Below are positions 1 to 64,000 of a stretch of 64,000 nucleotides of DNA, piece by piece. The notes below the pieces were generated by a model. The model ran no database searches. It saw nothing but the letters and a program-made list of their open reading frames with translations, and was not told where the DNA came from. The position numbers and the translations under genes were made by a program. Origin of the DNA: Candidatus Melainabacteria bacterium (GTDB lineage: Bacteria; Cyanobacteriota; Vampirovibrionia; LMEP-6097); NCBI GenBank assembly GCA_005110385.1, contig DUDT01000004.1:62001-126000 (forward strand), given 5' to 3'. Position 1 is the stretch's first letter. Every line of letters begins with the position of its first letter.

Positions 1-2
1 TA

Positions 3-3000
3 GCTCAAAGTATATATGATAAATGGGCAGAGGAAGTCGAGGAGGAAGGAACTTTTGCGAAATTACATATTAAATTTATGCTGCAGAAGTCACTTGACGA
101 GAGTGAAGCTACAATCTATGAGAGTTTCTTTAATGAAACTAAAAAATATATAGATTTAAAGAAAGATCTTCTAAAACAGAAATATCAATCAGCGAAAAAA
201 AGTTCAGTTTCTATAAGGGTTTTAGAAAGATATGAACATAGTATTTGTACTTTAAGTAAGTTAGAGGGAATGAAAGATGCTCGTCTAACCGATGATGATT
301 ACTGGAATCATAATTTAAGTTTTGAACAATGGTTAATTCTAGGTGGGCGCTGGGTTCTAAATGGTGAGAGTAAAGAAAATATTAGTTATGTAAGTTCATT
401 ATTTAAAGATTTTAATGAGAGAATTCTTAAACTATATGTGCAAAATGAGGAGCCTATATTTATAGAGAATAGTAGTCGAATCGTTAAGCAGGCTGGCTCT
501 ACGAAAGAAGCTGATCTAATCAGTACTGATGCTTTCAAGAGCATAGATTTAAGGGCGAAAGCTAAGCAGGAAAATGCTTTTAGAATTTATAAAATAGAGG
601 CACTAAACAATTTTAAAGAAGAATTAAGTGAGTATAGAGAGATTCATCATATTACTAATCTGATTCCTCAATACTGTGCTGAATATTTAGAGCTCATTAG
701 TTCTCATGCAGAATTAAAAGCGAAGATCAGTCAAGCAGCTAAGCTACTCGCATTGTTAGAGGTCTTTGCTAAGTACTTGTCGGGATTCGTTCCTGAGGTT
801 TTGACCTTATGCTCTGGTTTTAGCCTTGCTCAAAATGAATCTGAGCTTAAAGCTGAGTTTATTAATATCTTTGGAGATCATCAAGGTAGTAAGGGGCTGT
901 TTGCTAAATTGGCTGATGCTCTGAAACTTAAGCTAGGTGACGAAGGGCTAGAGATAGCTACTTCTTTTGTTGAGTTAGCCTATTATAATTTTTTAGTTGC
1001 TCTTAGTATTTCGGTCGCTGATCATAATTTAATGATTAATCAGTTAGGCATTTTCTTTGACCAATATCTAAATATTCATGAAGAAGATTATCCTCCTTAT
1101 GCTTTTCATAGACTTTCTGCCGGTGAAGTTTATGGATTTGATAATGAGTATTATTTGTCAAATAAGCTTAGAGAGAAAATGTTTAAGTTAAGTGCTGCTA
1201 GTGGTGCTAATATTTATAAACTTCTCTGGAAGCTGGTTTCGGAATACACTGTTCTGCAGGAGACTTCTCAAGCTTATAGAGATTTATTAATCGGTGATTA
1301 TGAAAATGGTTTGATTCCCATTGGTTATCAACATCAAACTATTTGCATAGAAGAGCGTTTCTGGGATTGTATGAGGGCTTTGAGGAATTTCGTTAGAAAT
1401 TACCATGACAGGCATCCTTTACCAGTAATTATTAAAGGTGATAGTGCTAGGGCTGATTTGCTATTTGGTTTAAATTCAGCTCAGCATAAGATTATTTATA
1501 TAGCAGGTATTAGTAGCCCAGGGAAACACTCTTGGGATTTACCTTTAGTTCTGAGGTCTCCAGTATTTAGAGAGGCTAGAGCAGATACTTTTAATCGTGG
1601 TACTTTTACGACGATTACTGCTTTTACGCCATATCTTACTGAAGAAGGAAAAATTAGACAGCTTTATACTTCCTTTAAAGTAGAAGAACTCTTCAGTAAA
1701 GGTATTGAGTTTGCTGCTCCTTTCGAAAACTCTCATGAAAAGTTTAAGTTAAATGAATATGGCTTTGTGCATGCATTAGTATTGTTGGAGCCATCACCTG
1801 GACTGCCAGATCCCGATATTACTATGTCAGCTCACACTCACCCACAGTATATAAGCGGGTTTACTCAAGAGATAGAAGTACCAGAAGTTTGGTCGTATCT
1901 TAATATGTGCCAAATGTATGCTAAAACTGAGCTTGCTGCAATTTTAGAGAAAGCACAAATTAATGCTTTGGTTCAGATTAACTTTAAGCAGAATCGTTTT
2001 AAAACTAAAACAGAATTATCTCTTTATATAAAAGAAGAGCTAGCGAGATTAAATGCTAATCACTTAGATGAATGGCTTTTGAAATCTAGCAAAGAGTCTG
2101 GTGGTAGAGGTATTAGTGATAGGCTCAATATTCGCGTAGATAAAGAAAAAATTCTAGATTTTATTTTAGAACAGTCGACTACTGATGATGTAGTGATGCA
2201 GGAGTTTGTTCCTAATAATGCTAAAGCCTTTATTGAAGAGGCTTTTTATGAACAATTGGTGGATAGTTTTTTAGAGGCGGGTTTAGTTATTAATACTGAA
2301 TATCCTGCTCCTGAGCTTTTCTTTGCCATGCGTAGCTTCCAGAGTTTAACTGGAGTTAAGGGCTATTTATTTTCAGTGAATGCGGGTAAAGTAACTGTGA
2401 ATGCCGGTCAGGGGGCAAAATTGTTTTATGGTGAACCTATACTTATTATGCCACCATATTTTGCTAATAAGTTGCAGATTCTTCTAGATCACTATGGAGA
2501 AAATATACTTAAAAAAGCAATTCCAGAGCATGCTAAGGAATATGCTCGAAAAAATGAGATGAAAATATATAATCTAAAAGGTGATTTTAGTAATTTGTTC
2601 ATGCTAAATGGTCTCTTTGATTACATCCCATATCTTTATGTAAGTCGAGAATTTTCGCAAAATTCTCAATCTACTGTCTCTGATAGTGATAGCGGAGAAT
2701 GGATAAATAGTGATTTGAAGAAATTTAAAGTTGTTTGTGAAGAAAACTGCTTTGGTGGACTTAATTATTATTATAATTTCAAAGGTGAAAAAGTTATTTT
2801 ATGTTCAGGTAAGTCTCAGGCTGAGTCTTTAATTAAATTGGAAACCTTAATTAAAGAAGTGAAAGCTAAGAATTCCAGTCGTATAGAAAAGGATATTGAT
2901 TTAGATTTAGCTGTTATAGAGCTTAATAGTGGTTTAGGTCAAGCGAACTTGTTGCAAAAAGCTCTGAATGTCGCTGCCTATAAGTATGGTGAATCTAGGG

Positions 3001-3083
3001 TCGATCAGTTTCTATTTGATGAATGGGTTTATGACTTAGCTCAAGCAGGCTTTATGTTTCATAAAGCTAGGCATGATTCTTAG
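3..3083 (+). CDS. Large uncharacterised protein, 5'-partial at the window edge; possible ATP-grasp-like segment
   Basis: The frame stays open upstream of the listed ATG at 78 to the window edge (...AQSIYDKWAEEVEEEGTFAKLHIKFMLQK...). Segment KSSKESGGRG followed by VVMQEFVPNN resembles ATP-grasp nucleotide-binding loops. Confidence 0.7.
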   Translation, partial: AQSIYDKWAEEVEEEGTFAKLHIKFMLQKSLDESEATIYESFFNETKKYIDLKKDLLKQKYQSAKKSSVSIRVLERYEHSICTLSKLEGMKDARLTDDDYWNHNLSFEQWLILGGRWVLNGESKENISYVSSLFKDFNERILKLYVQNEEPIFIENSSRIVKQAGSTKEADLISTDAFKSIDLRAKAKQENAFRIYKIEALNNFKEELSEYREIHHITNLIPQYCAEYLELISSHAELKAKISQAAKLLALLEVFAKYLSGFVPEVLTLCSGFSLAQNESELKAEFINIFGDHQGSKGLFAKLADALKLKLGDEGLEIATSFVELAYYNFLVALSISVADHNLMINQLGIFFDQYLNIHEEDYPPYAFHRLSAGEVYGFDNEYYLSNKLREKMFKLSAASGANIYKLLWKLVSEYTVLQETSQAYRDLLIGDYENGLIPIGYQHQTICIEERFWDCMRALRNFVRNYHDRHPLPVIIKGDSARADLLFGLNSAQHKIIYIAGISSPGKHSWDLPLVLRSPVFREARADTFNRGTFTTITAFTPYLTEEGKIRQLYTSFKVEELFSKGIEFAAPFENSHEKFKLNEYGFVHALVLLEPSPGLPDPDITMSAHTHPQYISGFTQEIEVPEVWSYLNMCQMYAKTELAAILEKAQINALVQINFKQNRFKTKTELSLYIKEELARLNANHLDEWLLKSSKESGGRGISDRLNIRVDKEKILDFILEQSTTDDVVMQEFVPNNAKAFIEEAFYEQLVDSFLEAGLVINTEYPAPELFFAMRSFQSLTGVKGYLFSVNAGKVTVNAGQGAKLFYGEPILIMPPYFANKLQILLDHYGENILKKAIPEHAKEYARKNEMKIYNLKGDFSNLFMLNGLFDYIPYLYVSREFSQNSQSTVSDSDSGEWINSDLKKFKVVCEENCFGGLNYYYNFKGEKVILCSGKSQAESLIKLETLIKEVKAKNSSRIEKDIDLDLAVIELNSGLGQANLLQKALNVAAYKYGESRVDQFLFDEWVYDLAQAGFMFHKARHDS

Positions 3084-4527
3084 CGAAAGATTTAGTCTGT
3101 TTATTGATAAATATTCTTGTAGCAAAGACAGTTAAAGAGTGTAATAGTATCTTAGATATAGTCATATCAGCATGAGCTAGTTTAGCATCACGCTTGAGGT
3201 CTGGGTCGTGATCTGTTTTAGGTATCATTTCGCCGTGACTGATTTCACTAGGGAAGTATTTATTAAAACTACCGAATAAACCTTCTCGATTAAGGTCTTT
3301 TTTCACTAATATACCTTCTTCGATACCATGTTTTTTGGCTAAGTTTTTATCAGCCATATTACCAATAAAGCGAGTAAATATATCTCCGAAATATAATATA
3401 GGAGTGAATAATGATGTGATTAAACCACTTTCAAAGATCTCTGCTTTCCCTTGCGAGTTCGCAAGGCGGGAGGCATCGTAAGCAAGTCCTTGATTGAAAT
3501 ATATTGCTGATTTAGTCGGGAATAGTCCTTGTGAGAAACCTGTATTTTTAATAACCCAGTTGGCGACTTTGTTACCATTTTCACTCATTTTGTTCAAAGC
3601 AATTACTCCTCCTTGAAAAATAAACCCAAAGCCAAGAGACATCCATACTGCTATTTTTTGCAGGGGATTCATGGTATGTTTTTCAGTTTCTTGAACTCCT
3701 TTTAGACCAGTGAAGCCTTCTGCTCCTAGTATATGAGTTCTAAATAGGCGGTTTAAGAACGGAATAGATGCCCATAAGCTACCTTTAATACCACTTTCAA
3801 AGAATCTGACACGTAGTTGAAATTTTTTTACTTTTTCTATCTCATCTTGATTTGGATTAAAAGTTTGGGTGAATTTTAAAGCTTCATTAGCTTTGAAAAG
3901 TTCAACTATTTTCTGCTCTTTACTAAAGCCTTCCATTAATTCAAAATTATTTAAATGGTCTCTGGGACCAGTTAGTAAAATGTTTTCAAGCTCTTTTTTT
4001 ATAAGTTCTTTGTTTGAAAGGCTTTCAAATGGCAAACGCATAATATTTCTTGCGTCATCATGCATGTGTTTAGGTAAAGTAAGCTTGGCAGCAGTTTTGA
4101 TGATGCTTTCTGTAACACCAATACTGGAAACATTTAGTACGAATTTTAATAAGCCTTTAAAGGCTTCCTCCGAGGCATTGGCAAAATTTAAAACACCTTC
4201 TGAGACGTTGCGGAGTAAGCCTGCCATCGTTGCAGCTAAATCATCACCAAGCGCAGTTACTATCGCATTATATATGGCTGGTCTTGAACTTAAGTATCTA
4301 TCGGCTCTAGTTTTAAATTTTTTAAATTGATCAGTCTTTGACCAATTCTCGTCATCTGGAATTCCATTGAAAGATCTCAATCGAGATCTTTTTTGTCTAA
4401 TTGACGTTTGTATGCTTTCTATATCTGATGAACTCTGCTGAGTTGCACGTGAAATATCATTAACCGAGCTCTGCTGCATGGTGGTTAATGGGTCTTGAGT
4501 TTTTTGAATCGTAGCTGTTAAGCTCAA
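3067..4527 (-). CDS. Uncharacterised protein, 486 aa, with hydrophobic segments
   Basis: Long ORF; convergent overlap with preceding gene; no family recognised. Confidence 0.75.
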   Translation of the reverse strand: MSLTATIQKTQDPLTTMQQSSVNDISRATQQSSSDIESIQTSIRQKRSRLRSFNGIPDDENWSKTDQFKKFKTRADRYLSSRPAIYNAIVTALGDDLAATMAGLLRNVSEGVLNFANASEEAFKGLLKFVLNVSSIGVTESIIKTAAKLTLPKHMHDDARNIMRLPFESLSNKELIKKELENILLTGPRDHLNNFELMEGFSKEQKIVELFKANEALKFTQTFNPNQDEIEKVKKFQLRVRFFESGIKGSLWASIPFLNRLFRTHILGAEGFTGLKGVQETEKHTMNPLQKIAVWMSLGFGFIFQGGVIALNKMSENGNKVANWVIKNTGFSQGLFPTKSAIYFNQGLAYDASRLANSQGKAEIFESGLITSLFTPILYFGDIFTRFIGNMADKNLAKKHGIEEGILVKKDLNREGLFGSFNKYFPSEISHGEMIPKTDHDPDLKRDAKLAHADMTISKILLHSLTVFATRIFINKQTKSFAKNHA

Positions 4528-4688
4528 ATTATTTTTAATCCAAATAAGGTCACCTGAAGACTAGGTGCTTAATTTATTTTTATCCATATTAAATTGTATT
4601 ACTTTTTGCTTGGAATATGTGTAATTAGTATTAATAAAATAGTTGAAAAATTCTTAATTAGAAATGAATCTGTTACAATTTTCTTTCA

Positions 4689-5348
4689 GTGGATAATCCA
4701 GATAGTTCAGCTAGCCAAGATTTTAGACTTGACACGAAGTTAATCTCGATGAGATTTGAAGAAGTCAAGCAGAAGTTGCTCGAAAAATTAGCCCAAAATG
4801 CTATATTTCGTAGGGATAATATATTAACTAATGGTCAAATTGCTGATATCGCCTTGGATGTTAAAGAGGTTACTTTATCAGCTGAGGGATTGTTTCTTGC
4901 AAGTATGGCAATTCTACATAATCTGCAAGATCAGGTTGAAGCTATCGGTTCTAATTCCTCTATAACTTATTCTTTGCCGTCTACCACAGCTCTACTTGCT
5001 TATATTAGGGGACAAGAATTAACATCGTTCTATGTTAGAAATCAGCCAAGGCAGTTTGGCTTTTCTAAATGGATAGAAGGTCCTTTAAAACAGGGATCTA
5101 AGGTTTGTCTAGTTCAAGATCAAGTTAGAGATTCAGATACCTTAGTGAAATTAATTAGAAAAGTTAGTGAAGAGGCAGATGCTCAGATAATTCAAGTTAT
5201 AGGGCTTGTAGATATCTCTAAAGCGGTGGAATCAAGAATGTTTGATCTTGGTATTCACTACACGCCGATAATTCGTTTAAAAGATATTCTAAAACTTATT
5301 CCGGAAGCAGAACTTCTGGTTCAAGAAGACTATCATGCTAAAGTTTGA
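4689..5348 (+). CDS. Phosphoribosyltransferase-like (orotate PRTase-like) protein with non-canonical PRPP loop
   Basis: GTG start; PRTase-like region KVCLVQDQVRDSDTLVKLIRK where a canonical VVxDVxTTGGT is expected. Confidence 0.55.
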   Translation: MDNPDSSASQDFRLDTKLISMRFEEVKQKLLEKLAQNAIFRRDNILTNGQIADIALDVKEVTLSAEGLFLASMAILHNLQDQVEAIGSNSSITYSLPSTTALLAYIRGQELTSFYVRNQPRQFGFSKWIEGPLKQGSKVCLVQDQVRDSDTLVKLIRKVSEEADAQIIQVIGLVDISKAVESRMFDLGIHYTPIIRLKDILKLIPEAELLVQEDYHAKV

Positions 5349-6132
5349 TTATCATAACCATCCTCAGGCTCATAGAGATGATCTCCATTACAGAGAAGAA
5401 GTCTTGCAGCCATGGGCAGATAGAGCTAGGGCTATCGGTCTTACTGATATAGCGTTGACTGATCATGACAGATATAAAGCTGGAGTTGATTTTAATGAAA
5501 TTAAGAGGCTTCAGGAACGTAATCCAGATCTTAAGTTACGTGCGGGGATAGAACTCGACAATGATCCTGAAACTAGTACTGAGGGTAAATTATGGACAGA
5601 GAAGCACTATGATGACTTGGATTTCATTTTAGGTTCAGTTCACTTTGTCTTTGATTTTCCTTTTGATCATCCTCATTACATCAGTGAGTACGATAAATAT
5701 AATATCGATGATTTATATATTGAATATTATCGATTAATTAAAGAAACAGTGAAATCTGGTCTAGTAGATTCACTTGCTCATTTAGATTTAATTAAAATTT
5801 TCAAGTTCTTTCCCACTAAGGATTTAACGGATTTATATAGTGAGACTTTAGATATTATTAAAGCAGCGGGTGTATCTATGGAAATTAGTACAGCTGGCTA
5901 CCGCAAGCCTATTGGGGAGCAGTATCCACATTTTGATTTAATTAAAATGGCTAAAGAGAAGGGTATCAGCTTTACTATTGCTAGTGATGCTCATGCAGCA
6001 CATGATTTAGGTAAAAATTATGATAAACTTGAAATGATTTTAAAAGAATTTAATATCACAGAAGTAGCTGTCTATGAGAAGCATAAGAAAATTATGCTTT
6101 CTCCCTTTGCTTCAGAAGGCTTGAAACTTTGA
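5335..6132 (+). CDS. PHP-domain histidinol-phosphatase-like phosphoesterase
   Basis: DYHNHPQAH, LTDHDR, GSVHFV, AHLDLIK, ASDAHAAHD metal-binding motifs; overlaps upstream ORF by 14 nt. Confidence 0.85.
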   Translation: MLKFDYHNHPQAHRDDLHYREEVLQPWADRARAIGLTDIALTDHDRYKAGVDFNEIKRLQERNPDLKLRAGIELDNDPETSTEGKLWTEKHYDDLDFILGSVHFVFDFPFDHPHYISEYDKYNIDDLYIEYYRLIKETVKSGLVDSLAHLDLIKIFKFFPTKDLTDLYSETLDIIKAAGVSMEISTAGYRKPIGEQYPHFDLIKMAKEKGISFTIASDAHAAHDLGKNYDKLEMILKEFNITEVAVYEKHKKIMLSPFASEGLKL

Positions 6133-7438
6133 TTATCACATAGTCTTTACTTTTAAAAACCACTTTGTCACTTGAAGCTAAGCTTTGAAGTATAGTATTG
6201 CCGTTAGAAACTTTTCCGTGTTCGTCTAAATTAATTACGATAAAATCTATGCCATATTTTTTGATTAATTTAGACATCACTTGAATATCGTGAGCTGAGT
6301 ATATGCTCTCTGCGTCTTTAAGCCTTTCTTTCATAGCTAATGAATATTTCTTGCCGACTGGCATTTTTGCTGCGGAGTTTATTAAAACACTGCGATATGC
6401 AAGAGCGGGGATATTATCAGCTATATTTAAAGGAGCTAGTATTAGAGAGTCTTTCGCTGTGCTTTTTATGAATTTATAAATCCTATATTCATTTCTACTA
6501 ATTCTAATTAAGTTATCGTGCCAAAAATTAAAGCTCATAAATAATACAGAGATGACAAGAATAGTTCTAGCATTATGTTTTAAAAAATGTTTAGCTGAAG
6601 TGTCGAGTTTATTCACTATTATTGAATTATCTTCTACTAAACTAGTTTCAAGTTTATAAAAAAAACGCGTCAAAATAATCATCGTTACGGTAGGTGAAAT
6701 GTAAACTAAATAATGCTTTAGCAGCAGTTCTTCGTGTAAATATCCAGATACAAGTGTATCTGTAAAGAATAGATATCTAATGTAAATTACTAAAACCCCA
6801 AAAGCTGTTCCAGAGATAGTTGTAATTAGCTGTATCTTTGAAATCTTCTCTTGTATAAGGTTTTTATATATTAAGTCTAAAAATAGAATAGCCAAGGAAA
6901 TGATAAACACTATGGGGTATATAAAAGCTTGAATAACTAATGATAGGGAAACCGCTAGCCAAGATCTTTTAGCGAACATCCAGAGAAAGAAAAAAAATAG
7001 AGGATAGAAAAAAGATCTCTGTAAGCCACCAGCTAGATTATCAATCATCCAGATGCTCACATTAAAACCAAAGCAGAGCCAGAAAACATATTTACAATCA
7101 AAGCGTATTTCAGCTGCTTTAAATAGGAAAATGGTTGAAACTATGACTAGAATTAAAGGTATGAGTTGCGTGATTTCATTTGGTTCTATATTTTTAGGCA
7201 GTATATTGTAAATGACAGCTAAAATCGGTGAAATCATTTTAGGCTGAGCGAAGTGATCAGCGATTAGATCATTCGGGAAGAGGCTAGGATCCATTAATCT
7301 TGCCATCCAGTATATTTGATTGCGAACGCCAGAATTGATCGCTGTATCGTCAAAAATAGCCCTGAATTGAACGAAAGCAGCAATTGAAAAACTTAAAAAT
7401 AAGGATAAAAGAAAATACTTTCTTTTAGTGATTTCCAT
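6092..7438 (-). CDS. Polytopic membrane protein, unknown function
   Basis: Many hydrophobic segments over 448 aa. Confidence 0.7.
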   Translation of the reverse strand: MEITKRKYFLLSLFLSFSIAAFVQFRAIFDDTAINSGVRNQIYWMARLMDPSLFPNDLIADHFAQPKMISPILAVIYNILPKNIEPNEITQLIPLILVIVSTIFLFKAAEIRFDCKYVFWLCFGFNVSIWMIDNLAGGLQRSFFYPLFFFFLWMFAKRSWLAVSLSLVIQAFIYPIVFIISLAILFLDLIYKNLIQEKISKIQLITTISGTAFGVLVIYIRYLFFTDTLVSGYLHEELLLKHYLVYISPTVTMIILTRFFYKLETSLVEDNSIIVNKLDTSAKHFLKHNARTILVISVLFMSFNFWHDNLIRISRNEYRIYKFIKSTAKDSLILAPLNIADNIPALAYRSVLINSAAKMPVGKKYSLAMKERLKDAESIYSAHDIQVMSKLIKKYGIDFIVINLDEHGKVSNGNTILQSLASSDKVVFKSKDYVIIKVSSLLKQREKA

Positions 7439-7495
7439 TGCTTAAATTCTACTAAACTTCATTTAAAATAGTAATATATAGAATCCCATAAATTT

Positions 7496-8413
7496 ATGAA
7501 TAGAGTAATTATTGGAGCTTTGCTTGTAGCATTAGTATTGCTAGCAAACTGGGGAGGCCAGCTAGGCGTCTCTGCTATGGTACTGTTATTCTCTTTAGCG
7601 GCTCTGAGAGAGGCTTTCAATATACTTGAAAAACAGGGAATTCAAGTACCAAGAACTTTAATTTTAATTTTCGTCTGTCTTTTTAATGTTTTAGCTTTAA
7701 TAATTCCAGATTTTTATGAAAAATATTTTTTAATAATTGTATTTTCTCATTTAGCAGTATTTTTTTTATTTACCCTATGCTTTTGTTTACTAAAACTAAT
7801 AAATATAAAGTTTCCCCAGCTTGGTTTAAATGTTTCTAAAGATTATGAACATTTTATTTCTTCAATACTACTTCTCGTTTATTTAGGATTAGCACCTTCC
7901 TTCTATCCTTTAATTAGAGGCTTAGAGCATGGTGACTTATTTCTTCTGACTATTATTTTCTCAGTAGCTTTAAATGATATTTTCGCTCTAGTGGGAGGGA
8001 AAAATTTTGGTTTAATTCCTCTTAGTAAAACGATTAGTCCAAATAAAAAAATAGAGGGTAGCTTGTTTGGCTTGCTTATGGGTTCTCTGTGTTTTGCTTT
8101 ATGTATATTACTTTGTAAACATCAGTTAGATCCACAAATCATTAGTGCGATAGGAAGATTTATGAAGGGATATTTAGGCATCGTTCAATTTAAAGAAACA
8201 CTCCTTAATTGGTCTTTAGTTTTTATTCTTGGCTTGATTTTGGCGATTATCGCTCAAATGGGTGATTTATTTGAGAGTATGATTAAGCGTCGAGCGAAGA
8301 TTAAAGACTCAGGTACTTTACTTCAGGCTCAGGGAGGGATTCTTGACAGAATAGACAGCCATTACTTTGTTGTAGGTTTTGCTTATTTGGTGTTTTATTT
8401 TTTCATTAGGTAG
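7496..8413 (+). CDS. cdsA: Phosphatidate cytidylyltransferase
   Basis: C-terminal CdsA signature ...KTISPNKKIEGSLFG...QMGDLFESMIKRRAKIKDSGTLLQAQGGILDRIDS. Confidence 0.92.
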   Translation: MNRVIIGALLVALVLLANWGGQLGVSAMVLLFSLAALREAFNILEKQGIQVPRTLILIFVCLFNVLALIIPDFYEKYFLIIVFSHLAVFFLFTLCFCLLKLINIKFPQLGLNVSKDYEHFISSILLLVYLGLAPSFYPLIRGLEHGDLFLLTIIFSVALNDIFALVGGKNFGLIPLSKTISPNKKIEGSLFGLLMGSLCFALCILLCKHQLDPQIISAIGRFMKGYLGIVQFKETLLNWSLVFILGLILAIIAQMGDLFESMIKRRAKIKDSGTLLQAQGGILDRIDSHYFVVGFAYLVFYFFIR

Positions 8414-10382
8414 TTGAATATCCTTGAGCGTCTATCAAAGCTGCGAACTTATTCTTGGCTGCAAGCAGCTCATCATAAGTACCACTTTCTAAAATCTCTC
8501 CATTTTCTATGTAAATAATTTTATTACAGCTCTGTATAGTATCTAATCTGTGAGCGATTATTATTACAGTTCTCTCTTTCATTAGTTCTTGGATAGAGGA
8601 ATACACGAATTGTTGTGATTTATTATCAAGCGCACTAGTGGGTTCATCTAGGATTACTATAGGAGCTTTACTGAGAAAGGCTCTTGCTAAAGAGACTCTT
8701 TGTCTTTGTCCTAGTGAGAGCTTTTGACCACGCTCGCCGATGTTGCTATCTATGCCTTCAGGTAGTTCATTTATAAACTCACGTAGATAAGCTTTATCTA
8801 AGGCTAGGTTTAGTGATTCATTTATAGTTTCTTTTGAAAGATGTTTTGGTAAAACGATTTCTAAATTCTCTCTTAGTGTTCCAGTAAACAATAGAGGATC
8901 TTGGTTTACTAGAGCTATGTAGCGTCTTAGCTGATGTAAGCTTAGATCTTTTATGGAATGAGCATCAACTAAAATCTCTCCAGCATTAATTTCATAGAAT
9001 CTTGGTATTAGGCTCACTAGTGTGGTTTTCCCACTGCCACTGGGTCCTACTATAGCAAGGCTGGTTTTGGCGGCTATGTAAAGATTTAGATTATTAAATA
9101 ATCGGGACTGCTCGTAAACTCCAATTTCTGCGTTTTCGCCTGCCTCTACTTTAGATCTAGCTTCATATTCAAAAATCACGTTTTTAAATTCTACTGAGGC
9201 TGCAAGAGGTAGAGCTGACAGGTTTTCAGTTCTAGGTTCACTACTATCTTGGGATTGCTCACGATTTTCTTGAATAGGCTCGTCTAGAATTTTATAGACT
9301 CTTTCTGAAACACCAAGTGCTGACTGTAATATAGTAGATACTCTCCCTAATCGTTTGATTGGATCATAGAGTAGAATGCTGGTTACGAAAAATGAAGAGA
9401 ATTCACCGATGCTAATATCGTGCTGCCCGACTGATCTTAGACCAAAATATAGAATAATACTGATACCTAAAGCTGCGACTATATTTGTAATGGGAGAAAC
9501 TATTGACATGAATAAAAACCAATTGGATTGAAGCTTATAGAGTATTTTGGATTCTTGAGCAAATTTATTCTGTCTCCAGTTCTCTAAATTGAAGGCTTTT
9601 ATAATTCTCTGATTAACTAGTGTTTCATTGATAAAGCTGCTTATTTGTCCGACATAATCTTGACCACTTTTACTATATTTGCGTATTTGCTTACCGATTT
9701 TAATTACAGGTAAGGCGAAGAGTGGGATGGTGACTAGGGTTAGCGTCGTTAATTTAAAATTTATAAAGAGCAACCAACCGAACAAGAAAAGTGCTTTAAA
9801 GCCATCATTAAAAAGATTAGTCATAGTTTCAGACAGCCAAGACTGTAAGCTCTGTAAATCACTACTGACGACTGAAACTAAGGAACCTGAATCATATTTC
9901 TCTTGTTCTTTTAAAGCCATTTGGTTTAAATGTAAATGAAATTTATCTCTTAAATCTTGAACGATTCGCAGTCCCCATGAGCGAATCGAAAATATATAAC
10001 TAAGCTTGAAAATAGCATCTATTGTAAAAACTACTACTATGGCTATTGGTAGAAGATTAATGAAATCCCCAGTGCTTAAATATAATGCCTTGCTTAAGCC
10101 TGAAGCTGAAAAAATATGTTTAAAATTGAAGAAGCTGATTTCAAGACCGCTTGGATAGTGTTTTAATAAATACTCTTCTGCTTGTTTTGGTATTATAGAA
10201 AATTTGGTGGAATTAGAGCCAAGTGCAGAAATCCCATCAATAGAGACTTTAATTAGCCATGATGGTAATATATTTGCTATTCCGCTTAGGAACATGAAGC
10301 TAAGTGAGAATATAAAAAGATGATCGTAAGGTCTTGCTGTTTCTCTTAGATTTTGGAATATGCTTTTAGATTTGGATTTCAT
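8406..10382 (-). CDS. ABC transporter, fused permease/ATPase (MsbA-like exporter)
   Basis: Walker A GPSGSGKTT, signature LSLGQRQR, Walker B VILDEPTSALD; N-terminal TM domain. Confidence 0.92.
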   Translation of the reverse strand: MKSKSKSIFQNLRETARPYDHLFIFSLSFMFLSGIANILPSWLIKVSIDGISALGSNSTKFSIIPKQAEEYLLKHYPSGLEISFFNFKHIFSASGLSKALYLSTGDFINLLPIAIVVVFTIDAIFKLSYIFSIRSWGLRIVQDLRDKFHLHLNQMALKEQEKYDSGSLVSVVSSDLQSLQSWLSETMTNLFNDGFKALFLFGWLLFINFKLTTLTLVTIPLFALPVIKIGKQIRKYSKSGQDYVGQISSFINETLVNQRIIKAFNLENWRQNKFAQESKILYKLQSNWFLFMSIVSPITNIVAALGISIILYFGLRSVGQHDISIGEFSSFFVTSILLYDPIKRLGRVSTILQSALGVSERVYKILDEPIQENREQSQDSSEPRTENLSALPLAASVEFKNVIFEYEARSKVEAGENAEIGVYEQSRLFNNLNLYIAAKTSLAIVGPSGSGKTTLVSLIPRFYEINAGEILVDAHSIKDLSLHQLRRYIALVNQDPLLFTGTLRENLEIVLPKHLSKETINESLNLALDKAYLREFINELPEGIDSNIGERGQKLSLGQRQRVSLARAFLSKAPIVILDEPTSALDNKSQQFVYSSIQELMKERTVIIIAHRLDTIQSCNKIIYIENGEILESGTYDELLAAKNKFAALIDAQGYSTT

Positions 10383-10400
10383 TGCTTGGATTTAGGTTCT

Positions 10401-11138
10401 TTAATTTTTGGAAAGCTGCGTAGAATCATCTTCACTAAGATGAAATGGACTGAAGTCGGTGTGCCTGTCATAGTAATCTTCATTCTCACTGCGCTTGAGG
10501 AATTTAATTAACTGCTTAGTACCTGGATAAGCTATCACTTCCCATATAACCTTTACTAGATAATTCATTATCATTATTCTGAAAATTAAATTTGGCGGAA
10601 AATTAGGATCACCCCAAAAAGCAAGCGGGTAGAAGATTAGAGTATCAACCAGTTCACCTGCTACTGTAGATCCGATGATACGTAAGGCTGTAAATTTACC
10701 TTCACATATCACTTTGAGTTTAGCCACCACGTAACTATTACAAAATTCGCCACAGAAAAATGCAAGCATACTCGCAACGCTTACCCTAAAGCTCATCGCA
10801 AAGATAGCTTCATATGATGACTGTAAATTCCAGTTAGGGTCTGGTGGTAAGCTTACGAGAATTTTAATTAAAATATTTGAGACTATTAGTGAAATAAAAC
10901 CAGTCCAGATTACTTGGCGGCTTTTAGCGTAGCCATAGACTTCTGTAAGTAAATCTCCGACTAAATATGATATCGGGAAAAATAATAGACCAGCAGCAAA
11001 GCTCACTTTACCTATAAAAGGCAAGTCTATTTGAGTGATTTTAATACTCGCAATAAGGTTACTGAGTAGTAAAATCACTACAAAAATTACTGTAATCGTA
11101 TTCAGGAATTTATAATTTCTTATCAAGTCTATTATCAT
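10401..11138 (-). CDS. Queuosine precursor transporter (YhhQ/VUT family)
   Basis: FPISYLVGDLLTEVYGYAKSRQVIW and FFCGEFCNSYVVAKLK...GELVDTLIFYP family motifs. Confidence 0.85.
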   Translation of the reverse strand: MIIDLIRNYKFLNTITVIFVVILLLSNLIASIKITQIDLPFIGKVSFAAGLLFFPISYLVGDLLTEVYGYAKSRQVIWTGFISLIVSNILIKILVSLPPDPNWNLQSSYEAIFAMSFRVSVASMLAFFCGEFCNSYVVAKLKVICEGKFTALRIIGSTVAGELVDTLIFYPLAFWGDPNFPPNLIFRIMIMNYLVKVIWEVIAYPGTKQLIKFLKRSENEDYYDRHTDFSPFHLSEDDSTQLSKN

Positions 11139-11159
11139 AGCAATTAGGAAATATTAATC

Positions 11160-11792
11160 ATGAAAGCTTTAAATCAAGTATTTTTTCTATGTCTAATCTC
11201 TGTATTTCTTGTTTCTTGTGATGAAACTAAGATCCCTGCTAAGGTCTTGAAAGTTAGTGATGGAGATACTTTAAGGGTTGCAGTGTGTGAAAAAATAATT
11301 CGAGGGGAATGTGTGCCATATTCACATATGGAAGGCTTTATGAAACTGGGGTTTCAGTCAAGCACAAAGTATAAAAATGGGGACTATGGAAAATCTCCAA
11401 ATATTATTAAATTAAGAATGCTCGGCATGGACGCCCCAGAGACTCAGCAGCAGGACTGGGGTAAAAAAGCGACAGAATTTTTAAAACAAGAACTAAGTGA
11501 CGATAAATATATTTTTATTGAGACAGATATAGAGCCGAGAGATCGTTATGGTAGGCTGCTTGCTTATGTCTATGATTCCAAGGGAAATAGTATGAATGAA
11601 AAGATGCTCAGGGAGGGCTATGCTGAGCTTTTAATTCTTGGAGCTAATGATAAATATGCGACTTCTTTTAAGGCTGCAGAGGCTTATGCAAAGCAGCATG
11701 AGTTAAATATTTGGTCTAAAGATGGTGGACTGGAGATGAGTCCTTATAAATATAGGAGGAAGACTAAGGGGAAATTTAAATCAGATAGTTAA
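11160..11792 (+). CDS. Thermonuclease (SNase-like) family lipoprotein
   Basis: Lipobox-like LVSC; VSDGDTLRV, LGMDAPET, EPRDRYGRLLAYV. Confidence 0.88.
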   Translation: MKALNQVFFLCLISVFLVSCDETKIPAKVLKVSDGDTLRVAVCEKIIRGECVPYSHMEGFMKLGFQSSTKYKNGDYGKSPNIIKLRMLGMDAPETQQQDWGKKATEFLKQELSDDKYIFIETDIEPRDRYGRLLAYVYDSKGNSMNEKMLREGYAELLILGANDKYATSFKAAEAYAKQHELNIWSKDGGLEMSPYKYRRKTKGKFKSDS

Positions 11793-11840
11793 AAATAATT
11801 TAAAACAAGGGTCTTGCTCATTTAATTTTATAATATAGTT

Positions 11841-12158
11841 TTGATGACATTTTGCCTTATATACACGACTACAGATTCTAAATCCAATGCAGATTTATTA
11901 GCGGAGAGTCTTTTAGAGTCTGGCTTAATTGCTTGTGCAAATATTTACTCTAATGTTAATTCCATATATAAATGGCAAGGCAATTTAGAAAAAAATGATG
12001 AATTTGTAATTATCATGAAAACTAAAAATGATAATTATGCAGAGATAGAAAAATTAATTTTAGCGAAGCATAGCTATACTTGCCCAGCTGTACTACAAAT
12101 ACCCATTATGAATGTTAATGTTGCTTATAAAGACTGGTTAGTAAATAATTTAGCCTAG
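11841..12158 (+). CDS. cutA: Divalent cation tolerance protein CutA
   Basis: TTG start; ACANIYSNVNSIYKWQGNLEKNDEFVIIMKT ... HSYTCPAVLQIPI. Confidence 0.9.
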   Translation: MMTFCLIYTTTDSKSNADLLAESLLESGLIACANIYSNVNSIYKWQGNLEKNDEFVIIMKTKNDNYAEIEKLILAKHSYTCPAVLQIPIMNVNVAYKDWLVNNLA

Positions 12159-12195
12159 AGGTCACTGCACAAATCGAGCAGTGGTCTTGCCTAGA
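12154..12195. terminator. Hairpin between convergent cutA and ppx-like genes
   Basis: AGGTCACTGC-acaaatcga-GCAGTGGTCT, 10-bp stem with two G-U pairs; no long U tract. Confidence 0.45.
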
Positions 12196-12205
12196 TAAAC
12201 TTTAA

Positions 12206-13075
12206 TTAAAACCCCACTTTAGAGATAAATTGAATTGCCTCCTGCTTGGAATTCAGTAAGGCATTGCTTTTCAACTGCTTCATAACATTTAAGATGATTT
12301 TAATTGCTTGGGGTAGAATCGCTAAGCGATATTCGACGAAGAGTTCTTTGATTTTAGGGTCACTAACCATATACTCTAAAATTATTTTACGTTCCGTTAT
12401 GGAAGCTGCTTCCAGTCTGATATTTAATGATTGGATGTCACTGTAGATATCTCGGGATCTAGATAAGCTATCTGCTCCAGATAGTATCTGCCCCGTCGTG
12501 CCAAGTATTACTAAATTTGAGCTTTCTGAAAACCCTTCACTGATTAAGTCTGGTAAGCTGTTTATACTTAAATCAGTGTGAGAGCCAATGGGGAAAGATT
12601 TATATTTTACAGGCTCAAGGTTTATTACTTGTACGAGTTGGTGACTAGCACCACCAGTATCTAATATTAGAAAGTTTTTTAAATTAGGTCTTAATGTGCG
12701 AACTTCATCTATAACAGCTCTAGCTCCATAAAGGCATTCTTCTTCTTCAGAAAACACTCTAATATTTTTAAAGCCTCTGTTAATAAGTTCTTTAAGGAAA
12801 TTCTCACCACTTTTAAGTGGGTCTGCCATGCTGAGCCTTATTGCTGCGGTAGCAAAGACAAGTACTTCTGGGCTGACCACTCCACGTGCTTTTAAGAATG
12901 GAAGAATTTTTTCATCTAAGTTTTTTATAGCAACTTTTATAGACTCTGGATTAAGTCTTTTAGCTTTAGTTAAATCTATAAGGTTTTTACCTAAACTGCT
13001 TTCAAATTTTTCACTGAAAGCACCAAGTTTGCATAGTTTATAACTTCCGCTTCCAATTTCAAGAACAGTTTGCAT
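12206..13075 (-). CDS. Ppx/GppA family exopolyphosphatase
   Basis: LEIGSGSYKL, FATAAIR, FSEEEECLYGARAV, LDTGGASHQLV, PIGSHTD; start overlaps uvrA stop (TAATG). Confidence 0.85.
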   Translation of the reverse strand: MQTVLEIGSGSYKLCKLGAFSEKFESSLGKNLIDLTKAKRLNPESIKVAIKNLDEKILPFLKARGVVSPEVLVFATAAIRLSMADPLKSGENFLKELINRGFKNIRVFSEEEECLYGARAVIDEVRTLRPNLKNFLILDTGGASHQLVQVINLEPVKYKSFPIGSHTDLSINSLPDLISEGFSESSNLVILGTTGQILSGADSLSRSRDIYSDIQSLNIRLEAASITERKIILEYMVSDPKIKELFVEYRLAILPQAIKIILNVMKQLKSNALLNSKQEAIQFISKVGF

Positions 13076-15978
13076 TAGTCCATCATAGCTAAAAACTTAG
13101 CCGTGTGGGTATCAGTATCCTTAACAAATTGCTTTGGAGTGCCAATCTTTACTATTTGACCGCCTTTAGCACCGCCTTCTGGTCCTAAATCTATAATATG
13201 ATCACATTGGCGAATCACATCTAGGTTATGTTCTATAACAAGTACAGTGTTTCCAGAATCGACTAAGCGATTTAAGACGAGCAGTAATAATTCTATGTCA
13301 TGCCAGTGAAGTCCTGTAGTTGGCTCATCAAGTAAGTATAAGGTTTTACCTGTAGACCTTTTAGCAAGCTCGTTTGCGAGCTTAACCCTCTGAGCTTCAC
13401 CGCCAGAGAGGGTGGTAGCTGACTGACCTAATTTAATATAGTCTAAGCCTACGTCGTGTAAGGTCTGTAATTTGTTTTTTATTTTAGGTATGGCTTCAAA
13501 GAATTCTACCGCCGTTTCTACCGTCATTTCTAAAACATCGTAAATGGACTTACCTTTATATTTAACTTCTAAAGTCTCTTTATTATATCTTTTACCTTTA
13601 CATACTTCACAGTTGATGAAAACTGAGGGTAAAAAATTCATTTCTATTTCGATAAGACCCGCCCCGGAGCAGGCTTCACATCTGCCACCTTTTACATTGA
13701 AGCTGAATCTTCCCTGACTATATCCTCTAGCTTTAGCTTCTATAGTTTGGCTGAACAGCTCTCTGATTGGGTCAAAGGCACCAGTATAAGTAGAAGGATT
13801 AGAACGAGGAGTCCTACCTATAGGACTCTGGTCTATAACTATAACTTTATCTATATTTTCTACTCCCCGAATACCTTGGATATTATTAGGGAAGGCGACT
13901 TTTAATTTTAATTTATTTTGCACAGCAGGTAAGAGTAATTCATTTATTAATGTGCTTTTACCAGAACCAGAGACTCCAGTTACAGCGATGAATTTACCTA
14001 AAGGTAAATCTAGAGATAGATTCTGAAGATTATTCGCTTTTGCACCGTCTAGTGTAATCATGTGACCGTTACCATCCCTGCATTTATTAGGAACGGGAAT
14101 CTGTTTTCTACGTGAAAGGTAAGCTGCGGTTAGAGATTCAGTATTAGTTAATATATCTTCAAATTTTCCTTCAGCAATAAGAGTTCCACCATGTACTCCA
14201 GCACCTAATCCTATATCAATAATCCAGTCAGCGTGCCTCATGGTATCTTCATCATGCTCTACGACTAGTACTGTATTACCAAGATCACGAAGATGCCTTA
14301 GGGTCTTTAGTAAACGAGCGTTATCACGTTGATGCAAACCAATAGACGGTTCATCTAAAACATATAGAACACCAGAGAGGCCAGAACCTATCTGTGAAGC
14401 TAGGCGAATGCGCTGCGCTTCACCGCCAGAGAGCGTTTTAGCTGTACGAGCTAAGCTTAAATATTCAAGTCCCACATCGATTAAGAATTTAAGTCTGACT
14501 TTAATTTCATGTAGAAGCTTCTCTGCGATTAGTTTCTGGGTTTCAGTTAATTTGTTATTTATTTGTTCAAAAAAAGTATACAGATCTTCTATGGATAGTT
14601 CACATAGTTCATGAATGCTTTTTTTTGCTACCTTTACTGCACGTGCCTCCGCTCTAAGTCTAGAACCGTGACACTCTGGACAAGGTCTTTCTATCATAAA
14701 TTTTTCTATATCAGCTTTCCATGAATCGGAGTTGGTGTCTTTATATCGCCTCTCTAATTGAGGTATAACTCCTTCGTAGTGAGTTTGATAGTTTGCATAG
14801 CCGAGGCTTGGATACTTATCAGTATTTATCGTAATGAGATCATTCTCTAAGCCATGGAGAATGATATGCTGCTTATCCTCGCTTAAGTCTTTAAATTTTT
14901 TATTTATTGAGAATCCTAATTTTTTAGAAAGTCCTTCTAGTAGTGCTTCGTAGTAAACATTATTCGTTTTAGCCCAAGGAGCGATAGCTCCTTCTTTAAG
15001 GCTTAATTCATCATTCGGGATTATTAATTCAGCAGAAAAATCAAATTCGACTCCAAGCCCAGAACAGTGTGAGCAAGCGCCATGTGGTGTGTTAAAGCTA
15101 AATAGTTTAGGATCTAATTCTGGTATGCTACCGTGACCATTAGGGCAGGAATATAGTTCTGAAAATAGGTGATCTTTAGAGCTTTCATCATCAAAGAGTT
15201 CTTGGATAATAACTTTTCCTTCACCCTTATTTAAAGCAAGGCTAACGCTATCAGCGATTCTACTTCTTGCGCTATCTTTGATAACAATACGGTCAACAAC
15301 TAGATCTACATCATGTTTTTTATTTTTATCAAGCTTAATCGCCTCTTCTAGTGTATAGAGTGTTCCGTTGATGCGAATGCGCATAAAGCCATCGGCTTTA
15401 AGGCTTGAGAAAAGGTTTTGGTGTTCTCCTTTTTTCCCTTGTAATAGTGGAGCGAGTACTAATATCTTACGTCCTTCTCCGAGAAGCATTATGCTGTCTA
15501 TTATTTGATCTATAGTTTGGGCTTCTATTTTAGTGTCACAGACTGGGCAATGAGGAGTGCCCGTGCGAGAAAAAAGTAGTCTAAGGTAATCATAGACTTC
15601 GGTTACAGTACCGACTGTCGAACGTGGATTATGAGAAGTGGATTTCTGATCTATAGCTATAGCTGGGCTAAGACCTTTAATTTCTTCTACATCGGGTTTA
15701 TCGAGTTGACCTAAAAATTGTCTTGCATAGCTTGAAAGACTTTCTATGTAACGTCTTTGACCTTCTGCGAAAATAGTATCGAAGGCAAGGCTACTTTTCC
15801 CTGAACCGCTTACACCAGTTATGACTACTAGTTTATTTTTAGGAATATTGACATTCAGATTTTTTAAATTATGCTGCCTTGCACCGATGACTTGAATTTG
15901 ATCATTCTGATACTGATCGCGAACTTCAGGTTCTGCCTTTTGGTTGTTCTCAATAGTACCTTGTAAACATTTAGACAT
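13075..15978 (-). CDS. uvrA: Excinuclease ABC subunit A
   Basis: Two ABC modules, zinc-finger CxxC pairs, ...VTGVSGSGKSSLAFDTIFAEGQRRYIESLSSYARQFL...; ATG at 15978 preferred over the TTG at 15993. Confidence 0.97.
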   Translation of the reverse strand: MSKCLQGTIENNQKAEPEVRDQYQNDQIQVIGARQHNLKNLNVNIPKNKLVVITGVSGSGKSSLAFDTIFAEGQRRYIESLSSYARQFLGQLDKPDVEEIKGLSPAIAIDQKSTSHNPRSTVGTVTEVYDYLRLLFSRTGTPHCPVCDTKIEAQTIDQIIDSIMLLGEGRKILVLAPLLQGKKGEHQNLFSSLKADGFMRIRINGTLYTLEEAIKLDKNKKHDVDLVVDRIVIKDSARSRIADSVSLALNKGEGKVIIQELFDDESSKDHLFSELYSCPNGHGSIPELDPKLFSFNTPHGACSHCSGLGVEFDFSAELIIPNDELSLKEGAIAPWAKTNNVYYEALLEGLSKKLGFSINKKFKDLSEDKQHIILHGLENDLITINTDKYPSLGYANYQTHYEGVIPQLERRYKDTNSDSWKADIEKFMIERPCPECHGSRLRAEARAVKVAKKSIHELCELSIEDLYTFFEQINNKLTETQKLIAEKLLHEIKVRLKFLIDVGLEYLSLARTAKTLSGGEAQRIRLASQIGSGLSGVLYVLDEPSIGLHQRDNARLLKTLRHLRDLGNTVLVVEHDEDTMRHADWIIDIGLGAGVHGGTLIAEGKFEDILTNTESLTAAYLSRRKQIPVPNKCRDGNGHMITLDGAKANNLQNLSLDLPLGKFIAVTGVSGSGKSTLINELLLPAVQNKLKLKVAFPNNIQGIRGVENIDKVIVIDQSPIGRTPRSNPSTYTGAFDPIRELFSQTIEAKARGYSQGRFSFNVKGGRCEACSGAGLIEIEMNFLPSVFINCEVCKGKRYNKETLEVKYKGKSIYDVLEMTVETAVEFFEAIPKIKNKLQTLHDVGLDYIKLGQSATTLSGGEAQRVKLANELAKRSTGKTLYLLDEPTTGLHWHDIELLLLVLNRLVDSGNTVLVIEHNLDVIRQCDHIIDLGPEGGAKGGQIVKIGTPKQFVKDTDTHTAKFLAMMD

Positions 15979-17779
15979 AATCACTTGTGTCAAATTCTGG
16001 TGTTTCTAGCTTTAAAGTACTGCTACCAATTCCCATCATATCCATATTAGAACCACCAGCTGGAACTATAGGCCAGACATTCATATCATAAGCCATAGGG
16101 CAGTCGATTACTGTCGCTTCCTCATCGCTTATAGATTCTCTAATTATTTCTTCTAATTCATCTCTAGTTTCAGGTTTGTAGCCTTTAAGACCATAAGCTT
16201 CCGCCACTTTAGAAAAATTTGGGCTACCGTGTTTTAAATCTACATGAGAGTAGTTTCCATCATAGAAAAGCTCCTGCCACTGTCTTACCATGCCAAGATT
16301 ATTATTATTAAATATGCAGTTTACAACTTTTAGGTTATAAGCTTTTAGAGTGCCTAATTCTTGAATATTCATCTGGAAACTACCATCACCAGTGATATTT
16401 ACTACAGTTTCACTAGATCTGTCTTCAGTAGTACCTTTAGAATCTTCAAGTGCAGCAGCAGCTCCCATAGCGGCTGGAAGTCCATAACCCATAGTCCCAG
16501 CTCCACCACTAGTGAGCCATTGACGCGGGTGATCTATTTCACAGTGCTGTGCTGCCCACATTTGGTGCTGTCCTACATCTGTCGAATATATAGCTTTATC
16601 ACCAAGTTCTTTAGAAAAATGTTTTAAAATATGCTGCGGGCTGATATATCTGTCTGAAATAGGGTCATGGTCAAGAGGATACTCTTTTTTCCACTCGTCT
16701 ATTTTTTTAAGCCATTCTTCGCTATTGACTTTGCGATTATTTATCTCTTTAAGAAGATCTTTTAATATATGGTAAGCATCGCCGACTATAGGTATATCTA
16801 CCTCTGGACGCATATTTTTATTTTTACCTATTTCAGCAGGGTCTATATCTATATGGATAATATCTGCGTCTGGAGCGAAAGCTTCTAGCTTTCCAGTCAC
16901 TCTGTCATCGAATCTAACTCCTATACCTATAAGTAAGTCACAGTTATAAACGGCATAATTAGCATAAGCTGTGCCATGCATACCGAGCATACCCATAAAT
17001 AATGGATGCCTATGAGGTATTACCCCTTTCCCCATAAGAGTGGTAGTCGCTGGTATCATACAGCTTTCAGCTAATTCTTGAACTAATTTAGAGGCACCTG
17101 CGTGAATTACACCGCCACCGATATAAAGAACTGGTCTTTTAGCTTTTAGAATTTTATTTACAGCCAAAGTGATCTGGCGAGGATTTCCATGAATTTTAGG
17201 TTTATAACCTTTAATGTCTGGCTTATAGTTATCTGTGGTGTTTTCATTAGTGACAGTGTAAGCACCATTTAGAACGTCTTTTGGCATGTCTACTAATGTA
17301 GGCCCTTTTCTACCAGTAGTACTTATATGAAAAGCATTGGCTACGCATCTAGCGAGGTTTTCAGGTTTTTTTACCAAATAACTATGTTTTACTATGGGGT
17401 AAGTAATTCCAGAAATATCTGCTTCTTGGAAAAAATCACTTCCAATACCAGCTGTAGGCACTTGACCTGTTAAGCAAACTATTGGAGTGGAGTCCATGTA
17501 AGCATTTGCGATTCCAGATACTAAATTAGTACTGCCAGGTCCACTAGTAGCTAACATTACACCAGCTTTGCCACTTGTAGTCGCATAGCCTTCTGCTGCA
17601 TGGCAGCCACCTTGTTCATGTCTGACTAAGATATGTAATAAATGTTCTTCATTATAAAGTTCGTTATAAAGACCCAGTAGGACACCACCAGGGTAGCCAA
17701 AGAATCTTTTCACACCCTGTTTTCTTAACTCTTTTAACAGAGCTTTAGCACCAGTAGTTATTTCTGCGTTTTCTTTCAT
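15971..17779 (-). CDS. ilvB: Acetolactate synthase large subunit
   Basis: ThDP enzyme: GYPGGVLLGLYNEL, HEQGGCHAAEGYA, GDGSFQMNIQELGTLKAYNLKVVNCIFNNNNLGMVRQWQ. Confidence 0.95.
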   Translation of the reverse strand: MKENAEITTGAKALLKELRKQGVKRFFGYPGGVLLGLYNELYNEEHLLHILVRHEQGGCHAAEGYATTSGKAGVMLATSGPGSTNLVSGIANAYMDSTPIVCLTGQVPTAGIGSDFFQEADISGITYPIVKHSYLVKKPENLARCVANAFHISTTGRKGPTLVDMPKDVLNGAYTVTNENTTDNYKPDIKGYKPKIHGNPRQITLAVNKILKAKRPVLYIGGGVIHAGASKLVQELAESCMIPATTTLMGKGVIPHRHPLFMGMLGMHGTAYANYAVYNCDLLIGIGVRFDDRVTGKLEAFAPDADIIHIDIDPAEIGKNKNMRPEVDIPIVGDAYHILKDLLKEINNRKVNSEEWLKKIDEWKKEYPLDHDPISDRYISPQHILKHFSKELGDKAIYSTDVGQHQMWAAQHCEIDHPRQWLTSGGAGTMGYGLPAAMGAAAALEDSKGTTEDRSSETVVNITGDGSFQMNIQELGTLKAYNLKVVNCIFNNNNLGMVRQWQELFYDGNYSHVDLKHGSPNFSKVAEAYGLKGYKPETRDELEEIIRESISDEEATVIDCPMAYDMNVWPIVPAGGSNMDMMGIGSSTLKLETPEFDTSDYV

Positions 17780-17977
17780 GTTTTGAACAGAGCTGGAATT
17801 AACTTAATCTAATTTGCTCGTCTCTAAATCTAATTTTAGCTTGCTGTTAATGTTTTTTGTAGGGAAAGATATTGAAAGCTTTATTTATCAAAAAAATATA
17901 TTTACAGCTTTTTATTCTATATGGGATTGTCCGAAAATAGAATCTCATAGAAATTACCTGTAAAAGGGGTATTTTAA

Positions 17978-18796
17978 TTGGCTGTAAATCAGACCACTAT
18001 TAAGCCATTAACGGGAGAATACTCAGTTACAGTTCCGTCTGTCGGTATAGATAGTTCTGGGCGTATAGTCCCATATTTACCAGAAACTGGAAATTCTAAT
18101 AGCGAAACTCGCGAAAATGCTTCAGCGTTGGCTGTTATACCACCTCATGCTTCAGCTTTAACAGCGCCAGCTTCTGCCGATAATACTAAAATTTCTCCTT
18201 ATCAAGAAGCTATTGAAGAGATAACAAATCCTTCAGATCCCAAGAATTTAAATCTCGATCCGAAAGCCTCTGGTGCTTGGCTTGGTGGTTTAGGATTTTT
18301 AAAAGACTCAGCCGCAAAAGTTTTTAATTTTGCTTCAGGCCTAGTCGGAGATGCGATTCCAGCTGCTGGTTACGCTTTAGATAAGGCTGGAACAAGTAAA
18401 AAAACTAATAGTTTACTGACGCATTTAGCTTTAGGTGGAGCTGGGCTTTTAGCTCTCACTTCAGCTACTGATTTTATTAATACTTTTAAAACTTGGTTTA
18501 AATGGCAAGATCCAGCAGTACCTGGAGTTGTAGATGTTACCAATGGTCTTGCAAAAGTAGGCTTAGCTGGTTTAATTGCTGGCAAGGCTATCTCTGGTGA
18601 ATCGATAGAAAAAAATGAATTAATTTATGGTGGAGCTGGTTTAGTTTTACTTAAACTTGTAAAAGATGCGATGAAAGGAGTTGGTCCGTTTGCGAGTATA
18701 CCTGGGGTTAAGGATTTAATTTATTTCACGAGAGATAGTATAAAAGCTTTAGGTAGCGGTTCTGGAGCAGCAGAAGGCAAAGTTCCACAGCAATAA
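17978..18796 (+). CDS. Uncharacterised Ala/Gly-rich protein
   Basis: TTG start; coherent low-complexity N-terminus and hydrophobic central segments; no family recognised. Confidence 0.65.
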   Translation: MAVNQTTIKPLTGEYSVTVPSVGIDSSGRIVPYLPETGNSNSETRENASALAVIPPHASALTAPASADNTKISPYQEAIEEITNPSDPKNLNLDPKASGAWLGGLGFLKDSAAKVFNFASGLVGDAIPAAGYALDKAGTSKKTNSLLTHLALGGAGLLALTSATDFINTFKTWFKWQDPAVPGVVDVTNGLAKVGLAGLIAGKAISGESIEKNELIYGGAGLVLLKLVKDAMKGVGPFASIPGVKDLIYFTRDSIKALGSGSGAAEGKVPQQ

Positions 18797-18800
18797 ATTA

Positions 18801-18921
18801 GAGACCGCTGCACAACGTGCAGTTTCAAGGCTGAGGAGGACGAATGACCGCAGTGTACTGCTGGTACATGAGGATCATGAGGACGACGAAAACGCAGAAA
18901 ATGGAGTTGTGCAGTGGTCTC
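18801..18921. repeat. Hairpin-bounded intergenic element, type A (possible structured RNA/terminator)
   Basis: GAGACCGCTGCACAAC (18801-18816) pairs with GTTGTGCAGTGGTCTC (18906-18921), 15/16; internal TGTAC/GTACA hairpin; core aacgcagaaaatggagtt (18891-18908) recurs at 48450. Confidence 0.7.
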
Positions 18922-18923
18922 AA

Positions 18924-20393
18924 CTAGCTAAGTAATTTATCTAAACAATCATTAACCAACTGTGGTGCAGCTTTACCTTGAGTGATCTTCATAACCTGAC
19001 CTACGAAAAATCCTTTGATCTTTATATTACCTTGCTTGAACTGCTCTGCTTGAGTAGGATTGGCTTTTATGATATCAGAAATTATCGCTTCGATTTCAGC
19101 TGGATCTGCTATCTGAGCGAGACCTTCTTTTTCTACTATCGTTATAGCAGAGCCGCCTTTCTCTAAAAGCACGTTAATGATAGATGTTTTCGCAATATTG
19201 TCCGAAATGGTTCCATCTTGAATCAGATTAATCATTTCATTTAAGTTTTCAGCAGTTAATTTAGTTTCATTAATCGAGGTTTCATTAGCATTTAAGTATG
19301 CAGATACCGAACCAGTTATCCAGTTGGCGACTTTTACTGAATCAGAGCCTAAAATAATAGTTCCTTCGAATAGAGAAGCTAAAGCAAAATCATCACTAAT
19401 AATAGTGGCAGCCTCTTCTGTAATAGCGAATTCAGCGACGTATCTAAGTCTCTTTTGGCTAGGTAGTTCTGGTAATTCCTCTTTCGTCTTAGTAATAAAA
19501 TTTAAATCTATGTTTAATGGAACTAAGTCTGGTTCTGGAAAGTATCTGTAATCATGTGAGTCTTCTTTGCTTCTCATAGAAAAGGTTTTACCAGAATTTT
19601 CCTCAAATAACCGGGTTTCCTGAATCACTTTTTCACCTAAATCTAAAAGCTGTGACTGACGTTTGAATTCATATTCAATGGCTCTAGTTATAGATCTAAA
19701 GCTATTAACGTTTTTTATTTCAGCTCTAGTCCCATATGGTTCCCCTGCTTTATTTAAGCTAATATTAATATCACATCTAAGTGAACCCTCTTGCATATTA
19801 CCGTCACAGACATTTAAAGCCATTAAAATTTTACGTAATTCTTTTACATAAGCCACAGCTTCTTCACCACTGCGTATATCTGGAGCTGAAACTATCTCTA
19901 TGAGAGGAGTTCCTGCACGATTTAAATCCACTAAGCTGTAATCTGAGCCATGAAGCCTATCAGCACTATTGTCTGAGTTGTGAACTAATTTACCAGCATC
20001 CTCTTCTATATGGATGCGTACTATACCGATATTTTTATCGAATATTTTTAATTTACCGTTAGAACAAATTGGTTTATCAAACTGGCTTATCTGGTATCCT
20101 TTTGGTAAATCGGGGTAAAAATACTGTTTACGATCAAATTTACAGTTAGGGTCTATTTTGCAATCGAGTGCAAGACCAGCTTTAGTCGCAAATTCTACTA
20201 CTTTTTTATTTAATACAGGTAATACGCCAGGGTATCCCATGCAGATTGGGCAGGTATTCTGATTAGGTTTAGCTCCAAATTTAGTCGAGCAGCTACAGAA
20301 AAGCTTGGTCTCAGTTTTCAGCTGGGCATGAACTTCAAGCCCGATTACCATTTGATACTTTGTGTGAGTAGTCATCAAGAAAGATTTTAACAT
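18924..20393 (-). CDS. gatB: Aspartyl/glutamyl-tRNA amidotransferase subunit B
   Basis: IGLEVHAQLKTETKLFCSCSTKFG, CPICMGYPGVLP, DLPKGYQISQFDKP. Confidence 0.96.
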   Translation of the reverse strand: MLKSFLMTTHTKYQMVIGLEVHAQLKTETKLFCSCSTKFGAKPNQNTCPICMGYPGVLPVLNKKVVEFATKAGLALDCKIDPNCKFDRKQYFYPDLPKGYQISQFDKPICSNGKLKIFDKNIGIVRIHIEEDAGKLVHNSDNSADRLHGSDYSLVDLNRAGTPLIEIVSAPDIRSGEEAVAYVKELRKILMALNVCDGNMQEGSLRCDINISLNKAGEPYGTRAEIKNVNSFRSITRAIEYEFKRQSQLLDLGEKVIQETRLFEENSGKTFSMRSKEDSHDYRYFPEPDLVPLNIDLNFITKTKEELPELPSQKRLRYVAEFAITEEAATIISDDFALASLFEGTIILGSDSVKVANWITGSVSAYLNANETSINETKLTAENLNEMINLIQDGTISDNIAKTSIINVLLEKGGSAITIVEKEGLAQIADPAEIEAIISDIIKANPTQAEQFKQGNIKIKGFFVGQVMKITQGKAAPQLVNDCLDKLLS

Positions 20394-20438
20394 TGATTAA
20401 GGGCTCAGTGGAAAATGCTAAAACCTATCACTGAATTT

Positions 20439-21590
20439 TTAACTACTTCTAAGAAAAATCTCTTTAGAAATAATCAACCTCTGAATCTGTGAAGTACCTT
20501 CATAAATCTGATAGATTTTAGCATCACGCATTAATTTCTCTACTGGGTACTCTTTAGAGTAACCATAACCACCATAGACTTGGACTGCATTAGTAGCTGA
20601 TTTCATTGCTGCATCAGCAGCAAACGCCTTCGCAAAAGAAGCGAATTTAGTGTTTCTTTCACCTCTATCTATCATCCAAGCTGATTTCCAAGTTAATAAC
20701 TGAGCGGCTTCGTGCTCCATAGCCATTTCTGCCACCATAAAACTCACAGCTTCGTGCATGGCTATAGGTACCCCAAATGAAGTTCTTTCCATGGAGTATT
20801 TAATAGAGTAATCTCTACAGGCTTTAATAATACCCACTGCACCAGCAGCTACTCCTGGGCGCGTTCTGTCGAAGGCTTTCATTGATATTTTGAAACCATC
20901 TCCTTCTGCACCGAGTAAGTATTTAGCTGGGATTTTAACATCTTTAAAAGTTACTGAGTGAGTGCTACTTGCTCTCTGTCCCATCATATCTTCTTTTTTA
21001 TTAACTATAACTCCAACGGTGTCCGCTGGTACTACGAATGCAGAAAGTCCTTTATGACCTTGATTAGCATCTGTTTGAGCTAATACATAGAACCATTTAG
21101 CATATTTAGCACCAGTTATCCACTGTTTGTTACCATTAATGATATATTCATCGCCTATTTTTTTAGCTGTAGTCTGCACTCCAGCTACATCTGAGCCGGC
21201 ATTGGGCTCTGTTACGCAGTAAGAAGCGAATTGTACTTCTTCCATCATCGGCGCTAAAAATTCTTTATTGATTTCATGATTATCTACTGCTATGAGTGGT
21301 GCTGATGCTAGCATGTTGGCTCCCAGGGCAGTGGCTATGCCAGTACAGGCAGCCCCTAGCTCCTCTGCGATAATACATTCTTCTAAAATTCCGAGATCCA
21401 GTCCACCTACATATTCAGGGAAACCCGGATTCATTAGCCCCACTTCAAAGGCTTTCTGTGCTATTTCTAGTGGGAATTTAGACTCTTTATCGTGATGTTC
21501 TGCTTGTGGCAGTATCTCTTTTCTTGCAAAATCGCTCGCTAATTTTTGAAGTTCCTTCTGGGTTTCATTTAGCTCAAAATCAATTACCAT
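20439..21590 (-). CDS. Acyl-CoA dehydrogenase
   Basis: YCVTEPNAGSDVAG, QVYGGYGYSKEYPVEKLMRDAKIYQIYEGTSQIQR. Confidence 0.95.
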   Translation of the reverse strand: MVIDFELNETQKELQKLASDFARKEILPQAEHHDKESKFPLEIAQKAFEVGLMNPGFPEYVGGLDLGILEECIIAEELGAACTGIATALGANMLASAPLIAVDNHEINKEFLAPMMEEVQFASYCVTEPNAGSDVAGVQTTAKKIGDEYIINGNKQWITGAKYAKWFYVLAQTDANQGHKGLSAFVVPADTVGVIVNKKEDMMGQRASSTHSVTFKDVKIPAKYLLGAEGDGFKISMKAFDRTRPGVAAGAVGIIKACRDYSIKYSMERTSFGVPIAMHEAVSFMVAEMAMEHEAAQLLTWKSAWMIDRGERNTKFASFAKAFAADAAMKSATNAVQVYGGYGYSKEYPVEKLMRDAKIYQIYEGTSQIQRLIISKEIFLRSS

Positions 21591-21764
21591 ATATTGATTT
21601 TATTCCACACTGCGTGATTTGAAAACTGTCATGTAGTATTTTGTCTGTTTGAATATTTTGGTAACAGTATGATTAAACTTTAAGGATTTGCTGAAAAACA
21701 CTAGATATTTTAAATTCCCTAAATTTTTGGTATACAATATAACCCTAGAAGAAGGAATTTAACT

Positions 21765-22883
21765 GTGAGACTATTTGAATTTGAAGCTAAGGAACTTTTT
21801 AGAGAGTTAGGTATACCTACTCCAGTGGGACAGACTATTAAGTGTGCAGAAGAGGTATTTTCTATACCAGCTAAGTCTTTTCCTAAAACGCTTAAAACAC
21901 AGGTGTTATCTGGTGGTAGAGGTAAAGCTGGTGGGATTAAGTTCGCTGATAATCAAGAAGATGCTTACCATAAAGCACAAGCAATTTTTAAATTACCTAT
22001 TAAAGGTGAATTACCTAAGACTATTTTAGTAGAACCGAAGGTTACTATTAAAAAAGAAATTTATTTAGCGATACTAATCGACAGAGCTTATAAAGGTCCT
22101 ATCCTTATGGCTTCTGCTGAAGGTGGAATTGAGATAGAAACTTCTGAAAATATTCAGATAGTTCCAGTTCCAGGAGCTAATTATTCTAATTTTTATGCTA
22201 GAGAGTTAGCTGCTAAAGTTGGTTTACAAGGGATTCAGCTAATTAAGTTTGCAGCTATTGTAGATAAGCTATGGCAAGTATGGACTAAATTTGACTGCGA
22301 TTTAGCTGAAATTAATCCACTTATCATAGATGGTGACGATAATTTCATCGCCTTAGATGGAAAAGTTACTCTAAATGAAGATTCTATAGGTAGACATCCT
22401 AGATTCGCTGGTCAATTAGTTAATCACTTATCTGATTTAGGCGATAGAGAATTTAGAGGTAAAATGTGCGGTCTAAATATAGTTGAGCTTGAAGGAAATA
22501 TCGGCATACTTTGTAATGGTGCCGGTCTTACTATGGCGACTATGGACTTGGTTTTACATAAAGGTGGTAAGCCTTCTAATTTCCTAGATGTAGGTGGTGG
22601 TGCTAATAAGGATCACGTAAAAAGAGCTTTAGATTTAGTTTCTTCTAGTGACGATGTTAAGGTACTATTAGTCAATATACTTGGTGGTATTACTGCCTGT
22701 GACGAGGTTGCAGCAGCTTTAGCTTACTATAAAGAGATAAGACCTGATGCGAAGATGGTTGTAAGATTAGTTGGTAATAATGAGGATAAGGCTAAGGCTA
22801 TTATGGATAAGGCTGGCATCCCGATGACTAATATTTTGGAGAAGGCAGTAGAAGAAGCTGTTAGCTTAGCAGCTAAGGCTTAA
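21765..22883 (+). CDS. sucC: Succinate-CoA ligase (ADP-forming) subunit beta
   Basis: GTG start; ATP-grasp; NPLIIDGDDNFIALDGKVTLNEDS; GNGAGLTMATMDLV-like motif (CNGAGLTMATMDLVLHKGGKPSNFLDVGGGA). Confidence 0.95.
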   Translation: MRLFEFEAKELFRELGIPTPVGQTIKCAEEVFSIPAKSFPKTLKTQVLSGGRGKAGGIKFADNQEDAYHKAQAIFKLPIKGELPKTILVEPKVTIKKEIYLAILIDRAYKGPILMASAEGGIEIETSENIQIVPVPGANYSNFYARELAAKVGLQGIQLIKFAAIVDKLWQVWTKFDCDLAEINPLIIDGDDNFIALDGKVTLNEDSIGRHPRFAGQLVNHLSDLGDREFRGKMCGLNIVELEGNIGILCNGAGLTMATMDLVLHKGGKPSNFLDVGGGANKDHVKRALDLVSSSDDVKVLLVNILGGITACDEVAAALAYYKEIRPDAKMVVRLVGNNEDKAKAIMDKAGIPMTNILEKAVEEAVSLAAKA

Positions 22884-22918
22884 TTACAGAGAAACGAATA
22901 TAATAAGAGAGTTGAAAA

Positions 22919-23797
22919 ATGGCAGTACTAATTAATAAAAATACAAACGTAATCGTACAGGGGATTACAGGAACTATGGGTGGAACCCATGCTCGTTTGA
23001 TGAAAGCTTACGGCACTAATATCGTAGCTGGGGTTACTCCGGGGAAAGGTGGACAAGATTTTGAGGGTATTCCAGTCTTTGATACAGTTTACGAAACGAC
23101 TAAACACTTTAGAGTAGACTGTTCAGTAATTTTCGTTCCACCATACTTTGCTTTAGATGCTGCTTTAGAAGCTATCGAAGCTGGGATTCCTTTAATATCG
23201 GTTATCACTGAAGGTTTACCACCGCAGGATGCTGTTAAATTGCATGCTGCCGCTAAAGCTAATGGTACTTTAGTTAATGGTCCTAATTGCCCTGGTATTA
23301 TCACTCCTGGTGAGTGTTTGATAGGTATTCACCCTGGATCTATTTATAAGCCAGGTAAAATAGGTTTAATTTCTAGATCTGGTACTTTGACCTATGAGAT
23401 TGGTTTAGGTTTAAAACAGGCTGATATTGGTATTTCTACTGCTATTGGTATTGGTGGTGATCCGATTATTGGGATAGATCAGATTAAATCATTAGAACTT
23501 TTCCAGAATGATCCAGAAACTGAGATGATTATTCTTGTGGGCGAAATCGGTGGTTCTGCTGAAGAAGAGGCTGCTGAATATATTAAATCTAATGTTAGAA
23601 AGCCAGTAATCGGTTATGTAGCTGGTGTTACGGCACCCCCAGGAAAAAGAATGGGGCATGCTGGAGCTATTATCGCTGGTAATAAAGGTACGGCTAAGTC
23701 TAAGAGAGAGGCTTTTGAGGCTGCTAATGTAAAAGTTGCGGATACCCCTTATGAGATTATTGACTTAGTGAAGCAAGAATTAGCTATACTAGCTTAG
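22919..23797 (+). CDS. sucD: Succinate-CoA ligase subunit alpha
   Basis: VQGITGTMGGTHA, GPNCPGIITPGECLIGI, RSGTLTYE, GHAGAII. Confidence 0.96.
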   Translation: MAVLINKNTNVIVQGITGTMGGTHARLMKAYGTNIVAGVTPGKGGQDFEGIPVFDTVYETTKHFRVDCSVIFVPPYFALDAALEAIEAGIPLISVITEGLPPQDAVKLHAAAKANGTLVNGPNCPGIITPGECLIGIHPGSIYKPGKIGLISRSGTLTYEIGLGLKQADIGISTAIGIGGDPIIGIDQIKSLELFQNDPETEMIILVGEIGGSAEEEAAEYIKSNVRKPVIGYVAGVTAPPGKRMGHAGAIIAGNKGTAKSKREAFEAANVKVADTPYEIIDLVKQELAILA

Positions 23798-23813
23798 TTC
23801 AAGTAATTTTCTG

Positions 23814-24941
23814 ATGGATATTTCTGTAATAACTTACTCCGTTTTCATTCCTCTACTGAATGAGCTCCACACACTTCTAAAGACTATCGGTTTAAATAGT
23901 CTTGGCTGGTCTATAGTCTTTCTTACAGCTATTGTAAAGCTTATATTGACGCCTCTTACTTTTAAACAGATTAAAAGTACGAAGAAGATGCAGGTAGTAC
24001 AACCTAAGCTTAAAAAGCTTCAGGAAGACCTTAAGAAGAAAGAGGAAAAATTTAAAGATAATCCAGAGAAGCTTAAAGACTTGCGTTCAAGCTTTCAGCA
24101 GGAAATGATGTCTTTTTACAAGGATAATAAAATTAATCCATTAGGTGGATGTTTACCATTATTAGTTCAGATGCCTATTTTGATTGGTTTATTCTGGACT
24201 TTTTCTGGTACGCCTTTTAAAGATCAGCCCATATTCATGGATGTAAAGGTAGTGAAAGCAGCTGATGCTCATAAAAAAGAAGTAAAAGCTTCTACTAAAG
24301 CTGAAATCTATGTTAATGCTGAAGGTAAAAGGGCTAGAATAGCTTTAAACAGTAAGTCTGTGACTTTACTTGAAGGTGAAGAATTTATAATTCAACCGAC
24401 TAAATTAATGGGCGATGCTGAGTTTGATAATAGTTTAATTAAATGGGGTTTCTTCGGTGATAAAAAAGAAAATGAATATGTTTCTTTAGAGACTTTGCCT
24501 GATGGTACGGCAAAGGTGCTTGCTGTAAAAGCTGGTGGTACTGCTAAGGTACAGGCTTATTTACCAGCCTCGCAGCAGCCAGAATCATTCTTCTTTATTA
24601 AAGACTTCGGTACTACTGGTGTCTATGATGTAAAGAAAGGCACTTTTAATTTCGATGTGTTAATTCTGGTCGCTTTATTTGGTTTTAGTGTCTGGCTTTC
24701 ATCATATTTAAATGCTCCTAAATTTCCAGATGATCCTAAAAAAATAGAAGAAGATCCGCAGCTAATGATGCAGAAGACTATGACAAGTATGATGCCAGTG
24801 ATGATGACGGGTATGATGTTCTTTATTCCACTACCAACGGGTGCCCTGCTTTATATGATAGTAAGTGGTTTCATACAGAGTGGCCAGACTTATTATGCGA
24901 TGAAGCATTATGATAAGAAGCTTACAGAGCAAGCTTCTTGA
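23814..24941 (+). CDS. yidC: YidC/Oxa1-family membrane insertase with Ig-like insert in extracytoplasmic loop
   Basis: LGWSIVFLTAIVKLILTPLTFKQIKSTKKMQ, NPLGGCLPLLVQMPILIGLFW, MTGMMFFIPLPTGALLYMIVSG; inserted beta-rich segment between TM segments. Confidence 0.93.
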   Translation: MDISVITYSVFIPLLNELHTLLKTIGLNSLGWSIVFLTAIVKLILTPLTFKQIKSTKKMQVVQPKLKKLQEDLKKKEEKFKDNPEKLKDLRSSFQQEMMSFYKDNKINPLGGCLPLLVQMPILIGLFWTFSGTPFKDQPIFMDVKVVKAADAHKKEVKASTKAEIYVNAEGKRARIALNSKSVTLLEGEEFIIQPTKLMGDAEFDNSLIKWGFFGDKKENEYVSLETLPDGTAKVLAVKAGGTAKVQAYLPASQQPESFFFIKDFGTTGVYDVKKGTFNFDVLILVALFGFSVWLSSYLNAPKFPDDPKKIEEDPQLMMQKTMTSMMPVMMTGMMFFIPLPTGALLYMIVSGFIQSGQTYYAMKHYDKKLTEQAS

Positions 24942-24957
24942 CTGAAATAGAGTCATT

Positions 24958-25284
24958 CTATACAAGCTTCATATCGAATGATTCTATATTCATTTGATAT
25001 TTTTGATTACGGAAATTAAATATAATTTCTTCTGAGCCTTGAGCTAAAGCAGTTTCTCTTAATTTAAGAATATTGCTAAGTTCTCCAGGTGTGATATCTA
25101 AGTCGCTTAAATTTACAGTTTCGCTTTCATTCACCTTTGTGACATCACTATTTATCAGTGAAGCGAAATTATTTAATGCATTAGAACCGCCACTCAGATC
25201 TTTAACGGACTGCTTCAGACCTTGAAGTACACCTTTGCCGATATTTGTCGCTAGAGTGCCAGTGAGGTTGTTAAAAAAAGTCAT
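24958..25284 (-). CDS. Small uncharacterised protein in flagellar cluster
   Basis: Tightly spaced after flgD-like ORF in the same direction. Confidence 0.6.
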   Translation of the reverse strand: MTFFNNLTGTLATNIGKGVLQGLKQSVKDLSGGSNALNNFASLINSDVTKVNESETVNLSDLDITPGELSNILKLRETALAQGSEEIIFNFRNQKYQMNIESFDMKLV

Positions 25285-25285
25285 A

Positions 25286-25714
25286 TTATTTTCCTCCTGT
25301 AGTGGTCGGAGCTTTACCCATAATTACAAAATCTCTAATTTCCTTAATGCTAAGTTTTAATCCTTGTAATTCAGTCGTGAGAGTCGTATTCAGTTCTTTA
25401 ACAGCTTTAGTTTGCTGTGCAGCTTGTTCAACTTGAGCTATAACAGCTTGCTGTTGTACGATTTGATCAGTTTCTACTGTGTCAAAAGGGCTCTGGTTCT
25501 GTAATTGAGCTGATAGTAGCTTGATAAACATGTCTGGATCAAAATCACTGGTTGCCCCACCATTGATTTTAGTGGTAGCAACTGCTTGATCTATAGCTGC
25601 TTGATCTATTATTCCACCTATTGGTGTATCCTTGGTTCCTGCTTTTGTGGTTCCAGCTATTGGTGCTGGTGTGGTTGTTGTGGGTGGTGTGGCTCCTGCG
25701 GGACTTACTGGCAT
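25286..25714 (-). CDS. flgD: Flagellar hook capping protein FlgD, short N-terminal form
   Basis: DPDMFIKLLSAQLQNQSPFDTVETDQIVQQQAVIAQVEQ. Confidence 0.82.
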   Translation of the reverse strand: MPVSPAGATPPTTTTPAPIAGTTKAGTKDTPIGGIIDQAAIDQAVATTKINGGATSDFDPDMFIKLLSAQLQNQSPFDTVETDQIVQQQAVIAQVEQAAQQTKAVKELNTTLTTELQGLKLSIKEIRDFVIMGKAPTTTGGK

Positions 25715-25769
25715 AAATTTTTCCTTTTAAATTTTTTTTATTTTTTAATTACCTTATGGATAGTGGCTT

Positions 25770-27392
25770 TTACCTTAGAATGCTGAACAACTCTGTTTGA
25801 AAGCTGTACTGATCTTTAGTCCTGTCATCTTGCTGACGCTGATTACTTTCTTGTCTTTTTTTCTGCTCCTCTCTCCCTTCATTAAAAGAATTTTTCCCTT
25901 CTGGGTTTTTATCGTTTAAATTACCTGAACTGGATTTACTAATATTGATATCACTGATAGAGACACCTTTATCACCTAGTGCTGCTGTAAGTTCTGATAT
26001 TTTATGCTTTAAAGTCTCTTCTGCTGCTTCATTGGTCACGCTGAGTTGAATTGAGATCTGCTGATCAGCATTTTTACTGATGGTGACATCTACTGTCCCG
26101 AGCTCTTCTGGATTGAGTTTTATTTTTAGCTCTCGACTAGAATTAGGGTTCGTATCTCTAACTAAGTCTGGTAAAGTTCTTACCAGCTCTGCGGCTTTCA
26201 TAGCCGTATTTATAGTTTCTGGATTGCGGCTGTGACTGAGTTTTACTTCTTTATGAAAGAGTAGATTATTGTCTTTATTTTGACTATCGCTGTTAAGAGG
26301 AGCTTGATCTACCTGTATGGATTCTAAGCCTATGCTAGATAGGCTTTCATCATTTCCTATGCCTTCTTGTTTAAAATCAACCTCTATTTTAAATTCACTA
26401 TCTAAATTACCGAGTAACTGGAAAATTTCTGTTTTTATGCTTTTAGTCTCATCATCACCCAGATCCGAGATAGATTTATTTATATTTTTCAACTGAGCAT
26501 TAAGTTCTTCACTGAGAGCGGAACTGACTTCTAGTAGCTTAGTTACTTGTTCATTTTTATCGCCAAGTTTAATTATTTGGTCTAACTTGACTTCTAGTTC
26601 TGGATTAAGCTTTGGTAACTGTGTTTCAGAATCTAGGGCTAATTTTTCTAAAGAAACATCACTGATATTTATATTCTCGATTTCTTTATTTAAAATGCTT
26701 TGCATTTTCTCTAATTTATCTGAGAGTGCTGAAACTACTTCATTTAAAACTACTGCTTTGAGCTCAGGAGCCTTACCAGCCAGCTCAGGGCTATTTAAAA
26801 GTTGATTAACGAGTTCGCTTATTGGTGTGGTAGTTTCACTATCACCTGAACTGCTTAAGCTAATTTCATTAGCGTAGCTTTGTAATAAGCTGTTGATCGC
26901 AGGGCTATTAGTGTGTTCTGCTGCCGTGATGTCTATATTCTGAGATATGATAAAACCTTGCTCCGCCGTGCTAGTAGAATCTTTAAGCTCTGGTGTTGGT
27001 GGCACTTGTGCTATCTGAGTTTGCTGTATAAATGTGATTAATGCATTCAGAACCTCTTTGGTGACTTCTTTTAACTCTTCTTTGTTAATTTCGCTTTCAT
27101 TGTTATCTGATTTTTTACTAGGAGACTTATCTGCTAAAGTCTTATCGAAACTATTAGCTTCGCTTTTTTTGGTCTCATTTGTAGCATTGCTGCTTTTATC
27201 TAAATTTTGAGTGCTAGAAACTTCAGCTTCTATAGAATTTTGTTGTTTAACACCTTTACTAGAAGCCTTATCCTGCCCACTTTTTTGAAAACTATCACTG
27301 CGAGAGGATCTCGCATCAAGCTTGGCATTAGAGGAAAAGCTAAGCGCTTGCACGGGATTTACTGACTTTAGGGGATTTAGAATTTCCTGCAT
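25770..27392 (-). CDS. fliK: Flagellar hook-length control protein FliK
   Basis: C-terminal Flg_hook: ELKIKLNPEELGTVDVTISKNADQQISIQLSVTNEAAEETLKHKISELTAAL. Confidence 0.85.
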   Translation of the reverse strand: MQEILNPLKSVNPVQALSFSSNAKLDARSSRSDSFQKSGQDKASSKGVKQQNSIEAEVSSTQNLDKSSNATNETKKSEANSFDKTLADKSPSKKSDNNESEINKEELKEVTKEVLNALITFIQQTQIAQVPPTPELKDSTSTAEQGFIISQNIDITAAEHTNSPAINSLLQSYANEISLSSSGDSETTTPISELVNQLLNSPELAGKAPELKAVVLNEVVSALSDKLEKMQSILNKEIENINISDVSLEKLALDSETQLPKLNPELEVKLDQIIKLGDKNEQVTKLLEVSSALSEELNAQLKNINKSISDLGDDETKSIKTEIFQLLGNLDSEFKIEVDFKQEGIGNDESLSSIGLESIQVDQAPLNSDSQNKDNNLLFHKEVKLSHSRNPETINTAMKAAELVRTLPDLVRDTNPNSSRELKIKLNPEELGTVDVTISKNADQQISIQLSVTNEAAEETLKHKISELTAALGDKGVSISDINISKSSSGNLNDKNPEGKNSFNEGREEQKKRQESNQRQQDDRTKDQYSFQTELFSILR

Positions 27393-27394
27393 AG

Positions 27395-27841
27395 TTAATA
27401 TTCATTAACCCTGAAACGAGTGGAAACTAAATCATCTATTTCCTTTATCTCTTCCTGTAAAAGCTCTTTTTTATAGTCTTCTAGTGCATTTTCTTTCATG
27501 ATTTCTAGTCCTTTTTCATCACGAGAGTACTGCACTAGTTTTTTTTGTTCTACTTGGACTAATTTTTGTCTTTTAGCTAATCTAACTGTTTCTGTATTTC
27601 GTTCGTGCTGAAGCTTTTGACCGAATATTTCTTTACTTTGATGATCAAGAAGATTAAAGCCCTCTTGGGCTTTTTGAATCATAGTATGGTAAACCTCTTC
27701 CTGTTTATCATCTATGGCTGTGATCTTATCTTCGATCTCACGATAACCTTGTAATGCTTTATTGTATTGGGCGAGCTGTTTATCTTTCAGTATCTTTTTG
27801 TACTTTAATACAGCATCTAGCCTAAACTGAAATTTCTTCAC
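27395..27841 (-). CDS. fliJ: Flagellar export protein FliJ
   Basis: FQFRLDAVLKYKKILKDKQLAQYNKALQ; coiled coil; immediately upstream of fliK. Confidence 0.8.
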   Translation of the reverse strand: MKKFQFRLDAVLKYKKILKDKQLAQYNKALQGYREIEDKITAIDDKQEEVYHTMIQKAQEGFNLLDHQSKEIFGQKLQHERNTETVRLAKRQKLVQVEQKKLVQYSRDEKGLEIMKENALEDYKKELLQEEIKEIDDLVSTRFRVNEY

Positions 27842-27990
27842 TTCACTTATATTTGTTTAATTCAGTACTTTTGATCTAAGCTTTTTGGTGTGTTTTTTCA
27901 GATGTATTCACTATTTCTAAATTTTAATAATTATTCCTTAAAAAGGACTTTAGATACATACTTTCTTGTGGTATTATAATCTAGCGTTGA

Positions 27991-28065
27991 TCCCAAGTAG
28001 CTCAGCGGTAGAGCTATCGGCTGTTAACCGATCGGTCACTGGTTCGAATCCAGTCTTGGGAGCCA
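27991..28065 (+). tRNA. tRNA-Asn(GTT), CCA encoded
   Basis: Acceptor TCCCAAG/CTTGGGA, anticodon arm ATCGG-CTGTTAA-CCGAT, T arm with GGTTCGAATCC, 3' GCCA. Confidence 0.97.
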
Positions 28066-28067
28066 TT
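28021..28067 (+). repeat. attL: direct repeat overlapping tRNA-Asn 3' end
   Basis: ctgttaaccgatcggtcactggttcgaatccagtcttgggagccatt. Confidence 0.93.
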
Positions 28068-28089
28068 TTTAAGAGTCAGAATACAGTGA

Positions 28090-28112
28090 ATCACCAGACG
28101 TTCCGTGCGGGA
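28090..28112 (+). repeat. Left subterminal inverted repeat of the element
   Basis: atcaccagacgttccgtgcggga, reverse complement matches 39825-39847 at 21/23. Confidence 0.85.
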
Positions 28113-28370
28113 CTAATTTATTATATCTTATAGATAAATTTTTGCTTTGGGTGGTCGGTAAAAAAATAATTTAGTTACTTTGGGTAATCGGCCATTGCTG
28201 ATTCGACAAAAAATGATATATTAAGACTAGATACCAAGAGAAAGTGATATTTCTCCTAAGGTCCAGATAAGCCAGTGGGTAGCTCATAAGAGTCCATATA
28301 TAGCTGAATCTGGGTAGCCACTGGTCTATCATCATAGTCTTTTGTATCTTTTTATAGTTAGATCTATTTA

Positions 28371-28452
28371 AATCCGTAATAACGGGGAGTTTGGCTAGTT
28401 CTAATTTTACTAATATTTTCTTCTACATGAATCCGTAGTAACGGGGAGTTTA
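28371..28452 (+). repeat. Two direct copies of atccgta(a/g)taacggggagttt, 59-nt period
   Basis: Copies at 28372-28392 and 28431-28451, each with a small CCGT/ACGG hairpin, upstream of the recombinase ORFs. Confidence 0.8.
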
Positions 28453-28536
28453 TGTATAGGGCGGTATAGTAAACAGTTTTTAGCTCAATGAGCCTTGTGC
28501 GTTCATTGGAAATTTATATTATTAAAGGACAATAAA

Positions 28537-28914
28537 ATGACTTTTGAGAAAGAGTTTTGCAATTCTATTGCAGTAGCCAGAGGCTTTACAAAAACAGATC
28601 AAAAAATACATAAACTAAAACAAAAGATCCCAACACAACATAAATCAGTAATAGAAGCATGGGATCAAGCCATGAAAAATGCTGCATCTTGTTATGGAAG
28701 AATAGTAGGACCGAATACTAGAAGGATTTACTTTAATGCTGCGGTTAAATTCTTTAAATACGTGAAAAATGATTATTCTAATCTCTATCAAGCCTGTGTA
28801 ATGGCTATAGATGAATGCAGACCAGAGCAGTTTTCAACTCGTAAGCATATTAAGGAGGCTGGGATTAGCTTAGCCAAATTTTTAATTTATAAAGGAGAGC
28901 TATTAAATGACTAA
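28537..28914 (+). CDS. N-terminal core-binding half of a split tyrosine recombinase
   Basis: ATG at 28537 preceded by aaagga; SAM-like helical sequence; overlaps the catalytic ORF start. Confidence 0.65.
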   Translation: MTFEKEFCNSIAVARGFTKTDQKIHKLKQKIPTQHKSVIEAWDQAMKNAASCYGRIVGPNTRRIYFNAAVKFFKYVKNDYSNLYQACVMAIDECRPEQFSTRKHIKEAGISLAKFLIYKGELLND

Positions 28915-29563
28915 TGAATTAATTGAGTTAATCAAATCTGTAAATCTAAAAAAGGTAAAGGAAGCTCATGTCAAATTAAAAGATACGAAAATTAAAAGAA
29001 CTATTTCTAGGGTAATAGATACCTTAAGCTTAGAGGATTTAGGAAAAGCTCTAGAAACTAACGAAAGACTTTTAACTAGTGAAGCTAATAAAGAGCTAAA
29101 TAAAATTATTATGCTCTTTGCTTTCTGGACTGCTTTTAGAGCCTCTGAAATTATTAACCTAGAAATAACAGATATAAACTTAAAAGCTAATCGTCTTCTA
29201 GTAAGACAGGGGAAAGGCTCTAAAGATAGAGAAACGGGGATGAGTAAAGAGATTAAGCCACATTTAGAAAGGTATCTAAATGAGATTAGACCACAGTCTA
29301 AATCATTAAAAGCTTTTCTTTTATCTGATGGGCGGGAAATTACTTTAGACAGGCTAGAGAAGAGAATTAAGTATATCTTTAAAAAAGCTGGTCTTAAAGG
29401 TTTATTACACAGCTTTAGACGTGGTGCTTTAACTCATTATGCTAATCGTGGAGTGCCTTTAAGCCATCTTCAGATTATCGCAGGACACGCAAATATTCAG
29501 ACCACTATGAGCTATGTAAATCACAAAGTAGAAGAGGTAATCAATGCACAGATTAATTGGTAG
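28907..29563 (+). CDS. Tyrosine recombinase catalytic domain
   Basis: R (AFRASEIINL), K (RQGKGSKDR), HxxR (HSFRR), H (IAGHAN), Y (TMSYVNH). Confidence 0.92.
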   Translation: MTNELIELIKSVNLKKVKEAHVKLKDTKIKRTISRVIDTLSLEDLGKALETNERLLTSEANKELNKIIMLFAFWTAFRASEIINLEITDINLKANRLLVRQGKGSKDRETGMSKEIKPHLERYLNEIRPQSKSLKAFLLSDGREITLDRLEKRIKYIFKKAGLKGLLHSFRRGALTHYANRGVPLSHLQIIAGHANIQTTMSYVNHKVEEVINAQINW

Positions 29564-29615
29564 TGATTTTAAAAGCATAAATAATAATTTAAACAAACCA
29601 ACAGGAGACAGTATT

Positions 29616-31901
29616 ATGGACAGTTTTAGATGTTCGATCAACGATAAGATAATTAATAAAGATCTAGATGCTCTAAAGAAGCATAATTCAAACTTTCAGG
29701 AAATTGAGCTTAATATTCAGGAGTTATTAGAGAGTATTAGTCAAGGTAAAGCCTTCTCTCCAATAGCATTTAAGGATAATACTAGAACTGGTAAGAATTT
29801 CATATCGGCTCAGCTCTTAGTTCTAGATTTTGACAATTCCAATCTAAAAGAGACTTTAGGGCATGAATATATAAAAAGCCATGCTAGTGCTTACTATACG
29901 ACACCTAGCCACAGAGTAGGTTCTAATGGTGATAAATTTAGAATCATTTTTCAAGTACCTGAAATTATTACAGATCAAGAGACGTATAAAACTTGTTTGG
30001 AGAATTTGCTAGGGAAATTTCCAGAGGCAGATCAAGCCTGTAAAGATACCGCTAGAAGCTTTTATGGTTCTAAGAATTGCATTTATGAATACTGGAATAA
30101 GAAAATCAGCTTAGAAGAATTTGAAAATCTAAAGATACCTAAAATTACCAGAAAAAAAAGTGAGAAAAGGCTGTCACCCCTGTCACCTGTCACTGATGAA
30201 AAACTATTTAATGAAATAAGAGACATGCTAAAGTCCATTCCAGCTTCTATCACTTATGAAGAATGGCGTAATATAGTCTGGGCTTTATGTTCTAGGCTTA
30301 ACCCTGAAGAAGTCAGAGACTTAGTTAATTCATGGAGTCCAGATTATAAGAATGATGGAGAGCATTTAGAAGAATTAATCAGCAGATATGACGGCAGTAT
30401 AACGATCAGGACTCTTTACTATCATGCTCAAAAACATGATTATGATTTACCTAAGCACTACCTAAAAAAACTAACAGCAGGGCAGGCAGTGGAAGAAGAA
30501 TTAATTAAAAGAAAGAATCGGATAATTATTTCGGTCTCTGGTTTACTGCATGAGTATAAGAACGGCTACTATGAGCCAATTAAAGACACTGAGTTTAATA
30601 AGGAAGTATCTAATTTCTTTAAGGAGTATATTACTAGTTTCAAGACTGGAGCCACTGATTATGCTAAGCCCTGCCATACAGAGGAAGCGTATAAATATCT
30701 AGTACAGAGTTATGCAGTAGATATAGATAAAATTAATCCAAGTGGGATAAACCTAAAGAATGGCTTTCTGAGACTAGCTTATGATGAAAGATTTAAGCCA
30801 GTTTTTACTCTAGAAGAGCATAAGCCAGAACAGCTTAATATCTATATCTGTGATTATGAATATAGTCCAGAGGCTAATGATTCAGACTTAAGCGGATTCT
30901 TAAATAATGTCTTAGATAAGGTAGATCAGGAGATCATTTTAAGATTAGTCGCTAGCTGCTTAGATATTAAGACTGCTCGCAAACATGCTGGTAGAGGGCT
31001 AAAAGCTGTAATAAATTATGGGGATGGAGCTAATGGAAAAGATACTCTAAGAGAGATCTTTACTCAGCTAATCGGGAAGCATAGATTTACTAGCATATCC
31101 TTGCAAAGCTTTAAGGAAGCTGATTCGGGAAGGAGATTTGGGATTTTTGATTTATATCGCTCTGCGATTAATTGGTCCTCTGAGAATAGTGCGATTAATA
31201 CAGATAAATCACAGACCCTAAAAGCTGCGATTACTGGTGATCCTATACAGCTAGAGAGGAAGAATAAAGATCCGATAGAAGCTAGTCCTAGAGCGATTTT
31301 CTTTTTTAATATGAATGGAACACCTAATATTAGTTCTCTAAGCGAAGCCGTGAAATCTAGGTTATGCCCTATAGAATTTAAAAATACTTTTAAAACTAAT
31401 CCTAATCTGAGTATTAGCACTGAGAAGAAGGCGGACCCGAGATTTAAAGAAGATCCAGAGTTTATTAGAAAGACTATTCTGCCAGCTCTACTGAACCTGA
31501 TTATAGATTCTTTCAGTAAATTATTAGATGAAGGGATAGATTATAGCTCTAAAGAAAAGCATTTCGAGGATATAGCTAGAAGTAATAATCATCTATTAGA
31601 GTTTATTGGGGAATTGTCTTTAGTGGAATGCTCTTTAGATCAAGGTCTTAGCGTTGGTGAAATTTATGAGTCTTATATTCAGTGGTGCTTAAGCTCTGGG
31701 TTAGCTAATGATAAGAGTGGAATCTCTAAAGCTAGCTTTATTAGTGAGACTGATAGATTTATCTCTAATCCAGCTGAGATGAGTAAGAGGCTTGGGGAGT
31801 GTTTTTTAGGTGTTAAGAGGGGGAGAGTGAAGAGGGATGGAAGGCTTGTTAGGGTGATTGGGGTGAGGGTGGATGACTTCTCTAGAATCTCAGCACATTA
31901 A
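29616..31901 (+). CDS. Primase (AEP-like)-SF3/D5-type helicase fusion
   Basis: AEP-like LLVLDFDNS, GDKFRIIFQ, ARSFYGSKNC; helicase GDGANGKDTLRE Walker A, FFFNMNG sensor; ATG at 29616 after acaggaga. Confidence 0.88.
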   Translation: MDSFRCSINDKIINKDLDALKKHNSNFQEIELNIQELLESISQGKAFSPIAFKDNTRTGKNFISAQLLVLDFDNSNLKETLGHEYIKSHASAYYTTPSHRVGSNGDKFRIIFQVPEIITDQETYKTCLENLLGKFPEADQACKDTARSFYGSKNCIYEYWNKKISLEEFENLKIPKITRKKSEKRLSPLSPVTDEKLFNEIRDMLKSIPASITYEEWRNIVWALCSRLNPEEVRDLVNSWSPDYKNDGEHLEELISRYDGSITIRTLYYHAQKHDYDLPKHYLKKLTAGQAVEEELIKRKNRIIISVSGLLHEYKNGYYEPIKDTEFNKEVSNFFKEYITSFKTGATDYAKPCHTEEAYKYLVQSYAVDIDKINPSGINLKNGFLRLAYDERFKPVFTLEEHKPEQLNIYICDYEYSPEANDSDLSGFLNNVLDKVDQEIILRLVASCLDIKTARKHAGRGLKAVINYGDGANGKDTLREIFTQLIGKHRFTSISLQSFKEADSGRRFGIFDLYRSAINWSSENSAINTDKSQTLKAAITGDPIQLERKNKDPIEASPRAIFFFNMNGTPNISSLSEAVKSRLCPIEFKNTFKTNPNLSISTEKKADPRFKEDPEFIRKTILPALLNLIIDSFSKLLDEGIDYSSKEKHFEDIARSNNHLLEFIGELSLVECSLDQGLSVGEIYESYIQWCLSSGLANDKSGISKASFISETDRFISNPAEMSKRLGECFLGVKRGRVKRDGRLVRVIGVRVDDFSRISAH

Positions 31902-33322
31902 TCCTGTTCTTGTTTTATTGCGTCTTCAATTATCTTGTTAATTGCCTGTTGTTTTTCTTCTATTTGTCTGTCAATTACTTTTTGCTCGTCAAGTTGTGTT
32001 TTGATTTTTTCAACTATTTCAGCTTGTTTGGTTTCGTCCCAATCAGGAATTGGAAATTCCTTTATTTGGCTTGGAAAAATGTTGGTATTGTTGCCAAGTC
32101 CTTTTTTGTGAGTGTAAACCAAATACTGAAAAAAGTCGCTACGCATATAGTAGTAAGCACACAAAGGGTCAAAACCTGTAAGTCTTATTCTTTGTGTGAA
32201 GTCTGCAAAAATTCCGTTGATGTCTTCGTCTTCAATTAGAGCAACTTTTCCAATTGTTCCTTCGCCTGAACGTGCTAAAAGTATGTCGCCTTTTTTGACT
32301 GTCTTGTTTAGGTTGCTTGCTGAATAACTTTCAGATACCTTTTTGCAGTCTTCGGGGTCAAATGCCCACGTTTTGATGTTGGACATTGCGATGTAAAAAT
32401 ATTCCCCGTCTTCGTCATAGTCGCTTGGGGAAACACTTTTGCCTAAAACGATATTATCGGAAATGTAATCTTTAATTTTTTTGTTTGTCTTGCTTTCTAA
32501 GAACGATTGGATATAAGCTCCTGCTTTATTGTGAAAGCGAATACCCATTCGGCAATCAATGTTGTTTGCAAATTTTGAAATACTTGATGTGTAGGCTTTT
32601 TCTTTCTTAATGGATTCAAACGCTGACCAATCAAATACTAATGCTTCCCCAAAAACTTGATTAATGATGTTTAAAGTCTGTTTTTTTGTCGTCTTTAAAT
32701 TTGAAATTTCTTGTTTTAAAGGATTTATTTTTTCAAGTAGTTCTAATTGTGAGTTAACAAGAGCATCTACAATTGCTTTTGGAAAACGAATAGTTTTTAA
32801 ATCATCTTCTTTTAAAGTTGGGTATCCTTTCCCTTGTCTTGATACAGCATTTATTTGATTGATAAATTTTGTTCTTAGAACTAAAAAGAAAAGTTCAGAA
32901 TTTATTCTTGGTCTTATTTGAATAAATGCTTTGGTGAAATAAGTGTCTTCATTCTCAATCAGAACGTTTTTATTTAGGTATGGTCTAATTTTAGAAATTA
33001 ATACATCACCTGATAAGGGTTTGATAATGTCGCCTTTTTCTATTTTTTTAAATAAACTTTCATTTTCTTCCTGTCTTTCATCAAATGACAATTCTACAGG
33101 TTCAACTTCTCCCAATTTATTCACGTTGCCAATTTCAGCATATAGAAATTTATCGAATGTTGAAATATCAATGCTTTGAAAAGAAACGAAATCAAATAAC
33201 TGTCGATAAGAGTAAAAGTCTTTATTGCTCGTTTCAAAAGACGAAATATACTTGTAATCGTATCTCAAACTTTCTTCTGAGCGGAAATCAGAAAGTTTCT
33301 TTTTTTGAATATTTACTCCCAT
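31898..33322 (-). CDS. Restriction-modification specificity subunit (HsdS-like)
   Basis: Two target-recognition halves separated by helical spacers: ISKIRPYLNKNVLI...GKGYPTLKEDDLKTIRFP and GDILLARSGEGTIGKVALI...NIFPSQIKEFPIPDWDETKQAEIVEKI. Confidence 0.92.
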   Translation of the reverse strand: MGVNIQKKKLSDFRSEESLRYDYKYISSFETSNKDFYSYRQLFDFVSFQSIDISTFDKFLYAEIGNVNKLGEVEPVELSFDERQEENESLFKKIEKGDIIKPLSGDVLISKIRPYLNKNVLIENEDTYFTKAFIQIRPRINSELFFLVLRTKFINQINAVSRQGKGYPTLKEDDLKTIRFPKAIVDALVNSQLELLEKINPLKQEISNLKTTKKQTLNIINQVFGEALVFDWSAFESIKKEKAYTSSISKFANNIDCRMGIRFHNKAGAYIQSFLESKTNKKIKDYISDNIVLGKSVSPSDYDEDGEYFYIAMSNIKTWAFDPEDCKKVSESYSASNLNKTVKKGDILLARSGEGTIGKVALIEDEDINGIFADFTQRIRLTGFDPLCAYYYMRSDFFQYLVYTHKKGLGNNTNIFPSQIKEFPIPDWDETKQAEIVEKIKTQLDEQKVIDRQIEEKQQAINKIIEDAIKQEQD

Positions 33323-36105
33323 ACTACGTCTTTTCTTATGTTGTCTAATATGGTTTGTAATTCAGAAGTGCGAAGCACAATGTCGTCACTTTTGTATCTT
33401 GAAAGCACGCCATTTTTAAAATGGTTGATTAGTTCGGTATCTGTTCTTTCGGTAAATTCTGATTTTAGGCTGTCGCTTTCATAATACTTTTTGAAAATCT
33501 CTAACACTTGGGCTTTTTCAGTTTCAACCTGTTCAATTTTCAAGTTTTGATTTTCAATATCAGCCGTTAGTTTTTCAGATTTCTTTTTAAGTGCTTCGGT
33601 TTCTTTACCGTCTAATTTCTTATTGACTGTTTCCAATTTCGTTTTCATTTCTGCCAATTGCTCTTTCAAAATCTTAATGTCTTGGTCGTAATCTTCCAAG
33701 ATTTGTTTTGTCTCAATTGTGTTTGGTGCATATTCAATATCGTAAAGCTCGTTGGGCATTGGATTTTCGCCTCGTTTGGTTCGTTTGTAGCCAACATTTT
33801 CGGCTTCTGCCATAAAAATATCGTAGTCTATTTCCTTGGCTACTTCACCAAATACCCACCAAGCATTATAAAAGCCAAATACATTGGTTTCCTTTTCAAA
33901 TTTTGAAAGGCTGTTAATTTCTTCGCTGTATTTGGTTAATAGTTCTTTTGGGTTGAGTGCTTCGTCTTCGGGTGTAATGTAGTCTTTCAAGAAGCGTTTA
34001 ATGTTCTCTTTAATGTGTTTTAAATCTTCTTTTTCAATGATTTCAACGGCTTCTCTATCTTCTTTCTTCAAAAGTTCCTTTAGGTCGGTAGAGAGTTCTT
34101 TTACCCAAGCAAATTTTTTGCTGAGTTTGGCTTGATTTACAAAATAGTCGTGATAGCGAGTTACACGAGTTTTAAGTTTTGCCCATTTTTTTCCGTATTG
34201 GTCCCAAAGCTCGTTCCATTGCTCAACTTGTTTTTTGGTTTTCTTTTGAGCAAATAGCAAACTTGTTTTGGTTGAAGTGTAAGGCTCAAATGTTACCTGC
34301 GGTAAACTAACGATTGCTTTTACATTGAAATACTTGAACAGAAATAAGCGAATGTATTTGTTTTCGGTGGTGTCAAAAACGCTTTCAGGCAAAACAACAC
34401 CCAAACGACCGCCTTCTTTTAAAAGCTGGTAATATCGTTCAATAAATAAGTTTTCAGAATTATTTTTGTCGCCAAACACAAAAGTACTTTTTACTTCTCG
34501 TTGTGTTTGTGTGTCCAAATCAACGCTAAAAGGTGGGTTACTTATCACAATGTCAAATTTTGCATTTACTTCTTTATCGTTATAAAGCGTTTCGGGGTTT
34601 GCTGTTTCTAAATAGTTGGGTGATGTTTCTTTTACATAGAAACGGAAAGGTGACAAACCGTCTTTTACAAAAATGTTTGTTGAGCCGTCACCATGCAAAA
34701 TCATATTTACTTTGGAAGCTGTGCCTAAGTCAAAGTTGATTTCAGAGGCATAGAGATATTCTTTTGCCCATTTGTTCTCGGCGTAATCAGGCGTGAAAAG
34801 TTCTTCGTAACGCTGTTTGATTTGTCGGCTTGATTTGAGTTTATCTTTTTGTTTGTATTTAACTTCTTTGGTGATGAGCTTCATTGCTTCAACTAAATAG
34901 GTTCCACTTCCTGCCGAGGGGTCAATGATGAGCGGTAATTCTCGGTCGTTGTTCAGTCGGTCAATTGCTAACTTGTCAAGTTGTAAAGCGTAAAGTAAAA
35001 AGTTTACGATTGGGGTAGGGGTGAAAAACTGTCCTTTGTGTTGTTTGAAACCATCTCTTGTAATGCTTTCAAAGAAATCTCCCAAAATGTCTTTTCCGTC
35101 TAACGAACTACGACCTTCCAAAAATGAAAAGTTCTCTAAGGATTGAACGGTATAAATGAGCTTGTTTAGTGGAAACTTATTTTGGTTAATGATGTTGTCC
35201 TCATCAATTTTTTTCTGTTCCGAAACATTGAGCTGGTCTTTTAAGGCTCTTTTGTAAAGTTGGTTTATTCGGTCGTAAACCTTTTCAGATGCTTCAATAT
35301 GGCTTCCATACTGGTAAATCTGAAAATCGTATTCTTCTCCGTCTTGCTTTTCATATTCGTCTTGAATTTTTGCAAGAATGATTTTTACAAGTGAGTAGAA
35401 AATTTCACTGTCGTTAGTTCCGCCACCGCCCCAAAGCACATTGTGTAAGTTTCTGCCCAAACCTTCAATTTCTTCACGATTGATTTTGCTTCTTAAATCG
35501 TGTTTTTCATCTCCTTTGAATAGTGGCTGTTTCTTGGGTTCACCGTAACTTGCGGTTAATTCAATTCCAATGGAAATAAAACCGTCATTTTCCCAATCAG
35601 TGTAGTTTCTGTACTTCTCAAAATCAATGATAATTGCTTTGTCTAAAATCCCTTCATCTTGTAGATCGGCTGTATAGTAAACCAAATATTTTACTTTGGT
35701 CTTATAGTCTTTTTCTTCGGCTGCTGCCAATGAGAAAAGTTGCCCTTCAATTTCTTCTTTGTCTTTCTCGAACTTGTCTGGTGCTTTGGCTTCTATGAAA
35801 AAGAAGGGATTGCCTTTATCGTCTTTAACAATGATGTCAATACGTGGTGTTAATTTTCCGTGTCCTGCTTTTATCGAATATTCTTTTTCAATTTCAATGT
35901 TTTCGGGTTTGTAGTCAAGTTCATTGACTAAGTGGTCAATGAGAAATGCTCTTACAATTTCTTCGTCACCTGTCAAGGATTTTAAAACTCTGTTCTGCTT
36001 TATTTTCTCGGAATACTGAACAGTCGCTTTGTCAATGTTGATTTTGGCAACACTATTTTTCTGTTTGTGCAGGTTCTGTTCAATATTTTGTTTCCAATCT
36101 TTCAT
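33313..36105 (-). CDS. Fused HsdR_N-type nuclease and N6-adenine DNA methyltransferase (BcgI/type IIG-like RM subunit)
   Basis: N-terminal PRIDIIVKDDKGNPFFFIEAKAP (PD-(D/E)xK); SAM motif DPSAGSGTYLVEAM; catalytic NPPF; no DEAD/DEAH translocase motifs seen. Confidence 0.88.
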   Translation of the reverse strand: MKDWKQNIEQNLHKQKNSVAKINIDKATVQYSEKIKQNRVLKSLTGDEEIVRAFLIDHLVNELDYKPENIEIEKEYSIKAGHGKLTPRIDIIVKDDKGNPFFFIEAKAPDKFEKDKEEIEGQLFSLAAAEEKDYKTKVKYLVYYTADLQDEGILDKAIIIDFEKYRNYTDWENDGFISIGIELTASYGEPKKQPLFKGDEKHDLRSKINREEIEGLGRNLHNVLWGGGGTNDSEIFYSLVKIILAKIQDEYEKQDGEEYDFQIYQYGSHIEASEKVYDRINQLYKRALKDQLNVSEQKKIDEDNIINQNKFPLNKLIYTVQSLENFSFLEGRSSLDGKDILGDFFESITRDGFKQHKGQFFTPTPIVNFLLYALQLDKLAIDRLNNDRELPLIIDPSAGSGTYLVEAMKLITKEVKYKQKDKLKSSRQIKQRYEELFTPDYAENKWAKEYLYASEINFDLGTASKVNMILHGDGSTNIFVKDGLSPFRFYVKETSPNYLETANPETLYNDKEVNAKFDIVISNPPFSVDLDTQTQREVKSTFVFGDKNNSENLFIERYYQLLKEGGRLGVVLPESVFDTTENKYIRLFLFKYFNVKAIVSLPQVTFEPYTSTKTSLLFAQKKTKKQVEQWNELWDQYGKKWAKLKTRVTRYHDYFVNQAKLSKKFAWVKELSTDLKELLKKEDREAVEIIEKEDLKHIKENIKRFLKDYITPEDEALNPKELLTKYSEEINSLSKFEKETNVFGFYNAWWVFGEVAKEIDYDIFMAEAENVGYKRTKRGENPMPNELYDIEYAPNTIETKQILEDYDQDIKILKEQLAEMKTKLETVNKKLDGKETEALKKKSEKLTADIENQNLKIEQVETEKAQVLEIFKKYYESDSLKSEFTERTDTELINHFKNGVLSRYKSDDIVLRTSELQTILDNIRKDVVWE

Positions 36106-36413
36106 ATTGGCTCCCCATTGATAAAATATACCAGTAATTGAAAGAGAAAAGGTTAGTAGGATTGAAAAATAACAAGCTAAGCTAATCTCGGATTAGGTTT
36201 CAGGGATAAAGGATTGACACCTAATAATTTTCAAATTTTGTAAATCTCGTGAATACTAAATCTATCATTTTCCTGTAAATCTAAACTTTCTGCGTAATCC
36301 CCTTTAAACCTAATTAAGCCGCATAAGGCATTCCCCACCCTACTCCCGTAGATTTAAAATCTGAAATTCTCTATAAACTTGGTCTTCAGAAGGATAAGCA
36401 TTCTCGTTCATTC

Positions 36414-37268
36414 TCACACCACTTCGTTTGAAACAAAAAGCCAGTCTAGTAAAAGATTATACTCCACTAGATAAATCTCTATATCTGGTAAATCCCTAAG
36501 CTGATGCTTAAGCATATTATTCCAAGCACTTTTCAGCTCAGCTACTTTCTCTATGTTAGTCATGAGTCCTTTATCAGGCAGCCCAACGCCTTTAAATTCA
36601 CACTTTTTAGCTAGCACTCGCTTTAGCTCAGTAGGAGCGGGAAGTAAATCTTTTCTTTTATAGATTTCTATGACATCATATAAATCACGAGGCAAGGACC
36701 TTTCTACAGTGGCTCTCAGCTTTTCTGCAAAGATCTCTAAATACGAGTATGAATGTATATAGAATAAGCTTTCTTCTAGATCAGTGTAAGTATGATGAAC
36801 TATGGATCTTACAGGCTTATCTATTAAAGCTTCATCTACAGTGAGATCTAGCTTAATTCTTGGTAAGCTACCAAGCCTGCGAATTGGTCCATGATAGCTA
36901 AGTTTGCCTTTAATTGAGACTGTGTTTCGTATGGTTTCACGTTCTTTAAAGTTTATATCCTCTAGTGGCAGTTCTACGCCACTATTGTCATAAACCCATT
37001 CAGAAAGGCTTTTAAATTTTTCTTCAAGGAATTTAGTATCTAGGTGAGCCTTGTTCATGAGTGTAAAATCTAGATCCTCTGAGAATCTATAATCTTTAAA
37101 GAAACATTTCTTAAGGCAAGTACCACCTTTAAAAATCCAGTTATCTTTTAATTCAGAATCGTGATTAATAGCTGCTAATACCCAGCCAAGTACATAATCT
37201 TTCTCTATCACATCTAGGCTTAAACCCAGTCTCACAGAAGAATCACTAATTTCATTTTTAGTTATCAC
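36414..37268 (-). CDS. AbiEii-family nucleotidyltransferase toxin
   Basis: WIFKGGTCLKKCFFKDYRFSEDLDFT; GTG start overlapping the antitoxin TGA (GTGA). Confidence 0.92.
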   Translation of the reverse strand: MITKNEISDSSVRLGLSLDVIEKDYVLGWVLAAINHDSELKDNWIFKGGTCLKKCFFKDYRFSEDLDFTLMNKAHLDTKFLEEKFKSLSEWVYDNSGVELPLEDINFKERETIRNTVSIKGKLSYHGPIRRLGSLPRIKLDLTVDEALIDKPVRSIVHHTYTDLEESLFYIHSYSYLEIFAEKLRATVERSLPRDLYDVIEIYKRKDLLPAPTELKRVLAKKCEFKGVGLPDKGLMTNIEKVAELKSAWNNMLKHQLRDLPDIEIYLVEYNLLLDWLFVSNEVV

Positions 37269-38074
37269 AGATTCATATCCTTAACCCAGCCCTTAGAAAC
37301 CCACAAACGCCATTTACTCACTAACTGATCTTTAGGTAAATCAGTATCTAATTTAGAATAGCCTGCACTTAAATTCTTGTAAGCTACCTCTATAATAGCT
37401 TTCTCCTGCGGGGAAATTCTTTCTGTAATAAAACCTAGCCGCTTAAAAACCACTCCCTTATTAAACCTTAGAGCATAATCTATTAATAGATCTATATTTT
37501 TATGCTTAGAGTTTAAATAGTTTTTATAAAACTCCGTCACCTGCTTAATTCCACCGAAATAAGAGGGCTTGTAAAACATATCTATAACTGTTTTACTAGG
37601 ATCTGAGATCTGTACCTTACTCTGTCCCTGCCATATAGTCTTAGTGCCGAAGATCATAGATTCTTGTACTGTGTGCAGAAGGTATTTAGTGCCGTTAAGC
37701 TCATACTCTTGCTGATTTTGCTGTTTACTAGTAAAGACCTGCACTGTATTAAATATCTGCTCTGTAAAATCCCAGTATTCGCAAGCCGTCCAGCCAGCAA
37801 TATAGCAAGGTTTCCATAGCTTACTTGCGACAGCCCAAGGATGTTCTAAAGGTGGGGACTCTAATCTAGACGATAGATCTACAGGAACATAGTAACCTCG
37901 CTTAATCCTAGACAGCCAGCCTTGTTTGCGAAAGCTATATAAAGTCATTCTAGCTTTCTCTCTAGATACCCTCCAAGCACTGACAGCAGTATCTACGCTG
38001 ATAAGCTCGGTAGAAGAGCTTAGTAATTGAGCTAGCTTAGTTTTTAATTTTGATTCTAGGTTTAGAGAATTCAT
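37265..38074 (-). CDS. AbiEi-family antitoxin/transcriptional regulator
   Basis: N-terminal wHTH (AWRVSREKARMTLYSFRKQGWLSRIKRGYYVPVDLS), upstream of and overlapping the toxin. Confidence 0.88.
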   Translation of the reverse strand: MNSLNLESKLKTKLAQLLSSSTELISVDTAVSAWRVSREKARMTLYSFRKQGWLSRIKRGYYVPVDLSSRLESPPLEHPWAVASKLWKPCYIAGWTACEYWDFTEQIFNTVQVFTSKQQNQQEYELNGTKYLLHTVQESMIFGTKTIWQGQSKVQISDPSKTVIDMFYKPSYFGGIKQVTEFYKNYLNSKHKNIDLLIDYALRFNKGVVFKRLGFITERISPQEKAIIEVAYKNLSAGYSKLDTDLPKDQLVSKWRLWVSKGWVKDMNL

Positions 38075-38139
38075 TTTATATTTTATAGCTAGATATTTTA
38101 TTTGAAATAAATTAACTATATAAATAATATACCACTTAG

Positions 38140-38156
38140 CTGTATTTTATATACAG
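38140..38156. promoter_or_regulatory. Palindrome upstream of abiEi-like gene, candidate autoregulatory operator
   Basis: CTGTAT-tttat-ATACAG in AT-rich promoter region. Confidence 0.45.
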
Positions 38157-38210
38157 TTAATCCCTATTTACTTGATTAGCTTTGTATAAAATATAGTAAT
38201 TTTACTATGA

Positions 38211-38234
38211 GTGACAGGGTGACAGCAGTGACAG
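38211..38234 (+). repeat. Three GTGACAG repeats (iteron-like)
   Basis: gtgacag at 38211, 38219, 38228. Confidence 0.7.
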
Positions 38235-38294
38235 GACTTTTCATATTATTATTTCTGAGATTTCTCCGCTACTCTAAAATACTTTAGACTTTTA

Positions 38295-38540
38295 TCATTT
38301 CTTCTGAGCTTTATCTATCTTATTCAGACCATAACAAGCCTTTCTGATTCTGTTTAACTGTGTTTTTAGTCCTCTAGCACCTTCATACTTACTCAGTTCT
38401 GTAAAAAGAAGGCTTAGTTTAGTTTCTAACTCTTTTTTCTGAGCTATCACCGTATTAATAAAAGCTCTATCTGATTTACTTTGACGCTCTGCCTTTGCTA
38501 ACTGAGTTCTAAGGTTTTTAATCTCTAAAGACTGCTCCAT
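38295..38540 (-). CDS. Small coiled-coil protein, unknown
   Basis: 81 aa, charged/helical, within element. Confidence 0.5.
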   Translation of the reverse strand: MEQSLEIKNLRTQLAKAERQSKSDRAFINTVIAQKKELETKLSLLFTELSKYEGARGLKTQLNRIRKACYGLNKIDKAQKK

Positions 38541-38686
38541 GACTATATTTTAGCCTGTTTTTTGATTAAAACAAGGATATTGCTTCCTAATCAGAATCTA
38601 TACTAATAGATGTCTACTATTTTTTGATTTTTCTGAGCTGGGGCTTTCTCTGCGTGGCGAGGATTAAAGATAACCGCTATAAACTT

Positions 38687-39802
38687 TCACCACTCCCTCA
38701 TAGCAGCTACAACCTCATCCTCTGTAGTCATAATGTAGCTTTGAGTAGTACCTAAATCAGCATGCCCTAAAGCTATTCTCAAATGATTTAAAGGTTTACC
38801 TCTATTAGAGCTAAATGTAGCGAATGTTCTTCTAAGCCCATGAGCAGTAAACTCTATACCGCAGCTTTTAGATAGCCTGTGAAATTTTCTAATCAATACA
38901 TCTCTTACTAGTGGCGTACCATGAGCATTTGTAAAAAAAGAATCATTCTCTGAGGGATTAGCTTTTAACCTTAATTCGAGATAAAGCGATAGAGCTTTTA
39001 TTAGCTCTTGGTTTATACCTACTTTTCTGTTTTTATTTCCCTTACCTAGCCACACTGAGACTATACCTTGATTAAGATCTACATCAACCATCTTTAGATT
39101 AGCTACTTCACTTGCTCTAAGCCCAGTATTTACTATGAAAATTAATAGTGCTTTAGTGAGAGCCTTGTTGTATCGAGGCATAGGAGAGGTATCTAGATGA
39201 GCTAAGATCATTTCATATTGAGTTGGATTAAGTACTGTTCTTTTAGCAGGGAATACTCTTTTAGGTTTTAACTTTTTTAGTTCTAGCTTTTCAGCTTCAG
39301 TAAAGAGTTTCTTCTCTATTAAGTATTTAGAAAAGCTTAGGACTGAATCATAAATTTTAGCTTTAGTGCTAAAGCTCTTAGGATCATAAGAGCCTAAAAC
39401 CTCTCTTAGATTATTTACTGAAATTATTGGTTTAGTGTAATGCTGTCCTAGACCTTTAATATATAGATGAAAATAGTATTCATAAATTTCTAGCGTTCTT
39501 GGACCTATAGGTCTGCCATTCAGCTTTCCAGTTTTACACCAGTCAAGCCATTCTATAGACATGCTTTCTAGATCACTTTTAGTTAGATCTAAATCCTTTT
39601 CTATCTTTTTGATTAGCTTTCCAGAACCTCTATAGTATTTATTTTTCCATTCTTGATAATCTGAGATTCTAACTGAATATGTTCTTATTCCAGAGAAGCT
39701 TTTAATAGCTGGAATGAAACCTTCTTTGCAGTATTTTTGAATAGTTCTTTCAGCGATTTTAAGATCTTTAGATATTTCATTGATAGTGATATACTCGTGC
39801 AT
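38687..39802 (-). CDS. Tyrosine recombinase with N-terminal excisionase/MerR-like HTH
   Basis: YITINEISKDLKIAERTIQKYCKEGFIPAIKSFSGIRTYSVRISDYQEWK; catalytic GLRASEVANL, GKGNKNRKV, HGLRRTFAT, LGHADLGTTQSYI. Confidence 0.93.
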   Translation of the reverse strand: MHEYITINEISKDLKIAERTIQKYCKEGFIPAIKSFSGIRTYSVRISDYQEWKNKYYRGSGKLIKKIEKDLDLTKSDLESMSIEWLDWCKTGKLNGRPIGPRTLEIYEYYFHLYIKGLGQHYTKPIISVNNLREVLGSYDPKSFSTKAKIYDSVLSFSKYLIEKKLFTEAEKLELKKLKPKRVFPAKRTVLNPTQYEMILAHLDTSPMPRYNKALTKALLIFIVNTGLRASEVANLKMVDVDLNQGIVSVWLGKGNKNRKVGINQELIKALSLYLELRLKANPSENDSFFTNAHGTPLVRDVLIRKFHRLSKSCGIEFTAHGLRRTFATFSSNRGKPLNHLRIALGHADLGTTQSYIMTTEDEVVAAMREW

Positions 39803-39824
39803 AAGGACTCCTTTTAGTTAGGTG

Positions 39825-39847
39825 TCCCGCACGGACCGTCTGGTCAT
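39825..39847 (+). repeat. Right subterminal inverted repeat, upstream of the integrase start
   Basis: tcccgcacggaccgtctggtcat, inverted match to 28090-28112. Confidence 0.85.
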
Positions 39848-39907
39848 CGAAATTTTTCAAGTCTTAAAATTTAAAACCCTTTTCCTGAGTGGGTTTTAGC
39901 ATGGCGC

Positions 39908-39954
39908 CTGTTAACCGATCGGTCACTGGTTCGAATCCAGTCTTGGGAGCCATT
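39908..39954 (+). repeat. attR: tRNA-Asn 3'-end copy
   Basis: 47/47 identity to 28021-28067. Confidence 0.93.
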
Positions 39955-39961
39955 AAAAAAT

Positions 39962-39996
39962 AAAAAGCCTGCCCTTGTGGTGGGCTTTTTATTTTT
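39962..39996. terminator. Intrinsic terminator after attR; probable original tRNA-Asn terminator
   Basis: aaaaagcctgccc-ttgt-ggtgggctttttattttt. Confidence 0.7.
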
Positions 39997-40020
39997 AATT
40001 CCTAAAATGTATCCAACTAA

Positions 40021-40064
40021 GTGACCGATCGGTTAACGATACAACAAAAAATTCGATCGGTCAC
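40021..40064. repeat. Inverted repeat built from tRNA-Asn anticodon-arm sequence
   Basis: GTGACCGATCGGTTAAC (antisense to tRNA) and CGATCGGTCAC form an 11-bp perfect inverted repeat. Confidence 0.8.
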
Positions 40065-40099
40065 GAAATGCAGACTAGAAGACTAAGCTGCGATTGGGT

Positions 40100-40131
40100 T
40101 CACTGGTTCGAATCCAGTCTTGGGAGCCATT
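40100..40131 (+). repeat. Second tRNA-Asn 3'-end remnant
   Basis: tcactggttcgaatccagtcttgggagccatt, 32 nt identical to the tRNA 3' end, followed by another terminator-like hairpin. Confidence 0.9.
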
Positions 40132-40138
40132 AAAAACT

Positions 40139-40170
40139 AGCCCTGATCGAAAGATTGGGGCTTTTGTTTT
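40139..40170 (+). terminator. Terminator-like hairpin following second tRNA remnant
   Basis: agccc-tgatcgaaagattg-gggct followed by tttgtttt. Confidence 0.6.
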
Positions 40171-40402
40171 AGAGATTAAAATTTAGAGTTTACTGATTTA
40201 GTTTGCTACGCTTGCCTAGCGTAATACATCGTAGCTTGACCTGATTATCCTTTGCTATTGATAGAATTAATTTAGTAACCAATCGGCAAAATCATGGGTG
40301 ATTATAATAAAGAAACTTTAAACGTTCAATTTGCAAAAGAATTCTGGAAATACTTTTTTAATGAAATTCTTTGCATCAAAATATAAGAGGAAGCGAGTTA
40401 AT

Positions 40403-41122
40403 ATGAAAATAGAAATAGTAAGATCACTCACTGATAACTTTGAGTCTTTTGTTAATAAGACCGAAGATGAGGTGGAGTTCTGGTTAGCAAGAGACTTGCA
40501 GCATCTACTCGGCTATAGTAAATGGGATAATTTTCAAAATGTTATATCGAAAGCTAAAACAGCTTGTGAAGTTTCTGGAAATGATATAAATGACCATTTT
40601 GCTGACGTCGGGAAAATGGTTGATCTTGGCTCTGGAAGCAGTAGAGAACTCGATGATTTAATCCTTACTCGTTATGCTTGTTATCTAATAGCTCAAAATG
40701 GAGATCCCCGAAAAGAACAAATTGCTTTTGCGCAGACATACTTTGCGGTTCAGGCAAGAAAAGCTGAATTAATAGAACAAAGAATATTAGAGCATGAAAG
40801 GGTTCAAGCACGCGAAAAGCTTGCTAGTACAGAAAAAGAACTCTCAAGCATAATCTTTGAACAAACGGGTGGTAATCATAATTTCGCACTCATTCGTAGT
40901 AAAGGCGATCAAGCTTTTTTTACTAAGAGTACTCAAGCAATGAAAGATAAATGGCAAATCAAAAATAAGCCATTAGCTGATTTTATGCCGACTATCCTTC
41001 TAAAAGCAAAAGATTTCGCTACTGAAATCACTTCTTCTTGGGATTCTTATCCAGTCTTAGGAGCCATTTTAAACCGATTGAGAATACAAAACATACGAAA
41101 AAGCTTGCGTCTTGCGTGTTAA
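40403..41122 (+). pseudogene. DinD-like protein gene, C-terminally truncated at a tRNA-Asn remnant
   Basis: DinD-family sequence (FWLARDLQHLLGYSKWDNFQNVI...HFADVGKMVDLGSGSSRELDDLILTRYACYLIAQNGDPRKEQIAFAQTYFA) ends soon after AKDFATEIT, at a tRNA-like segment. Confidence 0.75.
41044..41070 (+). repeat. Degenerate tRNA-Asn 3'-end remnant inside the dinD-like frame
   Basis: attcttatccagtcttaggagccatttt vs ggttcgaatccagtcttgggagccatttt, about 4 mismatches over 29 nt. Confidence 0.75.
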
Positions 41123-41137
41123 ATTTATGATAGCTTT

Positions 41138-41743
41138 ATGACACTGGAAAATAAATTAAACATCACGAGTCAGGTTGAACTAGCTAAAGCCGAAGAAAAA
41201 ATTAGTAAGCAAAAAGCCAAGCAGCTATTTGACTCTGGCGATATTGACAAGGTGGAAGTTGGTACGTTTAAAGGACTTGCTTTTATTCATACTTATTTGT
41301 TCGGAGATATTTATGACTTTGCTGGCATAATTCGTGATGTAAATATCGCTAAGGGCAATTTCCGTTTTGCGCCACTAATCTATCTAAAAGCATCGTTAGA
41401 ACATATCGACGCCATGCCACAAGAGACTTTTGATCAGATTATCGAAAAATATGTGGAGATGAACGTTGCTCACCCTTTCCGCGAGGGTAACGGACGTGCC
41501 ACCCGCATTTGGCTAGACCTAATTCTCAAAAAAGAGTTGAAGCAGGTTATAGATTGGAATGTGGTGGATAAAGATGATTATCTTTCTGCTATGCAACGCA
41601 GTGTAGTAAAGGATTTGGAAATTAAAGCATTACTGAAAAATGCGCTGATCAATCAAATTAATGATCGAGCCCTGTTTATGAAGGGCATTGATGTTAGTTA
41701 TTACTACGAAGGTTATAGCGAATTTAAAACGGAGGAGTTGTAG
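41138..41743 (+). CDS. Fic-family protein (Fic/DOC adenylyltransferase)
   Basis: HPFREGNGRATRIWLDLIL Fic motif. Confidence 0.95.
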   Translation: MTLENKLNITSQVELAKAEEKISKQKAKQLFDSGDIDKVEVGTFKGLAFIHTYLFGDIYDFAGIIRDVNIAKGNFRFAPLIYLKASLEHIDAMPQETFDQIIEKYVEMNVAHPFREGNGRATRIWLDLILKKELKQVIDWNVVDKDDYLSAMQRSVVKDLEIKALLKNALINQINDRALFMKGIDVSYYYEGYSEFKTEEL

Positions 41744-41767
41744 TTATGGATAGTAAGTCAAGGTCAT

Positions 41768-41965
41768 TATAATCTTAAATATATGCGTAGTTTTGCAGGT
41801 ACATGGACAGATGTTGAATTTGTGCAGCGGGCTGTTGCACAATTGCCGTTTTGTACCCAATTAATTTCTGCCACCAGTGGTGTCAGTCTTGGACTTTCCC
41901 CAACCTTGATTATTCATTTTCTCACTAACAGATTTTCCTCTTGGACAAAGCCTGTCAAATTATAG
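41768..41965 (+). pseudogene. Fragment of YhcG/DUF1016-family PDDEXK nuclease gene
   Basis: NLKYMRSFAGTWTDVEFVQRAVAQLP matches the family N-terminal motif, then homology is lost. Confidence 0.6.
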
Positions 41966-41982
41966 GTTATGAAGATGCTAAC

Positions 41983-42387
41983 TCAAGCATCCTCAATAAC
42001 ACTATCCAAAGGATTAATCTCCAAATCAGACACCTCACTGAGAATAGTTTGTAATAAGCTAGTAATCCCAGTACTCTCTTCACTATTAAGCTCTGGGTAA
42101 TCTAATTCTATTTCATAATCAGTAGCAGAGTTTCTGATAATCGAAAACTCAATATCCATACCATCAGTTTCTTCTCCAGTGTAGAGACCGAATAAGATAT
42201 TAGGCTCTGAACCTTGCTCAATGATTAAAGAACCGCCATAAGCTGTTTCGATATCTAATCTCCCGTCTGTGTCAAGCTTCTCTGCTTCACTAAGGAACTT
42301 GGAAACTTGATCAAGGAAATTTGCGATGGAAATTTTATCCGGAGGTGATATCATTCCGCCCATTTTAACATGATGGTGAAAACACAA
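41983..42387 (-). CDS. Small acidic uncharacterised protein (start probably internal, MGGMISPP...)
   Basis: Coherent acidic ORF divergent from the SDR gene. Confidence 0.55.
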   Translation of the reverse strand: MCFHHHVKMGGMISPPDKISIANFLDQVSKFLSEAEKLDTDGRLDIETAYGGSLIIEQGSEPNILFGLYTGEETDGMDIEFSIIRNSATDYEIELDYPELNSEESTGITSLLQTILSEVSDLEINPLDSVIEDA

Positions 42388-42411
42388 TAGTCTGGTATAG
42401 TGATCTTTGTA

Positions 42412-43923
42412 ATGAAAAAAGTCTTAGTAACTGGAGCTAACGGCTATATCGGTCAAAGACTGGTAATGTCTCTTTTGGCTCAGGGCTATAAGGTCGTTTG
42501 CGTAGTTAGAGATCTTTCTCGCTTTGATACCAAGCGGCTTTTAAATTTTGATCCGAGTTCGTATATCCCAGATGATTATATAGCTCAGGAAAATAATTTA
42601 AGGGAAGACAATATTGAAGTTATTCAGGGTGATTTTTTAAATTTAGATTCTCTGAAAAATATTCCCCGAGATATTTCTATCGCTTATTATCTAATTCATT
42701 CCATGAGTAATAGTCAAGAAAGGGATTTTACTGAAATGGAAGCTCTATCGGTGAAGAATTTTATAGAAAGTACTAAAGATACTGATTTGGAACAGGTGAT
42801 TTACTTAGGTGGCATCGTTAATGATGAAAATCTTTCTCCGCATTTAAACTCAAGACTTAATGTAGAAGCTACTTTACGTAGCGGTAAATTTAATTTAACT
42901 GTACTCAGAGCTGCGATAATCATCGGTTCAGGCAGTGCCTCATTCGAGATCATCAGAGATCTTACCGAAAAACTACCTGTAATGCTCGCTCCTAAATGGC
43001 TGAGTGTTAAATGTGAGCCTATCGCGATTAAGAACGTTATTCAGTATCTTACTGGCGTTATTTTAAAGCCAGAAGCTTATAATAAAGTCTTTGATATAGG
43101 TGGCGGTGAAATACTCTCCTACAAAGAGATGCTCTTAGGCTATGCTAAAGTACGTAAACTGAAACGCTGGATTATTACTGTGCCAGTAATGACGCCGCGG
43201 CTTTCATCTTATTGGCTTTATTTAGTAACATCGACTAACTATTCTTTAGCTAAAGCTCTTGTAAGTAGCTTGCGTAATGAAGTTGTTTGTAAACATAAAG
43301 GTATCGAAAAAATAGTGCCATTGGAACTCTTTAACTATGAGGATTCTATTCTTAGAACTCTCTATAAAGTTTCCCGGGATGAAATTCCCTCAAGCTGGAA
43401 AGATGCTTGGAATCTGAAATCTACTAATATAAATTTTCATCTTGCAAATAAACAAGCAGTACCAGAGTTTGGAATTCTGTTTGATTTACGTAAAATGGAA
43501 TTTACGCGTAATGCTGAAGAGGTTAAAGCTAATGTCTGGCAGATTGGCGGTAATCGGGGCTGGTATTACATGAATTGGGTTTGGCAGATACGCGGTTATT
43601 TAGATAAATTCGTTGGCGGCGTAGGCTTAAGGCGTGGGCGTAGAGAGGATTTAGATCTTAAAGTCGGGGACTCTTTAGATTTTTGGCGGGTACTTTACGC
43701 AAATAAAGAAGAAGGGCATTTAATACTCTTTGCTGAAATGAAAATCCCTGGTGAGGCTTGGCTAGAGTTTAAAGTGACTGCTAATGGGACTGGAGGTACT
43801 TTAGAGCAGAAAGCTACTTTTAGGCCACATGGTTTATTTGGCATAATTTACTGGTATTCTTTAGTGCCAGTGCATGAACTGATATTTAAGGGTATGGCAA
43901 GGAATATAATAAAATATCATTAA
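42412..43923 (+). CDS. SDR-type NAD(P)-binding protein with C-terminal DUF2867-like domain
   Basis: VLVTGANGYIGQRLVMSLL; C-terminal GGVGLRRGRREDLDLKVGDSLDFWRVL...GEAWLEFKV. Confidence 0.88.
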   Translation: MKKVLVTGANGYIGQRLVMSLLAQGYKVVCVVRDLSRFDTKRLLNFDPSSYIPDDYIAQENNLREDNIEVIQGDFLNLDSLKNIPRDISIAYYLIHSMSNSQERDFTEMEALSVKNFIESTKDTDLEQVIYLGGIVNDENLSPHLNSRLNVEATLRSGKFNLTVLRAAIIIGSGSASFEIIRDLTEKLPVMLAPKWLSVKCEPIAIKNVIQYLTGVILKPEAYNKVFDIGGGEILSYKEMLLGYAKVRKLKRWIITVPVMTPRLSSYWLYLVTSTNYSLAKALVSSLRNEVVCKHKGIEKIVPLELFNYEDSILRTLYKVSRDEIPSSWKDAWNLKSTNINFHLANKQAVPEFGILFDLRKMEFTRNAEEVKANVWQIGGNRGWYYMNWVWQIRGYLDKFVGGVGLRRGRREDLDLKVGDSLDFWRVLYANKEEGHLILFAEMKIPGEAWLEFKVTANGTGGTLEQKATFRPHGLFGIIYWYSLVPVHELIFKGMARNIIKYH

Positions 43924-43953
43924 CCTTAGGAACTCTGCATTCCGTAACAGTCG

Positions 43954-46398
43954 TTAAAAATAGAACCAGTGTCTTAAGCTCGGTAAAAATACTATTAAAC
44001 TAAAGCTACTAATCACCACTAGTAAAACGATAATAAAAGCTTTATTCTCGAAGAAAGCCTCTGGGATTGATTTATGTGTCCAAGATTTATTAACTAAGGC
44101 TAAGAAAAAATTACCAATTAATAAAGTTCCGAAGCTTAAGAGGCGAATTTCGCCTTCTGGTTTTTTAGCTTGCACTGCTAGTAAATATACGCCTAGTACT
44201 AGTAATAGTACGGAAAAACCTTGTAAGACGCTGCTAATTAGCTTCTTGTAGTTTAAAATAGGCTCAGTAATTTTTCTAGGTGCTTTTCGCATAGAGTCTT
44301 TAGTCGCTGGTTCTGCTTCGAAAACTATAGAGCAAGTAGGATCAATAATTAATTCTAAAAAAGCTACGTGAATCGGAAAAAAAATAGTAGGTAAGTTACT
44401 GAAAATAACAGGTATTAAAGTCAAACCCGCTATAGGAATGTGTACGGCGACTATGTAAGACATAGCTTTTCTAAGATTTTCAAAAATCCTTCTCCCGAGC
44501 TTAATCGCTGAGACTATAGAAGAAAAATTATCATCTAATAATATTAAATCTGCTGATTCCCGTGCGACATTAGTTCCAGTGGCTCCCATGGCTATGCCGA
44601 CGTCACTTGATTTAAGTGCTGGAGCGTCATTGACGCCATCTCCAGTCATGGCGATGATTTCTTGGTTTTTTCTTAAGGCATTAATGATTCTCAGCTTTTG
44701 TTCAGGGATGACTCTTGAAAAAATACTGACATCTTTAATTCTTTCTTGAAGCTCTTCGTCACTGAGTTTTGCTAAATCATTTCCAGTAATAAATTTATCG
44801 GGATTTTTTAATCCTATCTCGGTAGCGATGTTTTGAGCTGTAATATGGTAATCACCAGTTATCATGATTATTTTTATTCCAGCACTATAGCAGTCTGCTA
44901 CTGCTTCTTTTACACCTGGTCGAATAGGATCGAAAAATCCAAGTAGACCGCAGAATTCAAAATCTATGTCATGTTGCTGATCTGGAGTGTATTCTAATGT
45001 TGATTTTGATTTAGCAACACCAAGTACTCTTAAGCCTCTAGAGGCAAGACCAGTGGCTACGACTGTTAGTTCTTCAATCTCATCAGTGCTTAGGTGACAT
45101 AAGTCGAAAATTGCTTCAGGTGAGCCTTTAGAATAAAAAGAAAATTCTTTTTTATCTTTGCTAGTCCAAGCTCTTGACATAGCTGATAGGTCTTTAGATA
45201 AAGGATACTCTTGTATTAATTTCCAGTCCTGATGTAAATGCTCAGAGTCTACTAAATTAGTAGAAATCATCTTCATTAAGGCTTTCTCCATGGGGTCGAA
45301 GGAATTTTCTTTACTCGCCAAAATAGCAAACTCTATTAAATGATGAAACTTCTCAGGTAAAGGCTCTTCAGTTATTTTATAAGATTCTCCTTGATGGAAT
45401 ACTTCACTGAGCTTCATCTTATTCTCTGTTATAGTTCCAGTTTTATCAGAACAGAGTACTGTAATTGAGCCAAGTGTCTCAATAGCAGCCATTTTTCGCG
45501 TTAGGACATTTTTCTGTGAAATGCGAAAAGCTCCTAGAGCCATAAAAATAGTTAAAACGGCTGGGATTTCCTCTGGTAGCATAGCTATCGCAAAAGTAAT
45601 GGAAGTCAGTAGACCTTTAAGTAGATCGTTCCTTAATGCAAAGCAGCCTATTATCACTAGGGATAAAACCCCAGCGATGATAAGCATTCTATTGACTAAT
45701 TTTGCAACTTCTAGCTGAAATCTTGAATCATTTTTGGTGATAGATTTCAGCGCACTGCCAATTTTACCTAACTCAGTGTTTTTACCAATAGCGATTATTT
45801 TTGTATAAGCCATTCCCTGAGTGATAAGCGTGCCATTGTAAACTGCAACTCCACCTTCTTCGCCCGGTCTGGTGATGGTAGATCCCTCTGCCCATGTGTT
45901 TTTTCTTACAGGTACAGATTCACCAGTGAGTGAAGATTCGTCGACCATTAGATTTGCGGTATCTAAGACTATGACGTCAGCAGCTACTTTATCCCCCTCG
46001 TTTAATATAAGGATGTCATCTATAACTAATTCACGACTCGGTATATATAATTCTTGAGAATCTCTTATGACAAGTGACTTAGGACTGCTTAAATCTTTAA
46101 GTGCGTTCAAGGTGCTTTCTGTTTTCCATGACTGGAACAGGGTAATACCTATGATTACGACTACAAAGACTGATAGTATAAGTGCTTGCTCGAGGTCGCC
46201 TAAAATTATATATAATATGCAACAAAGAGCCAGTAGTATAAACATTGGTTCTTTGATAACATCTAAGCTAATTGTGAAAAAATTTCTCGGGTTTGCTCCG
46301 CTAATTTCGTTTGGACCGTCTTTTTTTAATCGCTCTAGGGCTTCTTCTTGGCTAAGTCCTTTATAGTCAGTAGGATTGATGCTAGTGCTTTGTTTCAC
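43954..46398 (-). CDS. Cation-transporting P-type ATPase (P2-type)
   Basis: CSDKTGTITENKM, TGES, MTGDGVNDAPALKSSDVGIAMG. Confidence 0.95.
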   Translation of the reverse strand: MKQSTSINPTDYKGLSQEEALERLKKDGPNEISGANPRNFFTISLDVIKEPMFILLALCCILYIILGDLEQALILSVFVVVIIGITLFQSWKTESTLNALKDLSSPKSLVIRDSQELYIPSRELVIDDILILNEGDKVAADVIVLDTANLMVDESSLTGESVPVRKNTWAEGSTITRPGEEGGVAVYNGTLITQGMAYTKIIAIGKNTELGKIGSALKSITKNDSRFQLEVAKLVNRMLIIAGVLSLVIIGCFALRNDLLKGLLTSITFAIAMLPEEIPAVLTIFMALGAFRISQKNVLTRKMAAIETLGSITVLCSDKTGTITENKMKLSEVFHQGESYKITEEPLPEKFHHLIEFAILASKENSFDPMEKALMKMISTNLVDSEHLHQDWKLIQEYPLSKDLSAMSRAWTSKDKKEFSFYSKGSPEAIFDLCHLSTDEIEELTVVATGLASRGLRVLGVAKSKSTLEYTPDQQHDIDFEFCGLLGFFDPIRPGVKEAVADCYSAGIKIIMITGDYHITAQNIATEIGLKNPDKFITGNDLAKLSDEELQERIKDVSIFSRVIPEQKLRIINALRKNQEIIAMTGDGVNDAPALKSSDVGIAMGATGTNVARESADLILLDDNFSSIVSAIKLGRRIFENLRKAMSYIVAVHIPIAGLTLIPVIFSNLPTIFFPIHVAFLELIIDPTCSIVFEAEPATKDSMRKAPRKITEPILNYKKLISSVLQGFSVLLLVLGVYLLAVQAKKPEGEIRLLSFGTLLIGNFFLALVNKSWTHKSIPEAFFENKAFIIVLLVVISSFSLIVFLPSLRHWFYF

Positions 46399-46558
46399 AT
46401 ACTTAATCTTACTATCAAAATACCATTTTAATCTGCAAAAGCTTTTTCATATCCCTTACGCAGTCCTAATTTCAGGCTGCTTGGGACTGCTGCCGAACTC
46501 TAAGAAATTCTCCAGAATGGTATTATATTAAAGAAAAGAAAAATGCTGATCCTATCCT

Positions 46559-48400
46559 ATGACTAAAACTGAGATTAATACAGCTTCCCCGCTATATATT
46601 TTAAAAACAGTTTTTGGTTATTCTCAATTTAGGGATAAACAGGCTGAAATAGTCGATCATATTATTTCAGGGGGGGATGCTTTAATTTTAATGCCTACTG
46701 GTGGAGGGAAATCCCTCTGCTACCAAGTTCCAGCTCTATGTATGGCTGGCTTAACTATAGTTATTTCACCTCTTATCGCTCTTATGCAGGATCAAGTGGA
46801 TGCTTTAAAAGAGCTTGGTGTAAAAGCTGCATTATTAAATTCATCTTTAAATATGGAGCAGGCTTTTGCTGTAAAAGAACAGATGATAGATGGTGAACTT
46901 GATATAGTCTATGTTTCACCAGAACGCCTGAATACTGATGATTTTTTAGACTGTCTAAGTGACTGTGAGCTTTCTTTATTTGCTATAGATGAAGCTCACT
47001 GTGTTTCACAGTGGGGACACGATTTTCGTCCAGATTACACTGAACTTTCTAAGCTAAAGCAGAGATTCCCGGATGTTCCTAGAGTAGCTTTAACTGCTAC
47101 TGCTGATGAACGTACTCAGCGAGACATTATTAAGTATTTAAATTTAGAATCAGCTCGGATATTTATTTCTAGCTTTGATAGGAAAAATATTCGTTATAAA
47201 ATACAGCCGAAAAATAATGAGAAGAAGCAGTTGCTTGATTTTATTAAATCTGAACATCCTCATGATTCAGGTATAGTTTACTGTCTTTCTAGGGCGAAGG
47301 TGGATAAAACTGTAGAATGGCTTAATAAGCAGGGTTTTAACGCGTATCCTTATCACGCTGGTTTAGATGCTAGAAAACGTGAAAAGAATCAGTCTCGTTT
47401 TATTAAAGAAGAATCTGTGATAATGGTGGCTACCATTGCCTTTGGCATGGGGATAGATAAGCCAGATGTGAGGTTCGTCGCTCATTTAGATTTACCTAAA
47501 AGTATAGAAGCCTATTATCAAGAGACTGGACGCGCTGGTAGGGATGGTTTAGAAGCTAATGCTTTTATGGTCTATGGTGCTGAAGACATTGTTAAGCTCA
47601 GGCAGTTTATACAAGCATCTGCTGCCCCTAAAGAGCAAAAGATGATAGAGAATAAAAAACTTGAGGATTTAATAGGCTTTGTTGAAGCTTTACCTTGTAG
47701 AAGAAAGATTCTGCTTGAATATTTTGATGAAAAGCCGTCTTGGACTAGTTGTGGTAATTGTGATAATTGTTTAGAACCAGCTAAGGGATTTAATGGTACT
47801 GTAGCTATTCAGAAAGCACTTTCTTGTATCTATCGTACTCAGCAGCGTTTCGGTGTTCTGCATAATATAAATATTCTTCTAGGTAAAACCGATGAACGCA
47901 TTATGAAACTCAGGCATAATGAACTTAGTACCTTTGGTATTGGTGTGGAATATTCTGAATCGCAGTGGAAATCAATATTTCGTCAAATGGTAGCTTTAGG
48001 TTTAATTGATGTAGATATGGACTCTTACGGTATTTTGAAGCTTAATGAAGCTTCTAGTAAGGCTTTAAAAGGTGAGCAGGAGATCTTCTTAAGGGAAGAT
48101 ATTCTACCAGCTAAATCTAAAGAGAAATTAACTAAGCTTAAATCTAAATCTAAGTCTGGGGCAGGTGAATCTAAAGGTGATTTAGCTGTTGATGAACAGT
48201 TATTTAATAAGTTAAAGGCACTTAGATTAAGTTTAGCTAAAGAGCATAAACTAGCTCCTTATATGGTTTTCCATGATACGACATTAAAAGAAATGGCTGC
48301 AAGCAAGCCTCAAAACTTAGATGAAATGAGCAGTATCACTGGAGTTGGTCAAGCTAAGTTAAAGAAATATGGCGAAGCTTTTTTAGCTTTAACTAGTTAG
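46559..48400 (+). CDS. recQ: ATP-dependent DNA helicase RecQ
   Basis: [34 protein letters not shown] zinc Cys residues, HRDC domain. Confidence 0.96.
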
Positions 48401-48422
48401 GGGACTGCTAGCAGTCCTCTAA
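48397..48422. terminator. Near-perfect palindrome overlapping recQ stop codon
   Basis: TTAGGGGACTGCTAGCAGTCCTCTAA; central GGACTGCTAGCAGTCC is a perfect 16-nt palindrome. Confidence 0.7.
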
Positions 48423-48423
48423 C

Positions 48424-48480
48424 GGGCGCGTAGCCGAACGAATAAGTTCAACGCAGAAATTGGAGTTCCGCTACGCGCCC
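48424..48480. repeat. Hairpin-bounded intergenic element, type B
   Basis: GGGCGCGTAGC (48424-48434) pairs perfectly with GCTACGCGCCC (48470-48480); core aacgcagaaattggagtt matches 18891-18908 at 17/18. Confidence 0.75.
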
Positions 48481-49601
48481 AATATTAGCTCGATGAAACG
48501 GTCAAACAGGTAATCACTATCATGCGGTCCTGGACTAGCTTCTGGGTGATATTGAACAGAGAATACATCTGTACGATTGTTTAGTTTTAAACCAGCTACA
48601 GTATTATCATTTATATTTAAGTGGCTAATAGTGATATTAGATGGTAAATCATCTGTACTAACAGCGAAGCCATGATTATGACTAGCTATCTCTATCTTGG
48701 AAGATTCTATTTCTTTAATAGGGTGATTAGCTCCCTTATGACCGAATTTGAGCTTATAGGTTTTAGCACCTTGAGATAGGGCTAATAGCTGATGCCCAAG
48801 GCATATGCCGAATATCGGTTTCTTAAATTCTTTAACTAAAGTTTTAATAGTTTCTATCGCGTAGCTTACAGCAGCTGGATCACCAGGTCCATTACTGAGA
48901 AATATGCCATCTGGATTCTGTTTTAAAACATATTCAGCAGAAGTGTTCGCTGGAACTAGTTCTACTTCACAGTTTCTTTCTAAAAGTTTATTTATAATAT
49001 TCTGCTTAATCCCAAAATCAAAAGCGATTACTTTTAAGGTTTCAGTAGATTTATTAACGGGATGAACACTAGATAGGGAATAGATTTTATTTGGATCAGG
49101 TCTGTGTGTGCTAATCTCTTGAGAACTGACAGTGGAAGCTAAGTCTAGACCATCCATACTGGGATGATTATTCAGCTGTCCCATGAGTGTTTCTTTACTC
49201 ACTGAATCATCTGCTATAGCTGCTTTCATGGAACCCTTGTCTCTAAGATGTTTAGTTAAGGCACGAGTATCTATACCATAGATTCCAGTCACACCATGCT
49301 GCACAAGAAATTCCTCTAGGCTTTGTTCCGAATTGCTATTGCTGCTAATTGGACTAGGATTTTTTATTACTACCCCTTTGGCGTAGGGTTTACTACTTTC
49401 CATGTCTACAGTATTGCAGCCATAATTGCCAATTTCAGGATATGTGAAGCTGATTATCTGCCCAGTGTAACTAGGATCTGTAAGTATTTCTTGATAGCCA
49501 GTCATGCTGGTATTGAAAATTATTTCACCGAAGCAAGTCTCACTACTTCCGATTCCTTTACCTATAAATTCTTTGCCATCTTCTAGTAATAATCTCGTCA
49601 T
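48471..49601 (-). CDS. carA: Carbamoyl-phosphate synthase small subunit
   Basis: FNTSMTGYQEILTDPSYTGQIISFTYPEIGNYG; GATase FGICLGHQLLALSQGAKTYKLKFGHKGANHP. Confidence 0.96.
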   Translation of the reverse strand: MTRLLLEDGKEFIGKGIGSSETCFGEIIFNTSMTGYQEILTDPSYTGQIISFTYPEIGNYGCNTVDMESSKPYAKGVVIKNPSPISSNSNSEQSLEEFLVQHGVTGIYGIDTRALTKHLRDKGSMKAAIADDSVSKETLMGQLNNHPSMDGLDLASTVSSQEISTHRPDPNKIYSLSSVHPVNKSTETLKVIAFDFGIKQNIINKLLERNCEVELVPANTSAEYVLKQNPDGIFLSNGPGDPAAVSYAIETIKTLVKEFKKPIFGICLGHQLLALSQGAKTYKLKFGHKGANHPIKEIESSKIEIASHNHGFAVSTDDLPSNITISHLNINDNTVAGLKLNNRTDVFSVQYHPEASPGPHDSDYLFDRFIELILGA

Positions 49602-49616
49602 AGTTATATCCTTGGC

Positions 49617-51308
49617 TTATTTATCTTTATTACAGCTACTTAAATCCTTTTGGTTTCTTTTAAGGGCTTTTTTAACGAGTTTAGGAGCTATATCTTTAAT
49701 AGTGGAAACAGAACCTATACGCTCTCGGGGAAGTATAAATTTTAATTGACCTTGTTCGACTTTCTTATCATGCTTCATTGCTGTGATTAAATCATTTATA
49801 TCTATATCCTCTGGAATCTGGTACTCCATTTCAAAGCTTCTCATCAATTCTATAACTTTATTAGTTAAGATTGGGCTGAAAATATCTATCTGCTCTGCTA
49901 GGTAACAAGAGCAGATAATGCCTATAGCTACAGCTTCACCGTGGCTATATCTTTCGTAATTAGTAGCTTCTTCTAAAGCATGACCAAAAGTATGACCTAG
50001 ATTAAGGTGCATCCTTATCCCGGATTCACGTTCATCATTAATTACTATATTAGTTTTAATCTGCAAGCAGTGTCTAATGATTTTACTGAGAGTCTCGGGG
50101 TCTCGGCTCATTATCGCTTTATGATTTCTATCAATGTAATTAAAGAAGCTATCATCCTCATCTTCGACGATTAAAGAATCCCATTGATGACCGAGCAGGG
50201 CATATTTTATAAGCTCACCGAGTCCACTTTTAAATTCTTTATCTGGAAGTGTCTCTAGGTGAGCTACATCAATGAAAACTAAATTGGGTTGATAAAAGGA
50301 GCCGACTAAATTTTTCCCTTCTGGAACGTTAACTCCAGTTTTACCACCAACTGAAGAATCTATCATAGACAGTAGAGTGGTAGGTATCTGAATATAATTA
50401 ATACCTCTGTGGTAAGTCGAAGCAGCGAAACCACCCATATCACCAATAACACCACCACCAAGGGTGATGACTGTATCTTTACGTTCAAATTTATGACTAA
50501 GTAAGTTCTGGACTATGATTTGGTAGTTAAAAAAGTCTTTATTTTTTTCACCATCTTCTAGTATTAAAGAATGAACCTCGAAATGATGAGCTAGAACTGA
50601 TTTCAGGCGATTTAAATATTGATCTGGTACTCCTACTTGGCTGAGTATAAGTACTTTACGACCAAGATCTAATTTTTTTAAGTTGATTTTCAGTAAATCA
50701 TCGAAAAGAATATCGTAAGAGCGAGAACTGCGTGGAATTTCGACGTTTAATCTGCCATAAGCGATTTCTTCTAAATTCAATTCAGAGATTATAAATTTTG
50801 CGATACCATCTACTGAACGGTTTTGAGTTGAAACCTGTAAGTCTGTATCCATATAAGCATCTTTGCGTGATTCCCATAGATTTATAAGAGTTTCTTTTTG
50901 ATCAGTGCCTTTAAGTAAGGGTCTATGAGTCTTATGCTCTACTCTATCTGATATGGTATCTATGTCTGCAAGCAGTGTTATAAGTTTAGATCTCTTGCGG
51001 ATTAAGTCTCTATTGTTAGTATCGACTATAGAGCCGCCACCTAAGGCAATCACTAAATTATTACTACTGAAAACTTCATTTAAAGCTCTTTTCTCTACTG
51101 CACGAAAATAAGTTTCGCCTTCGACTTCGAAGATTTCTTTAACTGTTCTGCCTTCTTGTTTTTCTATATAACCATCTAAATCGATAAACTTACGCCTGAG
51201 ATACTTCGCCAATTTAGAGCCGACAGAACTTTTTCCTGCTCCCATAATCCCAGTTAGGGCTATATTCATTTTCGCATCAAACTCTGGCACAGATAACAGC
51301 AGGTCCAT
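49617..51308 (-). CDS. Shikimate kinase-3-dehydroquinate synthase fusion (AroK-AroB)
   Basis: AroK: ALTGIMGAGKSSVGSKLA, FIDLDGYIE, ALGGGSIVD; AroB: LGGGVIGDMGGFAASTYHRGINYIQIPTTLLSMIDSSVGGKTGVN. Confidence 0.94.
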   Translation of the reverse strand: MDLLLSVPEFDAKMNIALTGIMGAGKSSVGSKLAKYLRRKFIDLDGYIEKQEGRTVKEIFEVEGETYFRAVEKRALNEVFSSNNLVIALGGGSIVDTNNRDLIRKRSKLITLLADIDTISDRVEHKTHRPLLKGTDQKETLINLWESRKDAYMDTDLQVSTQNRSVDGIAKFIISELNLEEIAYGRLNVEIPRSSRSYDILFDDLLKINLKKLDLGRKVLILSQVGVPDQYLNRLKSVLAHHFEVHSLILEDGEKNKDFFNYQIIVQNLLSHKFERKDTVITLGGGVIGDMGGFAASTYHRGINYIQIPTTLLSMIDSSVGGKTGVNVPEGKNLVGSFYQPNLVFIDVAHLETLPDKEFKSGLGELIKYALLGHQWDSLIVEDEDDSFFNYIDRNHKAIMSRDPETLSKIIRHCLQIKTNIVINDERESGIRMHLNLGHTFGHALEEATNYERYSHGEAVAIGIICSCYLAEQIDIFSPILTNKVIELMRSFEMEYQIPEDIDINDLITAMKHDKKVEQGQLKFILPRERIGSVSTIKDIAPKLVKKALKRNQKDLSSCNKDK

Positions 51309-51377
51309 TTCTGATTTTCGCACATGAATAAGCTTAAACTCAATGACGTAAGTGCATATCTTTGTTAAAATAAAATT

Positions 51378-52838
51378 ATGCAAGCAATTTCCAAGCCTTC
51401 TACTTCTCATCAAATACGTTTTGGTACAGATGGATGGCGGGCTTTAATAGCTAAAGAGTTTACTTATGATAATTTAGAGCTTGTTACTAAAGCTATTTCT
51501 GCTTATATATTAAAAAACTTTAAAGATGAAAGACCAGTATTTATAGGCTACGATGCAAGATTTCTTGCTGATCAATTCGCTAAATTTTCGGCGAATATAT
51601 TTAACTCTTTTGGTATTGATGTAAAGTTTATTGCTGAGCCGATAGCTACTCCAGTTATTGCTTTTGCTGCTCAAGCTGAGCCAAGTTATGGTGCTTTAAT
51701 GTTCACTGCGAGCCATAATCCCCCAGAGTACATGGGGATTAAATTTATTCCAGAATATGGAGGACCAGCTTCTGTCGAGATTACTAATGCTATTTTAGAA
51801 GAGATAGAGAATTTCGTATCTGATGAGGCTTATGCTGAAAAGATTATGGCTAAGGCTCACAAAGCTATTGGCTTAAACAGTGCATTCGATGCTAAAAAGC
51901 CTTACGTAAGTTACATTAAGACTGTTATTGACTTTGATTTTCTGCGTAAAGTGAATTCAAATCAGAAAGTTAAAGTTGTATATGACTCACTTCACGGTGT
52001 AGGAAAGAATTTTGTTAATCTGTTACTTGAAGATGCGGGTTTTGAAGTTATAGCTCTGCATAATACTGTAGATCCTACTTTTGGAGGCTCTTTACCAGAT
52101 CCTACTGTAAAACGCTTAGTAGAACTAAAAGAGACTGTTATTAAATCTTTTGCTAATTTGGGTGCTGCTAATGATGGGGATGCTGATAGATTTGCTTTCA
52201 TTGACGATAAGGGAGAGTTCTATCCAGCAAATAAAGTCTTACCTGTAGTCGCTAAATTTCTCTATGAAGAAAAAGGCTTTAGAGGTTCTATAGCAAGAAC
52301 ACTTGCTACTACTCATCTTTTTGATGAATTAGCTAAGAAATTTGGTATCGAATGCATAGAAACACCAGTAGGCTTTAAGTGGCTCTGTGATTTAATGCGT
52401 AAGCAGGATATGCTTATCGTCGCTGAAGAATCAGGTGGTATGAGTATTCATGGTCATATTCCAGAAAAAGATGGCATACTTGCGATTTTATTAACTGCTG
52501 AAATTTTGGCTAGGACTAATAAAACTCTTTCTCAGCTCTGGCAAGAAGTACAGGAGTTTGTTGGTAAGCAGTATTTTTATGACAGATTGGATCTTCATAT
52601 AGATGGTGTTCAGAAAGATAATTTTATCGCCGTATTTAAAAATCCTAGTTTTACAGAGATAGCCGATTTTAAAGTAATAAAAGTAGACCTTAAAGAAGGG
52701 GTAAAAGTCTATCTAGATAATGGTTCTTGGTTCTTAGCAAGACCAAGTGGTACAGAAGCTATGTGCAGGGTCTATTTTGAAGGTAACGATAAAGCTGCTT
52801 TAGATAAGTTAGTTAAAGCAGTTGAAGCTTTAGTTTAG
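51378..52838 (+). CDS. Phosphoglucomutase/phosphomannomutase family protein
   Basis: IRFGTDGWRALIAKEF, FTASHNPPEYMGIKF, NDGDADRFAFID, RPSGTEAMCRVY. Confidence 0.93.
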   Translation: MQAISKPSTSHQIRFGTDGWRALIAKEFTYDNLELVTKAISAYILKNFKDERPVFIGYDARFLADQFAKFSANIFNSFGIDVKFIAEPIATPVIAFAAQAEPSYGALMFTASHNPPEYMGIKFIPEYGGPASVEITNAILEEIENFVSDEAYAEKIMAKAHKAIGLNSAFDAKKPYVSYIKTVIDFDFLRKVNSNQKVKVVYDSLHGVGKNFVNLLLEDAGFEVIALHNTVDPTFGGSLPDPTVKRLVELKETVIKSFANLGAANDGDADRFAFIDDKGEFYPANKVLPVVAKFLYEEKGFRGSIARTLATTHLFDELAKKFGIECIETPVGFKWLCDLMRKQDMLIVAEESGGMSIHGHIPEKDGILAILLTAEILARTNKTLSQLWQEVQEFVGKQYFYDRLDLHIDGVQKDNFIAVFKNPSFTEIADFKVIKVDLKEGVKVYLDNGSWFLARPSGTEAMCRVYFEGNDKAALDKLVKAVEALV

Positions 52839-52877
52839 TGCTTTACTAAACTATAAACTAGGTTTAGAATTTACCTT

Positions 52878-53630
52878 ATGGATAACCAAAACTCAGAAAT
52901 AGTAAAACTTGTTCAGTTCCCTGCCATGTTCGGACTACCGAATGCTAGTCCATATTGTATGAAAGTCGAAACTTTTATGCGTATAGCTGGTATCCCTTAC
53001 GAAATTATTGAGGAAGTTAATCCTTCGAAAGGTCCTAAAGGAAAGCTTCCCTACATTATTCATAAAGGTAAAGAAATAGCAGATTCTACTTTTATATTAG
53101 AATATTTATCTGCGGAGTTTAATGTTGATTTAGATTCACACCTATCTATTCAAGAAAAAGCAGTCGCTCATTCATTCCAGAGGCTTTTTGAGGAGAGTCT
53201 TATCTGGGTTATGGCTTATAACCGTATGACTGATAACTGGCATGTAATTGAATCAGCTTGGTTTGGTTTTCTGCCCCCAGTCTTGAAAATGTTTTTACCA
53301 AGCATGCTTAAGCAGCAATTTAAATCTAAGCTTATGGCTCAAGGTATTGGCAGGCATTCAAGAAATGAAATTTATCATTATGGTATGAAAGATTTAAGAG
53401 CCATCGTAGATCAGCTTGGTGCTAAACCTTTCTTGATGGGTGATAGAGTTTCTTTAGTGGATACTACTGCTTATGCTTTTGTCTCCAGTCTTTTAATAAA
53501 TGAATTTACATCACCTATAGATGAACTTTCTAAGACGGCTGAAAACTTAAGGGCTTATAGAGATCGTATGCAGAACCTTTACTTTCCAGAGTTGAATTAT
53601 TCTCGTAGAGATGATTTAGCTAGCGTATAG
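52878..53630 (+). CDS. Glutathione S-transferase-like (metaxin/Fax-type) protein
   Basis: NASPYCMKVETFMRIAGIPYEI...KGKLPYIIHKGKEIADSTFILEYL...FLMGDRVSLVDTTAYAFVSSLL. Confidence 0.82.
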   Translation: MDNQNSEIVKLVQFPAMFGLPNASPYCMKVETFMRIAGIPYEIIEEVNPSKGPKGKLPYIIHKGKEIADSTFILEYLSAEFNVDLDSHLSIQEKAVAHSFQRLFEESLIWVMAYNRMTDNWHVIESAWFGFLPPVLKMFLPSMLKQQFKSKLMAQGIGRHSRNEIYHYGMKDLRAIVDQLGAKPFLMGDRVSLVDTTAYAFVSSLLINEFTSPIDELSKTAENLRAYRDRMQNLYFPELNYSRRDDLASV

Positions 53631-55376
53631 ATGTCCTCTAATAAAAAAATATATAAAGAATTGCTGAATATATTGTTTGCTGAGAAGCAGATACTCATGG
53701 TTTTTCTTGCGTATTCGATTTTCATTAGTCTTATTTATCTAGCTGTGCCACTTGGCGCACAGATTATAGTTAATATTATTTCGACTGGCGTTCTTATACA
53801 GCCTTTAGTCATAATCTCCATTGGAGTTTTATTCGGTTTAATTTTTCTTGGTGTTTTAAGAATATTGCAGCTCTATATTACAGAGATATTGCAGAGGAAG
53901 ATTTTTGCTAAAATCTCGTGGCAGACGGCTTCTAGATTACTTAAAGTTGCTCAAAAACATCTTTCTGAAGTATATGCGCCAGAATTAGTTAATAGATTTT
54001 TTGATACGGTTACTATACAGAAGTCTCTTACCTTAATACTTTTAGAGGTGCCATCGGCTATTTTACAGATATTAGTTGGTTTAATTATCATGGGAATCTA
54101 TCATCCTATCTTAATTATTTTTGACATTTTTTTAATAGCGGTTATTTTCTTAATTGTAATTCTTGGCTATAAAGGCTTAGAGACTAGTCTTGCAGAATCT
54201 AGCTCTAAATATAAAGTAGCTTATTGGTTAGAGGAGATCGCTCGCTGTAATGTCGGTTTTAAGATGAATGCTAAAGAGGATTTTCTATTAAATCATCTTG
54301 ACGAGAAGATTCTAAGCTACCTTTCAGATCGTAAGCAGCATTTTAAAGTCATACTTAGGCAGTTCTCAGGCAGTTATTTGTTTGAAGCTTTTGCAAGTGC
54401 AGGGGTTTTATCTATAGGAGCTTGGCTCGTTATTAATGGCAAGATGACACTCGGTCAGTTAGTGGCTTCAGAGATTATTATACTTATGATACTTTCCTCT
54501 ATAGATAAGATAGTTCAGAAAATAGAGACTTGGTATGACCTGCTTACAGCGATAGACAAGGTAAGTTACATTAGTAAACTTGGGGTAGAAAAGAAAGATG
54601 GTATTTTACTTGAGCCTAGTGAAATCGGCTCTGAGATTAAGATTATAGATGTAGATTTTTCATATAATGATTCAGTTAAGGTTTTTAATAAATTAAATAT
54701 GGAGCTAAGCTCTGGTGCTAGAGCAAGTTTAGTCGGAGTGAGTGGATCTGGTAAGACCTCCTTAGCTTATATTTTATCTGGTCTCTATGAAATTAATTCA
54801 GGGCATATTTTTATAGATGGTCGGGATATTCGTTCTATAGATTTAGATAGTTTAAGAACTAGCTTTGCATTAGTAAGTGATTTTAATGAAATCTTCTCTG
54901 GGACAGTAGAAGAGAATATTTTACTCGGGCGTAATGCTTTAGAGAAGGATTCATTAGATAAGGTTATTGATTTACTTGAACTCGAAAGGGATTTAAGAAA
55001 GTATCCTAAAGGGCTTAATACGCAGCTTTTAAGCGAAGGACGTAATATCTCACTTGGGCAGAGGCAGAGAATACTTATAGCAAGATCAATTATCGGTAAT
55101 CCACAGCTCCTCATTCTAGATGAGGCTTTCGGTGGCATGGATCAAATGACTAAGCTTAAGATTATTAATAAGATCTTTGATCTAAGAAATCCTTGGACTA
55201 TTCTGAATATCACTCATGACGCAGAAGTAGTGGCTAGAACTAAAGAGATTTTTCTATTAGAAGATGGTGCTATTAAAGAAAAAGGCTTAATAGATGACCT
55301 TTCAAATGATACTAAATCTGCATTCTCGCAGCTTTTCCCTGAGCTCGCTAAATTTAAAATAAGGGAGGCTAATTAA
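53631..55376 (+). CDS. ABC transporter ATPase/permease (type I secretion-like)
   Basis: GVSGSGKTSLAYILSGLYEI, ISLGQRQRILIARSII, LLILDEAFGGMD. Confidence 0.9.
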   Translation: MSSNKKIYKELLNILFAEKQILMVFLAYSIFISLIYLAVPLGAQIIVNIISTGVLIQPLVIISIGVLFGLIFLGVLRILQLYITEILQRKIFAKISWQTASRLLKVAQKHLSEVYAPELVNRFFDTVTIQKSLTLILLEVPSAILQILVGLIIMGIYHPILIIFDIFLIAVIFLIVILGYKGLETSLAESSSKYKVAYWLEEIARCNVGFKMNAKEDFLLNHLDEKILSYLSDRKQHFKVILRQFSGSYLFEAFASAGVLSIGAWLVINGKMTLGQLVASEIIILMILSSIDKIVQKIETWYDLLTAIDKVSYISKLGVEKKDGILLEPSEIGSEIKIIDVDFSYNDSVKVFNKLNMELSSGARASLVGVSGSGKTSLAYILSGLYEINSGHIFIDGRDIRSIDLDSLRTSFALVSDFNEIFSGTVEENILLGRNALEKDSLDKVIDLLELERDLRKYPKGLNTQLLSEGRNISLGQRQRILIARSIIGNPQLLILDEAFGGMDQMTKLKIINKIFDLRNPWTILNITHDAEVVARTKEIFLLEDGAIKEKGLIDDLSNDTKSAFSQLFPELAKFKIREAN

Positions 55377-55377
55377 T

Positions 55378-56715
55378 ATGAGGTCTTTAGCTAGTATTGA
55401 AACCCCTTTTATTTTAAAAACCTTTGCCTATGTAATTGGTGCTGTTTTCTTTGTTGCTTTTATTTCTCTGTTTTTGCCTTGGCGGCAGACTATTACTGGA
55501 GTTGGTAAGGTTACAGTGTTTTCCCCGATGAATAGACCGCAGTTAGTGCAGTCTCAGATCAGCGGTAAAATCGTTAATATCTCTATTCATGAAGGTGACT
55601 GGGTCGAGCGAGGTCAGCTTTTAATTGAGCTAGAGGAATTAGAAGAGAAATTTTTAGATAAGTCTCAGTTAAAGCGTTTACAGGGACAGCGCTTAGCTTA
55701 TTTAGATAAACGTAATGCTATCGAAAGGTTAATTAATACTCTAGAAAGGCAGATAAATTCTTTACTTAGAGTTCAGTCAGCGACGGTACCTAATGCTGGA
55801 ATAGAAATTAGACAGACAGAGGATAAGCAAATAGCAAGCCAGCAAAAGCTTAGAGCTGCTGAACAGAATTTTAAAACGGCACAGTTGAATTTTTCTCGTA
55901 GTGAAAAACTCTATGAAAAAGGTTTAAGCTCTAGAAGAGATTTTGAATTAGCTGAATTAGCTTTAGTGAAGTCTAGATCAGAATATGAGGCTTCTACTGC
56001 TGAACTCAACATCGCTGGTAGAGATATAACTCAATCACGTTTTAGTTATGATAAGGTTTCAGCAGAGGCTGCTTTAAAGGTACAAGAAGCAGAAGCTAAG
56101 CTAGCTCAGTCTTTTGAGAAATTAGCTGACATTAATAGTGAGATTTTTAAGTTAGATATTAACTTAGCTAATATGGAAAGTAGAATTACACAGCGTAAGA
56201 TATACGCTCCAGCCGATGGTCAGATAGTAAGGCTAAAGGTTCTAGGTCAAGGTGAGACGGTTAAATCTGGCTCTGATCTATTAACTATAGTGCCTAAAAC
56301 TTCAGATCAAGCTGTAGAACTGTATATCTCTGATGTTTTCGCCCCACTTATAAATACAGGCAGGGAAGTGCGTTTACAGTTTTCGGGTTTTCCAGCTTTA
56401 CAGTTCTCTGGCTGGCCTACTGTAGCTTTAGGCACTTTTCCTGGAATAGTAAAAGTTATAGATGCTAATGCTAATGAGGAAGGTGAATATAGGATTTTAG
56501 TTCAACCTGATTATAAAAGGATAAATTCTAAAAAAGATAAGCCTTGGCCTGATAATAGCTTTCTTAGACCAGGTTCTAATGTAGTGGGTTGGGTAATATT
56601 AGATGAAGTACCAGTTTGGTATGAATTCTGGCGTATCCTAAATGGTTTTCCTCCGACTATGATTAGTAATCCAGCTAAATCTACTTATAAGAGGAAAATT
56701 CCTAAGGTTGGATAA
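55378..56715 (+). CDS. HlyD-family membrane fusion protein
   Basis: Biotinyl-lipoyl-like halves (GKIVNISIHEGDWVERGQLL; IYAPADGQIVRLKVLGQGETVKSGSDLLTIVP), coiled coil. Confidence 0.88.
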   Translation: MRSLASIETPFILKTFAYVIGAVFFVAFISLFLPWRQTITGVGKVTVFSPMNRPQLVQSQISGKIVNISIHEGDWVERGQLLIELEELEEKFLDKSQLKRLQGQRLAYLDKRNAIERLINTLERQINSLLRVQSATVPNAGIEIRQTEDKQIASQQKLRAAEQNFKTAQLNFSRSEKLYEKGLSSRRDFELAELALVKSRSEYEASTAELNIAGRDITQSRFSYDKVSAEAALKVQEAEAKLAQSFEKLADINSEIFKLDINLANMESRITQRKIYAPADGQIVRLKVLGQGETVKSGSDLLTIVPKTSDQAVELYISDVFAPLINTGREVRLQFSGFPALQFSGWPTVALGTFPGIVKVIDANANEEGEYRILVQPDYKRINSKKDKPWPDNSFLRPGSNVVGWVILDEVPVWYEFWRILNGFPPTMISNPAKSTYKRKIPKVG

Positions 56716-56741
56716 GGTTTTTATTGTGCGAGCGGCCCTGT

Positions 56742-57431
56742 TTAAGTTTTAATAATAACCTTGCTCAAACAATTTAACGATTTGCTTAGGATTCTAATTT
56801 GAGGATCTAAATCGACTTTAAGTTCTTCACAGAACTTTTTCCAACTATTAATGATGTCATTTAAAAAATGTGGTTTAGTCAAAATTAATTTAATACCCAG
56901 AAGAGTTGAATCTAGGTTCATATCTGTGCAAAGTTTATTAATATTCTGAATAACATGATTCAGAATATTAGATTCAGGTTCAGACGTGGGTTTATTAATT
57001 AAAATTAAATTCGTTAAAAAACTAGCTAGTTCATTTGAGAGTTTTTTAGGATTTTTGTTTGAGATTTTTTGATGAAGTAGCCGATGTAAATTTCTAGAAA
57101 CATAATGTATATCTAATCCTAGTCTAGAAAATTTTTCATCCTTATGTAACTCTTTCAGAAGATTGTAAAGTTCTGGGTAAGTTTTTTTAATATTAAGATT
57201 AAGCAGAGTTAGAGTATCTAGAGGTCTAGAAAGCAACTTTGTAAAAATATCTATGCCTTGATCTAAATGTTTAGATGAAAGAAAATCAATTAAAAATTGA
57301 CTCAATGCTTGCTTGAAAGATTCTTTAGCTAGAGTACTGGGTGTCCCTGCTGAGCCATTTTTACTACTTCCTATACTTTGTAGTATATTAATCCCAATCA
57401 ATTCTTTTATCCCAACTCCAAAAAGTTCCAT
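56742..57431 (-). CDS. Uncharacterised protein
   Basis: Coherent 229-aa ORF. Confidence 0.55.
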   Translation of the reverse strand: MELFGVGIKELIGINILQSIGSSKNGSAGTPSTLAKESFKQALSQFLIDFLSSKHLDQGIDIFTKLLSRPLDTLTLLNLNIKKTYPELYNLLKELHKDEKFSRLGLDIHYVSRNLHRLLHQKISNKNPKKLSNELASFLTNLILINKPTSEPESNILNHVIQNINKLCTDMNLDSTLLGIKLILTKPHFLNDIINSWKKFCEELKVDLDPQIRILSKSLNCLSKVIIKT

Positions 57432-57539
57432 GTGAAGATTTTATCTTGATTTGGAAATAAATCGTATCACATATGAGGTATTTGATGGAAGAAGCAATTA
57501 GTTAATTGCTGATAATAAATTAGCTAAATGTTTCATTGA

Positions 57540-59099
57540 TTGATCTATAATCGAGGTTTAGATAAGTATATGGCGCATATTCTTTTAGTTTTATTTTGTT
57601 TATTTTTCTCACAGCAAGTTTTTTCTAAAAAAACTATGCAGCCACTAAAGCTTAACGCTAACTTTCTTGAAGAAATAGATTTTCAAGAAAATTTTAATTT
57701 ATATAATTCTGGACTTTTGTTTACTGAAGCTGCGCGCAAGCCTCATAGTGAAAATATCATCTGGGATAAGCTGGAATTTCAAGATTTCCTAAAGCTAGTC
57801 AGTGAGAACCATCCACAGATTTTACAAGCTAAACTTAAGCGTAATCAAGCTAATGCTAAGCGCTTAGAAACCCAAGGTGCTTTCGATCCTTCGCTAAATT
57901 CTAAAAACTCTTATAATATTTATAATAGTTCATCTGATCCGGGTAAGGAGCAGGAGGCTTTCACCTCTTCTAATAGTTTAGATATTTTAACTCGCTATGG
58001 AGCGAAGTTATCGGCTGGAGCTAAGTTTGCAGAAGGGGATATTAAGACACCTCTTTCTCCGACTGGCTCTGGTGGCGAATATTTTATAGAAGCACAGATA
58101 CCACTTTTAAGAGATGCTATTTATAACTCAAAAAATATTAAAGAAAAAAGTGCGATTTTAAATGAAGCAATAGCCGATTTAACTCTATATCGTAAACAGT
58201 TAGATGTTTTGCAGAAAGCGAGTGAATTGTATTGGAAATGGTACGCTAGTTTTAAAGTTCTTGAAGTTGAGAATCATCTGGTGGATTTAATTACAGAGCA
58301 GAGTGATTTCGTGAAAGCTCAAGTGGAGTATGGGAATCTTGCGCAGCTTGCTTATATAGAAGTGAGTACTGAATTACAGAAAAGACTCTTTAAAAGAGCT
58401 AAGGCTGAAAGGGAGGCACAGGAGATGTCCCTTGCTTTAGCTAACTATTTATGGCTAGAAAGTGGCGAACCCTTGGGTTTATTTGCTAAGGATCAGGTGC
58501 CTAATGTTAAAGAAGAAATCGCTCAAGGCTTAGTTCTGGAAAATATAAATGAAGCTAAATTAAAAGCCTTGAAATTTAGACCAGAGTTTAAAGCCATAAA
58601 TTTATCTAAAGATATAGCTATTCTGGAACGTAAATTTGCGAAAAACCAAATGCTGCCTGAATTAGACTTTTTTATTAATCAAGGAGTAGAGACTGGTGAG
58701 GATAGTATAGGACCTACTACTGCTGCTGGCGTGAATTTATCTATCCCCTTAAGAGTCAGAACTGGACAGGGTTTAAAGAAACAGGCTGAATTGAGTTTAC
58801 AGTCTTTAAATCTTGCGAGCAGGGAATTAATGCAGAATGTAATTTTAGAGCTTGAGAACGCTGTCTCTGAACTAGAACAGAGTAAAGCTAAAACTAAATT
58901 CGCTAAAGAAAGTTTAATCTTAGCGAACCAGCTTTTCGAGGGTGAATCTGAAAAATTTAAATTAGGCGACAGCACTTTATTTTTAGTAATTAGAAGACAG
59001 AGGGCTATGGCTGAAGCTAATATTCAGTATTATAAAGCTTTTGCTGATTACAGAACAGCGGAGCAGGTTTTTAAGTTTTTACAGGGTGAGTTGATTTAA
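57540..59099 (+). CDS. TolC-family outer membrane efflux/secretion protein
   Basis: Duplicated helical OEP repeats; clustered with ABC and HlyD-like genes. Confidence 0.85.
   Translation: MIYNRGLDKYMAHILLVLFCLFFSQQVFSKKTMQPLKLNANFLEEIDFQENFNLYNSGLLFTEAARKPHSENIIWDKLEFQDFLKLVSENHPQILQAKLKRNQANAKRLETQGAFDPSLNSKNSYNIYNSSSDPGKEQEAFTSSNSLDILTRYGAKLSAGAKFAEGDIKTPLSPTGSGGEYFIEAQIPLLRDAIYNSKNIKEKSAILNEAIADLTLYRKQLDVLQKASELYWKWYASFKVLEVENHLVDLITEQSDFVKAQVEYGNLAQLAYIEVSTELQKRLFKRAKAEREAQEMSLALANYLWLESGEPLGLFAKDQVPNVKEEIAQGLVLENINEAKLKALKFRPEFKAINLSKDIAILERKFAKNQMLPELDFFINQGVETGEDSIGPTTAAGVNLSIPLRVRTGQGLKKQAELSLQSLNLASRELMQNVILELENAVSELEQSKAKTKFAKESLILANQLFEGESEKFKLGDSTLFLVIRRQRAMAEANIQYYKAFADYRTAEQVFKFLQGELI
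59039..59099 (+). repeat. Direct repeat 1: 3' end of tolC-like gene
   Basis: 61 bp, 58/61 identical to 59754-59814. Confidence 0.93.
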
Positions 59100-59121
59100 T
59101 GACATTAAGATTTTTGAATCA

Positions 59122-59661
59122 CTAGATATTAAAACCTATTTTTTTATTAGAGGCTTTATCGGGAAGGATCATGCTTTTAATTACAGCTATAACATCTTTT
59201 ATTTGACTATCATGCTCAGAGAGCTTTTCTTCGATATTATTAATTTTCTTGGCTAAGTCTTGGTTAGTGGCTAACATTGAACGCATTTTAGTAAATGCTC
59301 TTACTATTTGTATGCTTGTGTGGACAGCAACTTCACTATTTAAAATGGAGGCTAGCATAATAGCACCATGTTCTGTAAAGGCATTAGGATTTGAATTAGA
59401 GTATTTCAACTTATTAAATCTCTGAAAATTTATAAGTAATTTATTTTTTTCTTCTTTGGCTAATCTAAACATAAAATCAGAGGGAAAGCGGTTTTGATTG
59501 CGTTTAACCTGCTCATTTAGTCTCTTGGTGGTAACTCCATACAAACTAGCAATATCACTATCTATTAGGACATTCTGTCCCCTCAATTCAATTATTAAGT
59601 CTTCTATGGATAAGACTATATCTAATTTTGATTGATCTAGAATTTTAGATTTATTGGGCAT
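59122..59661 (-). CDS. ORF6N-domain protein
   Basis: IIELRGQNVLIDSDIASLYGVTTKRLNEQVKRNQNRFPSDFMFRLAKEEKNKL...NPNAFTEHGAIMLASIL; ATG at 59661 preferred over the GTG in the hairpin at 59691. Confidence 0.92.
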   Translation of the reverse strand: MPNKSKILDQSKLDIVLSIEDLIIELRGQNVLIDSDIASLYGVTTKRLNEQVKRNQNRFPSDFMFRLAKEEKNKLLINFQRFNKLKYSNSNPNAFTEHGAIMLASILNSEVAVHTSIQIVRAFTKMRSMLATNQDLAKKINNIEEKLSEHDSQIKDVIAVIKSMILPDKASNKKIGFNI

Positions 59662-59663
59662 GA

Positions 59664-59698
59664 TTTTTAAGTGGTCGCAAACTGCGACCACTTAAAAA
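59664..59698. promoter_or_regulatory. Perfect 16-bp inverted repeat abutting the ORF6N start codon
   Basis: TTTTTAAGTGGTCGCA-aac-TGCGACCACTTAAAAA. Confidence 0.85.
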
Positions 59699-59753
59699 AG
59701 CATATCTAAACTGATAGAAGATGAAAAATTAATGAGTAAATTAACTTAAATTA

Positions 59754-59814
59754 TTTTGCTGATTACAGAACGGCGGAGCAGGTTTTTAAATTTTTACAGG
59801 GTGAATTGATTTAA
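59754..59814 (+). repeat. Direct repeat 2: detached copy of tolC-like 3' end
   Basis: Encodes the identical peptide FADYRTAEQVFKFLQGELI* with three synonymous differences. Confidence 0.93.
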
Positions 59815-59834
59815 AAACGTATTAAAATCTTTAT

Positions 59835-59849
59835 TGTAATACTATTACA
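59835..59849. promoter_or_regulatory. Fur-family (probable Zur) box
   Basis: TGTAATA-C-TATTACA, perfect 7-1-7 inverted repeat 24 nt upstream of the CobW-family ATG. Confidence 0.65.
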
Positions 59850-59872
59850 TTTAGTGCTATCTTTAGATAATT

Positions 59873-61111
59873 ATGAGTCAAAGTTCTAGTCTTCTTGTAG
59901 ATACTCCTAAGCTCCCGGTAACTGTACTATCTGGCTTTCTTGGTGCTGGTAAAACCACTTTATTGAACCATATCTTAAATAATCGAGAGGGATTAAGGGT
60001 CGCTCTAATCGTCAATGATATGAGTGAAGTGAATATAGATGCTGATTTAGTGAATCGTGAATCTACTTTAAGTAGGACTGATGAAAAATTAGTAGAAATG
60101 TCAAATGGCTGTATCTGCTGCACTTTAAGAGAAGATCTTTTACTGGAAGTGAAGAAATTAGCTGCTGATAATCGTTTTGATTATTTAGTTATAGAGTCGA
60201 CTGGGATTTCTGAGCCGATGCCTATCGCAGAGACCTTTAGTTTTGAGGATGAAGAAGGAAGTTCACTATCTGATATCGCTAAGCTAGATACTATGGTAAC
60301 TGTGGTAGATTCATTTAATTTTCTGAAAGATTATGGCTCTACGGATTTTCTCTCTGATAGAGAGATGGCACGTGATGGTGAAGATGTTCGTACTATAGTG
60401 GATCTTTTGCTCTCACAGATTGAATTTGCAGATGTAATAATTCTGAATAAATTAGATTTAATTAGTGATGAGGATACAGCTTATTTACGTAAAATGATTA
60501 AAGCTTTAAATGAGGATGCGAAGATAATTGAAGCAGTAAACGCAGCTGTACCTCTAAAAGAGGTTTTAAATACTGGTCTTTTCGATATAAATAGTGCAGA
60601 AGAGAATCCTGAGTGGATGGAGTCTCTGAAAGAAGAAGATAAATCAGAAGCCGATGAGTATGGCATTACTAATTTTACTTATGTCGCACGTAAACCATTT
60701 CACCCACAGCGTTTACGTAAAGTCTTTGATGAAGAGTGGCCTGGGGTAATTCGCTCTAAAGGTTATTTTTGGTTAGCGAGTAGAATGGATAAGGTGGGTT
60801 TCTGGTCACAAGCTGGAGCTATCTGTCAGAGTCGTATGGCTGGTTATTGGTGGGCGGGAGCGCCAGCAAGCTTCTGGCCAGAAGATGAAGCGACGGTAAA
60901 AGAAATTAAATCTTCATGGGTAGAGCCTTTTGGTGATAGAAGACAAGAATTAGTAATTATCGGTATTGATATGGATAAAGAAGCGATTATAAATAAGCTG
61001 GAATCCGCTCTGCTAACGGAAGATGAACTCGCTTTGGGTGAAAAGGCTTGGCTTGAGTTTAAAGATCCTTTTCCAGTATGGGGTGAGATGGAAGAAGCGG
61101 TGGCTGTTTAG
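59873..61111 (+). CDS. CobW/ZNG1-family GTPase metallochaperone
   Basis: [42 protein letters not shown]; CobW C-terminal domain. Confidence 0.94.
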
Positions 61112-61123
61112 GGGCTGTGGAAT

Positions 61124-61153
61124 ATAGCAAGTCTTTGTTATAGTATTTTTTTT
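61124..61153 (+). terminator. Intrinsic terminator after CobW-family gene
   Basis: ATAGCAA-gtct-TTGTTAT followed by T-rich tract. Confidence 0.55.
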
Positions 61154-61218
61154 AAATAAATCAGTTCTCGAAGGTACGAAATCTTGCCAGAGAAAGGAAT
61201 AGGATCATTGACGTTGCT

Positions 61219-61638
61219 TTAATGACACTTCTCGCAGAGACCTAATACCTCATCTATAACTTCTACCTGCGCAAAGCCATTTATATGAAGCTCTGTAGCT
61301 GCTCTCTCTACTGGCTTGACGTTATGGCAGCTTTTACAGACTAGGAGGCGATGTAAATGATTCTTATGCTCACAGCATTTCATAAAACTATTTATCGAAT
61401 GAACTTTATGCACTATATCTAATTCTAAAAGTGTATCTATGACCCGATATATGGTGATCGCTGAATAGTTTTTCCCTTCATTTTTTAGTAAATCCTGAAG
61501 CTCGTATGCTGAAAGGGCTTTATCGTGTTTAGCGATAGCTTCTAAAATATCATTGCGTGCTCGAGTTGATTTAAAGGCGTGCTGCTTTAGTTTTTCTAGG
61601 GCTTTTTCGATGAAGGTCTCTTGGTGTAGGTGGGGCAT
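61219..61638 (-). CDS. Fur-family transcriptional regulator (Zur-like)
   Basis: STRARNDILEAIAKHDKALSAYELQDLL...SAITIYRVIDTLLEL; HRLLVCKSCHNVKPVE, LGLCEKCH zinc ligands. Confidence 0.9.
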   Translation of the reverse strand: MPHLHQETFIEKALEKLKQHAFKSTRARNDILEAIAKHDKALSAYELQDLLKNEGKNYSAITIYRVIDTLLELDIVHKVHSINSFMKCCEHKNHLHRLLVCKSCHNVKPVERAATELHINGFAQVEVIDEVLGLCEKCH

Positions 61639-61673
61639 GGGGCTTTCTTTCTGTATTATAACTGTGTTTTATT

Positions 61674-63683
61674 TTATCTATCTAGGTTATCTCTGCTGCT
61701 AGGTTCTACCGGCTCGTTTTGATCATTAACAGCTGTTTCTGCATGAGGGGTAGCAGTTTCTGTGCTAGTTTCAGCTGCTTCTGCTGTAGCTTTCTGAGTA
61801 GTGTTTGCTGGGTTGTGATTTATCTGAGTCTCTTGGGTAGTAGTTGTGGCTGAATTAGATTCTGATTTCCAGCTCTCTGGTAATGGTGGAAAATCTTCAT
61901 AGGTCTTATTTCTCTCATGATATTCTTTACGGTCTATAAATGAAAACTGTCCAGTGAGAGCTATTCCGCCTACTTGTTTATCATGTTCTTCTTCCCCAGA
62001 GGCATTAGTTCTATTTTGTAAATATTCTTTTGCGGCTAGTTGTTTATTTGTGTGAGTAGTAGAAGGATCAGATTGTTCAAATCCTGCTAGTACGTTATTG
62101 TCATAGGAAAAAGCTTTATCTATTAATTCTGGTAGCAGATTAAGCTGCTGGTTGATCTGAACTCTATTGTTTATATAGTTTTGTACAGTCTCTGCATTAA
62201 GATTCTTTCTTAAATTTGGACTGTTTTGTGATTGAATTTGTGATCTATTCTGATTTATTTGTTCGTTAAAATATTGAGAGATGGGTGAGCTTATTAGCTT
62301 GGTTTCATCGAGACTAAATGTGCTTAAGACTTCCCTTGCACTATTTTTAAATGATCTATTCTCTGGGGAGAAAATATTTTTCAGTAATTCTTTTGTAGAT
62401 TCCTCTATAGATTTTCTTGCAGAACTAGTTTCTTGAGACCTTTCTGTATTCATTATTCTAAAATCAGTATTGGAAAAACTAGCACCTTGATTTAGAATAC
62501 TACTGGTACTAAGGCTTTGATTCATAGCTGTTGGATTTAAGACCACTTTACTGGCGGACTGTACTTGTTTTAAAGCTTCTTTAATCTTAATGCTGATTTG
62601 ATTTAGGTTTCTCTCGAAGTTATTTTTAAGTGCAGTTAGAGGGTTTGGATTCTCTAACGTATTCAGTATCGATAAAATAGACTGAGCTTGGATAACGTCT
62701 TTAGCGTGCATTTCCTTCTGGTGTATATCACCATTACTTATTTTCTTAGAGCTTGCTGTTAATTCTACACCTCTTAGGAAATCAAGCAGAGGTAATTTAT
62801 GTACTGTAAAATCATTACTAAGTTTCTCTCTATGAGCGAAAGTTAGTTCTAGCTGTGTCGGGTCAAATGTTCGACCATTATTTTTATCAGTAATAATGTA
62901 AATGGAATTGCTAGATGCTATTAGTTGATTATGTGTTTGGTGATTATCTCCTAGCTCATTGAGTTTGACAAGAAACGTTTGCAGACCTTGGAGTCTTTCT
63001 TGTTTAGTGTTTGTAATACTTTTATTAGTTTGAGTTCTATGGGAATCCTGGAATTCTTCTAGGACTCTCGTGGTGTCTTCTGTTGTTAACTCTCGTCCTC
63101 CACCATGTTTACAACCTTCGCCGCAAATATGTACCCCTAAAGCATTTAATCTTGCTTCTCCATTGTGCAGTTTATTTCCCGCCTTACTCAAACTCTCCAA
63201 AGACTGACGCAGCTTAGCTTTCTCTACTCCTGTCTGCGTATCCTCTAATTTTCGCTTAGCTCCCTCTAAGTAACTAAGCTTAGTATTCATAGTTCTTAAT
63301 AAGCTATCCCCAAGCTTACTTTCATCTGCATTAAGTTCTATACTTTCATAATTTTCTTTAATAAAAGCTTTATCTAAAGCTGCTTCTAAATTCCTCTTAG
63401 CTAGAGCATTTGGCTTTATAATGTACAGTTTCGGCTTTTTAAGTTCGGGGTCTAGCTCGAAATACAGGTCTCTGCCGCTAAACTTCTCTTTTAGCTTAGC
63501 TTTCAGCTCTGAAAAATCACCTTCGGGTAAAGCTACTATAAATAAAGGCTTTAAGCCTTCTTGAATTATCGCTTTTTCATTTTTAATATTCACTGCGGCT
63601 TCAGTTTCTGAGTTTTTTTCAGGGGCTTTCTGACCGAGAAAAGAATTTAGAACAGGAATATTTCTTAATAGACCTAAAACCAT
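61674..63683 (-). CDS. Uncharacterised 669-aa protein with Cys/His cluster
   Basis: GVHICGEGCKHGGGRE; Gln/Asn/Ser-rich C-terminal half; same-strand run with Fur-family gene. Confidence 0.65.
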   Translation of the reverse strand: MVLGLLRNIPVLNSFLGQKAPEKNSETEAAVNIKNEKAIIQEGLKPLFIVALPEGDFSELKAKLKEKFSGRDLYFELDPELKKPKLYIIKPNALAKRNLEAALDKAFIKENYESIELNADESKLGDSLLRTMNTKLSYLEGAKRKLEDTQTGVEKAKLRQSLESLSKAGNKLHNGEARLNALGVHICGEGCKHGGGRELTTEDTTRVLEEFQDSHRTQTNKSITNTKQERLQGLQTFLVKLNELGDNHQTHNQLIASSNSIYIITDKNNGRTFDPTQLELTFAHREKLSNDFTVHKLPLLDFLRGVELTASSKKISNGDIHQKEMHAKDVIQAQSILSILNTLENPNPLTALKNNFERNLNQISIKIKEALKQVQSASKVVLNPTAMNQSLSTSSILNQGASFSNTDFRIMNTERSQETSSARKSIEESTKELLKNIFSPENRSFKNSAREVLSTFSLDETKLISSPISQYFNEQINQNRSQIQSQNSPNLRKNLNAETVQNYINNRVQINQQLNLLPELIDKAFSYDNNVLAGFEQSDPSTTHTNKQLAAKEYLQNRTNASGEEEHDKQVGGIALTGQFSFIDRKEYHERNKTYEDFPPLPESWKSESNSATTTTQETQINHNPANTTQKATAEAAETSTETATPHAETAVNDQNEPVEPSSRDNLDR

Positions 63684-63935
63684 CTAATGAACTCCTCCGT
63701 GATGAACTAGTGAATGTAAATGATCTTGATCGCTAGCGTTATTCGCTCCAGCTACGCTAACCCCTTCGGAAATTTCAGCGAGGTGAAGATCTACTCCATG
63801 AGCCTCGCCGCAGACTGGACATTCTAAAAGCTCGGCTGTAAGAGCGCTATGATCTAAAGCAGAATTAGAATTATGATTAGCTTTATTTTTAAATAAGTTA
63901 AATAGCTCGGGAATAACAGTGAAGGCCCCAGCCAT
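63684..63935 (-). CDS. Small Cys/His-containing protein
   Basis: ECPVCGEAHGVDLHLAE...DQDHLHSLVHHGGVH; TAG stop directly adjacent to next ATG. Confidence 0.6.
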   Translation of the reverse strand: MAGAFTVIPELFNLFKNKANHNSNSALDHSALTAELLECPVCGEAHGVDLHLAEISEGVSVAGANNASDQDHLHSLVHHGGVH

Positions 63936-64000
63936 AGCTAAGTTTTGGCTAACGAATGCTAGGATTTTATTTGGAATCTTTTGAGCGATACTCCGCCCTA

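Follow-up and report, generated by a model that had tools for sequence, protein, structure and literature searches.

A single ORF6N gene between two copies of a tolC 3' end, and the recurrence of such single-gene insertions at other gene ends

How can a single accessory gene move if it has no transposase? The question is raised by a locus of Candidatus Melainabacteria bacterium, where a lone ORF6N-domain gene lies between two copies of the 3' end of a tolC-like gene. We analysed the surrounding 64,000 nucleotides (contig DUDT01000004.1 of assembly GCA_005110385.1, positions 62,001 to 126,000; hereafter the window, to which coordinates refer), which are part of a draft genome of 1.9 Mb in 25 contigs. 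The junction between tolC and the neighbouring cobW-like gene contains the following features.

57570..59099, plus strand: intact tolC-like outer membrane efflux protein gene (OEP, PF02321), 92% identical to its orthologue in the same-genus genome G001; the open reading frame opens at 57540 (TTG), with an ATG at 57570
59039..59099, plus strand: upstream 61-bp repeat copy, the functional tolC 3' end by repeat alignment and codon comparison
59100..59753, no strand: insert of 654 bp, missing from G001 on comparison
59122..59661, minus strand: ORF6N-domain gene (PF10543, PHROG) for a phage anti-repressor-like DNA-binding protein
59664..59698, no strand: palindrome with 16-bp arms and core GGTCGCAnnnTGCGACC, directly before the ORF6N start, a candidate operator
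59754..59814, plus strand: downstream 61-bp repeat copy, read as a displaced tolC 3' end remnant, its 3' flank matching the empty-site genome G001
59873..61111, plus strand: cobW-like gene (Pfam; G001 comparison), the downstream neighbour of the insert

The two repeat copies start 715 bp apart and are identical at 58 of their 61 positions (95%). Their three mismatches (ACA/ACG, AAG/AAA and GAG/GAA) are each synonymous in the tolC frame, and both copies retain the native tolC stop. Past this stop, a weaker match between the copies continues for about 16 bp with a 2-nt gap. The ORF6N gene is the only gene of the insert, and the ORFs around it include no evident recombinase, integrase or transposase (ORF list, with Pfam for the nearest ORFs). 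In these respects the alignment and profile searches bear out the first-pass annotation, which had described the two copies with their coordinates and three synonymous differences, the ORF6N gene between them and the absence of an encoded recombinase. Outside single ORFs and local duplicated-gene arrays, the 583 kb searched in G000 and G001 yielded no other repeat with a score of at least 30 and a spacing of 350-1300 bp.

Comparison with G001 suggests which copy stands at the original position. There, tolC and cobW are adjacent with one gene end, the kind of empty site that the first-pass annotation had proposed to look for in relatives. In the 58 bp that separate the tolC stop from cobW, the flank of the downstream copy shows a single mismatch to G001, and the flank 3' of the upstream copy does not match. 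Since only the downstream flank matches, the downstream copy occupies the ancestral junction, and the insert parts it from the rest of tolC. For the direction of change, insertion is the simpler reading and not a proof: had G001 lost the segment through recombination of one copy with the other, the outcome would be alike.

Two further differences between the genomes were noted at this locus. At 56715-57641, the window has a 229-aa ORF (56742-57431, minus strand), whose family is unknown, together with a different tolC signal-peptide region, at the place of a 115-bp stretch in G001; this may be another single-gene insertion, one at the opposite end of this tolC gene. In addition, the G001 cobW orthologue (L028, G001:C50) is frameshifted and internally deleted, with remaining parts that are 96-99% identical, and is followed by a gene that, read from its sequence, resembles a type I methyltransferase subunit.

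G001 also serves as an outgroup for the three mismatches. At ACA/ACG and AAG/AAA the downstream copy agrees with G001, and at GAG/GAA the upstream copy does, which places two changes on the functional tolC and one on the remnant. The first-pass annotation had taken the synonymous-only divergence as a sign that the insert had imported its own version of the gene end. Once polarised, this pattern was rejected as proof of import at the tolC locus: since the functional gene, where synonymy is expected, bears two of the three changes, import is not compelled, and duplication followed by drift could give the observed polarity. The argument for import thus appears weaker here than it looks.

A second way to obtain two diverged copies is homology-facilitated illegitimate recombination (HFIR) with a related strain that already had ORF6N beside tolC, the copies then being donor and resident alleles. 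One joint would be a crossover in tolC and the other an illegitimate join, 61 bp short of the resident tolC end. This mechanism, known from transformation and invoked for the displaced 3' gene ends of Vibrio T6SS arrays (PMC5361080, PMC3240628), would account for the synonymous-only differences, for the diverged flank past the stop of the upstream copy, and for a step in third-position divergence from G001 at the junction (0.194 in tolC, 0.076 overall in cobW). However, the tolC value is typical of the genome (median 0.18 over 60 ORF comparisons), so that tolC does not look imported, and cobW owes its low divergence mostly to its second half (0.036 in the last part, about 0.107 in the 5' part). 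Moreover, no relative with tolC-ORF6N in the absence of the duplication was found. The low cobW divergence hints, not decisively, at an exchange that involved the cobW side. The step (P 0.007) lost force as proof of a breakpoint, given other genes at 0.05-0.10 in the genome and the value of the 5' part of cobW. Hence, we consider HFIR between related strains unlikely.

The same step, together with the 25-contig state of the draft, would also fit an assembly chimera of two strains. Yet if an assembler had made a join across a 61-bp overlap, both copies and the gene between them would not have been kept, and the same anatomy is shared by several independent genomes, for one of which sister genomes show empty sites. 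A chimera is therefore very improbable.

The nature of the inserted gene bears on the agent of its movement. Its product has 179 aa from the ATG at 59661 or 189 aa from a GTG at 59691. The PF10543 profile is matched nearly end to end (E 8e-31, 106.6 bits for a cut-off of 27.8; residues 32-116, profile positions 2-86 of 86), and PHROG anti-repressor families are matched as well (best 1.2e-21). An AlphaFold2 model (pLDDT 82) has a well predicted N-terminal domain and a long helix, and neither a structure search with this model nor a sequence search gave a confident PDB match; a role as nuclease or recombinase, judged on the model, was dropped. We infer that the ORF6N protein is a probable passenger, an anti-repressor-type regulator rather than a DNA-moving enzyme.

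The palindrome of the window lies two bases from the ORF6N start codon. Palindromes of the form GGTCRCAnnnTGYGACC or TGTAACCnnnGGTTACA stand upstream of 35 of 183 ORF6N genes versus 4 of 375 other genes, a contrast that is partly built in, the motif having been composed after inspection of ORF6N upstream regions. As such palindromes are commoner before ORF6N genes than before other genes, this element is probably the operator through which the protein would control its own promoter.

We looked for similar arrangements around other ORF6N genes, sampled from relatives and from GTDB genomes. Among the first 109 ORF6N loci, a direct repeat spanned the gene in 17, with 0.13% for cross-locus pairings; random positions in the same loci gave repeats in 16 of 542 trials, several of these being one repeat counted repeatedly. 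Because this position control showed that repeats are common in some loci, a stricter test was adopted, in which the repeat must lie near the gene on both sides. Tight flanking repeats were then found for 11 of 172 ORF6N genes versus 3 of 501 other genes in the same loci (Fisher P 4e-5), and 9 versus 3 were left after removal of one ORF6N array tail and one dispersed repeat (P 4e-4).

In seven cases, the window included, an ORF6N gene sits at a duplicated gene 3' end, and both the target genes and the duplicated sequences differ. The targets, named by Pfam, are tolC (window), glyQ (L205), a DUF4127 gene (L040), a D12 methylase (L035), an Eco57I-like methylase (L041), a zincin (L100) and an amidohydrolase (L122). 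The first-pass annotation had proposed a search for ORF6N genes between duplicated gene 3' ends, and six further ones are thus at hand. The insertion of a single gene with a duplicated gene end in the window is real and of a kind that recurs. In two other loci (L154, L230), the duplications are intergenic and abut the ORF6N coding sequence. Duplication lengths range from 16 to 213 bp across cases. Most inserts hug the ORF6N gene, with roughly 510-960 bp and one gene each, sizes that the search window favours. Nor is the pattern limited to ORF6N genes: a crude test showed direct repeats of 32-85 bp on either side of 3 of 30 ParE-toxin loci in relatives (L252, L264, L269), which may parallel the ORF6N insertions; this count gives no general rate for accessory genes. 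Our literature searches on ORF6N mobility gave no paper on the subject.

Several repeats were not retained. Those at L074 and L123 were set aside as tails of adjacent ORF6N gene copies, and those at L191, L177, L194 and L179 resemble copies of a dispersed intergenic repeat rather than target duplications. The survey also brought up other arrangements. ORF6N genes stand in tandem arrays of two or three at L164, L166, L170, L184 and L209. At L090 (831-2528), repeats between consecutive ORFs next to an ORF6N gene resemble a gene-cassette array. The methylase ORF of L041 (1-1464) contains short repeats, many matching both strands, that turn up dozens of times in G036, G027 and G022. A 2,955-bp plasmid of Segatella copri (NZ_CP152354.1) has an ORF6N gene and is a possible small circular carrier.

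At glyQ, the copies are identical over 33/33 bp and end in the tails LEK* and TKV*; at DUF4127, they are identical over 23/23 bp, with tails NY* and RVV*; at the D12 methylase, the core is identical over 16/16 bp, with tails SM* and T*. In these three loci, the last few residues and the stop of the upstream copy come from the insert, and the downstream tail differs. In G023 and G053, the DUF4127-gapA junction is empty, with the two genes directly convergent. Since they align with the downstream copy of G013, this copy is the original end at that locus, and the insert gave the upstream one a new tail and stop. Copies that are identical and then abruptly end, as at glyQ and DUF4127, are unlike the allelic divergence that HFIR would leave.

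At tolC, the Eco57I-like methylase and the amidohydrolase, the copies differ by synonymous changes only. When tolC, L041, L122 and L100, loci that were found by their high identity, are pooled, there are 10 synonymous and 2 nonsynonymous codon differences between copies, an excess with P ~0.004 under duplication followed by decay with a constrained functional copy (small sample, simple model). Hence, the import claim of the first-pass annotation, which is not compelled at the tolC locus, gains some support from the pooled codons.

These joints bear on whether the insert could be a dedicated minimal mobile unit that targets gene ends. Such a unit would consist of ORF6N and an attachment segment with its own version of the target gene end, would be moved by a recombinase in trans, and would restore the target gene as it inserts, in the manner of integrases at tRNA ends. 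The independent occurrence at seven gene 3' ends speaks for it, as do the inserts of one gene, often with an operator, the three loci with synonymous-only copy differences, and the replacement tails with stop codons at glyQ, DUF4127 and the D12 methylase. On the other hand, the targets and the duplicated sequences all differ, with no common core site seen by eye, and the duplication length is variable. Intergenic duplications, similar repeats at ParE toxin loci and the absence of a nearby recombinase argue in the same direction. The gene-end-targeting cassette proposed in the first-pass annotation keeps its empty sites and its other duplicated ends, and loses ground through the ParE repeats and the three loci where identical cores carry a new tail. 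Overall, we find a dedicated unit doubtful. We hold as equally doubtful the broader view that ORF6N genes with operator palindromes would be widespread recombinase-less single-gene mobile units, which in many phyla would occupy gene 3' ends and supply a substitute tail and stop.

We favour instead, with a probability of about 0.6, that the event in the window was a variant of 'insertion with long target duplication', through host recombination of incoming DNA and without a self-encoded recombinase. The last 61 bp of tolC, perhaps about 77, would have been duplicated on insertion, the upstream copy keeping tolC functional and the downstream copy remaining as a relic beside cobW. As the insert carries no recombinase, host recombination acting on incoming DNA would be the most likely agent. 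It may have proceeded by one-sided joining anchored by homology or microhomology, or by a single crossover of a circularised fragment that bore a gene end. The bias for gene ends would probably reflect selection, an insert being tolerated only where the gene still ends normally. A ComEC homologue in the window's genome is compatible with DNA uptake and is not proof of natural competence. Two findings speak against recombination of incoming DNA: the insert borders lie close to ORF6N, tidier than expected of random captured DNA, and the pooled copy divergence is more synonymous than duplication and decay predict. At the joints, which were read by eye, no donor sequence or microhomology was identified.

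The recurrence of these events in unrelated bacteria points to a general, poorly understood entry of single genes that have no transposase of their own. They provide concrete insertions on which recombination models can be tried, and they are a way for genes to acquire altered C-terminal tails (LEK at glyQ, NY at DUF4127).

Several known systems come close to the arrangement in the window. By profile, its protein is in the same family as phage anti-repressors with an ORF6N domain; unlike these, its gene stands alone in the chromosome, with no prophage genes seen nearby. Integrases that use tRNA or other gene 3' ends and restore them from attP likewise leave a rebuilt gene end upstream and a remnant downstream, whereas the ORF6N cases have no integrase, no shared target gene and a variable duplication length. 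HFIR and single-crossover integration are also able to leave a displaced 3' gene end without a site-specific recombinase, but most reports of them involve deletions and inserts that are larger and less gene-exact. In an E. coli experiment, duplications of 109-950 bp arose when incoming circularised DNA integrated by a single crossover (PMC3240628). The closest parallel is insertion with long target duplication, documented for restriction-modification (RM) genes in Helicobacter pylori (PMC1643837 and PMC4978471, citing Nobusato 2000). As described in these citing papers, the H. pylori events likewise bring in an accessory gene without a transposase, with a long direct target duplication and an empty site in a relative, and the window has the direct target repeat, the empty site in G001 and no linked recombinase. 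Compared with these accounts, the insert in the window is one ORF6N regulator gene instead of an RM system, a cargo that is frequent in such events and no strict requirement, the duplicated segment is a gene 3' end, and the ORF6N cases come from phyla other than that of H. pylori. With seven gene-end cases, of which two have empty sites, and with the similar repeats at toxin loci, the pattern of RM genes extends to stand-alone phage-type regulators.
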